Positions 1-64,000 of a stretch of 64,000 bases of DNA are shown one piece after another. This DNA is from Spirochaetales bacterium (lineage in GTDB: Bacteria > Spirochaetota > Leptospiria > Leptospirales > Leptonemataceae). Below the pieces are notes generated by a model. The model was not told where the DNA came from. It ran no database searches and worked only from the letters and a program-made list of their open reading frames with translations. Each line of letters begins with the position of its first letter. The stretch's first letter is position 1. The stretch spans positions 806,001-870,000 of the forward strand of contig JABTUL010000001.1 in the NCBI GenBank assembly GCA_015075425.1, given 5' to 3'. A program made the position numbers and the translations under genes.

Positions 1-96
1 CAAAGCCAGCATTATCTACCATTTTGGCCGCCCTTTCCTCCGTCAAGGAGCCTGACTTTTTGCTTGATAGGAATTCCTTTATGGAGAGGATCAGTC
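1..96. other. Window edge, no confident gene
   Basis: No gene can be assigned here. One rightward frame stays open from the edge to a TGA at 53-55 and could be the last 17 codons of a gene that begins outside the window, but it is too short to recognise. A purine-rich GGAGAGGA ribosome-binding site at 83-90 serves the next gene. Confidence 0.3.
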
Positions 97-588
97 ATGC
101 GCTGGCCTGTCGCCCTGATATTCCTTTTTTTTGCTTCTGGTTGTCTTGTGCTCCATCAGGTGGACTTGAAGGGACCGGGTACCGTTGAAGGTAAAGATCT
201 CAACCGACTGCTGCAAGGTCAGATGACCGGGGCTTTTTATCAGGGGGCTCTTCTCTTTGGTCGGCCCGGACAACAGGAATCGGCGGTAGCTCAGGCTGCT
301 GTTGTGGCCGGCCGATTGTTTAAGGGAATGGTGGGTGTCCGCGATGACGGCCATTATACGCTGCAGAGTGCGCTACAGTGCAGTCGGACCGTTGAGCGGG
401 GAGGGGCTGTTGTTGTTGCCCGTGTCTTTGATAGCCTGCAGACCTGTCCGCTGTCGCCGGCCGTGTGCGAAATAGAGTCCGGGTCGATATTTCCGGCAGC
501 CTTTCAATCAGCGTTTCTATTAAAAGAACACAGTTGCGATCTGAAGGAAGCGGGAATGATTCTGGCCGTGGGCGATATTCATTATTGA
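97..588 (+). CDS. Putative lipoprotein of unknown function
   Basis: This is a 163-residue protein that I do not recognise. The ATG at 97 is preferred over an in-frame ATG at 64 because it follows a GGAGAGGA ribosome-binding site and opens directly into a lipoprotein signal peptide: Arg2, a hydrophobic stretch, then a lipobox ASGC with Cys16. The mature part has several Cys residues (within CSRTV, QTCPL, AVCEI and HSCDL) that could form disulfides outside the cytoplasm. The next gene starts about 100 bp further on. Membrane anchoring is inferred from the lipobox, and spirochaete lipoboxes are loose. The function is unknown. Confidence 0.6.
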   Translation: MRWPVALIFLFFASGCLVLHQVDLKGPGTVEGKDLNRLLQGQMTGAFYQGALLFGRPGQQESAVAQAAVVAGRLFKGMVGVRDDGHYTLQSALQCSRTVERGGAVVVARVFDSLQTCPLSPAVCEIESGSIFPAAFQSAFLLKEHSCDLKEAGMILAVGDIHY

Positions 589-686
589 GATGCTGGTCTT
601 CGCCTGACAGTTTTTTTCATTCCGATTTGCTCCGGAAAGGGTGGAAAAAAATGTGGCATGCAGATAGGGATCCGGGATACTGAATT

Positions 687-1481
687 ATGCGCTGGTCATT
701 TCTCCAAGACACTACATCTGCTCGTGATCTCTTACTCGATTGCCGCTCTGAAGCGCAGTACGCAGCAGGTACACTTCCTGGGGCCTACGGCGCAGCGCTG
801 GTCAAAAAACCCATCGGTTCCGGGCCTAAATCGCAGGAATTTCTTAACGGAATGGTTCAGGCCGTGAAGAAGCTGGCGAAGGATAAGGAAACAGTTGTTT
901 GTTTTGATGAAGGACAGGGGATGTACGCCAGCCGCATGGCCTGGATTTTGCGTTCCGCTGGCTTGAAGAATGCCATGCTCCTGTCCCGGAAGTTCAGTGA
1001 CTTTTCCACTCAGGACTTGAAGGCCGGCCCGGGCCAGATTGAGCCTGAAGGAGCATCCGCGAGAAGCAGTCCCGGGATGATCATGCTTATCAACCATCTG
1101 CAAAAGGAACTGACCCGTGTGCAGCTCATCGATGCGCGTACGCCGGAGGAATATGAAGGGGAGCTACCGCGAATGATCAGTCCGGAACCGGGCAGTATGT
1201 GCGGCCGCATTCCAGGTTCAATCAACTGGGACTGGCGCTCGCTGTACAACCAGGAGGGCGTGCTCCGCGATAAGATGGAGATCATTATGGACATCAAAAG
1301 AATGGGGTTTATGCAGGAACGCCCCACCGTCATCTATGACTTCAATGGCGCTCGTTCCTGTACAATGGCTCTGGTCATGCATTGTTGTGGTTATCGTAAC
1401 ATTTCCGTTTACCTTGGTTCCTGGATGGAATGGCGCAAAAGCAATTTACCCAAGCAAAATTTCCATCCCTGGTTGAATTGA
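687..1481 (+). CDS. Tandem rhodanese-domain protein lacking the catalytic Cys
   Basis: The 264-residue protein resembles two-domain thiosulfate/mercaptopyruvate sulfurtransferases. The N-terminal domain spans about 1-110 and the C-terminal domain about 130-258, ending in the family-typical GSWMEW. In active family members the C-terminal domain carries the persulfide Cys in a loop read as YCxxGxR. Here that loop reads YDFNGAR, with Asp218 in the Cys position. The N-terminal loop also has Asp (Asp74), as usual for the inactive domain; a Cys at 72 lies two residues before it. No signal peptide is visible, so the protein is probably cytoplasmic. Sulfurtransferase activity is doubtful and a binding or regulatory role is possible. 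The ribosome-binding site is weak. Confidence 0.7.
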   Translation: MRWSFLQDTTSARDLLLDCRSEAQYAAGTLPGAYGAALVKKPIGSGPKSQEFLNGMVQAVKKLAKDKETVVCFDEGQGMYASRMAWILRSAGLKNAMLLSRKFSDFSTQDLKAGPGQIEPEGASARSSPGMIMLINHLQKELTRVQLIDARTPEEYEGELPRMISPEPGSMCGRIPGSINWDWRSLYNQEGVLRDKMEIIMDIKRMGFMQERPTVIYDFNGARSCTMALVMHCCGYRNISVYLGSWMEWRKSNLPKQNFHPWLN

Positions 1482-1516
1482 CAGTTTCCGGCCGGGCTGC
1501 ATAAAGGTCGGCACCC

Positions 1517-4500
1517 ATGCGAGTCCTGTGCTACTTTTTGCTCTTAAGCGCGACGGGTGCTCTTTCCGCATCTCCCCTGGGGCCAGGGATGCGTTTCTGG
1601 TACACTCTGGAAACCGAACATTTCCGCATCCACTATCCATCGGGGCAACGGGACGCAGCTGTGCGCCTGGCCCCCCTTGCGGAGAAGACACATAAGCGGC
1701 TTGAAGCACGCTACCGCGGTGGCGGCAAAAAAACCGATGTTGTGCTGGTCTTTGATTCGGATCTGGTCAATGCATTTGCCAGCACAGCGTATGGCCTGGA
1801 TCAAGTGGTTCTCTACCTGAACCATCCGGAACTGGGGCAGTTCTCGCGCTACGATTCGTGGCTTGAGCTTCTTTTTGTGCATGAGTATACGCATATCGTT
1901 ACGACCCGTTACTATGACCTGGGAGATCTCTCGGGGCTGTTTCGGATTCTCTTTGGCATTCCCTGGAACTTCCTGGCTCCGCAGGGATTTATAGAAGGCA
2001 TCGCCGTTTTTGAAGAAAGCCAGGCGGGCAAGGGGCGGATGAAAGATCCGCTGACCAATATGATCGCCCGGACTGCAGTTCTGGATAATAGCTTTCCGGA
2101 TCGCGGCGAAATCATGTCCGGATCGCATCGCTTCCCTTTTGGATCCCATGTGTACCTTTATGGCGGTCGATTTCAGGGCTTTCTGGCCGACCGTTATGGT
2201 GCAGATCGGCTGGCCGCCTTCTGGCGGACGGAGGAGTTTCCTTTTGCCCTGGATGAAAGGCTGCGCACCCTGCGCGTGCGCCCGTATCGTCTGGAATATC
2301 AGGACTATGCCGATGGTGAGATTGCGGAAGCACGGAGAGTAATCGATGAAGTGTCAGCACGGGGTGTAACGCCCTACCGTCGTCTAACGGAGGATGGTTA
2401 CTCTAAGACCGATTTAGTTTTCCACCAGGGAGATCTCTTTTACTTTGCCAGCCCCGGAAATGCGCGTCCCGGAATCTTTGCTCTGAATCCGGCAACTCTC
2501 GAACGCGAGCGTCTGCGCCGCACTCCGGAGTCAGCCGGCTTTGCCATGGCGGGGGACATTGCCATTTATTCCGATCCCTATTTCTTCAGTCCCGGTTTCT
2601 ACGGCTATCGCAATGAGCTTTACCTGGAAGGATGGTGGGACAGGCGGCTCCTTCGCGGAACCAGCGCCTCGCATCCTGCTCTGAATGCGGATGGCAGTGT
2701 TGTTTATTACGTTGAGCGTGATGAAAAGGAACGGCGTCTGATCCGGGCCGATCTTACCGACCGTAAAATTTCCAGTCCCGCTGTGGTCCGGCGCGTGCCC
2801 CTGGGGGGAATTCTTGAATCCATCGCTGTGGCGCCGGACGGCGGCGGCTTTGCTTTTGTAGAAAGGCCCGGGACTCGCGGCTTTGCTCATCTGGTCTATT
2901 GTACAGCAGAGCTGAACTGTAAAATCATTGTTGGCGGTGAAGCAACCAAGACGCATCCGCGCTTCAGTCCGAACGGCCAAGAAATCTATTTTACTTCTGA
3001 TGCTGATGGGATATACAATCTGTATTCGTATCAACTGACATCGGGAGCGATTCTGCGGCGCACAAGGACGCTGACCGGTTTTTTTGAACCGGCACCGGCC
3101 CCGGATCGTTTGTATGCCACCGCCTTTTTCCGTAGCGGATACGATATCATAAGTTTTGCTTATGAAGACCTGCTCCGGGAGCCTGCCGATTTTTTTGCGA
3201 ATACGGAGAACCAGCCCCCGGACACGGCAGACCTGGATGTGGCCGTGAGAGACTCCTCCTATAACGGTGTTCTGCGGCTGCGGCCATGGATTTCCGGAAT
3301 CCTTGTATCCGATCTGGGACTGGTTCTGGCGGCGGGAGCAGGACTTCGCGATCCTCTTGGCCGGCACATGCTTCTGGGCGGAGTGAGCCTTTTTGGCACC
3401 GGGTTGGCCATGTACGAATACAGTCGCTTCAATCCCGCACTCCTTCTCACCTATTCCACCAATGCCGTGAATAAAGATCTGGCCCGGGAATACCCAGGCT
3501 GTCTGGAAGAAGGGACGGCCTACCGTCTATTTTGTGATTACAAACTGTCCAGAGACGAAGGTCAATTCCTTGAGGCGCATTCGGTTTATCAGGAGGCGGC
3601 TTCAGGCAGCTTGCGTTATGCAAAGGACAGTCGCACAGTATCTTTCCAGTCCCTTCTGGGTTACAGCGGGGAACGGTTGCGGAATGCGCGCAGAATCCAG
3701 ACGATGGACTATGCCGTCCGGGATCTGGACCGCGTCGGGCCACTCTTAACTCTTGTGGCCGGAGACACCGCTTTCTATCCAGAGTCCATCAGCCAGGAGC
3801 ATGGCTATATTCTCTTTTTGAACAGCCAGTATTTTGGTCCTGGCAGTCGCACGGTTGTGGATGAGTACCGCCTGAGCGATCTGTCCTTTTTTGACGAGAA
3901 ACTGGATCTGCCGCCGCTGGCGTTGCGACCCAAGAATCGACGAGCCCTGTCCTACGGGATTGCGGAGGCTGGAGCGGCGGCATTTCTTCCTTCCTTTGCC
4001 GATCATCATGTGAATTACCTCTCTGTGTATGCTTACACAACCTACGGCCCGGATCGCTATACGGAAAAGGTGAGCCTCTACCGTTTTGTGCGCGGTCAGA
4101 ACTGGCGCCGCGCTCCCCGCAACATTGGCGCAGAAGTTTTGACCTATGAATACCGCATGCCTCTGCTCTTTGCCTCACGCACCCTGGGGGATTCTTCTTT
4201 TATGTTACGCAGTATTTCCATGGGCGCCTTTGTTGATTATGGCGCATCTTTTGATCGCTATCCGTACAGAGAGGACTGGGTTGGCGGTTATGGTTTGACC
4301 ATGGCGATTGGGCTGAACTTTCTCCACCTGGTTTTACCGGACATGAAATTCACCCTGGCACGCGGAACCGGTCCGGCCGGGGAAACGCAATTTTTGCTCT
4401 CATTCAGTGCCGGTCTCTCCGGTGACGTGATTGGCCATGATGGCCGGACTGCACCGGCCTACCGTGAACCGTACCGGCGGGCCCTGCCAGGATTCCAGCA

Positions 4501-4549
4501 TGTTCCTGGTTACTTCCGTGAGCGTTCCGCCGGCGGAGTGCTGGAATAA
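1517..4549 (+). CDS. Exported HEYTH metallopeptidase with propeller and C-terminal beta-barrel
   Basis: This 1010-residue protein starts with a signal peptide (about 1-18). A gluzincin-like peptidase domain follows, with the zinc motif HEYTH at 122-126 and a downstream Glu in FIEGIAVFEE (Glu160) as the likely third ligand. Residues about 280-560 contain repeated strands of the TolB/PD40 propeller type, for example THPRFSPNGQEIYFTSDADG. The last 400 residues are rich in alternating Tyr/Leu strands and end with a beta-barrel-like segment (FLLSFSAGL). The architecture suggests a surface protease tethered by its own outer-membrane barrel. The peptidase motif is seen directly; the barrel is inferred. 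It converges on the STAS gene with only 4 bp between the stops. Confidence 0.7.
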   Translation: MRVLCYFLLLSATGALSASPLGPGMRFWYTLETEHFRIHYPSGQRDAAVRLAPLAEKTHKRLEARYRGGGKKTDVVLVFDSDLVNAFASTAYGLDQVVLYLNHPELGQFSRYDSWLELLFVHEYTHIVTTRYYDLGDLSGLFRILFGIPWNFLAPQGFIEGIAVFEESQAGKGRMKDPLTNMIARTAVLDNSFPDRGEIMSGSHRFPFGSHVYLYGGRFQGFLADRYGADRLAAFWRTEEFPFALDERLRTLRVRPYRLEYQDYADGEIAEARRVIDEVSARGVTPYRRLTEDGYSKTDLVFHQGDLFYFASPGNARPGIFALNPATLERERLRRTPESAGFAMAGDIAIYSDPYFFSPGFYGYRNELYLEGWWDRRLLRGTSASHPALNADGSVVYYVERDEKERRLIRADLTDRKISSPAVVRRVPLGGILESIAVAPDGGGFAFVERPGTRGFAHLVYCTAELNCKIIVGGEATKTHPRFSPNGQEIYFTSDADGIYNLYSYQLTSGAILRRTRTLTGFFEPAPAPDRLYATAFFRSGYDIISFAYEDLLREPADFFANTENQPPDTADLDVAVRDSSYNGVLRLRPWISGILVSDLGLVLAAGAGLRDPLGRHMLLGGVSLFGTGLAMYEYSRFNPALLLTYSTNAVNKDLAREYPGCLEEGTAYRLFCDYKLSRDEGQFLEAHSVYQEAASGSLRYAKDSRTVSFQSLLGYSGERLRNARRIQTMDYAVRDLDRVGPLLTLVAGDTAFYPESISQEHGYILFLNSQYFGPGSRTVVDEYRLSDLSFFDEKLDLPPLALRPKNRRALSYGIAEAGAAAFLPSFADHHVNYLSVYAYTTYGPDRYTEKVSLYRFVRGQNWRRAPRNIGAEVLTYEYRMPLLFASRTLGDSSFMLRSISMGAFVDYGASFDRYPYREDWVGGYGLTMAIGLNFLHLVLPDMKFTLARGTGPAGETQFLLSFSAGLSGDVIGHDGRTAPAYREPYRRALPGFQHVPGYFRERSAGGVLE

Positions 4550-4553
4550 TCGT

Positions 4554-4895
4554 TTAAAAATCAAAACTCTCCAGAGCTTCTTCCGTGTTTTTGAATATCT
4601 CGAATACTGATGAAAGCTTGGTAATCTCCATCAGGTTCTCCACATCTGAATTCAAACCGGAAAATACAATCCGTCCCTTCATCTGTTCAACATGTTTGAA
4701 GATGTTGAGAAAAACGCCCAGAGCGGCAGAGTTGATGAAGGGCACTTTTTTCAGGTCGATAATGAATTTTGGCGCGGATCCGGGCTTGATGTATTTTTCC
4801 ATTTTCTCTGCCAGATCGTACTCATTGCCAGCTTTGATGGCCCCCTCGATTTTAACTATGTGTACATCCGATTTGGATTGAATCTTAATTTTCAT
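4554..4895 (-). CDS. STAS-domain anti-sigma factor antagonist
   Basis: This is a 113-residue single STAS domain of the SpoIIAA/RsbV type. The conserved loop before helix 2 reads PFINSAALG, with Ser56 at the position phosphorylated in family members by a SpoIIAB/RsbW-like kinase. It is the third gene of a leftward operon behind a sigma-like factor and a protein with a zinc anti-sigma motif; the gap to the upstream stop is 12 bp. In the known partner-switching pathway an unphosphorylated STAS protein sequesters the anti-sigma factor. Whether it acts on the adjacent zinc-type protein is inference, since such proteins are not its usual partners. No kinase or phosphatase gene is next to it. Confidence 0.8.
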   Translation of the reverse strand: MKIKIQSKSDVHIVKIEGAIKAGNEYDLAEKMEKYIKPGSAPKFIIDLKKVPFINSAALGVFLNIFKHVEQMKGRIVFSGLNSDVENLMEITKLSSVFEIFKNTEEALESFDF

Positions 4896-4907
4896 AAATA
4901 AAAAAAT

Positions 4908-5489
4908 TTATGCAGTCGCATGGTTCCTTTCTTTTGAGCCCAATGTGTCCTGGCGCAGATTAAATTCCAGTATTTTTCGGTTCCGGGGGCCTTTTTCCCC
5001 GGCAAAAACGTTGTAATGCCCGGGTGCGAACCCCTGAAGATCCCATACCGACCTGTCTTCGATGGAAGATTGCTCCACCAGCCGATCATTGCAGTAAAAC
5101 TGGAGTATGGCCGGCCCGGGACCGCCTTTTTCCACAGCCAGTTCGAGCGCTTCGGGACTGCTGCGCAGCTCAAAGATCAGATACTGCTCCCCCAGAGGCA
5201 CGATTGCGGAATGGATGGTGGCCAGACCCGTCTGGCTGCGAAAGGCCTGAGACGGGAGCAGCTGAAAGCCCCGCAGAGCTTCAACAACTGTACTCTGGCG
5301 GATACGAAAACGCGGAGTTCTGTTCCGGGCCTGGGGCAGAACGGTCTGGTCCAGGTCGATTTGCATGAATTCAGCAAGGCAGGAGCTGCAGGTGGCCAGA
5401 TGATCCTCAAGTCCGGGGATGGACTGTTTTTGCTGGTAGGCCAGTAGATCCCAGATTTCTGGATGCATTCCTTTTTGTGCTCTGATCAT
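4908..5489 (-). CDS. Putative zinc-binding anti-sigma factor
   Basis: This is a 193-residue cytoplasmic protein with no membrane segment. Near the N-terminus it carries HLATCSSC (His30, Cys34, Cys37), the HxxxCxxC signature of zinc-associated anti-sigma domains. The rest (about 60-190) is unrecognised, probably beta-rich. It begins one base after the stop of the sigma-like gene, so the two are probably translated together, as sigma/anti-sigma pairs usually are. The motif and context support an anti-sigma role. The lack of a membrane anchor argues for a cytoplasmic signal, possibly relayed by the STAS protein downstream. An alternative is an unrelated zinc-binding regulator. Confidence 0.55.
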   Translation of the reverse strand: MIRAQKGMHPEIWDLLAYQQKQSIPGLEDHLATCSSCLAEFMQIDLDQTVLPQARNRTPRFRIRQSTVVEALRGFQLLPSQAFRSQTGLATIHSAIVPLGEQYLIFELRSSPEALELAVEKGGPGPAILQFYCNDRLVEQSSIEDRSVWDLQGFAPGHYNVFAGEKGPRNRKILEFNLRQDTLGSKERNHATA

Positions 5490-5490
5490 G

Positions 5491-6270
5491 TCAGGCCTCC
5501 TTGAGCTGTGGCCGGGAGAGCAGAGCCTCGGCGGCCTTGAGTTTACGTGAAATGGTGGATTTATTTACGCCAAAAATCTGGCTTAAATCGGTTACGGAAA
5601 ATACGATGCCCGTTTTGCCAATAAGGCCCAGAGCACGATCTTTGAAGCGCCGGATGCGGGAGTAGCGGAGCGTATCGTCTTCCTTTTCAATCCTTCTTTG
5701 TAGCTGGATGACCCGCTCTTGCAAGTGGCGGGCCCGGCCCTGATTGGCCTCGAGGCGCAGCTGAAAATCGGTCATGACCTGTGCGGCACGGCGAGCATCG
5801 CCGCAGAGTTCGATCAGCTGTCTTAGATCGGTCAGATGCAGGCGCAGCCCGCGGTGCAGTTTATAGGCCAGGCGGGTGTCCCGGGGTAGTGCCTCTATAT
5901 CTGCTTCCGGTGCTGGCGCAGTGGTTTCTGACCGGAGATCCTCCATGCTTTCAAAAAGGACGGTTTCTATGGTTTTCTGGCTACGGCGGCGGAAATTGTA
6001 GAATTCATGGCGCAGGTAGGTGGCCAGGTAGCCCACAAAAGGAAGATTCTGACGGATACGGTAGCGATCCAGGCACAGGTGGGCCCGTTCATAAAAGTAA
6101 AGATAAAAATCACCAACTACATCGGGATCATGGCACAGCCGATTCTGGCAGTATTGCATGATCCATGCCGAGGATTGATGCATAAAAGAATCAGCCCGGC
6201 CTGTTCTGTAGTAATCTTCGAGGGACTCCTTAAGGGCCTGCATATCCATAGCAGGTTGCAAAAGGGCCAT
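5491..6270 (-). CDS. Sigma-70-family-like transcription factor
   Basis: The 259-residue protein looks like a divergent RNA polymerase sigma factor. Residues about 45-100 resemble region 2: an acidic helix (DVVGDFYLYFYER), then PFVGYLATYLRHEFYNFRRR, where ECF factors have the -10 recognition helix. A long helical linker of about 100 residues follows. A helix-turn-helix at about 227-252 (TDLSQIFGVNKSTISRKL) takes the place of region 4. It is first in a leftward operon with an anti-sigma-like and a STAS gene, and diverges from dapF across about 65 bp. The Ser/Arg-rich recognition helix could also belong to a classical repressor. In-frame ATGs at codons 8 and 10 are alternative starts. Confidence 0.55.
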   Translation of the reverse strand: MALLQPAMDMQALKESLEDYYRTGRADSFMHQSSAWIMQYCQNRLCHDPDVVGDFYLYFYERAHLCLDRYRIRQNLPFVGYLATYLRHEFYNFRRRSQKTIETVLFESMEDLRSETTAPAPEADIEALPRDTRLAYKLHRGLRLHLTDLRQLIELCGDARRAAQVMTDFQLRLEANQGRARHLQERVIQLQRRIEKEDDTLRYSRIRRFKDRALGLIGKTGIVFSVTDLSQIFGVNKSTISRKLKAAEALLSRPQLKEA

Positions 6271-6335
6271 CTGTTGCGCACTTTTTCCAGTCTTTTTTTA
6301 TGGTCCGCCTTTGCCGGTCTATTTTTTCTGGAGTG

Positions 6336-7199
6336 ATGCAATCTCTTGCTTTTCATAAAATGGAAGGCGCTGGCAATGATTATGTCTACCTGGACCATCG
6401 CCGCCATCGTCCGTTGATTCCGGACGAATCCCTTGTCCAGCTTTTATCGGATCGTCGCTACGGGATTGGCGGTGATGGACTGATTGAACTCTTGCCTGCC
6501 GCAGATGCGGATTGCCGTATGGAAATGTGGAATAGCGACGGTTCGCGTTCCTTTATGTGTGGCAATGCACTGCGCTGCGTGGCCTATCTCCTGCATCGTG
6601 ATAGCGGTGGCAGTAGTTTTAGCATTCAAACCGGCTCGGGTCTGTACCGGGCATGGATTGAGGAGTTTACGCCCTCCGGTGCACGGGTGAAGGTGAATAT
6701 GGGCGTACCCCGTTTTGAGGCTGCTGAAATTCCGGTGCAGGGGGATCCAGAAAGGCTGAGATTGAGCGTGGATGGTCTGACTCTGGAGGGCCGGGCTGTG
6801 GGTATGGGGAATCCGCATTGTGTCATTTTTTTTGAGGAGCGATCGCGGGTAGATGCTCTGGACCTGGAAAGGATCGGACGCTATATTCAAGAGAGCCCCC
6901 TTTTTCCGGAAAGCGTAAATGTAGAATTTGTGGCTCTGGAAAGTGACGGCGCCCTGTACCAGCGTACTTACGAGCGTGGCAGCGGTGAGACTCTGGCCTG
7001 TGGATCCGGAGCCTGCGCGGCTTATGTGGCCGCAGTCCTTTCCGGAAGGGTGGGTGCGCAGGGCATTGTCCGCTTGCGCGGCGGCGAACTTTTCCTCGAG
7101 TACCGTGCGTCTCCGGGGGCCTCTGTTTTCATGACCGGTCCGGCACACCTCTTATTCAGCGGGAATTTTTATGTCGCGCCGGCCAACCTGGACCGATGA
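6336..7199 (+). CDS. dapF: Diaminopimelate epimerase
   Basis: The enzyme interconverts LL- and meso-diaminopimelate in the lysine and peptidoglycan pathway, in the cytoplasm. The 287-residue protein shows the family start FHKMEGAGNDYVY and both catalytic cysteines: Cys75 in SFMCGNALRC and Cys222 in LACGSGAC. It is of normal length. The ATG at 6336 matches the family N-terminus; a GTG lies just before it at 6333, and an upstream in-frame ATG at 6300 would add 12 non-conserved residues. GGAG at 6330-6333 is close to the start. The 2 small downstream genes follow within 15 bp and may be co-transcribed. Confidence 0.93.
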   Translation: MQSLAFHKMEGAGNDYVYLDHRRHRPLIPDESLVQLLSDRRYGIGGDGLIELLPAADADCRMEMWNSDGSRSFMCGNALRCVAYLLHRDSGGSSFSIQTGSGLYRAWIEEFTPSGARVKVNMGVPRFEAAEIPVQGDPERLRLSVDGLTLEGRAVGMGNPHCVIFFEERSRVDALDLERIGRYIQESPLFPESVNVEFVALESDGALYQRTYERGSGETLACGSGACAAYVAAVLSGRVGAQGIVRLRGGELFLEYRASPGASVFMTGPAHLLFSGNFYVAPANLDR

Positions 7200-7214
7200 A
7201 ACACTGAGGTCTTC

Positions 7215-7445
7215 ATGTTTCAAAATTATGAGAAATTCAGTTTCGATGAACGGCTCGATATCAGTGCGAGTTCGATCATGCACTATTTGCTCGGTCAGTC
7301 CACCGATCTCAAGGATGCCCTGACCCGGTCCATCTATCAGAATTCGCTCTATTTGAATTTTCTGGTCGAACAGGGAATGATGCCCGATTTTTCTGAGTGG
7401 GTGAATGGAAAAGTGGTGGATCAACACATGGGAGAAAATTCATGA
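7215..7445 (+). CDS. Small hypothetical protein
   Basis: A 76-residue acidic soluble protein with no recognised domain. The ATG at 7215 follows GAGG with suitable spacing. The stop overlaps the ATG of the next gene (ATGA at 7442-7445), which supports translation of both as a unit. It lies 15 bp behind dapF. Nothing in the sequence indicates a function; it looks mostly helical. Confidence 0.55.
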   Translation: MFQNYEKFSFDERLDISASSIMHYLLGQSTDLKDALTRSIYQNSLYLNFLVEQGMMPDFSEWVNGKVVDQHMGENS

Positions 7446-7894
7446 GGGAGATGAATCTGCGTATCATTCACCTGGCCATTTCTGTCGGCCTTGTCATACC
7501 GCTCGGTGTATTCTACTGGCTGGTTTCCAGCGGGCAGGTCAAACCCTCTCTGACGGAGCCTTTGCTCTTCTATGTGGGAATGTTCATCGCTGTGGCCGCC
7601 GTCATTGTCTCCCGCCTGTTACCGGCGGCCCTTGCCGGAAAACTCAAACTTCCGGGCGGCGGGTCGGTGCGGGCCACAGACCTTCTGGCCCCGTATTTTC
7701 AGCTCAAGATCATCCAGTGGGCTGTCCTTGAGGGCGCCGGGCTTTACCAGGCTGTTGTTTACTACCTTACCGGAGCGGAAGCGGCGCTGATCATCGGCGG
7801 AGTATTGTTCGTTCTGCTACTGGTGCGCCGCCCCTCGCGGGAAGATATGCGGAAGATGCTCGGTCTTCCTGATTCCGTGCAAATCATCGACTGA
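7442..7894 (+). CDS. Small integral membrane protein
   Basis: A 150-residue protein with about three to four hydrophobic segments (about 8-27, 40-57, 85-105 and 112-130), ending in a charged cytoplasmic-looking tail (RRPSREDMRKM). The ATG at 7442 overlaps the stop of the preceding small gene. No family is recognised. The arrangement dapF, small soluble protein, small membrane protein suggests one operon, but a link to cell-wall synthesis is only inference from position. Confidence 0.6.
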   Translation: MREMNLRIIHLAISVGLVIPLGVFYWLVSSGQVKPSLTEPLLFYVGMFIAVAAVIVSRLLPAALAGKLKLPGGGSVRATDLLAPYFQLKIIQWAVLEGAGLYQAVVYYLTGAEAALIIGGVLFVLLLVRRPSREDMRKMLGLPDSVQIID

Positions 7895-7983
7895 ACCTTA
7901 CCTCGGGGACAGCAGAGTCGCTGTTTTCTTCTTTTTAGTTGCCCTTTTCTTTCCCGGTGCAATCTGTTCCCTTGAGGACGCGA

Positions 7984-10341
7984 ATGGACAATCAAAATCG
8001 AACAACTGCGGTGGGGCGGAGTATTCCTCATGATTCTGCACGCGGCCATGTAAGTGGCCAGTCTATATTTATTGATGATCTGCGTCCTTTTGCCGGTGAG
8101 TTGCACGTGGGCATTGTTGGCTCGCCAGTGTCTTGCGGGACACTGCTGGGGGTGGATGCCAGCGCCGCTCTTTCCCTGGAAGGAGTGGTGGGCGTGTACA
8201 CGGCCGCCGACATTCCCGGACACAACAGGATTGGCACCATTATTCAGGACGAGCCGGTACTTGCCGATGAGGAGCTGGCTTACATGGGTCAGCCGGTGGC
8301 CATTGTCGTCTGCACAGAGCGCCGGCACATACGCCGGGCCCGTCGGGCAGTTAAAATCGCCTGCACGGAATCCCGACCGGTCCTGACCATTGATGAGGCT
8401 CGCAAGGCGGGCGTCATTTTAGGCTGGAGACGCAAGATTGAACGCGGCAACCCGGAGGAGCAGTTGCGCCGGGCCCGACATCGGCTCAAGGGCAAGCTCA
8501 TTATTGGAGGGCAGGAGCAGTTCTACCTGGAATCCCAGGCGGCGCTGGCCGTTCCCGGAGAGCACGGGCAAATGACCGTATATTCTTCCACGCAACACAC
8601 CACAGAAGTCCAGAATGTTGTCGCGGAAGTGCTGGGGCTTAAATTCCATCAAGTCGTTTGTATTTGCAAACGTATGGGCGGAGCGTTTGGCGGCAAGGAA
8701 TCTCAGGCCGGAATCCCCGGGGCACTGGCGGCGCTTGCTGCTCAAAAGACCGGGCGGCCGGCGCGGTTGATTTATGATAAAGATACAGATATGCAAATAA
8801 CCGGGAAAAGACATGCCTATGAAGCTTTCTACGAAGCAGGCTTTTCCAGCGATGGCGTTATTGAAGGTATTATTTTTGATTTCTTTTCCAATGGCGGTGC
8901 CTACGCCGATCTTTCTACCTCTGTTCTTGAGCGTACCATGCTCCATGCAGATAATGCTTACTATTTGTCTGATGTTCGGATCAACGCAGAAATCTGTCGC
9001 ACCAATCTGCCACCTAACACCGCGTTTCGTGGGTTTGGTGGCCCGCAAGGGGTGGCCACAATCGAATGCGTTATGGAAGAAATAGCCCGAAACCTGGGTA
9101 TGGACGCTTTTGATGTACGGGAGCGCAATCTATACGGCAAAGAGAGTCGCAATGTCACGCCCTACGGGCAAATTGTCCGCGAACACTATCTGGCTGATGT
9201 TGTGGGAAAAGTGCGTCGCCAATCCGATTATGATCGCCGATCGCGAGAAATTATGGCAGAAGTGGATCCTTTGTATTTGCGGGGCATTTCTATGAGCCCG
9301 GTGAAGTTCGGTATCAGTTTCACTACACGATTTCTGAACCAGGCCAATGCTCTGGTCAATGTGTACACGGATGGAACGGTACAGGTTTCCACCGGAGCCA
9401 CGGAGATGGGGCAGGGTGTAAATACTAAACTGGCGCAGATTGTTGCCGATGAATTTGGCATTCCCTTTTCTGATGTGCTTGTCATGGCCACTTCAACGGA
9501 GAAGAACAGCAATACATCACCCACAGCTGCGTCAGCGGGAACGGATTTGAATGGCTTTGCCTGCAAGGATGCCTGCGATAAAATCAAAGCGCGATTGAAA
9601 GAATACGCGGCCAGGCATTTTGCTTCTGCCGTGAGGGGGCTCATTGCTGCGCCGGAGTATATTGTATTTTCCGGTGGTTTGATCTATGACGAACGTTCCC
9701 CGGCGGAAGCACTGAGTTTTGCCGCTATGGTGCGTCTGGCCTACAGAGACCGGATCAACTTAAGCGAGCGCGGTTTTTATGCCACCCCTGGTGTAGAATT
9801 CAATCGAGAGACGGGTCAGGGCAATCCTTTCCTTTACTATACCAACGGTGCTGCCGTTGCTGAGGTCTCCATTCATCGTCTGACCGGCGAACTGAAAGTG
9901 AATCGAGTTGATATTGTTATGGATCTGGGAGAAATGATCAACCCGGCGATTGACCTGGGGCAGGTTACCGGTGGTTTCATCCAGGGGATGGGCTGGGTTA
10001 CAGCCGAGGAACTTTATTACGGAACGGATGGGTCGCTCATCAGTCATTCCCCGACTACCTACAAAATTCCAAACATCCAGGATACGCCTGAAGTATTCAA
10101 TGTAGAATTTATTAAAAACAGTACAAATGAGCGTAATATCGTCCGCAGTAAAGCCGTGGGTGAGCCACCTCTCCTTCTGGGTGTGGCCGTCTGGTGCGCT
10201 GTAAAGAATGCCCTGGGCCGGGTTCTGGGCCGGGATGTAGACCTGAAGCTTCCCGCCACGGGTGAAGAGATCCTCTGCGCGCTTGGAGATCTTCCTGTTC
10301 TGGATACCGGGGGCCAGGAAGCCGTCCTGTCCCGGCGGTGA
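7984..10341 (+). CDS. xdhB: Xanthine dehydrogenase, molybdenum cofactor subunit
   Basis: The large subunit of the molybdenum hydroxylases holds the molybdopterin site that oxidises hypoxanthine and xanthine to urate. The 785-residue protein shows GGAFGGKE (about 232-239), FRGFGGPQG (about 348-356, with the substrate Arg), TEMGQGVNTK, and the catalytic Glu in VGEPP (about 725-729). The start at 7984 has a GAGGA ribosome-binding site; an ATG at 7939 would add 15 atypical residues. The stop overlaps the GTG of xdhC. The FAD/2Fe-2S subunit, normally adjacent, is absent here and must be encoded elsewhere. The divergent urate-degrading cluster nearby supports xanthine as substrate. Another purine or aldehyde substrate cannot be excluded. 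Confidence 0.88.
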   Translation: MDNQNRTTAVGRSIPHDSARGHVSGQSIFIDDLRPFAGELHVGIVGSPVSCGTLLGVDASAALSLEGVVGVYTAADIPGHNRIGTIIQDEPVLADEELAYMGQPVAIVVCTERRHIRRARRAVKIACTESRPVLTIDEARKAGVILGWRRKIERGNPEEQLRRARHRLKGKLIIGGQEQFYLESQAALAVPGEHGQMTVYSSTQHTTEVQNVVAEVLGLKFHQVVCICKRMGGAFGGKESQAGIPGALAALAAQKTGRPARLIYDKDTDMQITGKRHAYEAFYEAGFSSDGVIEGIIFDFFSNGGAYADLSTSVLERTMLHADNAYYLSDVRINAEICRTNLPPNTAFRGFGGPQGVATIECVMEEIARNLGMDAFDVRERNLYGKESRNVTPYGQIVREHYLADVVGKVRRQSDYDRRSREIMAEVDPLYLRGISMSPVKFGISFTTRFLNQANALVNVYTDGTVQVSTGATEMGQGVNTKLAQIVADEFGIPFSDVLVMATSTEKNSNTSPTAASAGTDLNGFACKDACDKIKARLKEYAARHFASAVRGLIAAPEYIVFSGGLIYDERSPAEALSFAAMVRLAYRDRINLSERGFYATPGVEFNRETGQGNPFLYYTNGAAVAEVSIHRLTGELKVNRVDIVMDLGEMINPAIDLGQVTGGFIQGMGWVTAEELYYGTDGSLISHSPTTYKIPNIQDTPEVFNVEFIKNSTNERNIVRSKAVGEPPLLLGVAVWCAVKNALGRVLGRDVDLKLPATGEEILCALGDLPVLDTGGQEAVLSRR

Positions 10342-11141
10342 AGGATTTCCTGACGGCACTGCACGGACATGAGGGTCCGGCTGTGGAAGCCATCGTGGTT
10401 GCCATTCACGGCAGTGTGCCGGTGACGGCCGGTGCGCGAATGCTCGTGGATGCCACGGGCCTTGTAGCCGGTACCGTCGGTGGCGGAAAACTCGAAGCAC
10501 GCGTGCTGCAGGAGGCCCGTGAAATGCTACAGGGTCGGGCTGCGGCCACCCGTTTCTTTTTCTGGCATTTGAATCGGGACATCGGTATGACCTGTGGCGG
10601 AAGCGTCAGTGTCTTTTTGCAGCTCTGGCACTGCGGCGGACCGGGAGTGCACATCTTTGGCGCCGGCCATGTGAGTCAGGCGCTGGTACGCGTTCTTGCC
10701 CCACTTTCTTTTACCGTACATGTCTACGACGAGCGCGAGGAATGGCTGGCCCGCCTTCCCGAAGGCATTCAACCCCATCAAACACAGGATTTAGCAGCAA
10801 GCGTTGCGGACATTCCCGATGGCAGTTACATCCTGTGCATGACTCGCGGACACGAAGCGGATCGGCCTGTGCTGGCCCGGGCTCTGAAAGAGAACCGCTT
10901 TGCTTTTGTAGGCGTGATTGGCAGCCGCGCCAAACGAGCTGTTCTGGAAAGAGAGCTCCAGGCTCTGGAAGGTGTACCTGGAGAGAAGGCTACGGAATTC
11001 ACCTGTCCTCTGGGTCTGCCTGTGGGGAGCGATCATCCGGCAGAGATTGCCATCAGCATAGCGGCACAGCTACTGCAGATTCGTGACCGGGGAAGTGCCC
11101 TGCGGGGTGAGCTTCGCAGTCAGTCGAGCGCTGCTCCCTGA
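10338..11141 (+). CDS. xdhC: XdhC-type molybdenum cofactor insertion factor
   Basis: XdhC binds and sulfurates the molybdenum cofactor and delivers it to xanthine dehydrogenase. The 267-residue protein has the N-terminal XdhC/CoxI domain (GTVGGGKLEA about 53-62, GMTCGGSVSVF about 85-95) and a C-terminal Rossmann domain starting VHIFGAGHVSQAL. The GTG start at 10338 overlaps the xdhB stop, so the two are translationally coupled. The 3' end overlaps the end of the convergent puuD gene by 22 bp, so the two transcripts are antisense there. Confidence 0.9.
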   Translation: MKDFLTALHGHEGPAVEAIVVAIHGSVPVTAGARMLVDATGLVAGTVGGGKLEARVLQEAREMLQGRAAATRFFFWHLNRDIGMTCGGSVSVFLQLWHCGGPGVHIFGAGHVSQALVRVLAPLSFTVHVYDEREEWLARLPEGIQPHQTQDLAASVADIPDGSYILCMTRGHEADRPVLARALKENRFAFVGVIGSRAKRAVLERELQALEGVPGEKATEFTCPLGLPVGSDHPAEIAISIAAQLLQIRDRGSALRGELRSQSSAAP

Positions 11142-12301
11142 TCAATCCAGCGACCCAGCAGTTCACGTTCTTCTTTTGTCATACCCGTCCTGTTGGCCAG
11201 CGGCATGGCCTGACTCTGAACGGCAAAAATCGCAATCTTCGCTGCCATTCGGGCTACATCTTCAGGACGATCATAGGCCGTGCCATTGGGCGCCGTTTTG
11301 TACGCTGGATCACGGGGCGTATGAGAGTGGCAGCTCAGGCAATGCTTCTGGATTAGCGGCTCAATTTGCAGTTTGTAGGACACCGGCGCGCCACCGGATT
11401 TCGACTCAGGCAGAGTCAGAAAAAAGAGAGCGGCAAAAATCAGGGCAACAAGGATCCACAGGTAGAAGCGGTCTTCTCCCCGGTGGCGCTGGATGAACCA
11501 GTGCCGGATCAGAGCGCCGGATAGAGCAATCCCTATGAAAATAATATAATTACATTCATTTTGGTATGTTACCGGAAAATGATTGCTGATCATGGCAAAA
11601 AGCACGGGCAGGGTAATATAGCTGTTGTGAAAGGACCGTTGCGCGGCCCGCCGACCCGGCTCCGGATCCGGCGAGCGATTTTCCTGAGCGGCCCGGACCA
11701 GCTCCCATTGTCCGGGAATGATCACAAAGAAAACATTGGCTACCATGATGGTGCCAAGCATGGAGGCCGTTATCATGAAGGCTCCACGACCGCTAAAGAT
11801 CTGGGTGGTGACCACTATGACCAGAGCGGTCAGGAGACTGAGGCCCGCGCCCGTGGCCAGATTGCTTTTTCCCAGAGGGGAGCGGCAGAGAAGATCATAA
11901 AAAAGCCAGCCTGCTGCTAAAATCACAAGGCTTGCTGTCACAGCCTGCCAGGGCAGAAGGTCAAAAACCTGGCGGTCGATCAGGTAGAGATCGGCTTTCC
12001 AGAAATACAGCAAAACCAGTAAAGAAAATCCTGTAATCCAGGTAGTGTAAGCCTCCCACTTAAACCAGTGCAGGCGTTCCGGTAATCTGGGCGGCGCCAC
12101 TTTGAATTTTTCTACATAGTAGAAGGCGCCGCCGTGGATCGCCCACAGGCTTCCTTCGACATCGCTTTTATTCTCTGGATGATCTTCTACATGGTTATTC
12201 AACCAGACAAAGTAAAAGGAAGCACCAATCCAGGCGATACCGGCTATCATGTGCAGCCAGCGGAGGGACAGGTTCAGCCATTCAAAAAGGTGTGCTTCCA
12301 T
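11120..12301 (-). CDS. puuD: Membrane-bound urate oxidase with cytochrome c domain
   Basis: PuuD oxidises urate to 5-hydroxyisourate and passes electrons to the respiratory chain, instead of making hydrogen peroxide as soluble uricases do. The 393-residue protein has about eight membrane helices (residues 10-300) with conserved His and Trp residues near the start (LRWLHMIAGIAWIG). The C-terminal cytochrome c domain carries the haem motif CLSCH at 321-325 and a likely distal Met in QAMPLANRTGM. The start overlaps the uraH stop by one base (TAATG). Its position directly behind uraH and uraD, which consume its product, makes the assignment firm. Confidence 0.92.
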   Translation of the reverse strand: MEAHLFEWLNLSLRWLHMIAGIAWIGASFYFVWLNNHVEDHPENKSDVEGSLWAIHGGAFYYVEKFKVAPPRLPERLHWFKWEAYTTWITGFSLLVLLYFWKADLYLIDRQVFDLLPWQAVTASLVILAAGWLFYDLLCRSPLGKSNLATGAGLSLLTALVIVVTTQIFSGRGAFMITASMLGTIMVANVFFVIIPGQWELVRAAQENRSPDPEPGRRAAQRSFHNSYITLPVLFAMISNHFPVTYQNECNYIIFIGIALSGALIRHWFIQRHRGEDRFYLWILVALIFAALFFLTLPESKSGGAPVSYKLQIEPLIQKHCLSCHSHTPRDPAYKTAPNGTAYDRPEDVARMAAKIAIFAVQSQAMPLANRTGMTKEERELLGRWIDQGAALD

Positions 12302-12639
12302 TAACTGCCTCTATAAGTAGAATAGCCAAAGGGAGAAAGGAGCAGGGGAATATGGTAATGCCCTTCACTACTTCTGGCCTGAAAAGAAATCTGTACCTCA
12401 GGATAGAAAGCATGCCCGGCTGTTTTTTCCAGATAACTTCCTGTGGCAAAGGTTAAACGGTAGACGCAGTTTTTGAGCGTTGTGCCCGGCGGTAGCAGAG
12501 ACTTGAGCCGGCCATCCGCATCGGTTTCTCCGTGCCCCAGGGCCTGCCAACTACCTTCCAGGATCTCAAGGACGATTCTCACTCCGGCTGCCGGCCTTCC
12601 GGTAGATAGATCCAGGATGTGGGTTGTAATTGCGCTCAT
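12301..12639 (-). CDS. uraH: 5-hydroxyisourate hydrolase (transthyretin-like)
   Basis: The enzyme hydrolyses 5-hydroxyisourate to OHCU in urate breakdown. The 112-residue protein has the family N-terminus with a catalytic His (THILDLSTGRPA) and the diagnostic C-terminal tetrapeptide YRGS. Its length is typical of bacterial members, and no signal peptide is present, so it acts in the cytoplasm. It overlaps uraD upstream by 4 bp and puuD downstream by one base, placing it in the middle of a tightly coupled urate operon. Confidence 0.95.
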   Translation of the reverse strand: MSAITTHILDLSTGRPAAGVRIVLEILEGSWQALGHGETDADGRLKSLLPPGTTLKNCVYRLTFATGSYLEKTAGHAFYPEVQISFQARSSEGHYHIPLLLSPFGYSTYRGS

Positions 12640-13259
12640 GTTCTTTCTGTGTTTAATTCAGCCTTCAGCTTGTCCAGTCTGATCTGAGTGATGTGAGCCT
12701 GCTCTGTTGCGGCATTCTGGATCTCCGTAGCCCGGTCATTGGGCAGTCGCTTTTTTAAAGCGACGAGCATTTCCGCAGCCGATTTTCCTGTGGCACAGAT
12801 AAGAAATACAAAGCCAAATTTCTGTATATATTCAGTATTGTAACGGGACAATTCCATGATGGTTTCCTCCGTTGCACTTTGCACACTGGATTGCTCACCG
12901 GCCGACCAACTGGCTGTCCTGCCAAATTTCTGGCGTAGCGCTTCGGGGTCACTGCCGATGCGCGGATGATGGCTGAAGGCTTCCAGATAATCCGATTCAG
13001 CAAGTCCGCTCCAGAGTGCCCGGGCCTTCTCACGCAACTGCGCCTCATCCGCAAAGGGAGAGTGAGCAAGCATGGAATCGACCCAGCGCGTGGAGCCACA
13101 ACAACGAAAAAGGTGCTCCCTGATCTGGTCCGCTGAAAGGCTGGCAAGAAGGAGAGCAAGGTCCGCGGGCACAATCGGAGCAAAGAAGGACGGATTTCCC
13201 CGGCAAGAAATTTTTCCGCGATACCGCAGGCGAGCGGGTATCTGCGCCTGGCGTGCCAC
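12636..13259 (-). CDS. uraD: OHCU decarboxylase
   Basis: The enzyme decarboxylates 2-oxo-4-hydroxy-4-carboxy-5-ureidoimidazoline to S-allantoin, the last step from urate. The catalytic His sits in HPRIGS (His98), and the helical fold includes the typical TEETIMELSRYN region. As drawn from the GTG at 13259, three bases after the allB stop, it has 207 residues, some 30 more than usual. The Arg-rich N-terminal extension has no family counterpart. No better start with a ribosome-binding site is obvious inside, so translation coupled to allB is assumed. It overlaps uraH by 4 bp. Confidence 0.9.
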   Translation of the reverse strand: MARQAQIPARLRYRGKISCRGNPSFFAPIVPADLALLLASLSADQIREHLFRCCGSTRWVDSMLAHSPFADEAQLREKARALWSGLAESDYLEAFSHHPRIGSDPEALRQKFGRTASWSAGEQSSVQSATEETIMELSRYNTEYIQKFGFVFLICATGKSAAEMLVALKKRLPNDRATEIQNAATEQAHITQIRLDKLKAELNTERT

Positions 13260-13262
13260 TCC

Positions 13263-14612
13263 TTAACGAAAAATCATCCGGCCGGCTTGCTTGTGGTGCA
13301 GGTCATCGGCATAGATCAGCTGACCGCGCAAATAGGTGGCCTTTGTCTTTCCATAGAGTACCTGGCCGGTGTACAGTGAAAGCGTATGTTTGTGGAAAGT
13401 ATTTTGCTCTGTAACGGTGAAACTTTCTTCCGGGTCCCAGGCCAGCAGATCAGCATCGTAACCGGGAGCAATGCGGCCTTTCCTGCCGGTCAGTTTCACA
13501 AAGTCTGCGGGCCTTTCTGAGAACCAGGAGACAACCGTCTCAAGCGGCAATCCACGAGCCCGCGCACCGGTCCAGGTTGCCGAGAGTGTGTACTGCAGCG
13601 AGCCAATCCCGCCCCAGGCGCGGAAGAAGTCGCCCTGAGAGAGTAATTTGCGATCGATGGAACAGGGGGAATGGTCTGATACCACCATGTCGATGAATCC
13701 CGAGGAGAGACCCCTCCAGAGTTCTTCCTGGTTTTTCTTTTCACGAATGGGGGGCGTGCATTTATACAGTGTATTTCCGTCGGGGATGCTTTCTGCGTTC
13801 AGGGTCAAATAGTGCGGGCAGGTTTCCACGGTAAGTCGGGCACCGGATTTGCGGGCCTTTTCGATGATATCCAGTGACGTTGCATCAGAAAGGTGGACCA
13901 CATGTACGGCCGCGCCAAAATCTCCACTGAGCCGGGCCATAAGTTCAATCGCGGCCCGCTCCAGAGCAGGTGGCCGACTATTAAGAAAGCTTAAGAATTT
14001 TCTGGGGTCTCCCGTTTGCGCGGGCAGAGGGGAGCGTTCGCTGATGAGTTCGCAGTGGGCCAGAAGGGGCACATTATTTCTGGCAATCAGTGGCAGCCCC
14101 TCCAGGAGATCACTCTGGCTTACGTGCGGGAACTCCTGAACTCCACTATCAATCAGAAAGCATTTAAAACCAAATACTCCCGCATCAACCAGAGGCCCGA
14201 TGTGTTTTGCATGTCCAGGAATCAGACCGCCGTAAAAGCCGCAGTCCACGTAGAGCTGGCCTTCTGCCGCAGCTTTTTTTTCTTCCAGAGCGGCAACCGT
14301 CACCGTAGAAGGAATGGAATTGAGGGGCATATCGATCAGGGTTGTGATGCCTCCAGCGGCCGCGGCTTTTGTCGCCGTAGCAAAGCCTTCCCACTCAGAC
14401 CGACCGGGCTCATTGATGTGCACATGGGTATCAATGAGCCCAGGCAGAACGGGTAGCGTTCCATAATCCTTACAGGCAGTCTCGCCGGGGAGTTGAAAGT
14501 CCAGCGGGGCCAGCCCTTTGATTCTGCCATCCGCAATGAGAATGCTGGCCGGTTCCAGTTTTTTGCCGGTAAAGACCGCCGCGCTTTTGATTACCAGGTC
14601 AAGACGACTCAT
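13263..14612 (-). CDS. allB: Allantoinase
   Basis: This dinuclear-metal amidohydrolase opens S-allantoin to allantoate. The 449-residue protein has the metal motif DTHVH (His63, His65), the carboxylated-lysine candidate Lys150 in GVFGFKCFL, further His ligands in LLAHCEL and VVHLSD, and the catalytic Asp in VSDHSPC. The ATG at 14612 overlaps the allE stop as TGATG and opens into the normal N-terminus; an ATG 28 codons upstream lies inside allE and is rejected. Dihydropyrimidinase is the main alternative, but the HHPRIG and YRGS neighbours and allE make allantoinase most likely. Confidence 0.93.
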   Translation of the reverse strand: MSRLDLVIKSAAVFTGKKLEPASILIADGRIKGLAPLDFQLPGETACKDYGTLPVLPGLIDTHVHINEPGRSEWEGFATATKAAAAGGITTLIDMPLNSIPSTVTVAALEEKKAAAEGQLYVDCGFYGGLIPGHAKHIGPLVDAGVFGFKCFLIDSGVQEFPHVSQSDLLEGLPLIARNNVPLLAHCELISERSPLPAQTGDPRKFLSFLNSRPPALERAAIELMARLSGDFGAAVHVVHLSDATSLDIIEKARKSGARLTVETCPHYLTLNAESIPDGNTLYKCTPPIREKKNQEELWRGLSSGFIDMVVSDHSPCSIDRKLLSQGDFFRAWGGIGSLQYTLSATWTGARARGLPLETVVSWFSERPADFVKLTGRKGRIAPGYDADLLAWDPEESFTVTEQNTFHKHTLSLYTGQVLYGKTKATYLRGQLIYADDLHHKQAGRMIFR

Positions 14613-15379
14613 CAATGTGTGCGTAGAGCCGGATCGCGATTCATATCTTTGTAGTAGATGTAGCGCGTGGGACCTTTGCCTGAGGCAACAAACCACTGAG
14701 GCAGGTAAGGAGCCATCCAGATGGTATCGCCTTTCTGTACCGGATACCAGTTGTCTCCCAGACGATACACACCCTGGCCTTCCAGTACATACAGACCATG
14801 CTCCATAACATGCACTTCCACCTGGGGCAGAGTGCCTCCCGGAGCAAACTGAAAGGTATTGAGGGCCATATCCCAGCCGCTTTCATCGGGCAGCAGGTGC
14901 TTTAAGATGGCATCGGGATCGCCCAGGAATGCTTCGCCAGGAACATCATTCATATTACCGACGATCTTGCGCAGTCCGTGCGTGCTGTGATCCAGCCCGA
15001 CAATCGGTTCAAAATGTTTTTCAAACAGGAGCAGGCGTGCCCTGCCACTGGATACGATGCGGTGATGGTGGCCCGGCGGGAAGTAGGCGTAGCCATCAAC
15101 AGTCAGATCATGCTGACCTTCTTCTGCTTCGATGCGGATGTGACCTTCAAGGACCAGTAGAAAACGTTCGATGTTACGCCCGGCCGCTGGCCCGTGCCCT
15201 CCCTGCGGGAGAAATTGTACCATATACTGGGTAAAACGGGCCCCCAGATGAGCAGAGATGAGTGTGATGACTTCTGCCTGGTGCCAGTCCGGGAAGGTAG
15301 CCATGACATGGCTTTCTGGTGCTATCAAAGCATGGTTGCGCTGGACGCTGCTGCGAGTGATTCCTGTGTGTATGGACAT
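14612..15379 (-). CDS. allE: (S)-ureidoglycine aminohydrolase, bicupin
   Basis: AllE releases ammonia from (S)-ureidoglycine to give (S)-ureidoglycolate. The 255-residue protein has two cupin halves. The first runs to about 125 (FPPGHHHRIVS) and the second has QVEVHVMEHGLYVLEGQGVY, with the His, Glu and later Gln ligands expected for a manganese site. The ATG at 15379 follows GAGGAT; a start at 15412 would run into the upstream gene. It couples to allB by TGATG. Its substrate comes from allantoate through AllC, whose gene is not in this window. Confidence 0.88.
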   Translation of the reverse strand: MSIHTGITRSSVQRNHALIAPESHVMATFPDWHQAEVITLISAHLGARFTQYMVQFLPQGGHGPAAGRNIERFLLVLEGHIRIEAEEGQHDLTVDGYAYFPPGHHHRIVSSGRARLLLFEKHFEPIVGLDHSTHGLRKIVGNMNDVPGEAFLGDPDAILKHLLPDESGWDMALNTFQFAPGGTLPQVEVHVMEHGLYVLEGQGVYRLGDNWYPVQKGDTIWMAPYLPQWFVASGKGPTRYIYYKDMNRDPALRTH

Positions 15380-15389
15380 CCTTCTATCC

Positions 15390-16466
15390 TCAGGGCAGTA
15401 AAAATTCGCCAATCATGGGCATGTGATCGGAGATGTGCTTTGCATCATCCGTGCGAACATAGTAGCTCTGTTTCTTGACCCGGGGCGAATAAAACATGTA
15501 GTCAATGGTGCGGTCCAGTCTTTTGATTTTGGGATTGTTGGGAAAGTGCGTGTAAAAAGCTGCCTGGCGGGGACCGTTGAGATCGGCAACGGTTGCCGTG
15601 GACGGGAATTTCGCGAACAGGGGTTCGATTTCTGTCCTGTCATTGTAGTAGTCCCACACGTCCTGATGCAATTGTTTGCGATCCCAGCCCGGTGGCAGAA
15701 GATTGAAGTCTCCGCCCATTACCCAGGGGTTTCCGGCAGTTTCCAGGGCTTCCGCCACGCGAATGGCAATGGCGACCTGTTCATCCATTACATTGGTTCC
15801 TTGAGAAAAAGCATCCATGTGCGTGTTGAGCGCTGCGAATTCTTTCCCTCCGTCGACCGGGTGGTAGGTTGTCAGGATGGCTCTGTGGAAGCCCAGTCTT
15901 TCACTCAGCAAATCTGCCGGAATGGGTGGCAGGGCCTGGCGCTCTGCCCGGGTCATGCGGTATTTGCTCAGCGTGCCCAGTTTCATACCAACGGATCCCA
16001 TAATTTTGGGGTGGGGCACAAAAGGCGCCTTCCAGTACAGACTGTCGGCGTAGCAGGGATACTCATCCGCCAGCCGATCGACGAGCAATTGGAGCTGATC
16101 CTGTCGATAAGTCTGCCGCGCATTTTCGTGCAATTCTTGCAAAAGGACGATGTCCGGCTTCTCATCTTTTATAACGCGTACAATTTCCCCGAGTGTTGCT
16201 TCAATATGTTCCCGGGAGGGAAAGATATCGGGGCCACTGCCATCAGACAGATCATAAAAAAATACATAATTTTTACTTGCCAGATACTGGACGTTCCAGT
16301 TGAGCACCTTGAGCTTCTGGCCCGCCTTCATAGCTGGCGCGTCTGCATGACAGACCACTTCTTCCTCTATGTGGTCCGGTGGGACATAGGATGAAAAATA
16401 CATCCAGGCAAATAGAACGACGATCAGGGCCACAAACCCGCCTGCAATTTTTCCCACCAGCTTCAT
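15390..16466 (-). CDS. Membrane-anchored endonuclease/exonuclease/phosphatase family protein
   Basis: The 358-residue protein begins with a hydrophobic anchor or signal (about 7-25). The rest shows the metal-dependent EEP fold: LKVLNWNVQ (Asn58), LLQELHE (Glu111), MGGDFNLLPPG near 250, and the terminal ISDHMPMIGEF with the catalytic His. Family members cleave phosphodiesters in DNA, RNA or phospholipids, or remove phosphates; the substrate cannot be read from the sequence. A strong AAGGAGGG ribosome-binding site lies 5 bp before the ATG. It sits 10 bp ahead of allE and 46 bp behind nadE, so it may belong to the purine gene train and supply nucleic-acid breakdown products. That role is inference. 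Confidence 0.78.
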   Translation of the reverse strand: MKLVGKIAGGFVALIVVLFAWMYFSSYVPPDHIEEEVVCHADAPAMKAGQKLKVLNWNVQYLASKNYVFFYDLSDGSGPDIFPSREHIEATLGEIVRVIKDEKPDIVLLQELHENARQTYRQDQLQLLVDRLADEYPCYADSLYWKAPFVPHPKIMGSVGMKLGTLSKYRMTRAERQALPPIPADLLSERLGFHRAILTTYHPVDGGKEFAALNTHMDAFSQGTNVMDEQVAIAIRVAEALETAGNPWVMGGDFNLLPPGWDRKQLHQDVWDYYNDRTEIEPLFAKFPSTATVADLNGPRQAAFYTHFPNNPKIKRLDRTIDYMFYSPRVKKQSYYVRTDDAKHISDHMPMIGEFLLP

Positions 16467-16512
16467 AATCCCTCCTTCAGGGCGCTCATCCTTTTTCCCG
16501 GGTGAGGTTCTG

Positions 16513-18510
16513 TCAATTCCGAATGGTTCTTTTTACTTCAGCCAGTTCCTCGGAAAAACCGCCATTCAAAACAGGGAACCGAAACCAGCTGCGAGGATCA
16601 AGTGATAGAGGACCCAGGTAAAAGCCCGGGGCCAGGCGTTCCCTTTTCCATTGACTGCGGGCCAGGAATTCAAAAAATTTTACCACGTAGCCGGCCAGAA
16701 CGGAAGGATCTTCGGGCCGATTTTCGCAGAGCCGCGCATGGATGGCTGCCGGTGAGTGACCCAGAAGGAGGCAGGCCAGCTCAATGTCTTCCAGCAGGTC
16801 ATAAGGCATGAGATCCGCCTCATCAGTTTGCTGTGCGTCCAGTGGTCGCAGTTCTGCAGTGGGCGCCTGGGCATTGACGGCTCCCAGAGCGGGAATGGTT
16901 CCAAACTCGTCGCCTTCTTCTTCCAGCCACAAAAGCCATCTTCGCAAAAATGCTTTGGAGACACCGCCCAGGGGAGAAAGTCCACCGGATGTGTCGCCAT
17001 CCATGGTGGCATATCCCATGGCCGCTTCGCTACGATTTCCCGTGCTGATGAGCAGGGATCCAGTAGCATTGGCCAGCATCCAGGCGAGTGGAGAACGCAC
17101 CCGTGCCTGGATGTTCTGTAAGGTGAGGTCGTCCTTTGACCAGTTGAAAGTGCGCTTCAGGGCCGTGGAGATTTTTTCTGTGTACAGGCTCACCATGTCT
17201 TCCACGTCCACTTCGATATGCTGGCTGTGAAGTGAGCGGGCCAGAAGGCGTGCTGCCTCGCGTGTTGTGTCTGACGACCGGGCAGTTCTCTGGTAAACGG
17301 TGTGGCAGAATTCGCGCATAAAAAAACGAATAAATACGGCGTCCGTTGCTTTTCCCGAACTCTGCAAGCGACTCAAACGCAAGGCCAGATCACTGCGGCC
17401 CAGTCTGCGCAGGAGTGTTTCCGGAGTGTATTCACGCAGAGCATAGCGAAACATGCGCTCAACAAGAATCAGACAGGCAGCCGAATCGGCTCCGCCAGAG
17501 AGGGAAATGACATAGCCATTTGACCGACTCTTGCGCAGATAGTCAAACAGTCCCAGAGCCGCAGCTCGTGTAAACTCAACGTAAGGCGCAAGCGTGGCAA
17601 CGGATGCGGCCGAGAAACTTCCGGAGCGACTTCGAATCGAGATATCCAGCCGGAGTGGCTCGGACGGATTTTTCCGTGCCGATTTTCGGGCGTGGTTGTG
17701 GAGCTTCTCCTGGCGCACTGCAGTCAGATCGATTTCCAGCCGATGGATCTGGTAGCTTCGAAAGGAGAGGCGATCGGATTCGAGCAATAGCTCTCCACGC
17801 ATGGCAAAAAGGGCATGACCATCGTAGATAGCCCTGCCGGCTTCATTGCCCAGAAGGTTTACCTGAGCAAAGGCAGTGCCCAGATTGCGTGAGCTTTCCC
17901 GGGCAATGCGCCGCCGAATCGTTGCTTTGCCGGGCTCATAGTGAGACGCGGATGGAGACAGCAAAAGGTCGATCTGCCCGGCCCATTCGGCGGCCGGTCG
18001 CTGTGTTACCCAGGAATCTTCACAGATTTCCACCATCAAAGTGAAACTACCCGTGGCCAGCAGCCCCTGCCCAATCTGCGTCGTCTGCCCGGCGTAGTGG
18101 ATTGCCTCAAAGGGACCATTCCAGGCAGAAAATTGGCGCGGTTCGTAGTGGATGCCATCGCCGGCCAGGTGGCTTTTGGCAATCAGGCAGAGGATACGGC
18201 CGCGCGCGAGCAGGGCCACACAATTGAAAAGGCGATCTTTATGGAGCACGGGCAGGCCAACCAGGATGAGTGACGGGATGTCCGCCGTACTGCGGCAAAA
18301 TTTCAGGAGCGCTGCCTCCGCTTGCTTTATTGTTGCAGGCCAGAGGAAAGCATCCTCGCAGCCGTAACCGGACAAAGAAAGTTCTGGAAATAGAATGATA
18401 TCGGGACTGTCCGCACTCAGGCGATCCGTAACGGAAACCAATCGCGCCAGATTTCCGCGCCAGTCCAGCGGTGTCTGGTTAACACTGGCCAGGCAAAGGC
18501 TCAGGCGCAC
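16513..18510 (-). CDS. nadE: Glutamine-dependent NAD+ synthetase
   Basis: The enzyme amidates nicotinate adenine dinucleotide to NAD+ using glutamine. The 665-residue protein joins an N-terminal nitrilase-type glutaminase, with triad Glu43 (FPELSLSGY), Lys112 (IAKSHL) and Cys163 (EICEDSW), to a C-terminal synthetase with the P-loop SLSGGADSA. This two-domain form and length match the glutamine-using class. It overlaps the end of purQ by 10 bp. The co-location of two glutamine amidotransferases, for purine and NAD synthesis, is notable but probably operon economy. nadD lies further upstream in the next block. Confidence 0.95.
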   Translation of the reverse strand: MRLSLCLASVNQTPLDWRGNLARLVSVTDRLSADSPDIILFPELSLSGYGCEDAFLWPATIKQAEAALLKFCRSTADIPSLILVGLPVLHKDRLFNCVALLARGRILCLIAKSHLAGDGIHYEPRQFSAWNGPFEAIHYAGQTTQIGQGLLATGSFTLMVEICEDSWVTQRPAAEWAGQIDLLLSPSASHYEPGKATIRRRIARESSRNLGTAFAQVNLLGNEAGRAIYDGHALFAMRGELLLESDRLSFRSYQIHRLEIDLTAVRQEKLHNHARKSARKNPSEPLRLDISIRSRSGSFSAASVATLAPYVEFTRAAALGLFDYLRKSRSNGYVISLSGGADSAACLILVERMFRYALREYTPETLLRRLGRSDLALRLSRLQSSGKATDAVFIRFFMREFCHTVYQRTARSSDTTREAARLLARSLHSQHIEVDVEDMVSLYTEKISTALKRTFNWSKDDLTLQNIQARVRSPLAWMLANATGSLLISTGNRSEAAMGYATMDGDTSGGLSPLGGVSKAFLRRWLLWLEEEGDEFGTIPALGAVNAQAPTAELRPLDAQQTDEADLMPYDLLEDIELACLLLGHSPAAIHARLCENRPEDPSVLAGYVVKFFEFLARSQWKRERLAPGFYLGPLSLDPRSWFRFPVLNGGFSEELAEVKRTIRN

Positions 18511-19145
18511 AGGGCGACCACAGCCTGGAGTATCACCTGCCCATCCTGCGCTCCGGTCAGCGGATCCACAGCACGCTCCGGATGCGGCATCATACCAATG
18601 ATCCGATGATTGCCCGAAGAAATACCGGCGATTTGCTGCACGGACCCGTTCACCTCTTCTGTGTACTTTAAAACGATACGGCGATTGTCTTCCAGTTCGC
18701 GAATGGTATCCGCTGCTGCGTAGTAGTTGCCATCGCTGTGGGATACAGGGATGCGCAACTGCCGTTCTTCCTTCCAGAGGGGCCAGTTCCCTGTTTTCAC
18801 GCCAACAGTGCGAGCGATATGCTTGAGGCTATGGTTACGGAGGAGAGCACCTGGTAAGAGTTCCGCTTCACAGAGAATCTGAAAACCATTGCAGATGCCA
18901 AGGACCGGCCGGCCCGTTGCTGCGAGTCTACGGACTTCCCTCAGGGCCTGCGTGTGGCCGGCGATGGCCCCGGATCTCAGGTAATCCCCGTAAGAAAAAC
19001 CGCCCGGCAAAACCAGAAGATCGCAGGTGGGCAGGGTATCGCGGTACCAGACCAGTTCGGTCTGGAAATGGTAGAAGTTGCTCAGGATGGTGGCAATATC
19101 CCGATCGCAGTTGGAACCAGGAAAGGTGAGGACCACCGCGCGCAT
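18501..19145 (-). CDS. purQ: FGAM synthase glutaminase subunit
   Basis: PurQ supplies ammonia for the conversion of FGAR to FGAM, within the PurL-PurQ-PurS complex. The 214-residue class I amidotransferase shows the nucleophile Cys85 in GICNGFQIL and the His188/Glu190 pair in MMPHPER. The ATG overlaps the purS stop (ATGA). The separate purQ and purS genes imply a small-type PurL, which is not in the window. The gene leads directly into nadE with a 10-bp overlap. Confidence 0.96.
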   Translation of the reverse strand: MRAVVLTFPGSNCDRDIATILSNFYHFQTELVWYRDTLPTCDLLVLPGGFSYGDYLRSGAIAGHTQALREVRRLAATGRPVLGICNGFQILCEAELLPGALLRNHSLKHIARTVGVKTGNWPLWKEERQLRIPVSHSDGNYYAAADTIRELEDNRRIVLKYTEEVNGSVQQIAGISSGNHRIIGMMPHPERAVDPLTGAQDGQVILQAVVALCA

Positions 19146-19399
19146 CAGCCGATTTCTTCCAGTTCCACCTGGCTACTTTCAATGACCGGATTGACGAGCA
19201 GCTTTTTACAGTATTGTTCCACGCGGGCCTGTGCCTCTGCGGCGTTCGAAGCAGAGAGCTTGAGCGTAATGGTGCGTCCTATGCGCACATCCTGAACTTC
19301 CGGGAAGGCCTGTTCGTGCAGAGCCTTCTCTACAGCCTGACCGGCCGGGTCCAGTATGGAAGCTTTCAGGGCGACAAGAATCCGGGCTTGAAATTGCAC
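19145..19399 (-). CDS. purS: FGAM synthase subunit PurS
   Basis: PurS is the small structural subunit of the PurLQS complex. From a GTG at 19399 the protein is 84 residues, VQFQARILVALKASILDPAG onward, which matches the usual PurS N-terminus and length. A TTG at 19432 would add 11 residues (SAVPSPPGWR) without family support. The ribosome-binding site is weak (AGG about 8 bp upstream). The stop overlaps purQ. The divergent space to the gene at 19571 is about 170 bp and should hold the promoter of the whole leftward purine train. Confidence 0.88.
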   Translation of the reverse strand: MQFQARILVALKASILDPAGQAVEKALHEQAFPEVQDVRIGRTITLKLSASNAAEAQARVEQYCKKLLVNPVIESSQVELEEIG

Positions 19400-19532
19400 G
19401 CGCCAGCCTGGCGGGGACGGGACCGCAGACAAGAATTAATAGGGCTTTCCAGAGCCGGGTACGTCCGGCCGCCCTTCGGGCAGAAGCAAGGGCTTGACCG
19501 GGCAGGCTTTTTTGCATTTCTTACCTCAAGGC

Positions 19533-19556
19533 CCCTGAAAAGCGGAAAATTCAGGG
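19533..19556 (+). promoter_or_regulatory. Leader hairpin before the gene at 19571
   Basis: A perfect inverted repeat, CCCTGAA at 19533-19539 and TTCAGGG at 19550-19556, is separated by a 10-base purine-rich loop. It lies a few bases before the AAAAAGG ribosome-binding site of the small charged protein. There is no T-run on either strand, so it is not a typical terminator. It might modulate translation, or be chance. Confidence 0.3.
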
Positions 19557-19570
19557 AAAAAGGTCACCCT

Positions 19571-19906
19571 ATGAAACGCACGGATATAGAAAGAAAAGAG
19601 CGCGAACTGCGCCGGGCTGAAAAAAAAACCATGGTCCTGAGTCGCAAAACGGCACGAGAGGCAAGAACTGCCGGGGATTACATCAATGATCTCTCCGCCA
19701 TTTTCCTGTACGATGAACTGGAAGTTTTCAATACAAAGGAAGATGTCCGCGTACTTGAAGTGCTGGAGAATATGAAAGAAGATCTGCCCGCCAAGCAATG
19801 GGTGACCGTCCTGAAAAAAGCGGTCAAGAAGACCGGTGTGCGGGAAAGAGATCGGGCCGTGACAGAGCTCATGGATTTAGGCGGAATCCCGCCCGAGTCG
19901 GCCTGA
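19571..19906 (+). CDS. Small charged hypothetical protein
   Basis: The 111-residue protein has a very basic, helical N-terminus (KRTDIERKERELRRAEKK) and a mixed C-terminal half. No domain is recognised. The ATG at 19571 has an AAAAAGG ribosome-binding site. An open frame extends upstream to 19214 but overlaps purS and starts poorly, so it is rejected. A TTGACC box at 19494-19499 could be its -35 element. The stop lies 3 bp from the end of the convergent 5'-nucleotidase gene. The basic helix could bind nucleic acid, but that is speculation. Confidence 0.6.
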   Translation: MKRTDIERKERELRRAEKKTMVLSRKTAREARTAGDYINDLSAIFLYDELEVFNTKEDVRVLEVLENMKEDLPAKQWVTVLKKAVKKTGVRERDRAVTELMDLGGIPPESA

Positions 19907-19909
19907 CCT

Positions 19910-21802
19910 TCAGGCCTGTTTCCGGCGCCTGCGTCGGATCAGCCAGAAAATAAGCGCCCCCAGTCCGCCCAGTAGCGGCAGATAGAGGTAGGTGAGGCCC
20001 GCATTCTTGAATAGTGTGCTGATACCGGGAGAGCGCACCATCCGAATTTCTCCGGTCGCTTGATTCAGAGGGAAGCTGGCCAGATCATTCTCCGGGTTAT
20101 CCTTCAATGCTTTAAGATGAAGCATCACCGCTGCGTACTCTTTGATTTCCTGGATTCCCGCTCGCCCCGGATCCGCATCGATGATCGCATCTGACAGTTT
20201 CTCCACAGGCTTTCCGTCCGCATGGCGCGGCGTGGCGTTGAGAAGGCCGCGGCTCAGGTTCGGGATGAGAGACATGAATTGACCCACGTAAGAAGTTACA
20301 ACCACGCTGTATAGCTTCTCCTCGTCAAAAGGAATTTCCTGGTAGCCACTCTCCGGCGTGCCTATTTCAATTTTATATACAGTATCAAAAGGCATGCGAT
20401 AGGGATTGTAATAGAACCGGATGCCGGCCATTCGCGGGTAGTAAGAGTTACCGCGCATCCGGTAGCCCACAGCCAGAATTTCTGCGATAGCCTTGAGATC
20501 TTTTCCTGTGAAATGGTATTTGATCAAGGGATACCCCGGCGCATCGTCCACTTCCCCAATACCCAGCGGGGACAGACGAAAGATGTCCGATACCTGCTGG
20601 ATACCTGTTTTGCCTTTGATCACATCATCACGAATGACTCCATTGCTGGTAATGGCAATTTGACCCTCACCGGCCTGCCGGATGGCTTCGGCGAGTATGT
20701 TTCCGAGATAAGGATCGTTAAAATCGCGGGTCAAATCCTGACCGGTCTTAATGATGGGCTGGTCAAACAGGAGTTTGAGTGGCTCAAGAATGCGGCGGCT
20801 GACTTCTGTCTTAAGGACTTCAATGCGTGCGGTAATGGCCCGGTCACCGGGGATGGAGTCATCGATTCGATGCAGCTTGTATTCTGTCATCTTCCAGCGT
20901 TCTCCATCGCGGGTGAAAACGGCTTCGCCCAGATAGCGCGCTTCTGAGCCGGCCTGCAGCACAGGGGTACGGCCGCCCACGATGGCCGGTTCAAATATGG
21001 CCGTGTGAGAATGACCGCCTACAATGACATCAATTTCCGGCATGGCCCGGGCAAAATCGATTTCTTCTCCCGTACCGATGAATTCATTGCGCGCGTTCTC
21101 GTCGATTCCGCTGTGAGAGCACAGAATGATCATATCGACCTTTTCTTTCTTGAGATGGGCTATCATGGCCTTGCCGCTTTCAATGGGGTCCGTATACAAA
21201 AGAGGTGCGGCCGTTTTGCTATTAAACCAGGCCTCTTTGCCCAGCAGCCCAAAAATACCAAAACGCAGTCCGTTTTTTTCAATGATCGTGTAAGGAGTGA
21301 TTATATTTTCTGTATAGAGCGCCTCAAATTCATCGTCCAGTTCGCTTTCTTTGCTTGGCTTGACATTGGAGAGAACAAGGCGCGGTATGGGCCCGCTCTT
21401 TAAGGCAGAGCGAATCATCTGTGCTGTACCCCGGGGACGGAAATCAAAATCGTGATTTCCCAGCACGGCCGCATCATAACCGGCCATGCGCATCAAAGTC
21501 AGTTCCCCACCGGTTTCCCGTGTCACTGTATGAAACAGCGTACCCATAGTGATGTCACCGCCATCCAGAGTGAGCTGTGTGTCCTCTGCGCGTGCTTTGC
21601 GCCTTTCCTGCAGCAGGTGAACGAGGCGGGCAAAACCACCCACGGTCGCGTCATCTCCCGTGGTATCAGGGCTGTATTCGGCATTGGGACCAAATCCCAG
21701 AAGTCGGCTCTGTAAATCATTGGTATGGAATATGGTCACCTGCGGGCCGGCCGCCAGGGATCCAGTCATGAATGCAATTAAATAGAATACATTTCTCTTC
21801 AT
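19910..21802 (-). CDS. Exported 5'-nucleotidase family protein with C-terminal anchor
   Basis: The 630-residue protein has a signal peptide (1-18), a calcineurin-like phosphoesterase domain (HTNDLQ, DGGDITMG, LGNHDFDF, GHSHT), a C-terminal 5'-nucleotidase domain (about 340-560) and a final membrane helix followed by RRRRRK. UshA-like enzymes dephosphorylate nucleotides, UDP-sugars or cyclic nucleotides outside the cytoplasm. In the first metal motif the usual second His is Gln (Gln31), which may alter metal binding. The tail anchor suggests membrane attachment. It is the last gene of the leftward block after rsfS (11-bp gap). The exact substrate is not determined. Confidence 0.85.
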   Translation of the reverse strand: MKRNVFYLIAFMTGSLAAGPQVTIFHTNDLQSRLLGFGPNAEYSPDTTGDDATVGGFARLVHLLQERRKARAEDTQLTLDGGDITMGTLFHTVTRETGGELTLMRMAGYDAAVLGNHDFDFRPRGTAQMIRSALKSGPIPRLVLSNVKPSKESELDDEFEALYTENIITPYTIIEKNGLRFGIFGLLGKEAWFNSKTAAPLLYTDPIESGKAMIAHLKKEKVDMIILCSHSGIDENARNEFIGTGEEIDFARAMPEIDVIVGGHSHTAIFEPAIVGGRTPVLQAGSEARYLGEAVFTRDGERWKMTEYKLHRIDDSIPGDRAITARIEVLKTEVSRRILEPLKLLFDQPIIKTGQDLTRDFNDPYLGNILAEAIRQAGEGQIAITSNGVIRDDVIKGKTGIQQVSDIFRLSPLGIGEVDDAPGYPLIKYHFTGKDLKAIAEILAVGYRMRGNSYYPRMAGIRFYYNPYRMPFDTVYKIEIGTPESGYQEIPFDEEKLYSVVVTSYVGQFMSLIPNLSRGLLNATPRHADGKPVEKLSDAIIDADPGRAGIQEIKEYAAVMLHLKALKDNPENDLASFPLNQATGEIRMVRSPGISTLFKNAGLTYLYLPLLGGLGALIFWLIRRRRRKQA

Positions 21803-21813
21803 TGGTAGTCTCC

Positions 21814-22197
21814 TCAGGCCAGAAATAGAGCATCTCCCCAGAGTTGCTCCAGACGATAGTAATCTCTCTGTTCTTTCAAGAACAGATGAACAACGACATC
21901 AATGTAATCCAGAATTACCCAGCCCGAATCGAGATCCTCCGGACGGAGCCTGCCACGGGCGGGGAAGCGTTTCTGTAACTCCCGGGCCAGGCTTTTAAGC
22001 TGAAGGGGCGACTGCGCTGTGGCAATGAGAAAATACTGGAAATACGGGTTAACCCGGGAAAGATCAATCCACTTCAGATCATCGATTTTCTTCTGTTCCA
22101 GAAAAGTCTTGATTTCCGTAGCCAGTTCCAGAGCCTCAGGGGGTAACGGGCTCTTCCGGGGAGCCGGGGTATTACTTAAAGATTTTTTTGATTTCAA
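21814..22197 (-). CDS. rsfS: Ribosomal silencing factor RsfS
   Basis: RsfS binds ribosomal protein uL14 and blocks joining of the subunits under poor nutrition. The 127-residue protein contains the family core: WIDLSRVNPYFQYFLIATA, then GWVILDYIDVVVHLFL and the terminal YYRLEQLWGDA. The first 25 residues are a basic, Pro-rich extension. It overlaps the end of the LytR-C gene by 26 bp. The order proA-nadD-LytR-C-rsfS matches a block I associate with spirochaetes. Confidence 0.93.
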   Translation of the reverse strand: MKSKKSLSNTPAPRKSPLPPEALELATEIKTFLEQKKIDDLKWIDLSRVNPYFQYFLIATAQSPLQLKSLARELQKRFPARGRLRPEDLDSGWVILDYIDVVVHLFLKEQRDYYRLEQLWGDALFLA

Positions 22198-23284
22198 AAT
22201 CCGTGCCTAACAAGAAAGATACGTCGACATCTGATACACGCCGCCGGAAGAACACCCGATTTTCTTCCAGCCTCAGGGTTTGCAACAGTTTTCCTGCCTG
22301 AAATGTATTGCCGGAGCGATCAATCACCACGGTAGTAAGAAGGGGTTTGACGGCTAAATTGTCGACGGTAAGAATCTGAACGCCGCGATCCGACAGGGCC
22401 TGACGGACACGATTGGCCAGCCCGCCTTCTTCTGTTCCATTGAGGATGGCCACAGGAAAGGTGTCATCGTTGAGTCGCCCGGAACGCATCTCTTCAAAGA
22501 AGGTTTTATAGATGATGTGTGCCCTTTGCTCTTTCACTATCATGTTGCTTTTGCCCGGCACAAGCTCGAGAGGGACTTCCAGCACAGAGGCGTGGTAGTC
22601 TTCCTGAATGGTTTCGGCAAGCGTTTGCAGTTCGGCGATGTTCAGGCCGGCCTGGCTCAGTTCATGGACCACAGGTAGCAGGTTATTTTTTAGAATTTCC
22701 TGGGTGATTTCTTTGCGCCTCCAGAAAAGGGAGAGCAGCAGGGATTCAGCCCGGTACAGGCGGTCCACCCCAACGTATTCGCCCTCTTTGAGCGGCCTGT
22801 GCAGGGCAAACTCCAGCATTTGTTCGCCGGAAAAGTGCCCGATGCCGGCCGGATATTGGAAGCGAGCGTCTTTTAAGAATTCATTTTCTTCCAGAAAGAA
22901 GATCTGAGGACGCACCAGATTCAGGATGCGAATGAGTGTGGTCCGGTCCACATGGATGCGATAGCTGGATTCAATTTCTGTGATGTCTTTGAACCGATCT
23001 GCCGCCGACGGACTCATGTACTTGATGGCTTTCTTTTCATCCGGGTAGAAGGCTTCTGTGTTCAGAAAGTAAAAAAGGATACGCTTGTGCTTTCCGTAGA
23101 TAATCATCTGAACGATATGCTCCAGCTGATCTTCCGATGATAGTGATAGCGTGATTCCCAGTGGCTGTCCGCTGGAGAGAACTTCATCCAGGCTCGTGCG
23201 TCCCATACGGGAAATCAAAAAGGAAAGGACAACGATAGTCAAGAGGGCGCCCAGACCGAGCAAAAGTCCTGTACGAGCATTCAT
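22172..23284 (-). CDS. LytR C-terminal-domain protein, membrane-anchored
   Basis: The 370-residue protein has one N-terminal membrane helix (about 5-25), an extracytoplasmic region that I do not recognise, and a C-terminal LytR_C domain (about 275-365: AILNGTEEGGLANRVRQAL to FLLGTDFEIKK). It lacks the LytR-CpsA-Psr phosphotransferase core, so it is unlikely to attach wall polymers. The ATG overlaps the nadD stop (ATGA), and the 3' end overlaps rsfS. A role in envelope or division is suggested by the domain only. Confidence 0.78.
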   Translation of the reverse strand: MNARTGLLLGLGALLTIVVLSFLISRMGRTSLDEVLSSGQPLGITLSLSSEDQLEHIVQMIIYGKHKRILFYFLNTEAFYPDEKKAIKYMSPSAADRFKDITEIESSYRIHVDRTTLIRILNLVRPQIFFLEENEFLKDARFQYPAGIGHFSGEQMLEFALHRPLKEGEYVGVDRLYRAESLLLSLFWRRKEITQEILKNNLLPVVHELSQAGLNIAELQTLAETIQEDYHASVLEVPLELVPGKSNMIVKEQRAHIIYKTFFEEMRSGRLNDDTFPVAILNGTEEGGLANRVRQALSDRGVQILTVDNLAVKPLLTTVVIDRSGNTFQAGKLLQTLRLEENRVFFRRRVSDVDVSFLLGTDFEIKKIFK

Positions 23285-23916
23285 GCAGCGCTTCCATACA
23301 GTTTATGTGCCATGATAAAATCCAGAACTTTTTGCGGCAGGCACTGTGCTGCTTCAGCGGTTTTTCCTTCTGCCAGGCTCTGCCGAATTCCGGAACTCGA
23401 GCAGGCAACATCGGGGCCGTTGAGCAACAGGAACCGGGCCCGGTATTTTTTTTGTAGAGATTCGCACAGAGGTTGCGCATCGATTCCCGGTCGCCGGGCA
23501 ACCACAAAAGAATATCTGGCCATAAGCTCGCTGCCACGTTTCCAGTGCTCCAGCTCGCTTAGGTGGTCCGCGCCTATGATGAGCGAGATCTTCATCGGCT
23601 GCATCTCCTGTTTTTCCAGGAGTTCCAGGGTATCGATGGTGCGGGCCGGAGACCTGGCCGCAAGCTCCCGTTCTGAAATCTCCCAGGCAAGATGGGGCAG
23701 CATTTCTCCGGCCAGGGCCAGTCTTAACATGGCAAGCCGATCGCTGGCCGCCGCCGGGCGATGTTTTTTGAATGGAGAGGCATTGGTGGGCATGAAAAGG
23801 ATTCGGGAAGTTTCCTTTAGTGCTGCATCCAGTTCACGAACGATGGCTATATGTCCGTTGTGCACAGGATCGAAACTGCCGCCAAAGATAAAAACACTAA
23901 GAGCGGGTCTGTCCAT
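23281..23916 (-). CDS. nadD: Nicotinate-nucleotide adenylyltransferase
   Basis: NadD adenylates nicotinate mononucleotide in NAD synthesis. The 211-residue protein has the nucleotidyltransferase motif GGSFDPVHNGH and the C-terminal SSSGIRQSL, corresponding to the ISSTxIR signature. The ATG at 23916 lies within the last 20 bases of proA; an ATG four codons upstream is an alternative. nadE is encoded about 5 kb downstream on the same strand. Confidence 0.93.
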   Translation of the reverse strand: MDRPALSVFIFGGSFDPVHNGHIAIVRELDAALKETSRILFMPTNASPFKKHRPAAASDRLAMLRLALAGEMLPHLAWEISERELAARSPARTIDTLELLEKQEMQPMKISLIIGADHLSELEHWKRGSELMARYSFVVARRPGIDAQPLCESLQKKYRARFLLLNGPDVACSSSGIRQSLAEGKTAEAAQCLPQKVLDFIMAHKLYGSAA

Positions 23917-25138
23917 TGCCCAGAACAACCCAGGTGGTAGTGGTCAGGTGGCCCAGGCCCATAGGGCCGCGCACATGCAGCCGGCCTGTTGAAATCCCCA
24001 CCTCTGCACCCATGCCCATCTCGCCGCCATCATGAAATCGGGTGGAGCAATTCACAAAGAGAGCTGCGGAATCACATCCAGTGAGAAATTCCTCAATGGT
24101 CCTGTGGTCTTCGGCAATGATGGCTTCTGAATGTCCCGAGCCAAAACGCTGGATGAAGGCGATTGCTTCTGCGACACCGCCAATCACTTTTGCCGACAGG
24201 CGAGCATCCAGATACTCCGTAGCGTATTCTTCTTCCGTGGGGATGGGTTGGATTTGCGGAAGAATCTGGCGCGTCTCTTCACAGCCAAGCAGTTCCACTC
24301 CCGCTTCATTTAATGCCTCCAGCAACTCTTTCTTCCGGGCAAATTCGCGGTGAATCAGCAGGTTTTCTATGGCATTGCAGACGGAGGGGCGTTGCAGTTT
24401 GGCATTGATGGCTACCTGAGTGGCCAGAGCCAGGTCAGCGCTGCGGTCCACGTACAGAGTGCATACACCTTTGTCGTGTTTGACCACGGGAATCCGTGAA
24501 TGCTCGCTTACAAATTGAATCAGGCCTTCGCCGCCCCTCGGGACCACCAGATCGATACTGCCGGATTGCTTGAGAAGTTCAAGCATCAGTTCACGGGCCG
24601 GATCGGTGACGAGGAGCACGGAATCGGTGGCCAGGCCGACCGTTTGCAGACTTTCGGTGATGAGTCGATGCAGAGCCCTGTTGGAATGCAGAGCTTCTTT
24701 TCCGCCGCGCAGGATGGCCGCGTTGCCGCTTTTGAGGGAGAGCGCCGCGATATCGATGGTTACATTGGGACGTGATTCAAAAATCACAAAAAGAACACCG
24801 AGAGGTACGCGCTTCTGGACCATTTCCATTCCGGATGGATGGCGGTGTCCCTGGATGATTTCACCGACAGGATCCTTGAGAGCGGCGATCTCGCGCACAG
24901 CGCGAGCCATGGACAGCAGGCGGTTTTTGTCCAGGCGCAACCGATCCTTGAGCGCCCCTGACAGGCCTTCTCCCTCCTGCAAGTCCTTTGCATTGGCAGC
25001 CAGAATCTGCGTCTGTTGATCGTTGTCCTCAAGTCGTTTGGCCAGCTCGAGTAGCGCTGCGTTCCGCTTGTTGCTTGTAGTTTTCCTCAGTTCATAGAAA
25101 GCCCGGCGTGCGTGCTCACCCCACTCATCCAGTTGCAT
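23897..25138 (-). CDS. proA: Gamma-glutamyl phosphate reductase
   Basis: ProA reduces gamma-glutamyl phosphate to the semialdehyde in proline synthesis. The 413-residue protein has the catalytic Cys254 in QRPSVCNAIENLL and the usual aldehyde-dehydrogenase-like fold (SRPNVTIDIAALSLKSGNA). The length is standard. It lies 24 bp after purA, and proB is not adjacent. It overlaps nadD at its 3' end. Confidence 0.96.
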   Translation of the reverse strand: MQLDEWGEHARRAFYELRKTTSNKRNAALLELAKRLEDNDQQTQILAANAKDLQEGEGLSGALKDRLRLDKNRLLSMARAVREIAALKDPVGEIIQGHRHPSGMEMVQKRVPLGVLFVIFESRPNVTIDIAALSLKSGNAAILRGGKEALHSNRALHRLITESLQTVGLATDSVLLVTDPARELMLELLKQSGSIDLVVPRGGEGLIQFVSEHSRIPVVKHDKGVCTLYVDRSADLALATQVAINAKLQRPSVCNAIENLLIHREFARKKELLEALNEAGVELLGCEETRQILPQIQPIPTEEEYATEYLDARLSAKVIGGVAEAIAFIQRFGSGHSEAIIAEDHRTIEEFLTGCDSAALFVNCSTRFHDGGEMGMGAEVGISTGRLHVRGPMGLGHLTTTTWVVLGNGQTRS

Positions 25139-25162
25139 GATTTGTTCCTTCCATAACCGGGA

Positions 25163-26443
<1,281 letters not shown>

Positions 26444-27391
26444 TTAAATACTTTTGCCATCAGGACTGACGATTTCCCCCATATTGATGGCAAAGCCCGC
26501 ACAGCTGGCTTTGCCATGGGAGAAGTTGCCAAACAGGGCGTCGTACACACCACCGGCCAGGATTTCTTCACGCGATCCTTCCATGTAGCCTTCAAAAATC
26601 GGTCCCGTGTAGTAGGGCAGCGGACGAATCAGGGCAAAATCGTAAACGATTTCTTCTGTATAGACTTGCTCTGCCTCTTTCAGGTATGCTTTCACCCCGG
26701 GATCCGAAGTCAACTGCATAAGTTCTGATAGGCGTTCGCGTCCACCAAAAAGAAAAGGCAGCCTGTACAGGATTTCTGCTGCCGGACTGTGGTCACCGTT
26801 TAAGATCTGCCTTATCAGGGAAACATCGCGAAGCTGCAGGGCGGACCTGAGGTCGCCGCGCAAAGCCTCAGGCCACGGGCGGAGCATCGCTTCCACGACC
26901 CGGCTATCACCGTAAAGAATGCGAACTTTAGAGCCCAGTTCCCGTAAAACCCGGAGCGCCAGTTGCAGCAGAGCTGCGGGATCGACTGCCTTTCCGGTTT
27001 CGATGATTTCCACGCCGGCCTGCATGATTTCCCGCCTGTGTCCCTGGCCCCAGCTGCTGTCCCGGAAAATCGGCTGGCAGTAAGAGACCTGCCAGACTCC
27101 CTCCCCGGAGGGCGCGAGCCTCCCGTTGGCCACGGCCTTGATGATCTGGATGGTCATGTCCGAGCGCAGGGCCAGTCTCTCTCCGCGCCGGTCCTTGACG
27201 GTGAAGGAGAGGTCGCCGGGCAGCCGTAGCGCTGCTTCATAATCCAGAAGCGGTGGAACGATTTCCGCAAAGCCCGCAGCCGACGTGATTTGGCGGAACT
27301 GTTCTGTATAGCGCTGTAGCCGGGTAAGCTCAGGCCCGCTGCGGTAATCGAAGCCATGCGGGATCCAGCTTTTATGACGGCTTTCTTCCAT
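26444..27391 (-). CDS. hisZ: ATP phosphoribosyltransferase regulatory subunit
   Basis: HisZ is a catalytically dead histidyl-tRNA synthetase paralogue that, with a short HisG, forms the first enzyme of histidine synthesis. The 315-residue protein keeps the class II core (LRSDMTIQIIKAVA, then the motif-2-like QPIFRDSSWGQGHRREIMQAG) but lacks an anticodon-binding domain, as HisZ does. It opens the leftward block hisZ-purA-proA-nadD and diverges from the sensor-like gene at 27478. A short HisG should be encoded elsewhere. Confidence 0.9.
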   Translation of the reverse strand: MEESRHKSWIPHGFDYRSGPELTRLQRYTEQFRQITSAAGFAEIVPPLLDYEAALRLPGDLSFTVKDRRGERLALRSDMTIQIIKAVANGRLAPSGEGVWQVSYCQPIFRDSSWGQGHRREIMQAGVEIIETGKAVDPAALLQLALRVLRELGSKVRILYGDSRVVEAMLRPWPEALRGDLRSALQLRDVSLIRQILNGDHSPAAEILYRLPFLFGGRERLSELMQLTSDPGVKAYLKEAEQVYTEEIVYDFALIRPLPYYTGPIFEGYMEGSREEILAGGVYDALFGNFSHGKASCAGFAINMGEIVSPDGKSI

Positions 27392-27477
27392 TGCTAAAGA
27401 TGCATCTTTCAGGCCGGCCTGGGAGACAATAAAATAAGTGCAGGTCGCTTCACTACTTACCGAAACTCATAGAGACA

Positions 27478-28380
27478 ATGAATATCTTTCGGTCCATGGT
27501 CATCGGTTTTCTCATTTTTCTGTCCATGTCTTTTGCTGTATTTCTGCCTCTGGGTTATGTGCAGTACCGCAAAGGGCAGGAGCTTTTTTCCGCTGTGGAC
27601 CGCAGCGCCCGGGAACGTGCGGAGAACATTCTAATTGCTCTTATCCGCGTGGCTCAGGAAGATCAGACACCACAGGGAATGGTTACGCTCTCTTCCACCA
27701 TGGGGTATCTGGTGGAAAAGACGCGGACGGCCGCACAGTTTATGAGCATCGAAGAAGTTTTGTTTGTCGATCGTGAGAACCGCATCCAGGCTCATAGCGA
27801 CTTTATTAAAGTAGCCCGCGATTCCAGCGGAACTTTTGATACATCTCTTAACGATGAAACATTGACGCTCACTCAGCTCAGTCCCGTGGGCAACGCCCGG
27901 CCAGAGGAAAAAGTAGCGGCCAGAGGCTATCGATTGGCCCTGGTGAAAGAGATCTACCCGGATCTGTTGACGGAGAAGTATTTGATCGGTGCTGTAGTTC
28001 GCACAAGCGATGATAACTATGCCCGCGGGACCGTCCAGATGCGCTTTGTAATCCGCGGGCTGGCTCCCATGGCCTACCGTTTTGTGGGTCAGGTCCTCGT
28101 GGTCAGTGCCGTGGCTCTGGCACTGGTGGTCCTATCTTCCATCATCTTGACCGTGCTGACTTTTGTGCTCATGCCCCGACGTCGGCGGGAGAGTAACTAC
28201 ATGCAACCGGCAACACTGGAGGGCAATCCCCCGGAAACCGGGGATGAAGAAGACGCGGATGAGCTGGAAGACCGGGATGACCAGGACGACTTTGAAGTCG
28301 CGGAAGTCCAGGAAAAACCGCATCGGCCGCTGACGCCCACCATTCTTGATGCGATTCCCCTGCAAGCGAGCCGCCGCTGA
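27478..28380 (+). CDS. Membrane sensor-like protein of unknown function
   Basis: The 300-residue protein has an N-terminal membrane helix (about 7-27), an extracytoplasmic domain (about 30-195), a second helix (about 202-228) and a strongly acidic cytoplasmic tail (EDADELEDRDDQDDFE). This is the topology of a receptor, but no HAMP, kinase or cyclase domain follows. The stop overlaps the ATG of the STAS/zinc-ribbon gene (TGATG), so that protein may be its cytoplasmic partner. murJ follows. Function is unknown; a role in sensing envelope state is inferred from position only. Confidence 0.6.
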   Translation: MNIFRSMVIGFLIFLSMSFAVFLPLGYVQYRKGQELFSAVDRSARERAENILIALIRVAQEDQTPQGMVTLSSTMGYLVEKTRTAAQFMSIEEVLFVDRENRIQAHSDFIKVARDSSGTFDTSLNDETLTLTQLSPVGNARPEEKVAARGYRLALVKEIYPDLLTEKYLIGAVVRTSDDNYARGTVQMRFVIRGLAPMAYRFVGQVLVVSAVALALVVLSSIILTVLTFVLMPRRRRESNYMQPATLEGNPPETGDEEDADELEDRDDQDDFEVAEVQEKPHRPLTPTILDAIPLQASRR

Positions 28381-29285
28381 TGTTAGAAGTCTCTACAGAA
28401 AAAGAAAGAAAAATCTATATTATTCGCTTGAAAGGGCGAATCGATTCGATCACGGCCAGGGATTTTGAGGATTTCTTTGGAGACATGCTCAAGATGGGGC
28501 AGCGGTTTTTCATTCTGGATGGCACGGATCTTGCTTTTATTTCTTCTGCGGGCATCGCTGCTCTGGTGAAATTCATCCGGCGTCTGGACGCTGTGGGTGG
28601 CGGAGCCTGCTTTTTGCATGTGAACCAGGAGATCTCCCATTTGATGGAATTTTTTGGACTGGCAACTTCCCTCCCTGTTTTTGCGGACGATGAAAGTGCC
28701 AGAAGCCATCTGAGCCGTCTGGCCACGAAAGAAGAGAAGAGTTTTGAGATCAGGCCGATGGGAAGCATCCTGCCGGAAGCCAGTGCCCGGCCGGTTACGC
28801 CGGAGCCTCCCGCAGAGTCGCCAACGGAGGCTACTGTCCCGAATGCGGGCCGCTCGCCCCTTCCTTTGCGACCCACAAAGGAGCCTTTCACTGCGGCAGC
28901 ACCTGTTTTACGCCCGACGTTCTCAATTAAAGATCCGGAAAAGGTACGTTTCCCCCGGCTTGAGCAGCTCAAACGACGCCAGGCAAGCTGGGCGGAGAGT
29001 CGCGAGCGTTGGAGGGCATCGCTTGCGCAGATGGAACAACCACAGCCAGAGCGCCCGCCCATGCCCCGACAGCCTGAACCCAAAAAAGTCTCCCCGCAAC
29101 CGGGCGGACTGAAGATGTCCCTTGAGACGGAGCGCGGTGCGTTCACGGAACCCCGTATCTTTATATGTGAGCAGTGCGGAGCCAACCTGCGCGCCTATCA
29201 GGCCGGCCCCCATGTCTGCCCTGTATGCCGGGTGAATATTGAGGTGCACGGGGATGGTACGCTATCTTTTCTGGAGAAGCTGTAA
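28380..29285 (+). CDS. STAS-domain protein with C-terminal zinc ribbon
   Basis: The 301-residue protein has three parts. Residues 1-110 form a STAS domain with the phospho-site-like loop FISSAGIAAL (Ser55/Ser56). Residues about 120-255 are a Pro/Arg-rich disordered linker. Residues 263-283 hold two CxxC pairs (Cys263, 266, 280, 283) of a zinc-ribbon type. STAS domains act as phospho-switched binding partners; the ribbon could bind nucleic acid or protein. The ATG overlaps the stop of the sensor-like gene. This combination is not one I recognise. murJ follows after about 40 bp. Confidence 0.7.
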   Translation: MLEVSTEKERKIYIIRLKGRIDSITARDFEDFFGDMLKMGQRFFILDGTDLAFISSAGIAALVKFIRRLDAVGGGACFLHVNQEISHLMEFFGLATSLPVFADDESARSHLSRLATKEEKSFEIRPMGSILPEASARPVTPEPPAESPTEATVPNAGRSPLPLRPTKEPFTAAAPVLRPTFSIKDPEKVRFPRLEQLKRRQASWAESRERWRASLAQMEQPQPERPPMPRQPEPKKVSPQPGGLKMSLETERGAFTEPRIFICEQCGANLRAYQAGPHVCPVCRVNIEVHGDGTLSFLEKL

Positions 29286-29324
29286 AAATCCTTTAACGGC
29301 ATCCTTTTTGAAAAAAACTGGTCT

Positions 29325-30908
29325 GTGGCCACTGCCCGCTCGTCGATCAAGCTTTCCTTCCTGACAATCATTTCGCGGGTGCTGGGGCTGGTGCGGGATT
29401 CCTTTCAGGCTCATTTCTTTGGTACAGGTGTCTACGCAGCCATCTGGGAAGTGGCCTATCTCTTGCCCAACATGCTGCGCAACCTACTTGCAGAAGGGGT
29501 TCTGTCTCAGGCGTTTCAACCCATCTACTCGGCGGAGCTGAAGGCATCCGAAAAGCAGGCCCGGGAAGTGGCCGGTGTGATCTTTGGGATGCTCTTTCTC
29601 TTTCTTCTGGTCTTTGTCGTCTGCGGCATATTGCTATTTCCCTGGATTTTACCGGCCTACGCCGGGCAGAGCGGGGAGGAAGCAGCCCTTCTGGTTCTTG
29701 TGGCCCGGATTATGTTCGTTTTTATTCTGACGGCCAGTCTGACAGCCATCCTTGCCGGTATTTCCAATGCCCATCTCCTTTTTACTTTTCCGGCGCTCAG
29801 TCCTATACTGTTAAATATTGTTTTTATTTTATCGTTCCTGGCTCTGGGCCATGAAGAGCTGGCCGACCGCAGTTCCGCCGATCAGCTGACTTTTCTGGCG
29901 TCCGCTGTGGTGTTTGGCGGAATCCTGCAATTTCTGCTGCAAGCCTGGCATATCCAGCGCCTGGGACTTTTCCCTCGTGTCCGATTTCTTCCCCGCCACC
30001 CGGCGGTAAAAAAAATTTTGAATCTGATGGCTCCGGCGGCTCTGGGAGCCGGCATGTTTCAACTCAATCAGCTTACTGATATTTTCCTGGCCGGTTATTT
30101 GATCGATCCTGTTAAAGATCCCATCCCCACGCTTCGGTTTGCTCAGCGCCTGATCCAGTTGCCGACTGGTATTGTGGGTGTGGCCGTGGCCACAGTGATA
30201 CTGCCGGCCCTGCTGAAACTGCTGCGCGAGGACAGGCCGGGCCGCACGGAAGAAGAACTCATGCGCGCTCTCTCCTTTGCTGCTTTTCTGACCCTTCCTG
30301 CTTGCCTCGGCCTTTTCTTTTTGCGTGATTCCATCGTTGATTTGCTTTTCTCCGGCGGTGCCTGGACTGCTGAAAGTACGCGACTGACTGCCTACACTCT
30401 GGCCTTCTACGCTCCAGGGGTGATTTTTTTTAGCTGGAATCGGATTTTGACCAGCAGCTTTTTTGCTTACGAGGATACACGAACTCCGGTGCGGATGATG
30501 CTTATCGTCATTGCCGTTAATCTCCTGCTCAATCTGTTCTTCATTCCCTGGCTGGATCAGGGTGGCCTTGCTCTGGCCAGCTCTCTTTCTGCACCTTTGA
30601 ATTCGCTCCTGCTGCTTGTGGCCCTGGGCCGTAAAATGGCTATCCATCTCCGGCTTTTTTTCTCTCATCTGCGCGAACTCGTCCTGCCGGTGTGCGGGCT
30701 CTTTTTCTATCTCCTGGCGGTGGCCCACTTTGCTCCGGAACTGGCGGACCACAGCAGTGAAGTCTTTGCTTTCCTGCCTTTGAATGTGGAAAGAGAACGC
30801 GCTCTTCTCACTGTGCTCACGGGCGCCGGTGGCGGGCTGCTACTCTATCTGGGAATGGCCCAACTTCTGCGCATTCGTTCCTGGACCGGATTATTCAAGC
30901 AGCGCTGA
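29325..30908 (+). CDS. murJ: Lipid II flippase MurJ
   Basis: MurJ moves the peptidoglycan precursor lipid II across the inner membrane. The 527-residue protein has about 14 membrane helices and the MviN/MurJ N-terminus (SFLTIISRVLGLVRD), followed by AYLLPNMLRNLLAEG-like sequence (VAYLLPNMLRNLLAEG). The start is the GTG at 29325, the only start consistent with the family N-terminus; the ribosome-binding site is poor. The two upstream genes may form an operon with it. Confidence 0.95.
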   Translation: MATARSSIKLSFLTIISRVLGLVRDSFQAHFFGTGVYAAIWEVAYLLPNMLRNLLAEGVLSQAFQPIYSAELKASEKQAREVAGVIFGMLFLFLLVFVVCGILLFPWILPAYAGQSGEEAALLVLVARIMFVFILTASLTAILAGISNAHLLFTFPALSPILLNIVFILSFLALGHEELADRSSADQLTFLASAVVFGGILQFLLQAWHIQRLGLFPRVRFLPRHPAVKKILNLMAPAALGAGMFQLNQLTDIFLAGYLIDPVKDPIPTLRFAQRLIQLPTGIVGVAVATVILPALLKLLREDRPGRTEEELMRALSFAAFLTLPACLGLFFLRDSIVDLLFSGGAWTAESTRLTAYTLAFYAPGVIFFSWNRILTSSFFAYEDTRTPVRMMLIVIAVNLLLNLFFIPWLDQGGLALASSLSAPLNSLLLLVALGRKMAIHLRLFFSHLRELVLPVCGLFFYLLAVAHFAPELADHSSEVFAFLPLNVERERALLTVLTGAGGGLLLYLGMAQLLRIRSWTGLFKQR

Positions 30909-30957
30909 TGGGGCACCATACAATTGACAGAGCATCTGCAGCCCGGAGTGTGCCCGG

Positions 30958-31488
30958 ATGAGTGCCCTGGTCTACCTGGATGATTCGAATCTCTGGATCG
31001 AAGGAAAAAAGGTGAGCGCTGTGAGTCGTGGCATGGCACTCGATATCTGGGAGGCCACGGAGACGCGCACCTTTGACCAGGATTTCAAGCTGGACTTTGG
31101 CCGCGTGCTGCAAATTGCTAATAATCTACCCATACGCGCTGCCCGATTTTACGGCTCAAGGCCGCCTGCTGCCGATTCCGTATGGCAGGCAGCCGAGGCC
31201 GCCGGGTTCCGCCTGACGATTCTGGATAAGAACGCTCGAGGTAAAGAGAAGGGCGTCGATTCTTCAATGGTCGCCGATATCATGGCTGATATGTATGAAA
31301 TAGCGTCTCCAGGTGATATTTTCATTATCATTGCCGGGGATGTTGATTACGTTCCGGTGATAGATAAGCTACATGGTAAGAATTATGAAGTCCATGTGCT
31401 TTTCTGGGAACACGCTGCGTCGGAATTGAAGAAGAAGGCGGATCGGTTTGTTTCCTTGAATGGTCATCTGGATACAATACGATACTGA
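30958..31488 (+). CDS. NYN-domain (LabA/DUF88-like) protein, putative RNase
   Basis: The 176-residue protein has the PIN-like NYN fold. It shows an N-terminal acidic pair in VYLDDSNLW (Asp8, Asp9), a central GKEKGVDSSMVADIM, and a late AGDVDYVPVI, which together supply the acidic metal site of the family. Family members are metal-dependent RNases in RNA processing or regulation. The first 75 residues are longer than in minimal members. It is a single cytoplasmic domain, 50 bp after murJ, and its target RNA is unknown. Confidence 0.8.
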   Translation: MSALVYLDDSNLWIEGKKVSAVSRGMALDIWEATETRTFDQDFKLDFGRVLQIANNLPIRAARFYGSRPPAADSVWQAAEAAGFRLTILDKNARGKEKGVDSSMVADIMADMYEIASPGDIFIIIAGDVDYVPVIDKLHGKNYEVHVLFWEHAASELKKKADRFVSLNGHLDTIRY

Positions 31489-31500
31489 GCCCTGGAATGT

Positions 31501-31533
31501 GCACAATTTGGCAATTGAATTGACAATTTGTGC
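31501..31533. repeat. 33-bp inverted repeat between NYN gene and lipoprotein gene
   Basis: Two 15-base arms flank a TGA centre, and 13 of 15 positions pair. The outer six bases, GCACAA and TTGTGC, pair perfectly. No T-run follows directly, so it is not a canonical terminator. A weaker AT-rich hairpin with a T-run (about 31550-31568) lies further on and might end the murJ-NYN transcript. The repeat could be a terminator variant, an operator for the downstream lipoprotein, or an RNA element. Confidence 0.55.
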
Positions 31534-31568
31534 AGGGCTAAAGCCGGCGAAATGGACCATTTTTTTTC

Positions 31569-31596
31569 TTGACCATCGTCGCCTCCGGGCTATCCT
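31569..31596 (+). promoter_or_regulatory. Candidate promoter of the large lipoprotein gene
   Basis: TTGACC at 31569-31574 and TATCCT at 31591-31596 are separated by 16 bp. Transcription would begin about 3-6 bases before the ATG at 31606, giving an almost leaderless message. This fits the lack of a visible ribosome-binding site. It is a pattern match only. Confidence 0.35.
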
Positions 31597-31605
31597 CTGG
31601 CTGCC

Positions 31606-34600
31606 ATGCGAAATCTACACAAAACCGTACAACTATTCGTATTCTTTCTTATTTTGAGCCTTACCGGCTGTTTTGGGGTCTTCCAGACGGGTCAGGAAAA
31701 ACGCAGTCTACCCGCCTACCTTCTGGCATTTTTCAGCGGTAGTAGCGGAGGCAGCGCCACAGCTTCCCCGACCACCCATCTTTCTTCTGAACCCGGTGTA
31801 AGTCTGCCTGGAAGTCTGTCCGGTTATACGGCGTCTGTGACGGTATCGGAACAGGAAGCGCCGCGCAATGCGGGACTACACTTTCAGGCCGTCGGGAAGG
31901 TCTACAACATCACTCTGGAGGGTGTGGAAGTCCCCGAGGGAGAGCATGTGTATTTCGGGGAAGAGGTAGCCCTGACCTACAAGTACGATGCCGCAGCGCT
32001 CAAAGCAGCCGGCCTGATTGAAGATTTTGTGGTTTTTTATTACGATGCGGCCACGCAGGGCTGGATTCCGCTGGAGCGCTCTTCCGTAGATACAGAAGCG
32101 GGCACTGTAACCGCTTACACCACACACTTCACGCCCTTCGTTCTCACCGCGCTACCGGCCGTAACTGGAAATCCCACGGATCCGCCGGCCTGTATAGCCG
32201 GTGACTTCCCGGCCGGTCTTGATGGTAGCGGGAAAGCAAAATTCATGACTGTGGGCTCCGGCTACCAGTACTACCAGGATCGCAATTATATCATCGACGC
32301 TGGCAATGCTTCTTTTGATGCTCTGGGATTTCAGGGGGCGCTGGGCATAAGTACGTGCAATGGCAATTCGGCCTGCGGCACTTTTGCGGAGCATAAATTT
32401 TTTGAGGGCAATACCTATATCCAGTTCACGGCTCACATGGCCATGGATGTTTACATCATGTATGACGATCGGGCCAATCCCGTGCCCGGCCACGTCCCGG
32501 ACTGGTTCAATTCAGAGGGGTATGTTTTCACGGGCCACAACATCGGCACCACGGATCCCGGTGCAAACTATAATGTATTTAAGAAGACTTTTACGGCCGG
32601 GCAACAGGTAACTCTGGGTGGCAACCGCCTGGGATCGAGCAAGAAAGTAGAAACCAACTACTGGGTGGTTCTCAAGCCCGCGGGCGTAACCGCAGCCCAA
32701 CCACCGGGAGCTATGTGTCTGGCAAGTCCCCCAGGACCATCACCTCTGGTTGTGACCAATTTGCAGGCCGCGCCCGGTTCCACCGTTGTGAATCTGCGCT
32801 GGGATCTGCCCACGGCAGCGAACTTTGCCGGAGTGGTCATCCGTCGCAGCCAGGTGGCACCACCGGCCACGGTGAACGATGGCGAGGCTCCGGGGGGAAC
32901 AGTCATTGCGCCCACCGCCTACCGCGATGAAGGTCTGGTCCAGGGTGCTTCGTATTTTTATTCTGTTTTTGCCGTGGATTCCGGACAGAATGTGGGTCCG
33001 CGTCAGGCGACTGCTGCCTCGACCGGCCCGGATAGTGATAGCGATGGTCTCTCCGATGTCTATGAAATCGTACACAACTACCTGGTCTCGTTTCCTGCAT
33101 CCCCCGCGCCTTACTATACAGATAAGGACGTAGCCGATTCCGATGGCGATGGCGTCTCCGATGGGATGGAATGGCTGCTGGGCACCGACCCCACCGGGGG
33201 TGATGGCATCCGGCCAGTGGTGACTCGTTTTGAAACCGTAGCTTTACCCGCGCCTAACTACAATCCGCAAGTTCCCTTGATTGCGGAGGCGACGGACAAC
33301 ATCGGTGTAACCGGGTGGCTGGTGACGGAGTCGGCCCTGCCACCTTTATCCACGGATCCGCGCTGGGACTCGAATGTTCCTGTGCAATATGAACTGACCA
33401 CGGCCGGTGATAACAGCCTCTACCTCTGGGTGCGCGATGAAGCGGGCAATGTGAGTTTGCCCTATGCGCCGATTGTGGTGCACCTGGATGGGATCAGTGT
33501 GGTCGAAAAAGTCTATGTACCAGGCTACGCTAATACGCCTGGGCCCTGGCCAAATCTGCTGACCGGGGAGACGTTAAATCCGCATATCTCGATTGTAGAA
33601 AACCCCCTGCAGTTAGCTCCAAATATTAACGTTTTACAATATTCTATCCTCCCTCATCAACTATTTTCCCCTGCTACTCTGGAAGAACATCTGATTGTAT
33701 GGAATGCGAATACCACCTGTTGCTTTTTCGGGGGGCCGTCATCATGGGACCCTCGAAACATTTCAAACTTGACCATAACGGAAGGCCAGATAGGGCAAAC
33801 TGTTGAGTTAAATTTGAATACTCTTACCCATGCTCTGAGGATGTCGCGTGATCGTAAATATTTATGGTCTGTTGACGGTGCACCGCAGCAAGAAAAGATT
33901 AAATACTATAGAATAACCGAAAATAATTCTCTGGAGCTCCTGTCAGAAATTCCCATTAGCCAGTTTTCGAGTGGCGCTTTCGATCCACAGAATATGGTTG
34001 TTGGCCCAGATAATTCTACTTTGCTCGTTGCTGTGTTGAGCGCGGATGAAAATTTCTATATCAAGTTGTTGCGTTTCTCCGGAGGGCAAATTATAGAAAC
34101 CGCTTCTCAACCGCTCATGGACTTAAATTTGTTAAGTCCAACCTCAATGAGTTTTAGTATTTCTGGTAATCTTGTATATATCTTCGATGTTATCCAGAAC
34201 GATATTTTAGGGCCATATACTGGTACACGCATTCATCGATATAAGGTTACGCCAGATAATCTTTTTGAATTTGTGGATAGCACAACTATTCCTGCCATTA
34301 TCCTGGATGGCGAATTCAATGGAATCTACTTTCTGGGTCATATTTTCCAAAACGGAACATCCCTGGCTCAATTCAACGCAGATTCCACCTTCTCCCTAAA
34401 AAGCACAGTTTCATTGTTCGGTCACTATTCTGTCTCAACGTTGGGGCATATGTTTCTTGTGCATTTTGAAAATGAAAACCCGAAATTGACGCGAATTGAG
34501 GTTGGAGCGAGCGGCCTGCAGATAAAAGAAACAAACTCTCTGCCCGGAGATTGGGCCAGTCGTCCTGAAATCAGAGAACGCCACGAAACCAATCTGCCAC

Positions 34601-35313
34601 CGCAAGTGCAGATGGGCGACGAACGCTGGCTGCACTTCCAGTCAGGCCAGCCGGTTAGCCTCAATGCCCACGGCTATGCCTGGGATCCGGACGCCGGTGC
34701 CTGCAATGCAAACAGCGCGGACTACCAGATTGCCTGGGAAATCGTAAGCGCACCCGGTGGATCTGCTGTGACCACGGGCAGCATTGCCAGTGCCGGTTCT
34801 CTTAACGGGGCCAGTTTCATTCCGGATGTGCCCGGCGAATACACCGTGCGCTTGAATTTCACCGACCATCCAGGGTCCTGCCAGGGTTCACCGCAAGGTG
34901 CCTCCGGCCAGGTGAAACTAAAGATTGGTTATGAGCACAAAACCAAAGACTGGTGCTATGAGGACAAAAACTCGGTGGCCCATGGTCCGACGGCAACCTG
35001 GCACGAAACGGATTGGTGGCACAAACTGCCCTGGTATCTGAATCAATACATGACTAAATCAAACTACCCGAAGAGGCATTTCTACAGTTCCCCGGTCACT
35101 GATCCTGAGTCGTGGAAATGCTCTTGGTTAGGGGTCTCCGATCCTAACATCTATTGCACGGATGACCATGGAATGATGTTGGTCGGGGATTGGCGGGCCT
35201 TTCTGGCAGCCGAACGGGCGAATGGGACTCCTCGCTCTGGCGTCCCATTCGGACAGCCTGAATATGTGCCCATTTCCTGTGGCTTCTGGCACTGGTGGGA
35301 CTACAGCCCCTGA
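31606..35313 (+). CDS. Very large multidomain lipoprotein
   Basis: This is a 1235-residue exported lipoprotein with the lipobox LTGC (Cys22) and a Gly/Ser-rich spacer. Visible parts are a beta-rich region to about 180, a fibronectin-III-like domain (about 385-465: LRWDLPTAANFAGVVIRRS), two calcium-binding thrombospondin-3-like motifs (DSDSDGLSDVYE and DSDGDGVSDGME), an Ig-like domain (to about 630), a propeller-like region (about 650-985), a PKD/Ig-like segment (about 1000-1110) and an aromatic, His-rich C-terminus. The DNA of about 33600-34560 is far richer in AT than the flanks (34141-34200 is 32% GC; 32701-32760 is 58%), which suggests an imported central segment. It is probably surface-exposed, with adhesion or binding as a guess. 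Confidence 0.7.
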   Translation: MRNLHKTVQLFVFFLILSLTGCFGVFQTGQEKRSLPAYLLAFFSGSSGGSATASPTTHLSSEPGVSLPGSLSGYTASVTVSEQEAPRNAGLHFQAVGKVYNITLEGVEVPEGEHVYFGEEVALTYKYDAAALKAAGLIEDFVVFYYDAATQGWIPLERSSVDTEAGTVTAYTTHFTPFVLTALPAVTGNPTDPPACIAGDFPAGLDGSGKAKFMTVGSGYQYYQDRNYIIDAGNASFDALGFQGALGISTCNGNSACGTFAEHKFFEGNTYIQFTAHMAMDVYIMYDDRANPVPGHVPDWFNSEGYVFTGHNIGTTDPGANYNVFKKTFTAGQQVTLGGNRLGSSKKVETNYWVVLKPAGVTAAQPPGAMCLASPPGPSPLVVTNLQAAPGSTVVNLRWDLPTAANFAGVVIRRSQVAPPATVNDGEAPGGTVIAPTAYRDEGLVQGASYFYSVFAVDSGQNVGPRQATAASTGPDSDSDGLSDVYEIVHNYLVSFPASPAPYYTDKDVADSDGDGVSDGMEWLLGTDPTGGDGIRPVVTRFETVALPAPNYNPQVPLIAEATDNIGVTGWLVTESALPPLSTDPRWDSNVPVQYELTTAGDNSLYLWVRDEAGNVSLPYAPIVVHLDGISVVEKVYVPGYANTPGPWPNLLTGETLNPHISIVENPLQLAPNINVLQYSILPHQLFSPATLEEHLIVWNANTTCCFFGGPSSWDPRNISNLTITEGQIGQTVELNLNTLTHALRMSRDRKYLWSVDGAPQQEKIKYYRITENNSLELLSEIPISQFSSGAFDPQNMVVGPDNSTLLVAVLSADENFYIKLLRFSGGQIIETASQPLMDLNLLSPTSMSFSISGNLVYIFDVIQNDILGPYTGTRIHRYKVTPDNLFEFVDSTTIPAIILDGEFNGIYFLGHIFQNGTSLAQFNADSTFSLKSTVSLFGHYSVSTLGHMFLVHFENENPKLTRIEVGASGLQIKETNSLPGDWASRPEIRERHETNLPPQVQMGDERWLHFQSGQPVSLNAHGYAWDPDAGACNANSADYQIAWEIVSAPGGSAVTTGSIASAGSLNGASFIPDVPGEYTVRLNFTDHPGSCQGSPQGASGQVKLKIGYEHKTKDWCYEDKNSVAHGPTATWHETDWWHKLPWYLNQYMTKSNYPKRHFYSSPVTDPESWKCSWLGVSDPNIYCTDDHGMMLVGDWRAFLAAERANGTPRSGVPFGQPEYVPISCGFWHWWDYSP

Positions 35314-35954
35314 GCTTGCGCAAACGGGACCGGCTTTTCAAGCTCAGGGTCAGACGACCCTGGCCACTGCTTGTGGCGGGCTTTTTTCTGCTCCTTCTGC
35401 CTGGAATTCAGTACGTAGCTGTTGCCCGGATGCTGCACATCGATCCGGCTTTTTACAAGCTCATCCTGGGCAGTTTAAGTCCGATCGAGCTTTTCTTGCT
35501 TTTCTTCCCGATCATCGCTGGAATCGGTCTATTGTCTGTGACGCGCTGGGGCTGGTATGCGGCCATGGGCTACGCTCTTCTTCTGACTCTTTACAACGCT
35601 TTTTTGCTCCTGGCCCAGCCGGGCTGGCTGCAGCTCGTTTTTTCCGTGCAGACGGCGGCTGGCAGTCTGCTCCTTTACTATCTCTTCAGTCCTGATACCA
35701 TGGCACCATTCTTTGCCCACAGCGTGCGTGGCTTTCGCGCCGGCCGGCGGCGGACAACGGAGGGCCTTGTAACTCTCGATGGCGAGTCCCGTACGGCGAC
35801 GAACATCAGCAGCCATGGTGCTTACGTGCAAACGGAATCGGTCTATGCTGTGGGACAGGCGGTGCAAATCATTCTGCCCGGGGCAGAGGAGGCGCGGCCA
35901 GGTAGCGTTGTGCGCACGGATGCTCATGGAATCGGCATCTCATTTCTCGACTGA
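35295..35954 (+). CDS. Membrane protein with C-terminal PilZ domain
   Basis: The 219-residue protein has about four membrane helices (residues 22-130) and a C-terminal PilZ-type domain. That domain opens with Arg-rich RAGRRRTTEG and has the second motif NISSHGAYV, matching the RxxxR and [D/N]xSxxG elements that bind cyclic di-GMP in the family. The GTG at 35295 lies inside the end of the preceding gene; a TTG at 35316 just after its stop is an equally possible start. Binding of c-di-GMP is likely from the motifs, but the output is unknown. Confidence 0.7.
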   Translation: MGLQPLSLRKRDRLFKLRVRRPWPLLVAGFFLLLLPGIQYVAVARMLHIDPAFYKLILGSLSPIELFLLFFPIIAGIGLLSVTRWGWYAAMGYALLLTLYNAFLLLAQPGWLQLVFSVQTAAGSLLLYYLFSPDTMAPFFAHSVRGFRAGRRRTTEGLVTLDGESRTATNISSHGAYVQTESVYAVGQAVQIILPGAEEARPGSVVRTDAHGIGISFLD

Positions 35955-35972
35955 CTGAAGTGTTGTATAGAA

Positions 35973-36467
35973 TTGAAAAGCATGCTATGCCTGAGACTTG
36001 ACAGATCCCCCTCTCCCGCAGCATTTGGGCTTCGATTACGCTCGGGAAAAGCCGCCCATCTATACATTCTGTTTGAGCACAAATCACACCTGGATCCAGG
36101 TATCTTCAGCCAGTTGCTCTCCTACCTGGCCCGGATCTATCGTCAACAGAGCCAACAAGGTCAGTTGATACCCGTTCTGCCTTTTGTTTTTTATCATGGT
36201 GGGCAGGAGTGGAAACTCGGTACAAATTTCATGGACCGGTTTGATCTGGATGAGCGAGAAGCCGCGATACTCAGTCCCTATATCCCGGCCTTCAGCATAG
36301 AGCTTTTTGATCTGGACCAGGCGGATCTGGAGCAGGGGAGGCGCACTGGCAAGATTGAGGCAGCTGGCCGGATGCTTGCGCGTGGCCTGGATGTAGCACT
36401 GGTTCTTGAAGTCACCGGACTGGAGCGTCAGGACCTGGAAGACGCCGGGTTGATTCCCCGGCTATAG
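35973..36467 (+). pseudogene. Decayed Rpn/transposase_31-family gene
   Basis: The 164-codon frame keeps pieces of the Rpn recombination-promoting nuclease family: HLYILFEHKSHLDPGIFSQL, LPFVFYHGGQEWKLG, and the typical C-terminal tail GRMLARGLDVALVLEVTGL. The N-terminal third, which holds the first catalytic acidic residues (normally before a SDLLY-like motif), is missing and replaced by an unrelated basic stretch. About 90-100 residues between DLDQADLE and the tail also seem to be deleted, giving half the usual length of about 300. Upstream frames do not restore the start. A shortened functional protein is possible but unlikely. Confidence 0.65.
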
Positions 36468-36510
36468 GCTTTCTTCCTTGCTCTCCTGGCCCAGGACGAA
36501 CTCTGGGTAC

Positions 36511-37344
36511 ATGCCCCAGGTGATTGCCCTTACCACGCGCTTTGCCGATCTCGATACCCAGCGCCATGTTACCAGTCGGACCTATGAATCCATGGCCATG
36601 GAAGGCCGCTACCTCTACCTTGCCGATCGTGGTTATGACTGGAATTCGATGCTTGTGTCGGGAGTTCGACTGCGGGCCCTGCGCGGTCATGTGCGCTTTC
36701 TGCGCCAGCAGTATCCTGGCACCACCTTACAGGTAGAAACCGACGCCTTCCGGCGCCCACAGCAGCAAATTCTATGGAATCAGGTGATCCGGGAGAAGGA
36801 GGGAGCAGAGGTGGCTCACCTGCAACTTCTCACTGAGCTGGAAGGCAAGGAGGGGCCGCTGCCGCTCGAAACTATGGCCACGGACGCGGAGCCAACCATC
36901 CATCTGCTGGATCTGCCCTCCTTTTCCGGTGCCTGCGAACAGGTGGTTTCTTCCTACACGATGCCTTACAGCGAACGCGATGCTTTTGGCGAGTACCCTG
37001 TGGCGGCCATCTGGCGAATTTTTGAAGAAGGCCGCTGGCTCTTTTCGACGGTCGCCGGGCTGACTTATGAAAAAATCGTGGAAATGGATACTACGTCTTT
37101 CTATATGGGTGGCGACTACGTCCTTGCCCGGATGCCCCGGGCCGGGCAAACGCTAAAGATCCACACCTGGATTTCTAAAGTGGATAAGATTCGCTTTTAT
37201 TTCATGCAGGAAGTCTACGATGGTTCCACCCTGGTTGCGGCCATGCGTGATGAACAGCTGATCGTGTCTTTGAGTCGGGCCCGTCCCCAGCGCGCCCCGG
37301 AAGCATTTGTGCGATTTTTGGGCGCGTATATCGAAAAACAGTAG
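36511..37344 (+). CDS. Double-hotdog acyl-thioesterase
   Basis: The 277-residue protein contains two hotdog domains in tandem (about 1-125 and 145-275). Both repeat the thioesterase-like start: TTRFADLDTQRHVTSRTYES, with the catalytic-type Asp, and YTMPYSERDAFGEYPVAA. This layout resembles acyl-ACP/acyl-CoA thioesterases. The ATG at 36511 starts right at the first strand; an upstream ATG at 36478 would add 11 atypical residues. It is followed by uvrA 72 bp later and, past that, lipid-related genes. The acyl substrate is unknown. Confidence 0.75.
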   Translation: MPQVIALTTRFADLDTQRHVTSRTYESMAMEGRYLYLADRGYDWNSMLVSGVRLRALRGHVRFLRQQYPGTTLQVETDAFRRPQQQILWNQVIREKEGAEVAHLQLLTELEGKEGPLPLETMATDAEPTIHLLDLPSFSGACEQVVSSYTMPYSERDAFGEYPVAAIWRIFEEGRWLFSTVAGLTYEKIVEMDTTSFYMGGDYVLARMPRAGQTLKIHTWISKVDKIRFYFMQEVYDGSTLVAAMRDEQLIVSLSRARPQRAPEAFVRFLGAYIEKQ

Positions 37345-37415
37345 AAACAAGGATTCTCCGCTCCGCCCGGAACATAGGGCTTGCCGGATGACAGCCCGTC
37401 CCTGAGCTGACACCG

Positions 37416-40274
37416 ATGGCGAAGACGGGATCCACACAGAAAAAGAGTTCCGGGCCGCCGCGTCGCTCTTTTGCCCCATCGGAGATCCGTGTTCAGGGCG
37501 CACGCGAACACAATCTCAAAAGCGTATCGGTTTCCATTCCCCGCGATCGACTGGTTGTTATTACCGGCGTATCCGGGTCCGGTAAATCGTCTCTGGCATT
37601 TGATACCATCTACGCGGAAGGTCAGCGGCGTTATGTGGAGTCTTTATCGGCCTATGCCCGTCAATTTCTGGGCCAGATGGAAAAACCCGATGTCGATTTG
37701 ATCGAAGGCTTGTCTCCGGCCATTTCTATAGAACAAAAAACCACCCATCGCAATCCCCGTTCCACGGTGGGAACAGTTACAGAAATTTATGATTACCTGC
37801 GCCTGCTCTATGCGCGGGTCGGCAAACCACACTGCCCTTCCTGCGATGCGCCGGTTACTTCCATGACAGTCGATGAAATCGTCGATCGCGTGCTTGCTCT
37901 GCCTGCGGGTGTGAAGCTGCAGATCATGGCCCCGCTGGTGCAAAACAAGAAGGGAGAGTTTGCAGAGGTTCTAGAAGGGCTCAAGAAAGCCGGCTTTGCT
38001 CGAATTCGTCTGGATGGTGAGATTTACCATCTGGATGAACCGATTACCGTGGCACGAAATAAAAGACACACTCTGGATCTGGTGGTGGATCGCCTGGTCA
38101 TCAAAGAAGGTCTGCGCAGCCGACTTTCAGAGGCGATTGAGCTGGCTCTGGAAAAAGGAGAGGGGACGGCCATTATTGAAGAGAACGGGCAGGATGCGGT
38201 CTATTCCCGCAATCTCAATTGTAGAAAATGCAATCTATCTTTGCCGGAAATTTCCCCGCAAAGCTTTTCTTTCAATTCTCCACAGGGTGCCTGTTCCGCC
38301 TGTGATGGTCTGGGCTTCCTTCTGGAGTTTGATGAAAAATTGCTCGTGCCCGACCCGGAATTATCCCTTCTGGAGGGTGCGCTGGCTCCCTTTAAGTCCC
38401 GCGGTTCCTACTGGTATCTGGATCAGTATATCCATGAACTATCACAGGAAGGCGGCTTTGATCCGGCGCTGCCCTTTGGACGGATCCCGGCCCGTGACCG
38501 CCAGATACTCCTGTACGGCTATCCAGAGGAAGAATATGAAATTACAGAAGATTCGTACATGGGAATCATCCCCCACTTAAAGAAGCGTTACCGGGAAACC
38601 CAGTCAGATGAAGTGCGTCGCTGGCTGGAGCGCTACATGGCGGAAGCCCCCTGTGCCGAGTGCGCCGGCAGAAGGCTACAGAAGACGAGTCTTGGTGTTC
38701 GCTTTCAGAACAAAAGGATTTATGAACTCACGGAAATTCCCGTTCTGGAACTGGAAAGATTCTTTCAGGCGGTGAAACTGAATGCTCAGGAGGCCAAAAT
38801 CGCTGATCGCGTCCTGAAAGAATTGCGCGAACGATTGAATTTCCTTACCAGTGTGGGTGTGGGTTATCTGGATCTGGCCCGGTCGGCGGGGAGTCTTTCC
38901 GGTGGCGAAGCGCAGCGAATCCGTCTGGCCACACAGATTGGCAGTTCTCTTTCCGGCGTACTGTATATTCTGGATGAGCCAAGCATTGGCCTGCACCAGC
39001 GGGACAATGACCGATTGCTGCGCACTCTAACAGACCTCCGCGATCTGGGCAATACCGTGATCGTAGTGGAGCATGATGAGGATACGATGCGTAAGTCGGA
39101 CTACATCATTGATCTGGGGCCCGGCGCCGGGGTGCATGGGGGGCAGGTGGTGGCCGCCGGCACACCCGCAGAAATCGAGAAAAATAAAAGCAGTATCACC
39201 GGACAGTTTCTTTCCGGTCGCCGGCAGATTGAGTTGCCCCCGGCACGCCGGGCGGGTAATGGCAAAAACCTGACGGTCAAAGGAGCACGCGCCCACAATC
39301 TCAAAAATATTTCTGTTAGTTTTCCTTTGAATAAGTTTATTGCTGTAACCGGAGTCTCCGGCTCCGGGAAATCGACGCTGATCAATGATATCCTCTATCC
39401 AGCCCTGGCCAATCGGCTCAACCACGCTTCTTTGCGGCCGCTGCCCCACGGCTCAATCGACGGGATCAAACATTTAGACCGGGTGATCTCTATTGACCAG
39501 GAGCCCATAGGCCGCACACCGCGCTCGAATCCAGCCACATATACCGGTCTTTTCACTCCCATCCGCGATTTGTTTGCAGAACTCAAAGAAGCGAAGCTTC
39601 GCGGCTACCGGGCCGGGCGCTTTTCTTTTAACGTCAGCGGGGGCCGCTGTGAAAACTGTGAGGGCGCAGGCATCATCAAAATCGAGATGCATTTCTTGCC
39701 CGATGTGTATATCACCTGCGACGTTTGCAAGGGACGGCGCTACAACAGAGAGACTCTGGAAGTAAAATGGAAGAATCATTCTATCTATGAAATTCTGGAG
39801 CTTACCGTGGAGGATGCCCTGGCAGTCTTCGAGAATATTCCCGCGATCAACCGCAAGCTGACCACTCTCTGTGACGTGGGACTGGATTACATCAAACTCG
39901 GGCAACCGGCCACTACCCTTTCTGGAGGCGAGGCCCAGCGTGTGAAGCTTGCCGCAGAACTGTCGCGCAGACATACGGAAAGCACCCTCTACATTCTGGA
40001 CGAACCTACAACAGGTTTACATTTTGCGGATATCGAGAAGCTGCTGCATGTACTGCACTCGCTGGTGGATCTGGGGAACACGCTGATCGTAATCGAACAC
40101 AATCTGGACGTGATCAAAACGGCGGACTACATCATTGATCTGGGACCGGAGGGCGGTGCGGCCGGAGGAGAGGTACTGGCCAGCGGTACTCCGGAAGAGA
40201 TTGCGCGCCACCCGCACAGTCATACCGGTCGCTATTTGAAGCCGCTGCTTGGACGGCGGCGGGCAGGAGCATAG
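37416..40274 (+). CDS. uvrA: Excinuclease ABC subunit A
   Basis: UvrA recognises bulky DNA lesions in nucleotide excision repair. The 952-residue protein has two ABC ATPase halves, with P-loops GVSGSGKSS (51-59) and GVSGSGKST, and signatures [16 protein letters not shown] and [16 protein letters not shown]. It also has the zinc modules (CPSC and CRKC...CSAC in the first half, CENCEGAG...CDVCKGRR in the second). A basic 20-residue extension precedes the family start. Length is standard. It seems to be a stand-alone gene. Confidence 0.98.
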
Positions 40275-40335
40275 TCGGTTCCGGCTTGACGGTCAGCTCT
40301 GCCGACCTGATCTGTCTTCTGGCAGCGGAGGTTTT

Positions 40336-42090
40336 ATGATCCAGAACAACTACTTCACCGACAATGCGGACCTGCTTTCTTTTTACAATCAGTGCGTGGA
40401 CTGGCCTCGTGTGGTGGATGCTTACGAGATGGGCTTTCAGGATGCAGCCCTTTACGCAAAGAGCGGCGATGAAAAGCTTTCCATGGCGCCGTCAAACCTG
40501 GAAGAGGCCCTCGATTACTACCGGGCCATTATGGAATCGGGGGGCGAGCTGTCCGGAAAGATTCTGGCGGCACGAGCGCAGAAAATGGATCATACCGGTC
40601 TGAAGTACGATAACGGCAAAGTGATTTTCCCCGTAGAAATGGAGGAAGCGTTTGTGGCCTTCAAAGAAGCCGGTCTTGTCGGTTACAGTTCCCGTCGCGG
40701 GCATGGCGGACTGGGGTTGCCGGCTGTTGTGCAATGCTTTCTCATGGAGATGGTGGCCCGTGCGGATGCATCCTTTTCCATTACGCTTGGCTGTTTTGCT
40801 TTGGCTGAGACCATTGAGCGCTTTGCTTCTAAGGAGATGGTGGAAACCTATGTGCCTCAGATGGCCTCCGGTGATCTCTCCGGGGCCATGGCGCTTACCG
40901 AGCCCAATTATGGTTCGGATCTGCCCAACATCAAAACACGTGCCTTTCGCGATGAAAAAGGCAACTGGAAGATCAGCGGTACCAAGCGTTTCATCACTCA
41001 TGCCTGTGGCTTTGGCGACAGGCCTTCCGTTATTTTGACTCTGGCCCGGACAGGTGAGCCAGGGGGCGGCGCGCGTGGCCTTTCCTTTTTTCTGGTGCGC
41101 ACGCAGGACATCCACGTAGCCAAAATCGAACACAAGATGGGACTGCATTGTTCACCTACCTGTGAAGTTGTTTATGACAATTCACCGGCACTGATCATTG
41201 GCGAAGAAGGTAAGGGTCTGGTTAAGTATGCTATGGGAATGATGAATACAGCACGACTGAGCATTGCTGCGCAGGCGCTGGGTATTGCCGTGGCCTCCCA
41301 GGAGGAAGCTTTGAAGTATGCGCGTGAAAGAGAGCAATTTGGTAAAGTAATCCAGGAAATTCCGGCCGTGCGCAAGATGCTCGACTATGGCAATCGGGAG
41401 ATCTATGCCATGCGATCGCTCTTGCAAGAAGCAAGCCTGGCTGTGGATATGTACCTCTGGCGTATGGAACATCTGGCTGACGAGGGACTGGATGAAAAAA
41501 CTATCCGCAAAGACGAGTCGGTGCGGCGCTGGGACAAGATTGCCAGCTTCTACACTCCACTGGCCAAATACTACATCAGTGAGATCTGCAATAGAGTCGC
41601 TTACAACGCCATCCAGATTCATGGCGGATCCGGATATACGGAAGAATATGACGTGGCTCGACTCTATCGTGATGCTCGCATCACCACTATCTATGAGGGC
41701 ACGACGCAGCTGCAGATCGTGGCAGCCATTGGCGGTGTGGTGAGCGGAATGAGCCAGGCGGGCTTTTTACGCGAGTACATAGATGAAGTATTGGCCGGCT
41801 TTTCAGCCAGTACGGAATTAAAAGAAATGTATGAAGAATTCAATGAGATTGTGGATCTGTATCGGGAGATGAGCGGTGCGGAGCGGGAGACATTCAGCTT
41901 TGAAGTTGTGGAGACTGCGGCCAGATTTCTCTGTGGTCTTTTGATGGAAAGAAATACGGCACGGTTGGAGGACGCTGCTCTGCGCTCCCGGGCCGGGGAG
42001 TGGACTCTTCTGTATCATCTGGATTCTGTAAGTATTCTGGCCGGTCATCGGGCCGTGTTCCGGCGGCGAGTGCCGCAGGCCGTCGCCTGA
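40336..42090 (+). CDS. Acyl-CoA dehydrogenase, long form
   Basis: This FAD enzyme introduces the alpha-beta double bond in fatty-acid oxidation. The 584-residue protein has an N-terminal helical extension (about 1-80), the catalytic core with ALTEPNYGSDLPNIKT and ISGTKRFITHACGF, the catalytic Glu in IYEGTTQLQI, and a helical C-terminal extension. The ATG at 40336 follows a clear GGAGG; an upstream start would overlap uvrA. Its length is close to the long FadE-like bacterial family. The patatin gene overlaps its 3' end. Confidence 0.9.
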   Translation: MIQNNYFTDNADLLSFYNQCVDWPRVVDAYEMGFQDAALYAKSGDEKLSMAPSNLEEALDYYRAIMESGGELSGKILAARAQKMDHTGLKYDNGKVIFPVEMEEAFVAFKEAGLVGYSSRRGHGGLGLPAVVQCFLMEMVARADASFSITLGCFALAETIERFASKEMVETYVPQMASGDLSGAMALTEPNYGSDLPNIKTRAFRDEKGNWKISGTKRFITHACGFGDRPSVILTLARTGEPGGGARGLSFFLVRTQDIHVAKIEHKMGLHCSPTCEVVYDNSPALIIGEEGKGLVKYAMGMMNTARLSIAAQALGIAVASQEEALKYAREREQFGKVIQEIPAVRKMLDYGNREIYAMRSLLQEASLAVDMYLWRMEHLADEGLDEKTIRKDESVRRWDKIASFYTPLAKYYISEICNRVAYNAIQIHGGSGYTEEYDVARLYRDARITTIYEGTTQLQIVAAIGGVVSGMSQAGFLREYIDEVLAGFSASTELKEMYEEFNEIVDLYREMSGAERETFSFEVVETAARFLCGLLMERNTARLEDAALRSRAGEWTLLYHLDSVSILAGHRAVFRRRVPQAVA

Positions 42091-42959
42091 CAGCAGGTCG
42101 CCCTCGCGTTGGGCTGGCTCTGGGCTCCGGAGCTGCTCGCGGATGGGCCCACATCGGCGTTGTTCATGCGCTTGATGCGGCCGGCATTCGGGTGGATGTT
42201 GTAACCGGAACATCTGCCGGTTGCGTGGTCGGTGCTTTTCTGGCTGCTGATGCCTTGAGGCAGCTGGAATATCTGACGGAAAATCATAAATCGCTTCGCG
42301 ATACCCTGAACTACGTCGACTTCAGCTATTCGAGTTCTGGACTCTTTGCCGGAAAAAAATGGGTGGAGTACATCAAGGAGTACCTGCCCTGCCGTCGCTT
42401 CGATGAGCTTAAGATCCCTCTGGGGATCGTGGCCGCTGATCTGGTCACGCTGCAAGAAATCCACATCTACGAGGGAGCGCTTTTGCCGGCCATTCGAGCT
42501 TCCATCTCTGTACCCGGGTTCTGGGTGCCGGAGGAAAATGGAGAGTGGCAGCTTGTCGACGGAGGAATTTTGAATCCTGTGCCCGTCAATCTGGCCCGGA
42601 AATTGGGAGCGGACGTTGTCATCGCGGTGGACTTAAATACGCACTTTGAACAGAAGAAAGCAACCTCAGTGGCCTCCATTATGGACAGGACCATTGAAGC
42701 GATGATGCAGCGGATTCGGCAGGTGAACTATGAAATGTATCCGGCAGATGTGGTAATCGCGCCGGAGTTGCCCGATTTTGGTTTTATGGATTACCATCGC
42801 GTGCGGGAAGCCGTTACAGCCGGCTATGATGCAACGCAGGCGAGGATGGATGAGATTGTGGCTGCTGTCAAAAATCCATCGTCCGGATCTTTAAGTATGG
42901 TTTCTCTCCTTGAGCGTGCGCGATCCCTGATTGAAAGTGTGAGTTTTCCAGGAAGATGA
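42000..42959 (+). CDS. Patatin-like phospholipase/esterase
   Basis: The protein has the patatin Ser-Asp dyad: oxyanion loop GSGAARGWAH, nucleophile elbow GTSAG (Ser72 from the ATG) and VDGG (Asp187). The family would release fatty acids from membrane lipids. The only ATG in frame before the domain is 42000, which overlaps the acyl-CoA dehydrogenase by 91 bp. The first 33 residues are then atypical, and a CTG at 42087 overlapping the TGA stop is a possible coupled start. The mature domain begins at RPRVGLALGSG. No signal peptide is visible. Co-transcription with the dehydrogenase fits lipid turnover. Confidence 0.85.
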   Translation: MDSSVSSGFCKYSGRSSGRVPAASAAGRRLTAGRPRVGLALGSGAARGWAHIGVVHALDAAGIRVDVVTGTSAGCVVGAFLAADALRQLEYLTENHKSLRDTLNYVDFSYSSSGLFAGKKWVEYIKEYLPCRRFDELKIPLGIVAADLVTLQEIHIYEGALLPAIRASISVPGFWVPEENGEWQLVDGGILNPVPVNLARKLGADVVIAVDLNTHFEQKKATSVASIMDRTIEAMMQRIRQVNYEMYPADVVIAPELPDFGFMDYHRVREAVTAGYDATQARMDEIVAAVKNPSSGSLSMVSLLERARSLIESVSFPGR

Positions 42960-42968
42960 AAAGAAAAT

Positions 42969-43039
42969 CGGGATGACTGGATTTGAACCAGCGACCACTC
43001 GCCCCCCAGACGAGTGCGCTACCACTGCGCCACATCCCG
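42969..43039 (-). tRNA. tRNA-Pro (anticodon GGG)
   Basis: A 71-base cloverleaf on the minus strand. The acceptor arms CGGGATG and CATCCCG pair fully, with C1-G72 as typical for tRNA-Pro. The D stem is GCGC/GCGC, the anticodon stem CTCGT/GCGAG has one wobble pair, the loop is CTGGGGG with anticodon GGG, and the T arm is GCTGG TTCAAAT CCAGT. CCA is not encoded. It lies 9 bp from the end of the patatin gene on the opposite strand. Confidence 0.95.
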
Positions 43040-43054
43040 TGCCTGCGAGCTTTT

Positions 43055-43537
43055 TTACTTTGTATGCCCTGTCAAGTTTCTTTCCGGTGGCGGAATTTCT
43101 GCATCCATGATGGTGTGACTTTCGGGGTCGAAACGCAACCGGTAACTTGTAGCGGCAAGACCCACCCAGCCGGTTTTTCCCAGCTCGTCTTTCCATTCAT
43201 TGCTCAGCACTCGGACCTTAATAATGGGCACATCGAATTCATTGCGGAGGACCCGGCGGTCAACGAGTTCGATTTCCGCGCCACGGGATAAGCGGCCCAG
43301 ATAATCGTCTTTGTCGTAATCATCGCTGGATCCGTAGATTGCATCGCCATGCTGGTCTTCAATTCTGCCTGTGGGGCCTTTTTTTTGCGGAGTTGCGGCG
43401 GGGGGCACTTGATCTGGATTTCGCATATCGACAGGACTTTGTCGTTTTTTTCTTAAAAAGAGAAGGCCAAGGATGATCAGTAGTTCCAGAAAGGCGACTG
43501 TCGCCCAGATATCTGATGGGAACGGAATGGTTGTCAT
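43055..43537 (-). CDS. Single-pass membrane hypothetical protein
   Basis: The 160-residue protein has one N-terminal membrane helix (about 10-28), a basic stop-transfer (RKKRQ), a Pro-rich linker and a C-terminal beta-rich domain (about 85-145). The motif KVRVLSNEWKDELGKTGWVGL hints at an SH3-like or RNA-binding small barrel. No firm family is recognised. The ATG overlaps the stop of the DUF2452 gene (ATGA), so the two form an operon. Confidence 0.6.
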   Translation of the reverse strand: MTTIPFPSDIWATVAFLELLIILGLLFLRKKRQSPVDMRNPDQVPPAATPQKKGPTGRIEDQHGDAIYGSSDDYDKDDYLGRLSRGAEIELVDRRVLRNEFDVPIIKVRVLSNEWKDELGKTGWVGLAATSYRLRFDPESHTIMDAEIPPPERNLTGHTK

Positions 43538-43950
43538 ACACGAACCTCTTCAAAGCACTGATCTGCCTGCAGGCGGAAGGCGCCTATGAATCTATGGGGT
43601 GGAGCCCCTTTCCAGTCTTCGGGTGAAAGCAGGCTAAAATACCTGGTGGCGGTCGGGCGCTCATACAGATAAATGGTCTGACCGATCTTCTTCTGAAAGG
43701 CGCACTCCAGGCGATGAAGTTCGGCGTCGCGCCGCGCAGATTCAAGAATTCCTTCAGCCTGTGTGCGAAGCGCGCGGATTTGTTCAGCGATTAAAGAAAG
43801 TTTGCCACCGGTTGTGCTTTCAAGGAAGGCGCTGGCTTCTTCGATCTCCCGGGCCCGGTCCACCAGAGAAAAGGCCGGCGAAAGGGTACGAATGGGATAG
43901 GAAAGGCTGTGGTGGTTCTCGACAACAGGCTCGGATTTATTGTGTTTCAT
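43534..43950 (-). CDS. DUF2452 (C1orf50-like) protein
   Basis: The 138-residue protein matches my memory of the DUF2452 family, shared by bacteria and eukaryotes (human C1orf50). It has a helical GKLSLIAEQIRALRTQAEGI, the central HRLECAFQKKIGQTIYLYER and the C-terminal YFSLLSPEDWKGAPPHRFIG. The family's biochemical function is unknown. It is first of a two-gene leftward operon with the membrane protein next to it, ending near tRNA-Pro. The start at 43950 is the only ATG before the conserved region that keeps full length. Confidence 0.75.
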   Translation of the reverse strand: MKHNKSEPVVENHHSLSYPIRTLSPAFSLVDRAREIEEASAFLESTTGGKLSLIAEQIRALRTQAEGILESARRDAELHRLECAFQKKIGQTIYLYERPTATRYFSLLSPEDWKGAPPHRFIGAFRLQADQCFEEVRV

Positions 43951-44098
43951 GAGGCTTGATCAGCGTTCCGCTGTGTCGGGAAAGTAAAAAAGAGCAGGCG
44001 GCGGCTGCTTTGGCGGACCATCGGCGCTTTACGGTCTGCGAGTCGGCTTATTTGTCTTGACCGGGATTTTTGGTAAGAGTTTGGTTGAAGATCTTTCC

Positions 44099-45121
44099 TT
44101 GAAACCCTTGAGTTTATATACCTTGCCCGGCTGGCTTTCAGGCCCGGCCGTCAGTCTCTTTTTTGCTGCCTGCACATTTCCGGTCGATCGTTGTCCTGCT
44201 GTAAATCCCGTGCTCGCGCATGAAATGTTTGAGCTGCGGCAGACAATTGCCTCTTTTTCTTCTATTTGTGAAGGCAGTGCGACCAAAGAAGACTCCCCGC
44301 CATCGGAATTTTGTTCCGGCGCCTATTTCCAGGGTGACATGGACTCGACGCTCTGGAATGGCATGCTCTGCCTTGGCGGCCGCGAAGAGTGGCCCTGCGA
44401 AGCCGTGCGTCGCTCCCAGGATGCAAACGGCCGGGTGTGGCGGTCGCCGCGACTGGCGCGCCTGCGGGATAATCATGGCCGGCCTACATTTTCGCGGGAC
44501 ATGGCCAAGGGCGCGCTGATGTATCTGGTAAAAACGCGGGATGCTGCCTTTGGCGAGGCCTGGACCGCATACATCATGCGTACCGGCGCGCTGTGCCCGG
44601 ACAGGCCCCTCTATTTCTCCTGCAATTTGACCCCAGCCTTTGTGAGCACCTACAACAGGGTTGCCGATTTTGCTGGATTTTCGCCGATTCTCGCCCCGCA
44701 GGGGCCGCCCTTTGCGGAAATTCTGGGCGCGTACGACCAGTTCCTCCAATCCACGCAGAGTTCCATCACCATTGGTTTTGCCCGGGAGGCCTCCGGTTTT
44801 GAGCTGCATCTGCGGGCGGCGGACCTGCTGATTCGGCGGGGTATGGGCGAGTGGGACCACTCCTCCGAAGAAATTGCCGCTGCCCTGAGCAGAACGATGC
44901 CCGCCAATCTCTACTATGAATACCTGGACCGTGGTGGCAGTGATACCTGGGCGCTGAAGCTCCTGGCTCTCTCCCCGCGCAGCGAGCCCCGGTTGCGCTA
45001 TCTGTGGATCTGGGAGAAGAAAGATCAGGAGCTGGATCTTTTCACCATCCAGAACTACAGCATGGGCTGGGATTTTATCTTTTTGATCGATCTGTTCTTC
45101 AGTTCCTGTGCACGCTACTGA
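44099..45121 (+). CDS. Putative exported protein or lipoprotein of unknown function
   Basis: The frame is open from 44057, but that TTG is part of a TTGACC box that could be the promoter's -35 element. A TTG at 44099 gives a 340-residue protein with a short signal-like start (MKPLSLYTLPGW) and a lipobox-like FAAC. An ATG at 44224 is the next choice. The mature part is rich in Trp, Cys and Arg (for example DMDSTLWNGMLCLGG and SRDMAKGALMYLV), which suggests an alpha-helical carbohydrate-active or binding fold. I cannot name a family. A terminator follows at 45125. Confidence 0.5.
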   Translation: MKPLSLYTLPGWLSGPAVSLFFAACTFPVDRCPAVNPVLAHEMFELRQTIASFSSICEGSATKEDSPPSEFCSGAYFQGDMDSTLWNGMLCLGGREEWPCEAVRRSQDANGRVWRSPRLARLRDNHGRPTFSRDMAKGALMYLVKTRDAAFGEAWTAYIMRTGALCPDRPLYFSCNLTPAFVSTYNRVADFAGFSPILAPQGPPFAEILGAYDQFLQSTQSSITIGFAREASGFELHLRAADLLIRRGMGEWDHSSEEIAAALSRTMPANLYYEYLDRGGSDTWALKLLALSPRSEPRLRYLWIWEKKDQELDLFTIQNYSMGWDFIFLIDLFFSSCARY

Positions 45122-45124
45122 AGC

Positions 45125-45149
45125 CGGGAGGCACTTCCCCGTTTTTTTC
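45125..45149 (+). terminator. Rho-independent terminator
   Basis: A GGGAG stem pairs with TTCCC (including one G-T) around a GCAC loop, followed by CG and seven T. It ends the preceding rightward gene and lies immediately before the desaturase promoter. Confidence 0.7.
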
Positions 45150-45229
45150 TTGACATGGCTAACTACGTTAGATACTTAGCTCTCATATTTAGCTTCGTTA
45201 GATAGTGGCGTGCCATAACTAACGTTGTT
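45150..45229 (+). promoter_or_regulatory. Desaturase promoter with three operator-like repeats
   Basis: A perfect -35 box TTGACA lies at 45150-45155, with -10-like GATACT at 45171-45176 (15-bp spacer). Three related sites follow. A perfect inverted repeat CTAAC-TAC-GTTAG lies at 45159-45171. A second copy, TTAGCTTCGTTAGATA, lies exactly 30 bp further on. A third variant, AACTAACGTTGTT, lies at about 45217-45229. The first overlaps the promoter, as expected for a repressor. The TetR gene directly downstream of the desaturase is the natural candidate regulator; this link is inferred. Confidence 0.7.
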
Positions 45230-45245
45230 CATTTTGGGAGGTTGT

Positions 45246-45989
45246 ATGACCATCATTTTGAGTTTCTTTCTGCTGCACTGGTTCTCGTCAGTCTTTGCGC
45301 AGACCTTTTTCCTGCACCGATACGGTGCCCATCGAATGTTCAGCCTGACGCCTTTCTGGGAACGCTTCTGGCACCTTTTTACTATTGTAGCTCAGGGACC
45401 TTCTTTTTTACATCCCAGAGGCTATGCCATTTTGCACCGGATGCACCATGCCTACAGTGACACAGAAAAAGATCCGCACTCGCCGCATCATGCCCGTGGT
45501 TTTTTGGATATGATGTGGCAAACAAAAGAGCGCTACGACAGCTACGCTTACGGCCGGACGGCACCGCCCCGGGAATTTGATCTGCCCGCCCCGTCCTGGC
45601 CGGCCGTTGATCGTCTGGCTCAGAGCTGGGTTTTCCGGGTACTTGCTGGTTCTGTTTACGTAGTTTTTTATCTTTTTTTTGTTCCCGAGGGGCAATGGGG
45701 CTGGTATTTACTGCTTCCCGTACACTGGCTGATGGGTCCCATCCATGGTGCGATTGTCAACTGGGGTGGTCATATGTATGGCTATGTAAACTATAAAAAT
45801 ACTAAAGATCGTTCCCGGAATACTTTGCCGGTGGATTTTCTCACCATGGGTGAACTATTCCAGAATAACCACCACGGCCGGGGGACGTCGCCTAACTTTG
45901 CATCACGCTGGTTTGAAATTGATCCAGCTTACCAGCTCATGCGACTCATGCAGGCACTGGGAATGCTCCGACTGGAGCGCAGTCACTGA
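45246..45989 (+). CDS. Acyl-CoA delta-9-type fatty acid desaturase
   Basis: This diiron membrane enzyme introduces a double bond into saturated acyl chains and so adjusts membrane fluidity. The 247-residue protein has all three histidine boxes: HRYGAH (24-29), HRMHH (64-68) and NNHH (207-210). Hydrophobic segments flank them. The ATG at 45246 follows GGGAGGT; a start at 45225 would include the ribosome-binding site. The gene is compact compared with eukaryotic homologues and lacks a cytochrome b5 domain, so electrons must come from another protein. Control by the repeats upstream and the TetR gene 41 bp downstream is likely. Confidence 0.9.
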
Positions 45990-46029
45990 AGATGGACGTC
46001 CCTCCTTGAATGCTCCGGAGAGTCCAAGG

Positions 46030-46623
46030 ATGCGCCGCGGGCGCGGCTCACTGAGTCGTCAGGAAATCCTGGAAGCTGCGCTGGGCATCATCCAGGAGGA
46101 GGGACCGGGTAAACTGAGCATGCGCCGCATTGCGGCGCGTCTCTCCTGCAGTGTGGCCAGCCCGTATGCACATTTCGAAAACCAGGGAGAAATCATTCGC
46201 ATCCTGATCGAGCGCGGTGAAAAAGAACTCACGGCTGAGCTCAAGAAAGCCAGGGACGGATCAAGCGACGTGTATGAACAATTGCGGGCCATTGCCACCA
46301 CTTACTGGAGCTTTGCCCGGGACCATCGCGCTTTGCACCAGCTTATGTTCAATGTGGGCACGGAAAATGACTATCGCGGTGTATTCACCTCTCTACCCAC
46401 CAGCTATCGTGTTTTCCTGGAAACAATTCGTCGTGGCATCCAGACCGGAGCCATTCGTCATCCGCGGCAGGAGTACAGAGCCATTGCCCGGACCATGTGG
46501 GGCTGGATGTTTGGCCTGATCATCCTTGATATGACGGGAATGCTCAGGGCTCCGCGCTCGGGCGAAGACCCGATCGAAGAAGGCATCGCTCTTTTTGAAT
46601 CCATGCTGGGAAAGACTCGATAA
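46030..46623 (+). CDS. TetR-family transcriptional regulator
   Basis: The 197-residue protein has a typical N-terminal DNA-binding domain (about 8-55: SRQEILEAALGIIQEEG, then LSMRRIAARLSCSVASPYAHF) and a helical ligand-binding C-terminal domain of the TetR_C_33-like type. The ATG at 46030 follows GGAG; an upstream frame into the desaturase is rejected. It lies directly behind the desaturase, as in the DesT and FabR-type repressors that sense acyl-CoA. The likely target is the repeat array at 45150-45229 and thus its own operon. The effector is not known. Confidence 0.88.
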   Translation: MRRGRGSLSRQEILEAALGIIQEEGPGKLSMRRIAARLSCSVASPYAHFENQGEIIRILIERGEKELTAELKKARDGSSDVYEQLRAIATTYWSFARDHRALHQLMFNVGTENDYRGVFTSLPTSYRVFLETIRRGIQTGAIRHPRQEYRAIARTMWGWMFGLIILDMTGMLRAPRSGEDPIEEGIALFESMLGKTR

Positions 46624-46671
46624 CTTTTTTTGGTTGCCCTTTTTCCGCGGAACTGGTAAGAACTCGCACCC

Positions 46672-47883
46672 ATGAAATCCTTCCAGAAAATCCTGCTTCT
46701 TACCTGGATTTTGCTTCTGTCTGCCTGCAATCTCTTACCGTTTGCCAGCCCCTTTGAGTCCAGGGAGGACAATTCGTTTTCTCCGCTCTGGCTTTTGCTT
46801 CTGGGAGGCAGCTCATCCGGATCATCGAGATCATCCAGTCCACTCGCTTTTGTTACCAGCTTTGTGTTCAATTCCGGTGGGGATGGAGAGCTCTATTTGT
46901 TCAGAAAAAGTACAACAGATTGCAGTCTGACTCGGCTGAACATCTATGCGGTGGGGGAGAATGCTTTTGATCTTTCCTACCGCGATAATGTTTTGTATGT
47001 TTCCAATGATCGTTCTGCCAATGTGTCAATGTTTCGTCTGGATAGCGCGGCACAGTCACTGACCTCCCTCGGGCGCGTGACCCAGCAAAGTCCGGGCACC
47101 TCTCAGGCTGTACCTTACGGTATTGCCATCCATGAAGACGGCTGGGTTTTTATAACCGATGGCTCAACCGATAGCAATACCCACGGTAGCATTGGCCGGT
47201 TTTCCCGAAATTCGAGCGGGTCACTCAGCCATCTGGATCCGGCCTACGTGGACACGGGTGCCGGGAGTCGCATGTGGTTTCCCGCGTTAAGCAAAGATAG
47301 CAACTATCTGTATGCGAGCCGGTATGACAATGCAACTTTGCAACAGTACTCGGTTAGTTCGTCCAGCGGTGCCCTGACGGCACTGGGCACGCCCACAATT
47401 GCTACAGGAAACAATCCCTGGGAAGTGGTCGTTCATTCGTCAGGAAGTTTTCTTTATGTTTCCAACTATGGCTCAAATACCATCGGGCAGTATTCTATCA
47501 ACCAGACATCCGGGCAACTAACGCAAATTGCCGCTCCCATCGCGAGCGGGACCAACCCGATTGGCATTGCCGTGGGAGAGAAGTTCCTTTATGCTGGATC
47601 CTTCAATAATGGAAATGCGGGCGGGGTGTACGGCTATACGATTGATCAGTCAACGGGTGCTCTCACGGCAACGGCCCAGGGTAGTATTGCTCTTTCCGCG
47701 CCCGGTGTGTACGGACTGCAGCTCGATAGAGATGAGCGCTGCCTCTATGTGGCTCGCTCTAACTATGCCGGTGGAAGTGCGGATCTGGCCATCTATAATG
47801 TAGATCAGACCACTGGAGCGTTGACCTCAGCCGGGACCATTCCTGCCGGGGCCGGTCCGCGGTTTATCAAGTTCGCTCACTGA
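46672..47883 (+). CDS. Lactonase-like beta-propeller lipoprotein
   Basis: The 403-residue protein has the lipobox LSAC (Cys19), a Gly/Ser-rich spacer (GGSSSGSSRSSS) and a seven-bladed propeller of the 6-phosphogluconolactonase/YVTN-like type. The blades repeat patterns such as FLYVSNYGSNTIGQYSIN and ALTATAQGSIA. Many such extracytoplasmic proteins in Leptospirales have no shown enzymatic activity, so binding or surface roles are as likely. The 3' end overlaps the end of folK by 17 bp. Confidence 0.8.
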   Translation: MKSFQKILLLTWILLLSACNLLPFASPFESREDNSFSPLWLLLLGGSSSGSSRSSSPLAFVTSFVFNSGGDGELYLFRKSTTDCSLTRLNIYAVGENAFDLSYRDNVLYVSNDRSANVSMFRLDSAAQSLTSLGRVTQQSPGTSQAVPYGIAIHEDGWVFITDGSTDSNTHGSIGRFSRNSSGSLSHLDPAYVDTGAGSRMWFPALSKDSNYLYASRYDNATLQQYSVSSSSGALTALGTPTIATGNNPWEVVVHSSGSFLYVSNYGSNTIGQYSINQTSGQLTQIAAPIASGTNPIGIAVGEKFLYAGSFNNGNAGGVYGYTIDQSTGALTATAQGSIALSAPGVYGLQLDRDERCLYVARSNYAGGSADLAIYNVDQTTGALTSAGTIPAGAGPRFIKFAH

Positions 47884-48283
47884 GAGTTAGCTCGGTCATG
47901 AGTTCTTTTAAGTAAGGACGATCTTTGAGGCCAGGGTGGGGCAGGGTAAGGTAAGGGGTGCTCAGTTGCAGGTTCTCATAGGTGAGGATATCCAGGTCGA
48001 TTTCCCGTGGTCCGTAGCGTTCCCTTTTTTTCCGGCCGATTTTTTTCTCCAGCGCTTTGAGCAGCATGAGTAGAGCCGGGGCCCCCAGATCGGTTTCGAT
48101 CAGGAGCAACTGGTTTAAGAAATCCGGCTGGTCTTCTTTTATGAGCGCTTTTGTATTTTTGATCGCAGTACGGCGCAGGAGAAGGAGCCCGGCCAGGGAA
48201 AGCTCCTGGCAGGCACGACCCAGGTAGCCTTCGCGGTCGCCCAGATTGGAGCCAAGACTAAGGATGGCCCGGGGCATATTCAT
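47867..48283 (-). CDS. folK: Dihydropterin pyrophosphokinase FolK
   Basis: FolK transfers pyrophosphate from ATP to 6-hydroxymethyl-7,8-dihydropterin in folate synthesis. The 138-residue protein shows the family N-terminus AILSLGSNLGDREGYL, the loop FLNQLLLIET, and the signature GPREIDLDIL with catalytic Asp residues, then LPHPGLKDRPY. It overlaps the 3' end of the DnaC-like gene by 26 bp; an ATG two codons in is also possible as the start. Confidence 0.95.
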   Translation of the reverse strand: MNMPRAILSLGSNLGDREGYLGRACQELSLAGLLLLRRTAIKNTKALIKEDQPDFLNQLLLIETDLGAPALLMLLKALEKKIGRKKRERYGPREIDLDILTYENLQLSTPYLTLPHPGLKDRPYLKELMTELTLSERT

Positions 48284-49145
48284 CGCGCAGGCGGTAGTCC
48301 GGTGTTTCTATATGCACTACACGGCACATTTCATGGAGTCGGCTGAAAACACGCCCGCCAGAAATCTCCTTCCAGGATTCCAGTGGCTCATTGGAAGTCA
48401 GAATGGTCAATAGCTGACTTTCATAGCGCGCATCGATGAGATCGTAGAGCACGGAATTGACCCAGGGGGAGTCGCGGTGCACACCAAAGTCATCAATGAC
48501 CAGGACCGGCACCCGGGCCAGCTTTTGCTCGATGGCCTGTCCTTCCCCATAATTTTCCGAATTGGGGTTGAACGTGGCCTTGAGTTTGCCCAGAACATCC
48601 CGACTGATTTTGGCATACTGCACCCCCGTCTGGTAGAGCCGCAGAATTTCATTGAGGATGGCGCAGGAGAGCAGTGTTTTTCCGGAACCCGTGGGCCCAT
48701 AGAGGTACAGACCGCGCGGACCGCTCAGGTAGGTCTTTACGACTTCCCGGGCCTCATCGAGGGCCACGAGAAACATTGTCCGCGCCGGTCCCTCGAGGTG
48801 GTCGTAGCGCAGGGAAAGGTCCAGAAAAACATCCTGATAACGACTCGGGATGCCGCTCTTTCTACGGAAGAAACTGATGCGGTCCAGGGCCAGTCGGGCC
48901 GACCGATCCACACAGGGTAGCATGGCATTTTGCCCGGCGTTGTAGTAATCGTAGGGTGGACGACCTTCACACAGGCAGCGCGATTTCAGGCAATCACAGA
49001 TGGTAAAAGCCCCGCTCTGCGGTCCAGCCCCCATGGGGTCGAAGATAATCCCGAGACCGAGGCACGTGCGGCAGGAAGGCTCGCCATAGGACGGAGCATT
49101 TTGAATCAAGTCGGCAGTAAAAAGCCCGCCAGAAGCCAGGGACAT
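48258..49145 (-). CDS. DnaC/IstB-like AAA+ ATPase, putative helicase loader
   Basis: The 295-residue protein has an N-terminal Cys cluster (CRTCLGLG, then CDCLKSRCLC) that probably binds zinc. A DnaC-like ATPase follows, with Walker A GPTGSGKTLLSC, Walker B VLVIDDFG, and a sensor-1-like TILTSNEPL. The start is uncertain: ATG at 49145 or TTG at 49193; neither has a good ribosome-binding site. No replication genes or transposase lie beside it, so a chromosomal helicase loader is more likely than IstB. It diverges from fcpA. Confidence 0.8.
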   Translation of the reverse strand: MSLASGGLFTADLIQNAPSYGEPSCRTCLGLGIIFDPMGAGPQSGAFTICDCLKSRCLCEGRPPYDYYNAGQNAMLPCVDRSARLALDRISFFRRKSGIPSRYQDVFLDLSLRYDHLEGPARTMFLVALDEAREVVKTYLSGPRGLYLYGPTGSGKTLLSCAILNEILRLYQTGVQYAKISRDVLGKLKATFNPNSENYGEGQAIEQKLARVPVLVIDDFGVHRDSPWVNSVLYDLIDARYESQLLTILTSNEPLESWKEISGGRVFSRLHEMCRVVHIETPDYRLRDEYAPGHP

Positions 49146-49225
49146 ACGGCAGCAAAAATGGCTTTCAATCCCTGGCAGCCAAAAAATACTCAAAAAATTG
49201 CCCGGGATGGCCGTAAGCTATTGAT

Positions 49226-49251
49226 TTGACCCTTGCCTTTCCCGATAAACT
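49226..49251 (+). promoter_or_regulatory. Possible promoter of the fcpA-like gene
   Basis: TTGACC at 49226-49231 resembles a -35 box but the best -10 partner, TAAACT at 49246-49251, is only 14 bp away. The sequence CCCGATAA at 49241-49248 differs by one base from the -10 element of flagellar sigma-28 promoters (GCCGATAA), though the upstream half matches poorly. Flagellar control is therefore possible, not shown. Confidence 0.25.
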
Positions 49252-49304
49252 CAGGGGAGGAAAGGAAGCTTTCCAACCGTCACATTCAAAGGAAGGTGCG
49301 TGAC

Positions 49305-50189
49305 ATGAACAAAATAATCCTGACGGGATTTTTCATTATTACAGTCGGAGCGCTCTTTGCCCAGGATACGACCAATCCGGCCAATCCAACGGCCTATGAG
49401 GCGACTCCGGGCGAACTGGTTTCGGAAGATGAAGATCTCGATAAACTCTCGGCTGAAGAAAAAGCAGTACGGGAGCGCAATTTGCGGGCCGAGGAACTCT
49501 GGAAAAATGCCGACTATCGCGATTACAATCGTGCTTTTGCGGAACTCCATCAGTTATCCAATGCATTTGCAAATAACAAGTATCGTCTGGCTCTTTCCAG
49601 CTATCAGTCCGGTGTAAACACCATTATCAAAATGCGTGATGAAGTTGAGCTCTTCCGCAAAGAAAAAGCAGAAGAGAAGCATCTCGATGAAAAATGGTAC
49701 TGGCAGATTGTGGATCGTAAAGCTCGCGAAGAGCGGATCATCCAGCGCATGCAGGACAAAGCCAAACTGGAAGCGGTTACTTACTTCACCCGGGCGGTCA
49801 ATCACCTGGATGAAATCAAGAACCCCAATTTGCGGGAAAAACCGGCCTTCAAAAGACTTCTGTCTGCTGTGTATCGCAACTGGGTGATGTATCAGTTCGA
49901 TCTCAAGAATCTGCCACAGTGCATCCCAATTCTCGAGCTCTACCTGGAGATTGATGAAAATGAGAAGGAGTATCCTGCGCACAAGTATCTGGCACAGTGC
50001 TACGCTTTCCAGGAAGCCATCATTAAGAAATACAAAACGGGAACGGAAGATCAAATGTTCCGCTTTCGCTACAAAAAGAATGTGCATCTCCTGCGGGCTG
50101 CTGAGCTGAAGTATGGCAAAGAGTCAGCTGAGTACAAGCATGTAGTGAATCTGGTCAACCGGGATGAGATCATATCGGTTCAACCATAG
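49305..50189 (+). CDS. fcpA: Probable flagellar-coiling protein A homologue
   Basis: The 294-residue protein has a signal peptide (about 1-20, ending LFAQ) and an all-helical mature part. The features [21 protein letters not shown] and later TPR-like helices ([21 protein letters not shown]) resemble the Leptospira FcpA family, an abundant periplasmic flagellar sheath protein needed for filament coiling and motility. The length agrees (about 300). The ATG at 49305 has an AAAGGAAGG ribosome-binding site. The gene is monocistronic with a strong hairpin after it. The family call is from memory of the sequence; a general TPR-like periplasmic protein is the alternative. Confidence 0.65.
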
Positions 50190-50217
50190 TCGAAGACATC
50201 GCACCTTCGCATGATGG

Positions 50218-50246
50218 AAGGCGGACCCTGTGTCCGCCTTTTTCTC
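50218..50246 (+). terminator. Hairpin with T-rich tail after fcpA
   Basis: A perfect 9-bp stem, AAGGCGGAC at 50218-50226 and GTCCGCCTT at 50232-50240, encloses a 5-base loop. A T-rich tract (TTTCTCCTTTTTT) follows. It fits a terminator for the fcpA-like gene. It also overlaps a possible GTG start at 50230 of the next gene. Confidence 0.75.
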
Positions 50247-50253
50247 CTTTTTT

Positions 50254-50655
50254 ATGAAGTTTACCTACCAGAGATTCCTGCTGCGGTTTGCCCTGTTCTG
50301 GCTGTGCACCGGGCTTTTAGCCGGGGGACTCCTGTACTTTGCTCCGCTGTTTGATCTGACTTTGCCAGGCGGAACGCGCACCACCCACGTGCACCTGTTG
50401 ACCGTCGGTTTTCTGCTGCAGCTCATTATGGGTGTGGCCCTCTGGATGTTCCCCCGATACAAAAAAGAACCGCGCTACAACAGCAACACGCAGGGCTTTG
50501 CACTGATTGCCATGATTAATATGGGCGTCCTGCTGCGTTCCGCGGGCAGTCTCTGGCTTCAACTCTCCATGATGGCGCATGTCGGGGTTGCCCTGGAACT
50601 TCTGGGCGTGCTGTATTTTGTTTTTTTGATTTTCGGCCGCATTCGCGAGCCCTGA
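50254..50655 (+). CDS. Small haem-copper-oxidase-I-like membrane protein
   Basis: The 133-residue protein has four membrane helices. The second contains THVHLLTVGFLLQLIMGVALW and the loop FPRYKKEP, which resembles a short stretch of cbb3-type oxidase subunit I/NnrS-like proteins, with His residues that could bind haem. It is far too short to be an oxidase. The ATG at 50254 lies in the T-rich tail of the preceding hairpin and lacks a ribosome-binding site; a GTG at 50230 with GGAAGG upstream would add eight residues. Function is unknown; redox or haem sensing is a guess. Confidence 0.55.
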   Translation: MKFTYQRFLLRFALFWLCTGLLAGGLLYFAPLFDLTLPGGTRTTHVHLLTVGFLLQLIMGVALWMFPRYKKEPRYNSNTQGFALIAMINMGVLLRSAGSLWLQLSMMAHVGVALELLGVLYFVFLIFGRIREP

Positions 50656-50702
50656 GATTTCCATTGCCCTCCAGCCAGCCTCCTTACTTTTGAGTTCTAC
50701 TT

Positions 50703-52256
50703 ATGCAACCACGATCCCGGGCCTGGTATCTTCGTCCATCCGTGCATATGGCGATGTACATGATCACTTCGCTTGTTTCCAACATTATTGTGGTTACAGC
50801 CAATCAGTATGTGCTCGGCGATCTCATCTACCTGGCGGACTCAAGACAAATATTCAAAAAAGTCATCAATGACAATTCACTGCATCGAATTCTGGTCAAC
50901 TGGTTGCCTTTCCCGGTAGTGTTTTTGGGTTTTCTGATTTATGTACTGCCCCTGCGCTTCCTTTACAACCATAGTCGCGAAGAGCAGAAGAATCGGGGGT
51001 TGTTGCGGCTCTTAAACGCACCGATCGTGATGAGTCTCCTGGCCATTTCCGGATGGATAATGGGTGTGGGCACTCAGTACATTATCTATACCATTCATGA
51101 TGTAGATGTATCGCGACTGGAAGTTCTTGGAAATGTAATCACCTCGACGGCACTGAGCATTATGACTTTTGTCGTTTCCTTTTACACTTCTGACCTGATC
51201 AATCGCAGGCTCTACATCCCATTCTTTTTCCCGGACGGGGTCTCTCCCGATATGCCCGGGCATATCCATGTTTCCTTGCGCTGGCGTTTTGAGATATTCA
51301 TTCTGGCAGCGGCCAGTGCGCCGGTTTTGATCCTTACTCTGACATCACTGAATTTCCTTAATGAATCGGATAGCCCGCAAAGCCCGACGACCCTCTATGC
51401 TCTGGGCGGTGCCTTTCTATTGTCCGGCATGCTCCTTGCAGCCCTTCTGGCTGCCTTTTTACAGCAGCCTATCGTACGCATGCAGCAGGCCGTGGAGAAG
51501 ATTCGCAACCTGGATTTTTCTGTTCATATCCCTGTGACTTCAACGGATGAGGTGGGCTTTCTGGCCCGGGGAATCAATGAGATGGCCGCATCGCTCGCGG
51601 AGAAGGAGAAAATTAAAGATACTTTCGGCAAAGCAGTCGATCCGCGGGTGCGCGATCATCTGCTCCAGGGCACTTTCAACCCGGGGGGTGAAACTCTGGA
51701 TGCCACTGTCCTTTTTTGTGATATTCGTAACTTCACCCGATTTTCAGAGGAGCACACTCCAGCTGAAGTCGTTCAATGGCTGAACCGGCATTTTGCTCTT
51801 ATGGCCGGGGCCATTGAATCTCGCGGTGGTATCATTAATAAGTACATAGGGGATGCGATCCTTGCCGTTTTTAACGCACCTCTGCCACTCGAAGACCATG
51901 CGCGCGCTGCCGTACTTGCGGGCCGTGATATGCTTCTGGCTAACAGAGATTTACAGAACGAACCGGGCTTTGAAACGGTGAAGATCGGCATTGGTATTGC
52001 CAGCGGTAGAGTTTTAGCCGGGAACATCGGTAGCCCCAGCCGACTTGAATACACGGTGATTGGAGATACGGTAAATACGGCCAGTCGTCTGGAAAGCCTG
52101 TGCAAAAAGGTGGGCCTGCCGCTTCTTTTCACCAGAGAAACGTATGATCAACTGAGTAAGGCGGACCGGGAAAACGGATCCGTTCGCCGTGCCGGCCGGG
52201 CCCGGGTTAAAGGAAAGAGCACGGAATTGGAAATTTATACTATGGACATTACCTGA
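50703..52256 (+). CDS. Membrane-bound class III adenylate cyclase with HAMP domain
   Basis: The 517-residue protein has about six membrane helices (to about 265), a HAMP domain (about 258-310) and a C-terminal cyclase domain (about 335-510). Metal-binding Asp340 (FCDIRNF) and Asp384 (KYIGDAIL) are present. Lys380 and Asp455 at the purine-contact positions point to ATP as substrate, and Asn458/Arg462 stabilise the transition state. It would make cAMP in response to a membrane or periplasmic signal. It stands alone, 90 bp before the convergent phoU end. Confidence 0.9.
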   Translation: MQPRSRAWYLRPSVHMAMYMITSLVSNIIVVTANQYVLGDLIYLADSRQIFKKVINDNSLHRILVNWLPFPVVFLGFLIYVLPLRFLYNHSREEQKNRGLLRLLNAPIVMSLLAISGWIMGVGTQYIIYTIHDVDVSRLEVLGNVITSTALSIMTFVVSFYTSDLINRRLYIPFFFPDGVSPDMPGHIHVSLRWRFEIFILAAASAPVLILTLTSLNFLNESDSPQSPTTLYALGGAFLLSGMLLAALLAAFLQQPIVRMQQAVEKIRNLDFSVHIPVTSTDEVGFLARGINEMAASLAEKEKIKDTFGKAVDPRVRDHLLQGTFNPGGETLDATVLFCDIRNFTRFSEEHTPAEVVQWLNRHFALMAGAIESRGGIINKYIGDAILAVFNAPLPLEDHARAAVLAGRDMLLANRDLQNEPGFETVKIGIGIASGRVLAGNIGSPSRLEYTVIGDTVNTASRLESLCKKVGLPLLFTRETYDQLSKADRENGSVRRAGRARVKGKSTELEIYTMDIT

Positions 52257-52342
52257 GCCCGGATTCAAGAAAACTGCGGGCCACGCGATCCTTGCCCTGA
52301 TGAATTTTCCGGGTCAGGGATTCTGGTCGGGCAGGCGGCCGG

Positions 52343-52945
52343 TCACTGGAAATTTCCGTGCCTTACATCTTCTGCTTTCTTGGAAAAAATGACGTTTTCT
52401 GCTATGTTTGTGGCCAGATCCCCGATCCGTTCGATGGCTTTGGCTATGAAGGCTTCGGCAACATTGGTTGTCTTTTCGATGATCCGATCTTCAATTTCAT
52501 CTACCTGAAATTCCAGTTCCATCACTTTCTCTGCAATCTCTGTTTTTTCTTCAGCCAGGGCCTGGATGGCCAGGCTCAGGGCCTCGCGTGTCTTCTCCAC
52601 CAGTTCGCGCATTTCCGGCGGCACCGGCTGGGAAAGCTTCAGAGCCCACTTGGCTACCGTCTTTGACTGATCTCCAATTCTTTCTAATTCTTTAATATTC
52701 TTGATGGCGCTGACAATCAAGCGTAAGTCATGAGCGTAGGGTTCCTTGAGTAAAAGGCCGATGCACATCTCGTCGATCTTCATCTCCTTTTGATCGATTT
52801 CCCGATCCAGTTCGCGGACGCTTGCAACGGCATCCGTATCGCGACTCCAGATGATCGGAACAGCCATTTCATAGATTTTTTCAGCGCTGCGTGCCATTAT
52901 GATAAGTTCTTTCTTTAGATTTTCTAAGACGTCCTGATGAATCAT
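52343..52945 (-). CDS. phoU: PhoU-type phosphate regulator
   Basis: PhoU links the Pst transporter to the phosphate two-component system and restrains it when phosphate is plentiful. The 200-residue protein has two similar three-helix repeats. Conserved acidic metal motifs appear in IVSAIKNIKELERIGDQSKTVA and the matching C-terminal AFIAKAIERIGDLATNIAE. It is divergent from pstS across 180 bp, so phoU and pst may share control. Confidence 0.93.
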   Translation of the reverse strand: MIHQDVLENLKKELIIMARSAEKIYEMAVPIIWSRDTDAVASVRELDREIDQKEMKIDEMCIGLLLKEPYAHDLRLIVSAIKNIKELERIGDQSKTVAKWALKLSQPVPPEMRELVEKTREALSLAIQALAEEKTEIAEKVMELEFQVDEIEDRIIEKTTNVAEAFIAKAIERIGDLATNIAENVIFSKKAEDVRHGNFQ

Positions 52946-53066
52946 GCTTGCTTTCCTGGGTCCTCGTGCGAATGTTGTTTAACATGAAGTCCTGCTCTTT
53001 CCATCCGTCAAGCAGGAAATCGGAGCTTTCGTTAGGCGAAAGCGAAAACACAGTTTCGTAATTGCG

Positions 53067-53084
53067 TCGTCATAAAAATGTAAC
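53067..53084 (+). promoter_or_regulatory. Pho-box-like site before pstS
   Basis: CGTCATAAAAATGTAACA resembles the PhoB box (two 11-base direct repeats of the form CTGTCATAAAA). It lies about 10 bp upstream of a weak -10 (CACACT, about 53094-53099), the spacing used by PhoB-type activators. Induction of pstSCAB at low phosphate is therefore likely. The site could also affect phoU on the other strand. A separate hairpin (53025-53043) has no evident role. Confidence 0.55.
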
Positions 53085-53125
53085 AAATTCATGCCACACT
53101 ACGTCCGTAGAAAAAGGAGTTTGAA

Positions 53126-54037
53126 ATGAACCTGTTGCACATGCGCTGGACAATCATAGTTATCATAGCGTTAAGTTTTCTTGCCTGCGGCAAGAAAGAG
53201 AAGATCTTAATTGATGGATCAAGCACAGTTTATCCCATTACAGAGGCTGTTGCGGAAGAGTATCGCAAAGTTGCGCCGAATGTTAATGTAACAGTGGGGA
53301 TTTCCGGCACCGGTGGCGGTTTTAAGAAATTCTGCCATGCAGAAATCGATATTTCAGATGCTTCGCGTCATATTAAAGCGTCAGAAATAGAAGAATGTAA
53401 GAAGAATGGAGTAAATTATCTGGAACTGCCCGTTGCCTATGATGGTCTGGCTGTACTTGTTAATCCGGAGAATGATTTTGTAAAGGCCATGAGTGTTGCT
53501 GAGCTTAAGAGCATTTTTGAAAGTGGCTCAAAGGTAAAGAGCTGGAAGGATGTGAACGCGGCCTATCCTGACCTGCCTCTTAAGATTTTCTCGCCCGGTC
53601 AGGATAGCGGCACTTTTGACTACTTCGTAGAGGCGATTCTGGGTAAAGATGCCCGGGTGCGAGCTGATGCAAGTTTCAGTGAAGACGATAACGTTCTTGT
53701 CACCGGTATCTCCGGCGAGAAGGGAGGAATAGGCTTCTTTGGCATTGCCTACTATGAGGAAAACAAAGATCGGCTGAAGCTTGTGCCTGTCGTCAATCCT
53801 GCCACGGGAGCAGCTGTTCTTCCCTCTGAGGTCACTGTAAAAGATGGTAGCTACGCTCCCCTTTCGCGGCCGGTGTTTATTTACGTAAATCAAAAAGCAA
53901 AGGCGCGACCGGAAGTGGATGCATTCGTAAAGTTTTATCTGGACAATGTAGGCAAGCTTGCCGGTGATACAGGCTACTTTCCCCTGGAAAGTGAACGCTA
54001 CGCGGATCTCAAGCAGAAGTTTGTTAACTTTCAGTAA
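53126..54037 (+). CDS. pstS: Phosphate-binding lipoprotein PstS
   Basis: PstS captures inorganic phosphate outside the inner membrane for the PstCAB transporter. The 303-residue protein has a lipobox FLAC (Cys21) and binding motifs [22 protein letters not shown] and [11 protein letters not shown]. The ATG has an AAGGAG ribosome-binding site. It is first of a rightward pstS-C-A-B operon, and its stop TAA abuts the ATG of pstC with no gap. The Cys residues in FKKFCHAEI and IEECKKN form a possible pair. Confidence 0.96.
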
Positions 54038-54961
54038 ATGAAAACGCGCAAGGAGCTCTTCACGACATACGGGCAGAGGCCCTCGTACTCTCTCCGGGAG
54101 AGGGTGATCCGTTACTCGCTGCGGACCATGGCTTATTTGACGATCCTCGTGACTGTGGCTATCGTGGTGGTCCTCCTTGTGGACAGTATCCGTTTTTTCC
54201 AGATGTACCCGGCCTGGGACTTTCTCACCGGGCTGCGCTGGGAGCCTTTTGGAGAGCCCAAGCTGCTCGGAATCTGGCCTCTGGTAACGGGCACCTTTAT
54301 GATCGCATTTGGATCCTGCGCCATTGCTGTTCCGCTGGGCGTGGGTACGGCAGTATTCTTGAGTCAGTATGCTTCAGAGCGGGTCCGTGAAACCATCGGG
54401 CCGATTGTTGAGATACTGGGCGGAATTCCCACTGTCGTTTATGGATACTTTGCTCTCCTGACCATTACGCCAGCGCTGCGGACCATCTTCCCCGGGATGG
54501 ATATCTTCAATGCACTGTCTGCGTCTATCGTGGTGGGAATAGCCATTCTGCCCATGGTCTCTTCGCTGTCCCTGGAATCTATGAGGCTTGTGCCACCGGC
54601 CATTCGCAATGCCGGCTATGCTCTGGGAATGCGCAAGTTCCACGTAGTGGTTAAAATTACGATTCCGGCCGCGGCATCCGGGATTGTAGCTTCTGTTATT
54701 CTGGCTTTTGCGCGGGCCATCGGTGAAACCATGGCGGTAGCCCTGGCGGCTGGATCGACTCCCAATATGGAGTTTAATTATTTGAAAGGAATTCAAACCG
54801 TAACCGCTTACATTGTGCAGGTAAGCCTGGGCGATACGCCTGCAGGCTCCATCGAGTACTATACCATTTATGCGCTGGGGCTCTCCATGTTCCTCATTGC
54901 ATTTGCCTTTAACTTTCTTGCTTCGCGCATCGTGGCCCGGTATCGGGAGGCCTATTCATGA
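54038..54961 (+). CDS. pstC: Phosphate ABC transporter permease PstC
   Basis: PstC is one of the two membrane subunits of the phosphate importer. The 307-residue protein has about six membrane helices and the binding-protein-dependent permease motif (KITIPAAASGIVASVILAFA, then RAIGETMAVALAAG). The start directly follows pstS. The stop overlaps the pstA ATG (ATGA). Confidence 0.96.
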   Translation: MKTRKELFTTYGQRPSYSLRERVIRYSLRTMAYLTILVTVAIVVVLLVDSIRFFQMYPAWDFLTGLRWEPFGEPKLLGIWPLVTGTFMIAFGSCAIAVPLGVGTAVFLSQYASERVRETIGPIVEILGGIPTVVYGYFALLTITPALRTIFPGMDIFNALSASIVVGIAILPMVSSLSLESMRLVPPAIRNAGYALGMRKFHVVVKITIPAAASGIVASVILAFARAIGETMAVALAAGSTPNMEFNYLKGIQTVTAYIVQVSLGDTPAGSIEYYTIYALGLSMFLIAFAFNFLASRIVARYREAYS

Positions 54962-55818
54962 AGATGCGTTACCAGATTTACGGCATATTGTTCCAGGCGT
55001 TTTGTCTTGTTTCCAATTTCATAGCGCTTGCTTTTTTACTTTTTCTGCTTGTTGATGTTTTTACCCGTGGGGCGTCCGGTCTTTCTATTGATTTCTTGAC
55101 TTCCTATCCATCGCGCTTTGCGGCAAAGGCAGGAATTCTCAGTGCCACTGTGGGAACTTTTGCCATGATGTTCCTGACGGCCCTTTTTGCCATCCCGGTG
55201 GGGGTGGGTGCGGCCATTTATCTGGAAGAATATGCCCGGCCCACGCGCTTCATCAAGCTGGTGAAACTCAATATTCACAACCTTGCCGGTATTCCTTCCA
55301 TAATATATGGCATCCTGGGACTTACTATCTTTGTGCGCGCCCTGGGGCTGGGACGCAGCATTGTGGCCGGTTCCCTGACCATGGCGCTGCTCATCCTGCC
55401 GGTCATCACCATTGCCGCGCAAGAATCGCTGCGGGCTGTTCCAGATAGTTTTCGCCAGGCGGGTTTCGGTATCGGTATGACCCGCTGGCAGGTGATCCGG
55501 CACCAGCTCATGCCACTGGCCATGCCGGGCATTCTGACCGGTGTGATTTTAGCCCTGAGCAGGGCGATTGGTGAAGCCGCTCCCATGATCATGATCGGCG
55601 CTCTTTCTTTTGTGGCTTTTTTGCCCACGTCACCTCTTGATTCTTTCACGGTCCTGCCCATTCAGATTTTTAACTGGGCTGCGCGTCCTCAGAAAGATTT
55701 TCACGATGTTGCTGCCAGCGCCATCATCGTCTTGCTTATCATTCTGCTCCTCATGAACGCCGCTGCTATTATCATGCGAAATCATTTTAAGCGCAAGAAT
55801 CGCGCTATATACAACTGA
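54958..55818 (+). CDS. pstA: Phosphate ABC transporter permease PstA
   Basis: This is the second membrane subunit of the phosphate importer. The 286-residue protein has about six helices, an N-terminal periplasmic loop shorter than in some relatives, and the coupling motif [20 protein letters not shown] followed by [14 protein letters not shown]. It overlaps pstC by 4 bp and lies 10 bp before pstB. Confidence 0.96.
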
Positions 55819-55828
55819 CGGATATTAT

Positions 55829-56629
55829 ATGAACACACAAACTATTTCTCCTCCATTTTCCGGCGATGACCAGAGCGCTCTGGAAGTGGAGATTGCCTGC
55901 CAGAATGTGCATATCTATTACGGGGACTTTGCGGCAGTCAAGAATCTCAACATGGACATATATCGTCGGCGCATAACGGCTTTGATCGGTCCGTCCGGTT
56001 GCGGCAAGTCGACCTTCCTGCGTGCGCTCAATCGCATGAACGACTTTGTCGACGGGGCCCGGGTGGAAGGTCAGATTCTCATTGCCAGCGACGATATCTA
56101 CGCGCGGGGAGTGGATCCGGTCGAAGTTCGACTGAAAGTGGGTATGGTATTTCAGAGCCCCAATCCCTTTCCCAAAACCATTTACGAAAACATTGCTCTG
56201 GGCCCGCGGCTGGCGGGCTATACCGGTGATCTGGAGGAACTGGTGGTGGGTTCGCTCAAACGTGCCTACATCTGGGAAGAGGTCAAAGATAAACTCAAAG
56301 CCAGCGCCTATTCTTTGTCCGGAGGGCAACAGCAGCGGCTCTGTATTGCCCGGGCCATTGCCATGCAGCCGGATGTTCTGCTTCTGGATGAACCTACCTC
56401 TGCTCTGGATCCCATATCCACCAAGAAGATTGAGGAATTGCTGCTGGAATTAAAAAACAACTATACAATCGTTATCGTTACCCACAATATGCAGCAGGCG
56501 GCCCGCATTGGCGATCTGACCGCCCTTTTTTACCAGGGTGACCTTATTGAATACGACCGGACCCAGAAGATCTTCAGCGCTCCCAGGGAAAAGCTTACGG
56601 AAGAGTATATCACCGGCCGGTTTGGTTAA
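55829..56629 (+). CDS. pstB: Phosphate ABC transporter ATPase PstB
   Basis: PstB powers the phosphate importer. The 266-residue protein has Walker [10 protein letters not shown], signature [15 protein letters not shown], Walker [13 protein letters not shown] and the H-loop [13 protein letters not shown] 25-residue N-terminal leader precedes the domain. A beta-lactamase-like gene begins within its last codons in another frame. Confidence 0.97.
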
Positions 56630-57692
56630 GTCGCCCCGGTTTGCTTTTCATCATTTTTTTCTGCTTTTTTTAGCCACGGGCCTTGCTATGGGCAATCCTG
56701 GCATGGCATCGCAGCTACGGTCAGACTGGCATCGTCTTTTTAGCGTACGCGGGCTGCGGGGATGTCTAGCTATTCTGGACGAAAGGACGGGTCAGCTATC
56801 CGTTTCCAGCCATACGGAATGCAAGCAGGGTCATATTCCCGCGTCAACGGCCAAGCTTTTCAATTCCCTGGCTGGCCTTGAGTCGGGCGTGCTCAAAGGC
56901 CCGGATCATACGATTCCCTGGGACAAAGTGCGTCGGAATTTTCCGGAATGGAATCGGGATCATACGCTCAGGTCGGCTATGGAGGACTCGGCCATCTGGT
57001 ACTTCCAGGCGACGGCCCGTGACGTCGGGCGCGAGAAAATCGCCGAGTATATGGCGAGAATTCCTTACGGAAATCAGAATTTACGGGCCGGAGTGGATCA
57101 GTGGTGGCTCTGGGGTCATTTTCGCATAACGCCTGGACAGCAGATCGATTTTTTACGCCGTCTGGCCCACCATCGTCTGCCTTTTGAAAGAAAGCATCAA
57201 GAGATAGTTCTGGATCTGATCAAGCAGGAATCAACAGAGCAGTATGATTTTTATGCCCGCAGCGGAATACTGAAAGTGAAAAAGGTTGAGGTATGGTGGG
57301 TGGGACTGGTTAAAGACAAGAGAAATAAAAAAAATATCTATTTTACTCTATTTTATGAGCCCGCAGATGACCTCTACGATCCGGTAGAATTTCCGGACAG
57401 GTACGGCTGCGAACTATCGATGCTCGGCCTCTTTCATAGGGAGCATGCAAAGGAAAAGGGGCAGGAAGATTACCCGGCCAGAGAAGCGCGTATTCGCGAG
57501 CAGGAGGCAAAGCTTGCCGAAAGAATTGCCACTGCGCCGGCAGAGGAATGGACGGAGCAGGAGCTAAAAGAGAAAGATCGCCTTGATTGCATGAGGGCGG
57601 CCCAGCAAAAATACGCACGGGAGCGATCTGCTTTTTTTGCTGCCCGTCAGGTGATTGTGCGCGGAGTTCTCAAGCAAATGCAGGCCCTCTAA
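56622..57692 (+). CDS. Class D beta-lactamase-like exported protein, altered KTG motif
   Basis: The 356-residue protein starts with a signal peptide if read from the TTG at 56622, which overlaps the pstB stop; a GTG at 56538 would put 28 non-signal residues first. It has class D penicillin-recognising motifs: PASTAK (Ser75, Lys78), SAI (Ser123) followed by WYFQ, and YGN (149-151). The third motif, normally KTG, is RSG (213-215), followed by VWWVGLV. A charged helical tail of about 110 residues (about 245-356) is extra compared with OXA enzymes. It could be a hydrolase, a penicillin-binding regulator or a BlaR-like sensor without a membrane part. Its link to the pst operon is unusual. Confidence 0.75.
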
Positions 57693-57707
57693 CCTGAGCT
57701 CCCTTTT

Positions 57708-58373
57708 TCAGTCCTTTTCTTCCCAGAGCATGGCGAGGCTTTCCCGATCAAAATGAATGGTCTCGACCGTGAGAAACTGCGGACCAAAGTATTCGACCAG
57801 GCTGCGGACGATCTGGTTGCTCTGCACGTAAAAATGGACCTGATTTTTACTTGCGGCACGCACAAAAACGATGCGGATCTGTCCCAGGGCCCCGGTCAGT
57901 CCGGGCACCTGATTTAAGAAATAGGGAGTATGGAAGAACACTTCCTGAAATCTCCGGTGGGTAAAAATTTCAGGCTGGGCTTGAGTCAGAGCATCAACAA
58001 GCAGCCGACGCAGTCCCGGCAGAGCAAAACCCAGCATACCGATCCAGTCAAATCCCGGACCGGACCGCGCCAGCTTGACAGAGCGGATTTTCAAAATCAC
58101 CTTATTATCCTGAGCGTCAGCGATCTGGAAGTTTCCCTGGAAGCGGACACGCTGACCGCTGAGCATCCCGCTGGTCAGGATGTATTCCCCGCTCAGAACC
58201 AACCGGTGGTTGGCTGTTGTGATACGAATGGAACTGAGGTAATCGATCCGCGCGGTGACGTAAGTATCAAGGATGTCCTGAAGCGCGTCCAGGGATAGGA
58301 TAATTTTATAAAGATCATCGGAGAGTGGGTTTAAGGCTTCTGCAAAGGACTTGAAATCCTGATACCAGCTCAT
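57708..58373 (-). CDS. Hypothetical protein coupled to hemN
   Basis: The 221-residue protein shows no recognised domain, no signal peptide and one moderately hydrophobic stretch (about 107-127: GFDWIGMLGFALPGLRRLL). Predicted strands alternate with helices. The ATG overlaps the hemN stop (ATGA). It might be peripheral to the membrane. Position suggests a function next to haem synthesis, but nothing in the sequence confirms it. Confidence 0.6.
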   Translation of the reverse strand: MSWYQDFKSFAEALNPLSDDLYKIILSLDALQDILDTYVTARIDYLSSIRITTANHRLVLSGEYILTSGMLSGQRVRFQGNFQIADAQDNKVILKIRSVKLARSGPGFDWIGMLGFALPGLRRLLVDALTQAQPEIFTHRRFQEVFFHTPYFLNQVPGLTGALGQIRIVFVRAASKNQVHFYVQSNQIVRSLVEYFGPQFLTVETIHFDRESLAMLWEEKD

Positions 58374-59737
58374 ACTGTTTTGCTGAAGCGTTGACCGCCC
58401 TGTTCGAGCCGGTCCAGGTAGGCATCAAAAACCATGCAGATGTTACGGATGACAAATCGTCCCGTATCCGTGACCTGGATTTCCGAATCCGAAACTTTCA
58501 CAAACCCTTCTTCCACAAAAGGAGACAGAAGATCAAGCTCGCGGCTAAAAGCAGTCCTGAAATCCACGTTATGTGCTGTTTCTATTGCCGCGAAGGAAAG
58601 TTTAAAGTTACAGATCAGATCCATGATGATATCCGATCTCAGGCAATCGTCGGGAGTTTTTCGTAAGCCGCGGTGTACCGGGAGGCGGTCCGATTCTATG
58701 GCGCGCCGGTATTCCAGCAGGGTCTTGTGGTTCTGGATATATCCGGAAGCAACTTCGCCTATGCTCGTGACCCCAAGACCGATCAAATCAAGGCCGCGCC
58801 GGGTCGTGTAGCCCTGAAAATTGCGCCGCAAACTTCCTTCATTTTGAGCCAGAACGATTTCATCATCGGGAAGGGCAAAGTGGTCCATACCAATGTAAAC
58901 ATATCCGGCTGTCAGGAAGCGTTCTACGGCCAGGTAGAAAATCCGGATCCGCTCATCTGTGGGCGGAAGTTCTGCTGGTTGAATCAAGCGCTGGTGTTTC
59001 TTAAGCCAGGGAACGTAAGCAAAATTGAAAAGAGAGATCCGGTCCGGCCGCAGCTCAATGACGCGGTCCAGCGTGCGCTCGAAGCTTTGACGCGTCTGCC
59101 TGGGTAGACCGTAGATCAGATCAAAGTTGATTCCTTGAAACCCGGCAGCGCGCAGGCTGCGGTAAAGGCGGAGGTTTTCTTCATCGCTCTGGATGCGATT
59201 GATGGCCTTCTGGACATCCAGATCCAGATCTTGAATGCCCATGGAAGCCCGATTGAAGCCCAGTTCGCGCAGGGTGCTAACGTGTTCGGGGCTTGTTTCT
59301 CGTGGATCCAGTTCGATGCTGATCTCTGCGGTTTCCGTAAAACTGAAGTATTTACGAATGTACTGCCACAGTTTTTCCAGTTCAGCCGGAGAGAGAAATG
59401 TGGGCGTGCCGCCGCCCAGATGGAGCTGATCCACCAGTCGCTCCCTTTGAAAGTGAGACCGGACCATTTGCATTTCCCGATCCAGAAGCTCCAGGTAGGG
59501 CAGGGCCTTCTGGTGCATCTGCGTATAAATCACCGAGCAGGCACAGAAGTAGCATACAGATTCGCAGAAAGGAATATGAAAGTAGAGCGATACAGGGCCG
59601 CTATTTTGCCCGAGCAGCCCGGCGTAGTCCTGTGCGGTGAAATCATCGCGAAAAGCCGGGGCTGTGGGATAACTGGTGTAGCGTGGCCCGGCTTTCGAAA
59701 ATTTTTCCAGCTGGCCCGGTTCGGGAAGATGGAGCAT
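58370..59737 (-). CDS. hemN: Oxygen-independent coproporphyrinogen III oxidase (HemN)
   Basis: This radical-SAM enzyme converts coproporphyrinogen III to protoporphyrinogen IX without oxygen. The 455-residue protein has the N-terminal signature AGPRYTSYPTAPAF, the iron-sulfur motif CESVCYFCAC (Cys58, 62, 65), HLGGGTPTFL, and the HemN-specific LIYGLPRQT region. The full-length form with GPRYTSYP is typical of true HemN, unlike the shorter HemW. The ATG at 59737 lies one base after the upstream stop. Confidence 0.93.
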   Translation of the reverse strand: MLHLPEPGQLEKFSKAGPRYTSYPTAPAFRDDFTAQDYAGLLGQNSGPVSLYFHIPFCESVCYFCACSVIYTQMHQKALPYLELLDREMQMVRSHFQRERLVDQLHLGGGTPTFLSPAELEKLWQYIRKYFSFTETAEISIELDPRETSPEHVSTLRELGFNRASMGIQDLDLDVQKAINRIQSDEENLRLYRSLRAAGFQGINFDLIYGLPRQTRQSFERTLDRVIELRPDRISLFNFAYVPWLKKHQRLIQPAELPPTDERIRIFYLAVERFLTAGYVYIGMDHFALPDDEIVLAQNEGSLRRNFQGYTTRRGLDLIGLGVTSIGEVASGYIQNHKTLLEYRRAIESDRLPVHRGLRKTPDDCLRSDIIMDLICNFKLSFAAIETAHNVDFRTAFSRELDLLSPFVEEGFVKVSDSEIQVTDTGRFVIRNICMVFDAYLDRLEQGGQRFSKTV

Positions 59738-59738
59738 A

Positions 59739-61190
59739 CTACATCGTTTTCTCAAGCGAGTCTGCGGCAACCCTTTTCCCGGACAGATCGATCAGGCGGC
59801 CGGTTCCGGCGTAGTAGCCTTTCAGGGCCTCAAGATGCTCCCGGGTGTAGTAAGGTGGTCGTGGGTCCTTGCTGTCAAAGAGAAGGTGCATACTCCGGCA
59901 CCCGCTGAGATGGGATTGAGCAAGATAGGGGGGACGGGAATCATGAAAGGGGCTGCCCCGGGGTGCAACCAGGGGAAATACCGGATAGTCGAGCGGCACA
60001 TGAGCCGAATAAGGGACGGCAGCCTGGATGCAACTCCCGCGAGGAAGTATTTTTATTTTTTGATTTATTGTTTCTATTAGTATCTGGCGATCCGGGTGCC
60101 CGGCAGCGCGGGCAAAAAGATGCGGTTTTTTCAGCCAGCCGTGAATGCTTCCCAGAATACAGATGGCCAGAATAATGGTCACTTTCCATCGGTCCAGCAG
60201 AACGATACGGCGCAAGCCCTCAAGCTGGGCCAGAAGGAAAAGGGGCAGGACTGTATAAACGTAGTGCCCTTCCAGCGCGGCAAGCCAAGGATGCCGGCTC
60301 AAAGAGAGCATTAGAAATACCGGTAAGAAAAGCGGCCACCAGCGCGAAAAAAAAATCAAAAGAAAAGGAGGCAAAATCCAGGTCCAGGAGAGGGGATCCA
60401 CCTTCCCCCACAAGTTCTGGAAGTAACTCAAACGAATCGAATCTTCATGAAGTAAAGCCAGTGCGCCAGTAGCCAGAAAGCCATAGGCAATGGACAGAGC
60501 CAAAAGGATCCTTCCCGCAGAAATACCCAGTAGAAGCAGATAGAGCCCCATGAGAAAAACAGGGAAAACCATATCTTCTTTGACCATGAGCCAGATAACG
60601 AGGACCGGCCACAGAGCCCTGGCCGGCTTCCCGGCGCGCCGTGCCAGTTGAAAGGTGCCGATCGTAAGCGGCAGGGCCAGCGCTTCAAAGTGGTAGCTGC
60701 GCATCATTTGCCAGAGAGCCGGGGAAAAAACAACGCTAACCCAGAGAAAAAGAAAAGCCCAGGCGGGCAGTGACTTACCATCCAGAAGAATCAGAAAAAC
60801 GCCAATAGACAGCGCCATCAAAAGAAAGATGCCATAGACAAAGTGGCCTGCCCCGGGCAGTGCATAGCCGATTTTGAGGAGTAGCAACGCCGGGGCAAAA
60901 TGGTGGCCCAGAAAACTCTTTGTGGAACCGGTGCTTACATGGGGTGCCGGCAAGAGTCCATCGAGACCCAACCCTGCCTCGGAGTGGGCGATCGCCCGAC
61001 TTATGTTTGTATAGTCTTGATCGCCCAGAAGAAGGGCCCGGTAGTCCTGAACAGTGAAAAAGAGCCCCGCCCCCAGGACAGAGAGTCCACCCAGAAGAGC
61101 TGCAGCCCGCCTGACCATGTATGGATCTTCCGGGGGGTCCGGTGATGGCCAGGAGTTTTTTTCCCTTTTTAACGAACCCCGGTCGGTCAT
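59739..61190 (-). CDS. DUF2079-type multispan membrane protein
   Basis: The 483-residue protein has about ten membrane helices (residues 27-340) and a C-terminal extracytoplasmic part. LGHHFAPALLLLKIGYAL and AFLFLWVSVVFSPALWQ resemble the DUF2079 family, a group of GT-C-like membrane proteins without known function. An N-terminal charged segment (about 1-26) precedes the first helix. It is upstream of hemN in the same operon, with a 1-bp gap, and diverges from lipL21. Confidence 0.65.
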   Translation of the reverse strand: MTDRGSLKREKNSWPSPDPPEDPYMVRRAAALLGGLSVLGAGLFFTVQDYRALLLGDQDYTNISRAIAHSEAGLGLDGLLPAPHVSTGSTKSFLGHHFAPALLLLKIGYALPGAGHFVYGIFLLMALSIGVFLILLDGKSLPAWAFLFLWVSVVFSPALWQMMRSYHFEALALPLTIGTFQLARRAGKPARALWPVLVIWLMVKEDMVFPVFLMGLYLLLLGISAGRILLALSIAYGFLATGALALLHEDSIRLSYFQNLWGKVDPLSWTWILPPFLLIFFSRWWPLFLPVFLMLSLSRHPWLAALEGHYVYTVLPLFLLAQLEGLRRIVLLDRWKVTIILAICILGSIHGWLKKPHLFARAAGHPDRQILIETINQKIKILPRGSCIQAAVPYSAHVPLDYPVFPLVAPRGSPFHDSRPPYLAQSHLSGCRSMHLLFDSKDPRPPYYTREHLEALKGYYAGTGRLIDLSGKRVAADSLEKTM

Positions 61191-61261
61191 TTCTGTCTAA
61201 CAGGCAAAAGGATTGACGGTTGTCCCTTGTGGACGCTTTCGTCATTCAAAGGAGCTTTAAC

Positions 61262-61855
61262 ATGAAACTGAACCATATAGTCGCTCTCCTCATTGCACTT
61301 TTTGCCATATCGTGCGGGGTGAACCGCCGCTGGGACGCTACTTCCGTAGGGGACCGTGGCTGGGTTTTTGAAGGCTGGGCCTGTGCGCCAAACCAGGCGG
61401 AAGCGCTGAAGGGCAAGAGCCCCGCAGAATACTGCGATACAGATGATATCAAAAAAAATGACTACCTCTACATGAAATTCACGGCGGCCGCCAAGCAGTC
61501 TGTCGTGGATGAGGGCCGAATTGCCAAGATCCAGGCATCCTGCCGTGAGGCTGCCAAGGTGCAGGTTCAAGGCGATGGTCTGCAAAAGATAGTCGGGGCC
61601 TTCATTGAGGGAACCTCAGGTGTAGAAGACGGTGAATCCACCGGATCTGTGATCATGAAGCAATACCGCGGAACCATCAGCGGGATTGGTATCTACAACT
61701 GTTGCCCTCTGGACAAAAATACCGGTGAATGTCTGAAGCCGGGTACCCAGGGTTATGCTCTGGCCTGGTCTGAATGCCAGTGCGTGGGTTACCTGAAGTT
61801 CCCTGGTGGTCAGAAGGCCTTCCAGGCAGCCGCAGAAAGAGCGCGCGACGAGTAA
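61262..61855 (+). CDS. lipL21: LipL21-type outer-membrane lipoprotein
   Basis: The 197-residue lipoprotein has Cys18 in the lipobox FAISC. Its mature sequence follows the Leptospira LipL21 pattern: DATSVGDRGWVFEGWACAP, YLYMKFTA, SCREAAKVQ, SGVEDGESTGSVIMKQYRG and ECQCVGYLKFPGGQKAF. LipL21 is one of the most abundant outer-membrane lipoproteins of Leptospira and binds peptidoglycan. Extra Cys residues (for example YNCCPL) differ from my memory of the Leptospira protein. The ATG has an AAAGGAG site, a TTGACG box lies at 61213-61218, and a terminator follows. Confidence 0.88.
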   Translation: MKLNHIVALLIALFAISCGVNRRWDATSVGDRGWVFEGWACAPNQAEALKGKSPAEYCDTDDIKKNDYLYMKFTAAAKQSVVDEGRIAKIQASCREAAKVQVQGDGLQKIVGAFIEGTSGVEDGESTGSVIMKQYRGTISGIGIYNCCPLDKNTGECLKPGTQGYALAWSECQCVGYLKFPGGQKAFQAAAERARDE

Positions 61856-61878
61856 GCTAAAGATCATCGTAATCCCAA

Positions 61879-61905
61879 AAGCCCGCCCCCAGGCGGGCTT
61901 TTTTT
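61879..61905 (+). terminator. Rho-independent terminator of lipL21
   Basis: AAGCCCGCC and GGCGGGCTT form a perfect 9-bp stem with a 4-base loop, followed by a run of T. Its strength suits a highly expressed monocistronic lipoprotein gene. Confidence 0.92.
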
Positions 61906-61944
61906 ATTTGTAAGCGTTTGGAAACACTCTTTCCCTGGAATTTG

Positions 61945-62442
61945 ATGCAACGCTGTGCTCGCTGTGGAGCCGATGTTCGCGTGGAACATGGCCGGGCCTG
62001 CCGTTGCAATGTCTGTGATTTCATACTATTTTTCAATGTGGGTGCAGCCACGGCGGCTATCGTTGAAGATGAGTCGGCCCGGCTGCTCTTTACCATTCGC
62101 GCAAAGGAACCGGCCGCCGGTTACCTGGATCTACCTGGCGGGTTCATTGAACCTGATGAGACAGCGGAGGAGGCGATTGCCCGGGAAATCAAGGAAGAGC
62201 TGAACGTTTCTGTGGAGAATCTGCGCTTCTTCTGCACGGTGCCCAATCGTTATTTGTTCTGCGGTGTTATCTACCATACCCTGGATGTTATCTTCCTTGG
62301 ATTTCTGGCCCGGGAAGCAGACCTGCAACCAGCCGATGATGTTACCGGTTTTGAGTGGCTAAAAAAAGAGGAGATCGATCTGGATCGCGTCGGACTTGAT
62401 GCGGCTCGGCTTGCTCTGCGGAAGTATTTAGATACCGCTTAA
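61945..62442 (+). CDS. NUDIX hydrolase with zinc ribbon
   Basis: The 165-residue protein has an N-terminal zinc ribbon (CARCGADVR, then CNVCDF) and a NUDIX domain with the box GGFIEPDETAEEAIAREIKE continuing EELNV. Zinc-ribbon NUDIX proteins include NudC-like decapping or NADH pyrophosphatases, but this one is shorter and lacks the NudC SQPWPFPxS region, so the substrate is open. The ATG at 61945 is preferred; a TTG at 61918 is within the terminator tail. It converges on the HAD gene with a 4-bp overlap. Confidence 0.88.
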   Translation: MQRCARCGADVRVEHGRACRCNVCDFILFFNVGAATAAIVEDESARLLFTIRAKEPAAGYLDLPGGFIEPDETAEEAIAREIKEELNVSVENLRFFCTVPNRYLFCGVIYHTLDVIFLGFLAREADLQPADDVTGFEWLKKEEIDLDRVGLDAARLALRKYLDTA

Positions 62443-63107
62443 TTCACGCTGCCAAGAGAGAGGATGATTTCTTGAGCCCGGGCCGGATCTGTGGCGCTGT
62501 AACGGGTGCCCTCGGGTGCTGTTTTTTCGTAGCCCCAGGCGGCCCAGATGAAGTGGGCGCCAAAGGCATCTGCGGCCAGCTTATCGGACGCGGTATCTCC
62601 CAGGTAAAAGCAGATGTCCTTCTGTGGATCAAAACCGGCCTCTGCCGTTATGGTTTGCATGGGCCCGGGCGAGGGTTTGCTCTCGGGAAAAGTATCACCG
62701 CCTATGATGTATTGAAAATAACGGGAAATTTTGAGTTCGTGCAGCAGTCGCCGGGACAATTCCTGCGGTTTGTTGGTGTAAAGGGCCATGACGGCATGGT
62801 TCTCAAGGGTGGAAAGCATGGTTTCAATGCCGGGGTAAAGGACGGTTTCTTCCGCTATGTAAGTGTGATAGATGGATTCATACGTAAGACGAATCTTCTC
62901 CCGGGTGGCCAGACTGGAATCTTTCGCCAGAATTTCTGAAAAACAGGACTCATACAGTTGATCCATGCCGCGATTGACGAAAGGTATCCATTCTTCGCGG
63001 ACGCCGGGCTGTAGATCAAATTCTTGCCGGGCCAGGAGAACGGAGTCGGCCATATCGGCGCGGCTGTCTTCGAGTGTGCCGTCCAGATCAGAAAATAGAA
63101 AAAGCAT
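62439..63107 (-). CDS. HAD-family phosphatase, phosphoglycolate phosphatase-like
   Basis: The 222-residue protein has HAD motif I in FSDLDGTLEDS (Asp7, Asp9), motif II YTNKP, a Lys in ESKPSPGPM (motif III) and motif IV YLGDTASDKLAA, with a helical cap at about 15-85. This is the Gph/PGP layout. The exact substrate is unproven. It is the third gene of the operon that begins with the histone gene, 3 bp behind the cupin gene. Confidence 0.85.
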   Translation of the reverse strand: MLFLFSDLDGTLEDSRADMADSVLLARQEFDLQPGVREEWIPFVNRGMDQLYESCFSEILAKDSSLATREKIRLTYESIYHTYIAEETVLYPGIETMLSTLENHAVMALYTNKPQELSRRLLHELKISRYFQYIIGGDTFPESKPSPGPMQTITAEAGFDPQKDICFYLGDTASDKLAADAFGAHFIWAAWGYEKTAPEGTRYSATDPARAQEIILSLGSVN

Positions 63108-63110
63108 GGC

Positions 63111-63461
63111 TCAGCCGGGAGAAAGTTCGGTGACTTTCCTTTCACCGGTGGTCGAACCTTTGTAAGCTGTGAATTCCTGATCGTTATGGGTTTTTACTTC
63201 ATGGGGGACGCCGGAAGGTATGAACAGGATGTCGCCTGCTTCGATGGTTACCGGCCCATCGGGAAAATGAAAGGTCGTGACGCCTTTGACGGCGCCACGA
63301 ATTTCAGGATAATCATGCGTATGCATACTGCGTTCAAACCAGGGAGGAATGGTCTGCAGATCATACGTCTGGTAGCCGTATTTTTCCAGCTCCCGCGCAA
63401 CAGACTCTGCCGTGGGTTTTTCTTTATACGGCCATTTGATGACTTTTACGCCTTCGGGCAT
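63111..63461 (-). CDS. Small cupin-domain protein
   Basis: The 116-residue single cupin has metal-ligand candidates in MHTHDYPEIRG (His, His, Glu) and GVPHEVKTH, with GDILFIPSG in the usual turn. The first 30 residues are a helical lead-in. It lies 5 bp behind the histone gene and 3 bp before the HAD phosphatase, in the same transcript. The function is unknown; sugar or small-molecule binding are options. Confidence 0.78.
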   Translation of the reverse strand: MPEGVKVIKWPYKEKPTAESVARELEKYGYQTYDLQTIPPWFERSMHTHDYPEIRGAVKGVTTFHFPDGPVTIEAGDILFIPSGVPHEVKTHNDQEFTAYKGSTTGERKVTELSPG

Positions 63462-63466
63462 GCGGA

Positions 63467-63655
63467 CTAAAAGTCGTAAGGGCGTAGAGTTGAGCGCTTG
63501 TTGTCTTTGGTCCGGTCCGTTGCTTCATCCAGCAACTTGTAGATTTTTTCATTGAGGGCTCCCATTGCATCGGAACTTACAATGCACCCCTTTTCCTTGA
63601 TGTATCCTTTGACTTTACTTGCAACAATGAGAGATTCTCTTTCTGTTTTTGCCAT
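63467..63655 (-). CDS. Bacterial histone-fold protein
   Basis: The 62-residue protein fits a single histone fold: helix 1 (ESLIVASKVKGYIKEKG), loop, helix 2 (SSDAMGALNEKIYKLLDEA) and then NKRSTLRPYDF. The latter corresponds to the archaeal RKTIKAEDI element with the Arg-Thr pair and the Asp clamp. It stops right after that Asp and one residue, so helix 3 is truncated, as in bacterial histones of Bdellovibrio and Leptospira. Such proteins form dimers that bind and bend or coat DNA. It heads an operon with cupin and HAD genes. The leader has an unusual SD-hairpin-ATG layout. Confidence 0.82.
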   Translation of the reverse strand: MAKTERESLIVASKVKGYIKEKGCIVSSDAMGALNEKIYKLLDEATDRTKDNKRSTLRPYDF

Positions 63656-63690
63656 AGGTTTGCCGGTTCGTTCGAACCACTCCTTTTTTG
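63656..63690 (-). promoter_or_regulatory. Histone gene leader with hairpin between SD and ATG
   Basis: Read on the minus strand, AAAAAAGGAG (GGAG at 63683-63680) is followed by T, then the inverted repeat GGTTCG-AA-CGAACC (63678-63665), then 9 bases to the ATG. The Shine-Dalgarno is thus 24 nt from the ATG, but about 10 nt if the 14-nt repeat folds out. No closer Shine-Dalgarno or in-frame start exists. It could alternatively be a DNA operator for a dimeric regulator, perhaps the histone itself. Confidence 0.6.
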
Positions 63691-63808
63691 GTTTTCAGCG
63701 ATCGTGATGCTAAACTACACGATAGTTTTCAACTGGATTATGGGAGGCAAGAGAAAAATCGCTATCTTTTGCGCTAAAAGCAGGTAAATCGGTCAGGAGG
63801 TTGGAATA

Positions 63809-64000
63809 TTGAAAGCCGGGATCATTGGTGGGGCAGGTTACATAGGCAGTCATGTGGTGCTGGAACTTCTTCTGGCCGGTCATGAGGTTGTTATTCTGGA
63901 CGATCTGTCAAGCGGCAGCCGGCTCAACATCCCCCAGGATGATGACCGCGTGTCTTTTATGGAAGGAGATTTCACCCTTCCCGACGTTCTTTCCGCCTTT
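63809..64000 (+). CDS. NAD-dependent epimerase, GalE-like (3' truncated by window)
   Basis: The first 64 codons run off the window edge. The TTG at 63809 has a clear CAGGAGG ribosome-binding site with 8-bp spacing. The sequence MKAGIIGGAGYIGSHVVLEL gives the Rossmann NAD-binding loop, and VILDDLSSGS is typical of UDP-sugar 4-epimerases of the GalE group. The rest, with the catalytic Tyr/Lys, is not visible, so GalE versus another extended SDR epimerase cannot be settled. It diverges from the histone operon across about 150 bp, where no further gene is seen. Confidence 0.82.
   Translation, partial: MKAGIIGGAGYIGSHVVLELLLAGHEVVILDDLSSGSRLNIPQDDDRVSFMEGDFTLPDVLSAF

Follow-up and report, generated by a model that had tools for sequence, protein, structure and literature searches.

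The histone locus and its leader

Close to its end, the window (the whole stretch of 64,000 nucleotides that was analysed) carries a short gene for a probable FtF histone. It is followed on the same strand by genes for a small cupin and a phosphatase of the HAD superfamily, and faced by a divergent galE-like gene (Table 1). The genome, 4.13 Mb in four contigs and 96% complete, belongs to an uncultured family of Leptospirales that is sister to Leptospiraceae. The histone ORF has 62 codons between an ATG at 63655 and a stop at 63467, exactly the limits given in the original prediction, to which the minus strand can now be added. Its product, MAKTERESLIVASKVKGYIKEKGCIVSSDAMGALNEKIYKLLDEATDRTKDNKRSTLRPYDF, has one cysteine and no additional domain. 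The histone stop codon is separated from the cupin gene by 5 nt and the cupin stop from the HAD gene by 3 nt.

Table 1. Features of the histone locus and its surroundings (positions in the window).
Feature	Position	Strand	Details
Nudix-type gene	61918-62442	convergent	overlaps the end of the HAD gene by 4 nt
HAD-superfamily phosphatase	62439-63107	-	222 aa; phosphoglycolate-phosphatase-like, below every equivalog cut-off
Small single-domain cupin	63111-63461	-	116 aa; Cupin_2 / AraC_binding; metal-site pattern HxHDxxE...H
Probable FtF (alpha3-truncated) histone	63467-63655	-	62 aa; predicted pI 9.1; 7.0 kDa
Divergent intergenic region, histone operon to galE-like gene	63656-63808		153 nt
Hairpin GGTTCGAACGAACC	63665-63678	-	perfect 5-bp stem, in the spacer that separates the AAGGAG site from the ATG
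Shine-Dalgarno-like AAGGAG	63680-63685	-	24 nt before the histone ATG; the sole such site there
galE-like NAD-dependent sugar epimerase, start	63809-64000	+	divergent; 324 aa with the part that lies outside the window

A consensus scan of the divergent intergenic region found no sigma-70-like promoter site. Looping out of the hairpin would shorten the distance from the Shine-Dalgarno-like site to the ATG to about 10 nt. Several relatives have a Shine-Dalgarno site directly 5' of the histone ATG, and the long spacing with a hairpin was seen in none of the relatives inspected. When spacers are shuffled, a comparable stem appears in about 5% of them, and the fold z-score of the wider region is -0.83. 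The hairpin was also considered as an operator repeated across the genome, a reading that was rejected on its single genomic site and unexceptional stem. It is best regarded as a curiosity of the histone leader.

Relation to the HLp histone of Leptospira

A phmmer comparison of the single histone sequence with proteins of solved structure aligns it end to end (residues 4-62) with HLp of Leptospira perolatii (9qt0, E 1.2e-18), with 35 of 59 residues identical. The match to HBb of Bdellovibrio is far weaker (E 0.011). A family profile built from 23 relatives gives the same order, with HLp at 1e-28, HBb at 6e-11 and the archaeal FtF histone HTkC (9f2c) at 3.9e-9. The resemblance to HLp is far above chance level, and on both measures the sequence clusters with bacterial FtF histones and not with the bacterial-dimer histones. 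Curated Pfam and NCBIfam models by themselves would miss the protein. The best Pfam match of the single sequence is Histone at E 0.064, under the cut-off, NCBIfam and PHROGs give no match to it, and a Pfam search with the aligned relatives returns weak histone-like matches only.

An AlphaFold model of the monomer, built from an 11-row alignment, has helices at residues 3-21, 28-51 and 59-61, with a short alpha2 and a one-turn alpha3. Its confidence is moderate (pLDDT 80, pTM 0.56; residues 1-7 low). When this monomer model was compared with the PDB by Foldseek, the HLp structures 9qt0 and 9qt1 ranked first (probability 1.00, rmsd 2.1 Å), followed by HBb, also with probability 1.00, and by HTkC (rmsd 1.9 Å, 29% identity in the fold match). 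HMfA and eukaryotic histones were among the lower-scoring matches. Sequence, profile and fold thus agree with the bacterial histone identity proposed in the original prediction. Its description of a single histone fold with an R-S-T...D element near the carboxyl terminus and a truncated third helix also holds: one fold occupies the 62 residues, the element is R54-S55-T56...D61 and the third helix of the model has three residues.

The contacts between dimers in HLp involve R49, S52, N53, R55, T61 and F63, of which R49, N53 and R55 are positions called conserved in FtF histones, and R55 and D62 form the RD clamp (PMC12701072). The equivalents here are R48, D51, N52, R54, Y60 and F62. The three FtF tetramer residues are thus kept (R48, N52, R54), while S52 and T61 of HLp are replaced by D51 and Y60. 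The clamp motif RxTxxxxD reads R54-S-T56-L-R-P-Y-D61, with D61 corresponding to D62 of HLp. Among the HLp residues that contact DNA, A13, S14, K15, K17, K21 and T57 are found as A12, S13, K14, K16, K20 and T56, while T56, T27 and G29 are changed to S55, V26 and S28. When the 23 relatives are aligned, N52, K53, R54, T56 and D61 do not vary and R48 hardly does.

The R48/N52 pair, which links the dimers, is absent from bacterial-dimer histones (PMC11390915), and the protein is classified as FtF because it has both residues. This also bears on the alternative that it acts like HBb/Bd0055 (8CMP, 8FVX), bending or coating DNA as a dimer that forms no tetramer. Those proteins share the alpha3-truncated histone fold and the RD clamp, and HBb is found by both Foldseek and the family profile. 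They lack the FtF R/N tetramer residues, however, and the phmmer and profile comparisons both favour HLp over HBb by a wide margin. The gene tree also sets the histone apart from HBb, at a deep fork with weak support. A dimeric mode of action is accordingly quite improbable. Two other histone types were considered. A DUF1931 pseudodimeric histone would carry two folds per chain and a ZZ histone an amino-terminal ZZ zinc finger; neither arrangement is found in this protein of 62 residues with its one fold and one cysteine.

HLp (PDB 9QT0/9QT1/9QT2; PMC12701072) is thus the closest known system, with the same fold, RD clamp, core tetramer residues and helix-1 lysines. It has 63 residues and is, like the present histone, encoded by a single-copy gene. 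HTkC of Thermococcus kodakarensis shares the fold and, by homology, the FtF architecture, but is archaeal. The gene is a real histone gene and a new member of the known FtF kind, very likely orthologous to HLp. The original prediction had placed it in a little-studied kind of protein, a view that has to be abandoned because the subfamily to which it belongs has already been studied as HLp. Only the conserved neighbourhood noted here and the apparent absence of HU go beyond the published picture.

The best explanation as a whole, to which a probability of about 0.9 is assigned, is an FtF alpha3 histone orthologous to HLp that would form tetramers and wrap DNA. By analogy with HLp, two handshake dimers would join face to face in a stable tetramer. 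This tetramer would bind DNA with no sequence preference, by way of K14, K16 and K20 in helix 1 and S55/T56 in loop 2. It would most likely wrap about 60 bp of DNA around its rim, as HLp does.

A conserved neighbourhood of galE, cupin and HAD genes

The order galE (divergent)/histone-cupin-HAD occurs in about 14 genomes of the family, the present one included, from at least 8 genera. It persists even in L024 (in our numbering of relatives), where histone identity is as low as 34%. The cupin gene is present in 15 of the 22 family genomes and adjoins the histone gene in all 15 (the contig of G019 ends inside it); G003 and G018 have a second copy elsewhere. The histone is found with no cupin in G009, G010, G012, G014 and G017. 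The conserved gene order supports the earlier placement of the histone at the head of an operon-like cluster. A three-gene operon is plausible, co-transcription being suggested by the spacing and by this order, and the histone gene would then lead a transcription unit that it shares with a metabolic pair.

In the Leptospiraceae-side genomes L092 and L093 the histone gene lies between an SMC-like gene and the gene for methionine aminopeptidase (MAP), the SMC-like/hlp/MAP layout reported for Leptospira (PMC12701072). This layout is not that of the present locus, whose neighbours are galE and cupin-HAD; the SMC-type match of the same genome lies about 610 kb away, at C1:1480482-1483145.

Outside Leptospirales, the same cupin is followed by the same type of HAD phosphatase in Nannocystis, other Myxococcota, Nitrospirota and unclassified MAGs, and no histone ORF was found in the retrieved flanks of these loci. 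The cupin was rejected as the mark of a histone-specific pathway on the loci that carry the pair with no histone (L054, L062, L065-L076, L079-L081, L083, L084, L087 and L088). The original prediction had suggested that the cupin and HAD genes could hint at the physiological trigger of the histone. Their occurrence in other phyla with no histone weakens this suggestion, as does the position of the Leptospiraceae histone beside the SMC-like and MAP genes. The pair is rather a module of its own, next to which the histone gene lies in this uncultured family, and as such does not reveal the trigger. What links the two is probably their co-localisation or a shared expression, rather than a pathway that modifies histones. 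No paper was found in a literature search on a histone with cupin and Leptospira.

The cupin is strongly conserved across phyla, with about 60-75% identity, and is followed there by the HAD phosphatase (L054, L062, L065-L088). Its HxHDxxEIR motif is reminiscent of acireductone dioxygenases (PF03079 E 0.0013, below the cut-off). A standard reading as such an enzyme was not adopted because no protein of this genome matches PF03079 over threshold.

A more elaborate scenario, in which an FtF histone was captured as the first gene of a cupin-HAD operon and the synthesis of a main chromatin protein thereby coupled to a metabolic signal, with HU replaced and the hairpin-bridged ribosome site tuning translation, is unlikely. 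Still less likely is the recruitment of the histone fold for local regulation of the cupin and HAD genes or of galE, for instance to repress its own operon, instead of a global chromatin role. The persistence of the gene order across genera and at low histone identity would fit such a regulator. Against it stand the family genomes that have the histone and no cupin, the cupin-HAD pairs of other phyla with no histone, and residues for DNA contact that are those of HLp, a non-specific binder. The Leptospira orthologue is moreover among the most abundant proteins of the cell and probably essential (PMC10627809).

Distribution of the histone and of HU in Leptospirales

One clear FtF histone copy is present in 20 of the 22 family genomes (profile E 9e-27 or better). 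G004 has a distant histone-like match only (8e-12), and the family profile detected no histone in G007, whose genome is 81% complete. This full-length conservation, which extends to Leptospiraceae, and the solved structure of an orthologue refute the idea that the ORF is spurious or a degenerate remnant, to which its shortness, the failure of curated Pfam and NCBIfam models to detect it and the unusual 24-nt spacing of its Shine-Dalgarno site might have pointed.

The nearest single match of the histone (71%) is in G024, a genome of family f2. A horizontal origin was considered on this ground and is disfavoured, as the gene tree parts family f1 from the f2 rows, with weak support. The tree is poorly resolved but consistent with vertical descent, which is the simpler reading because of this separation.

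HU was searched for with PF00216 at E 0.001 in 41 genomes. A match was obtained in 31 of them and none in the genome studied here. In most members of the family, the sole protein of this type is a divergent HU-like one of about 130-170 aa that begins with a Lys-rich segment. With the protein of G017 as query it was found in 14 of 19 family genomes searched, and again there was no match in the present genome. This Lys-rich-tailed protein (L089-L091, G001-G018) differs from the canonical HU found in sister families. The order-level relatives G022-G027 have strong HU matches, and several of them also carry an FtF histone.

L. interrogans and L. perolatii are both reported to lack HU, the latter being the genome that encodes HLp (PMC12701072). 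L. interrogans LA_2458 (PMC10627809) is likewise a Leptospirales protein of the FtF type, with one FtF histone per genome. For LA_2458 there are measurements of abundance (rank second) and of enrichment in the nucleoid, and attempts at deletion failed. As no HU-family protein was found in the present genome, its histone may serve there as a main general organiser of DNA, which agrees with what is stated for L. interrogans. This holds within the 96% completeness of the genome, which makes a missed HU gene possible.

These data would add an uncultured sister family to the range of the DNA-wrapping FtF histones of Leptospira. The SMC-like/MAP neighbourhood, which was proposed to be functionally meaningful in Leptospira, is not kept outside Leptospiraceae; a different conserved neighbourhood takes its place. 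The way in which HU, HU-like protein and histone are spread among close relatives provides a natural comparison on the question of when a histone can substitute for HU.
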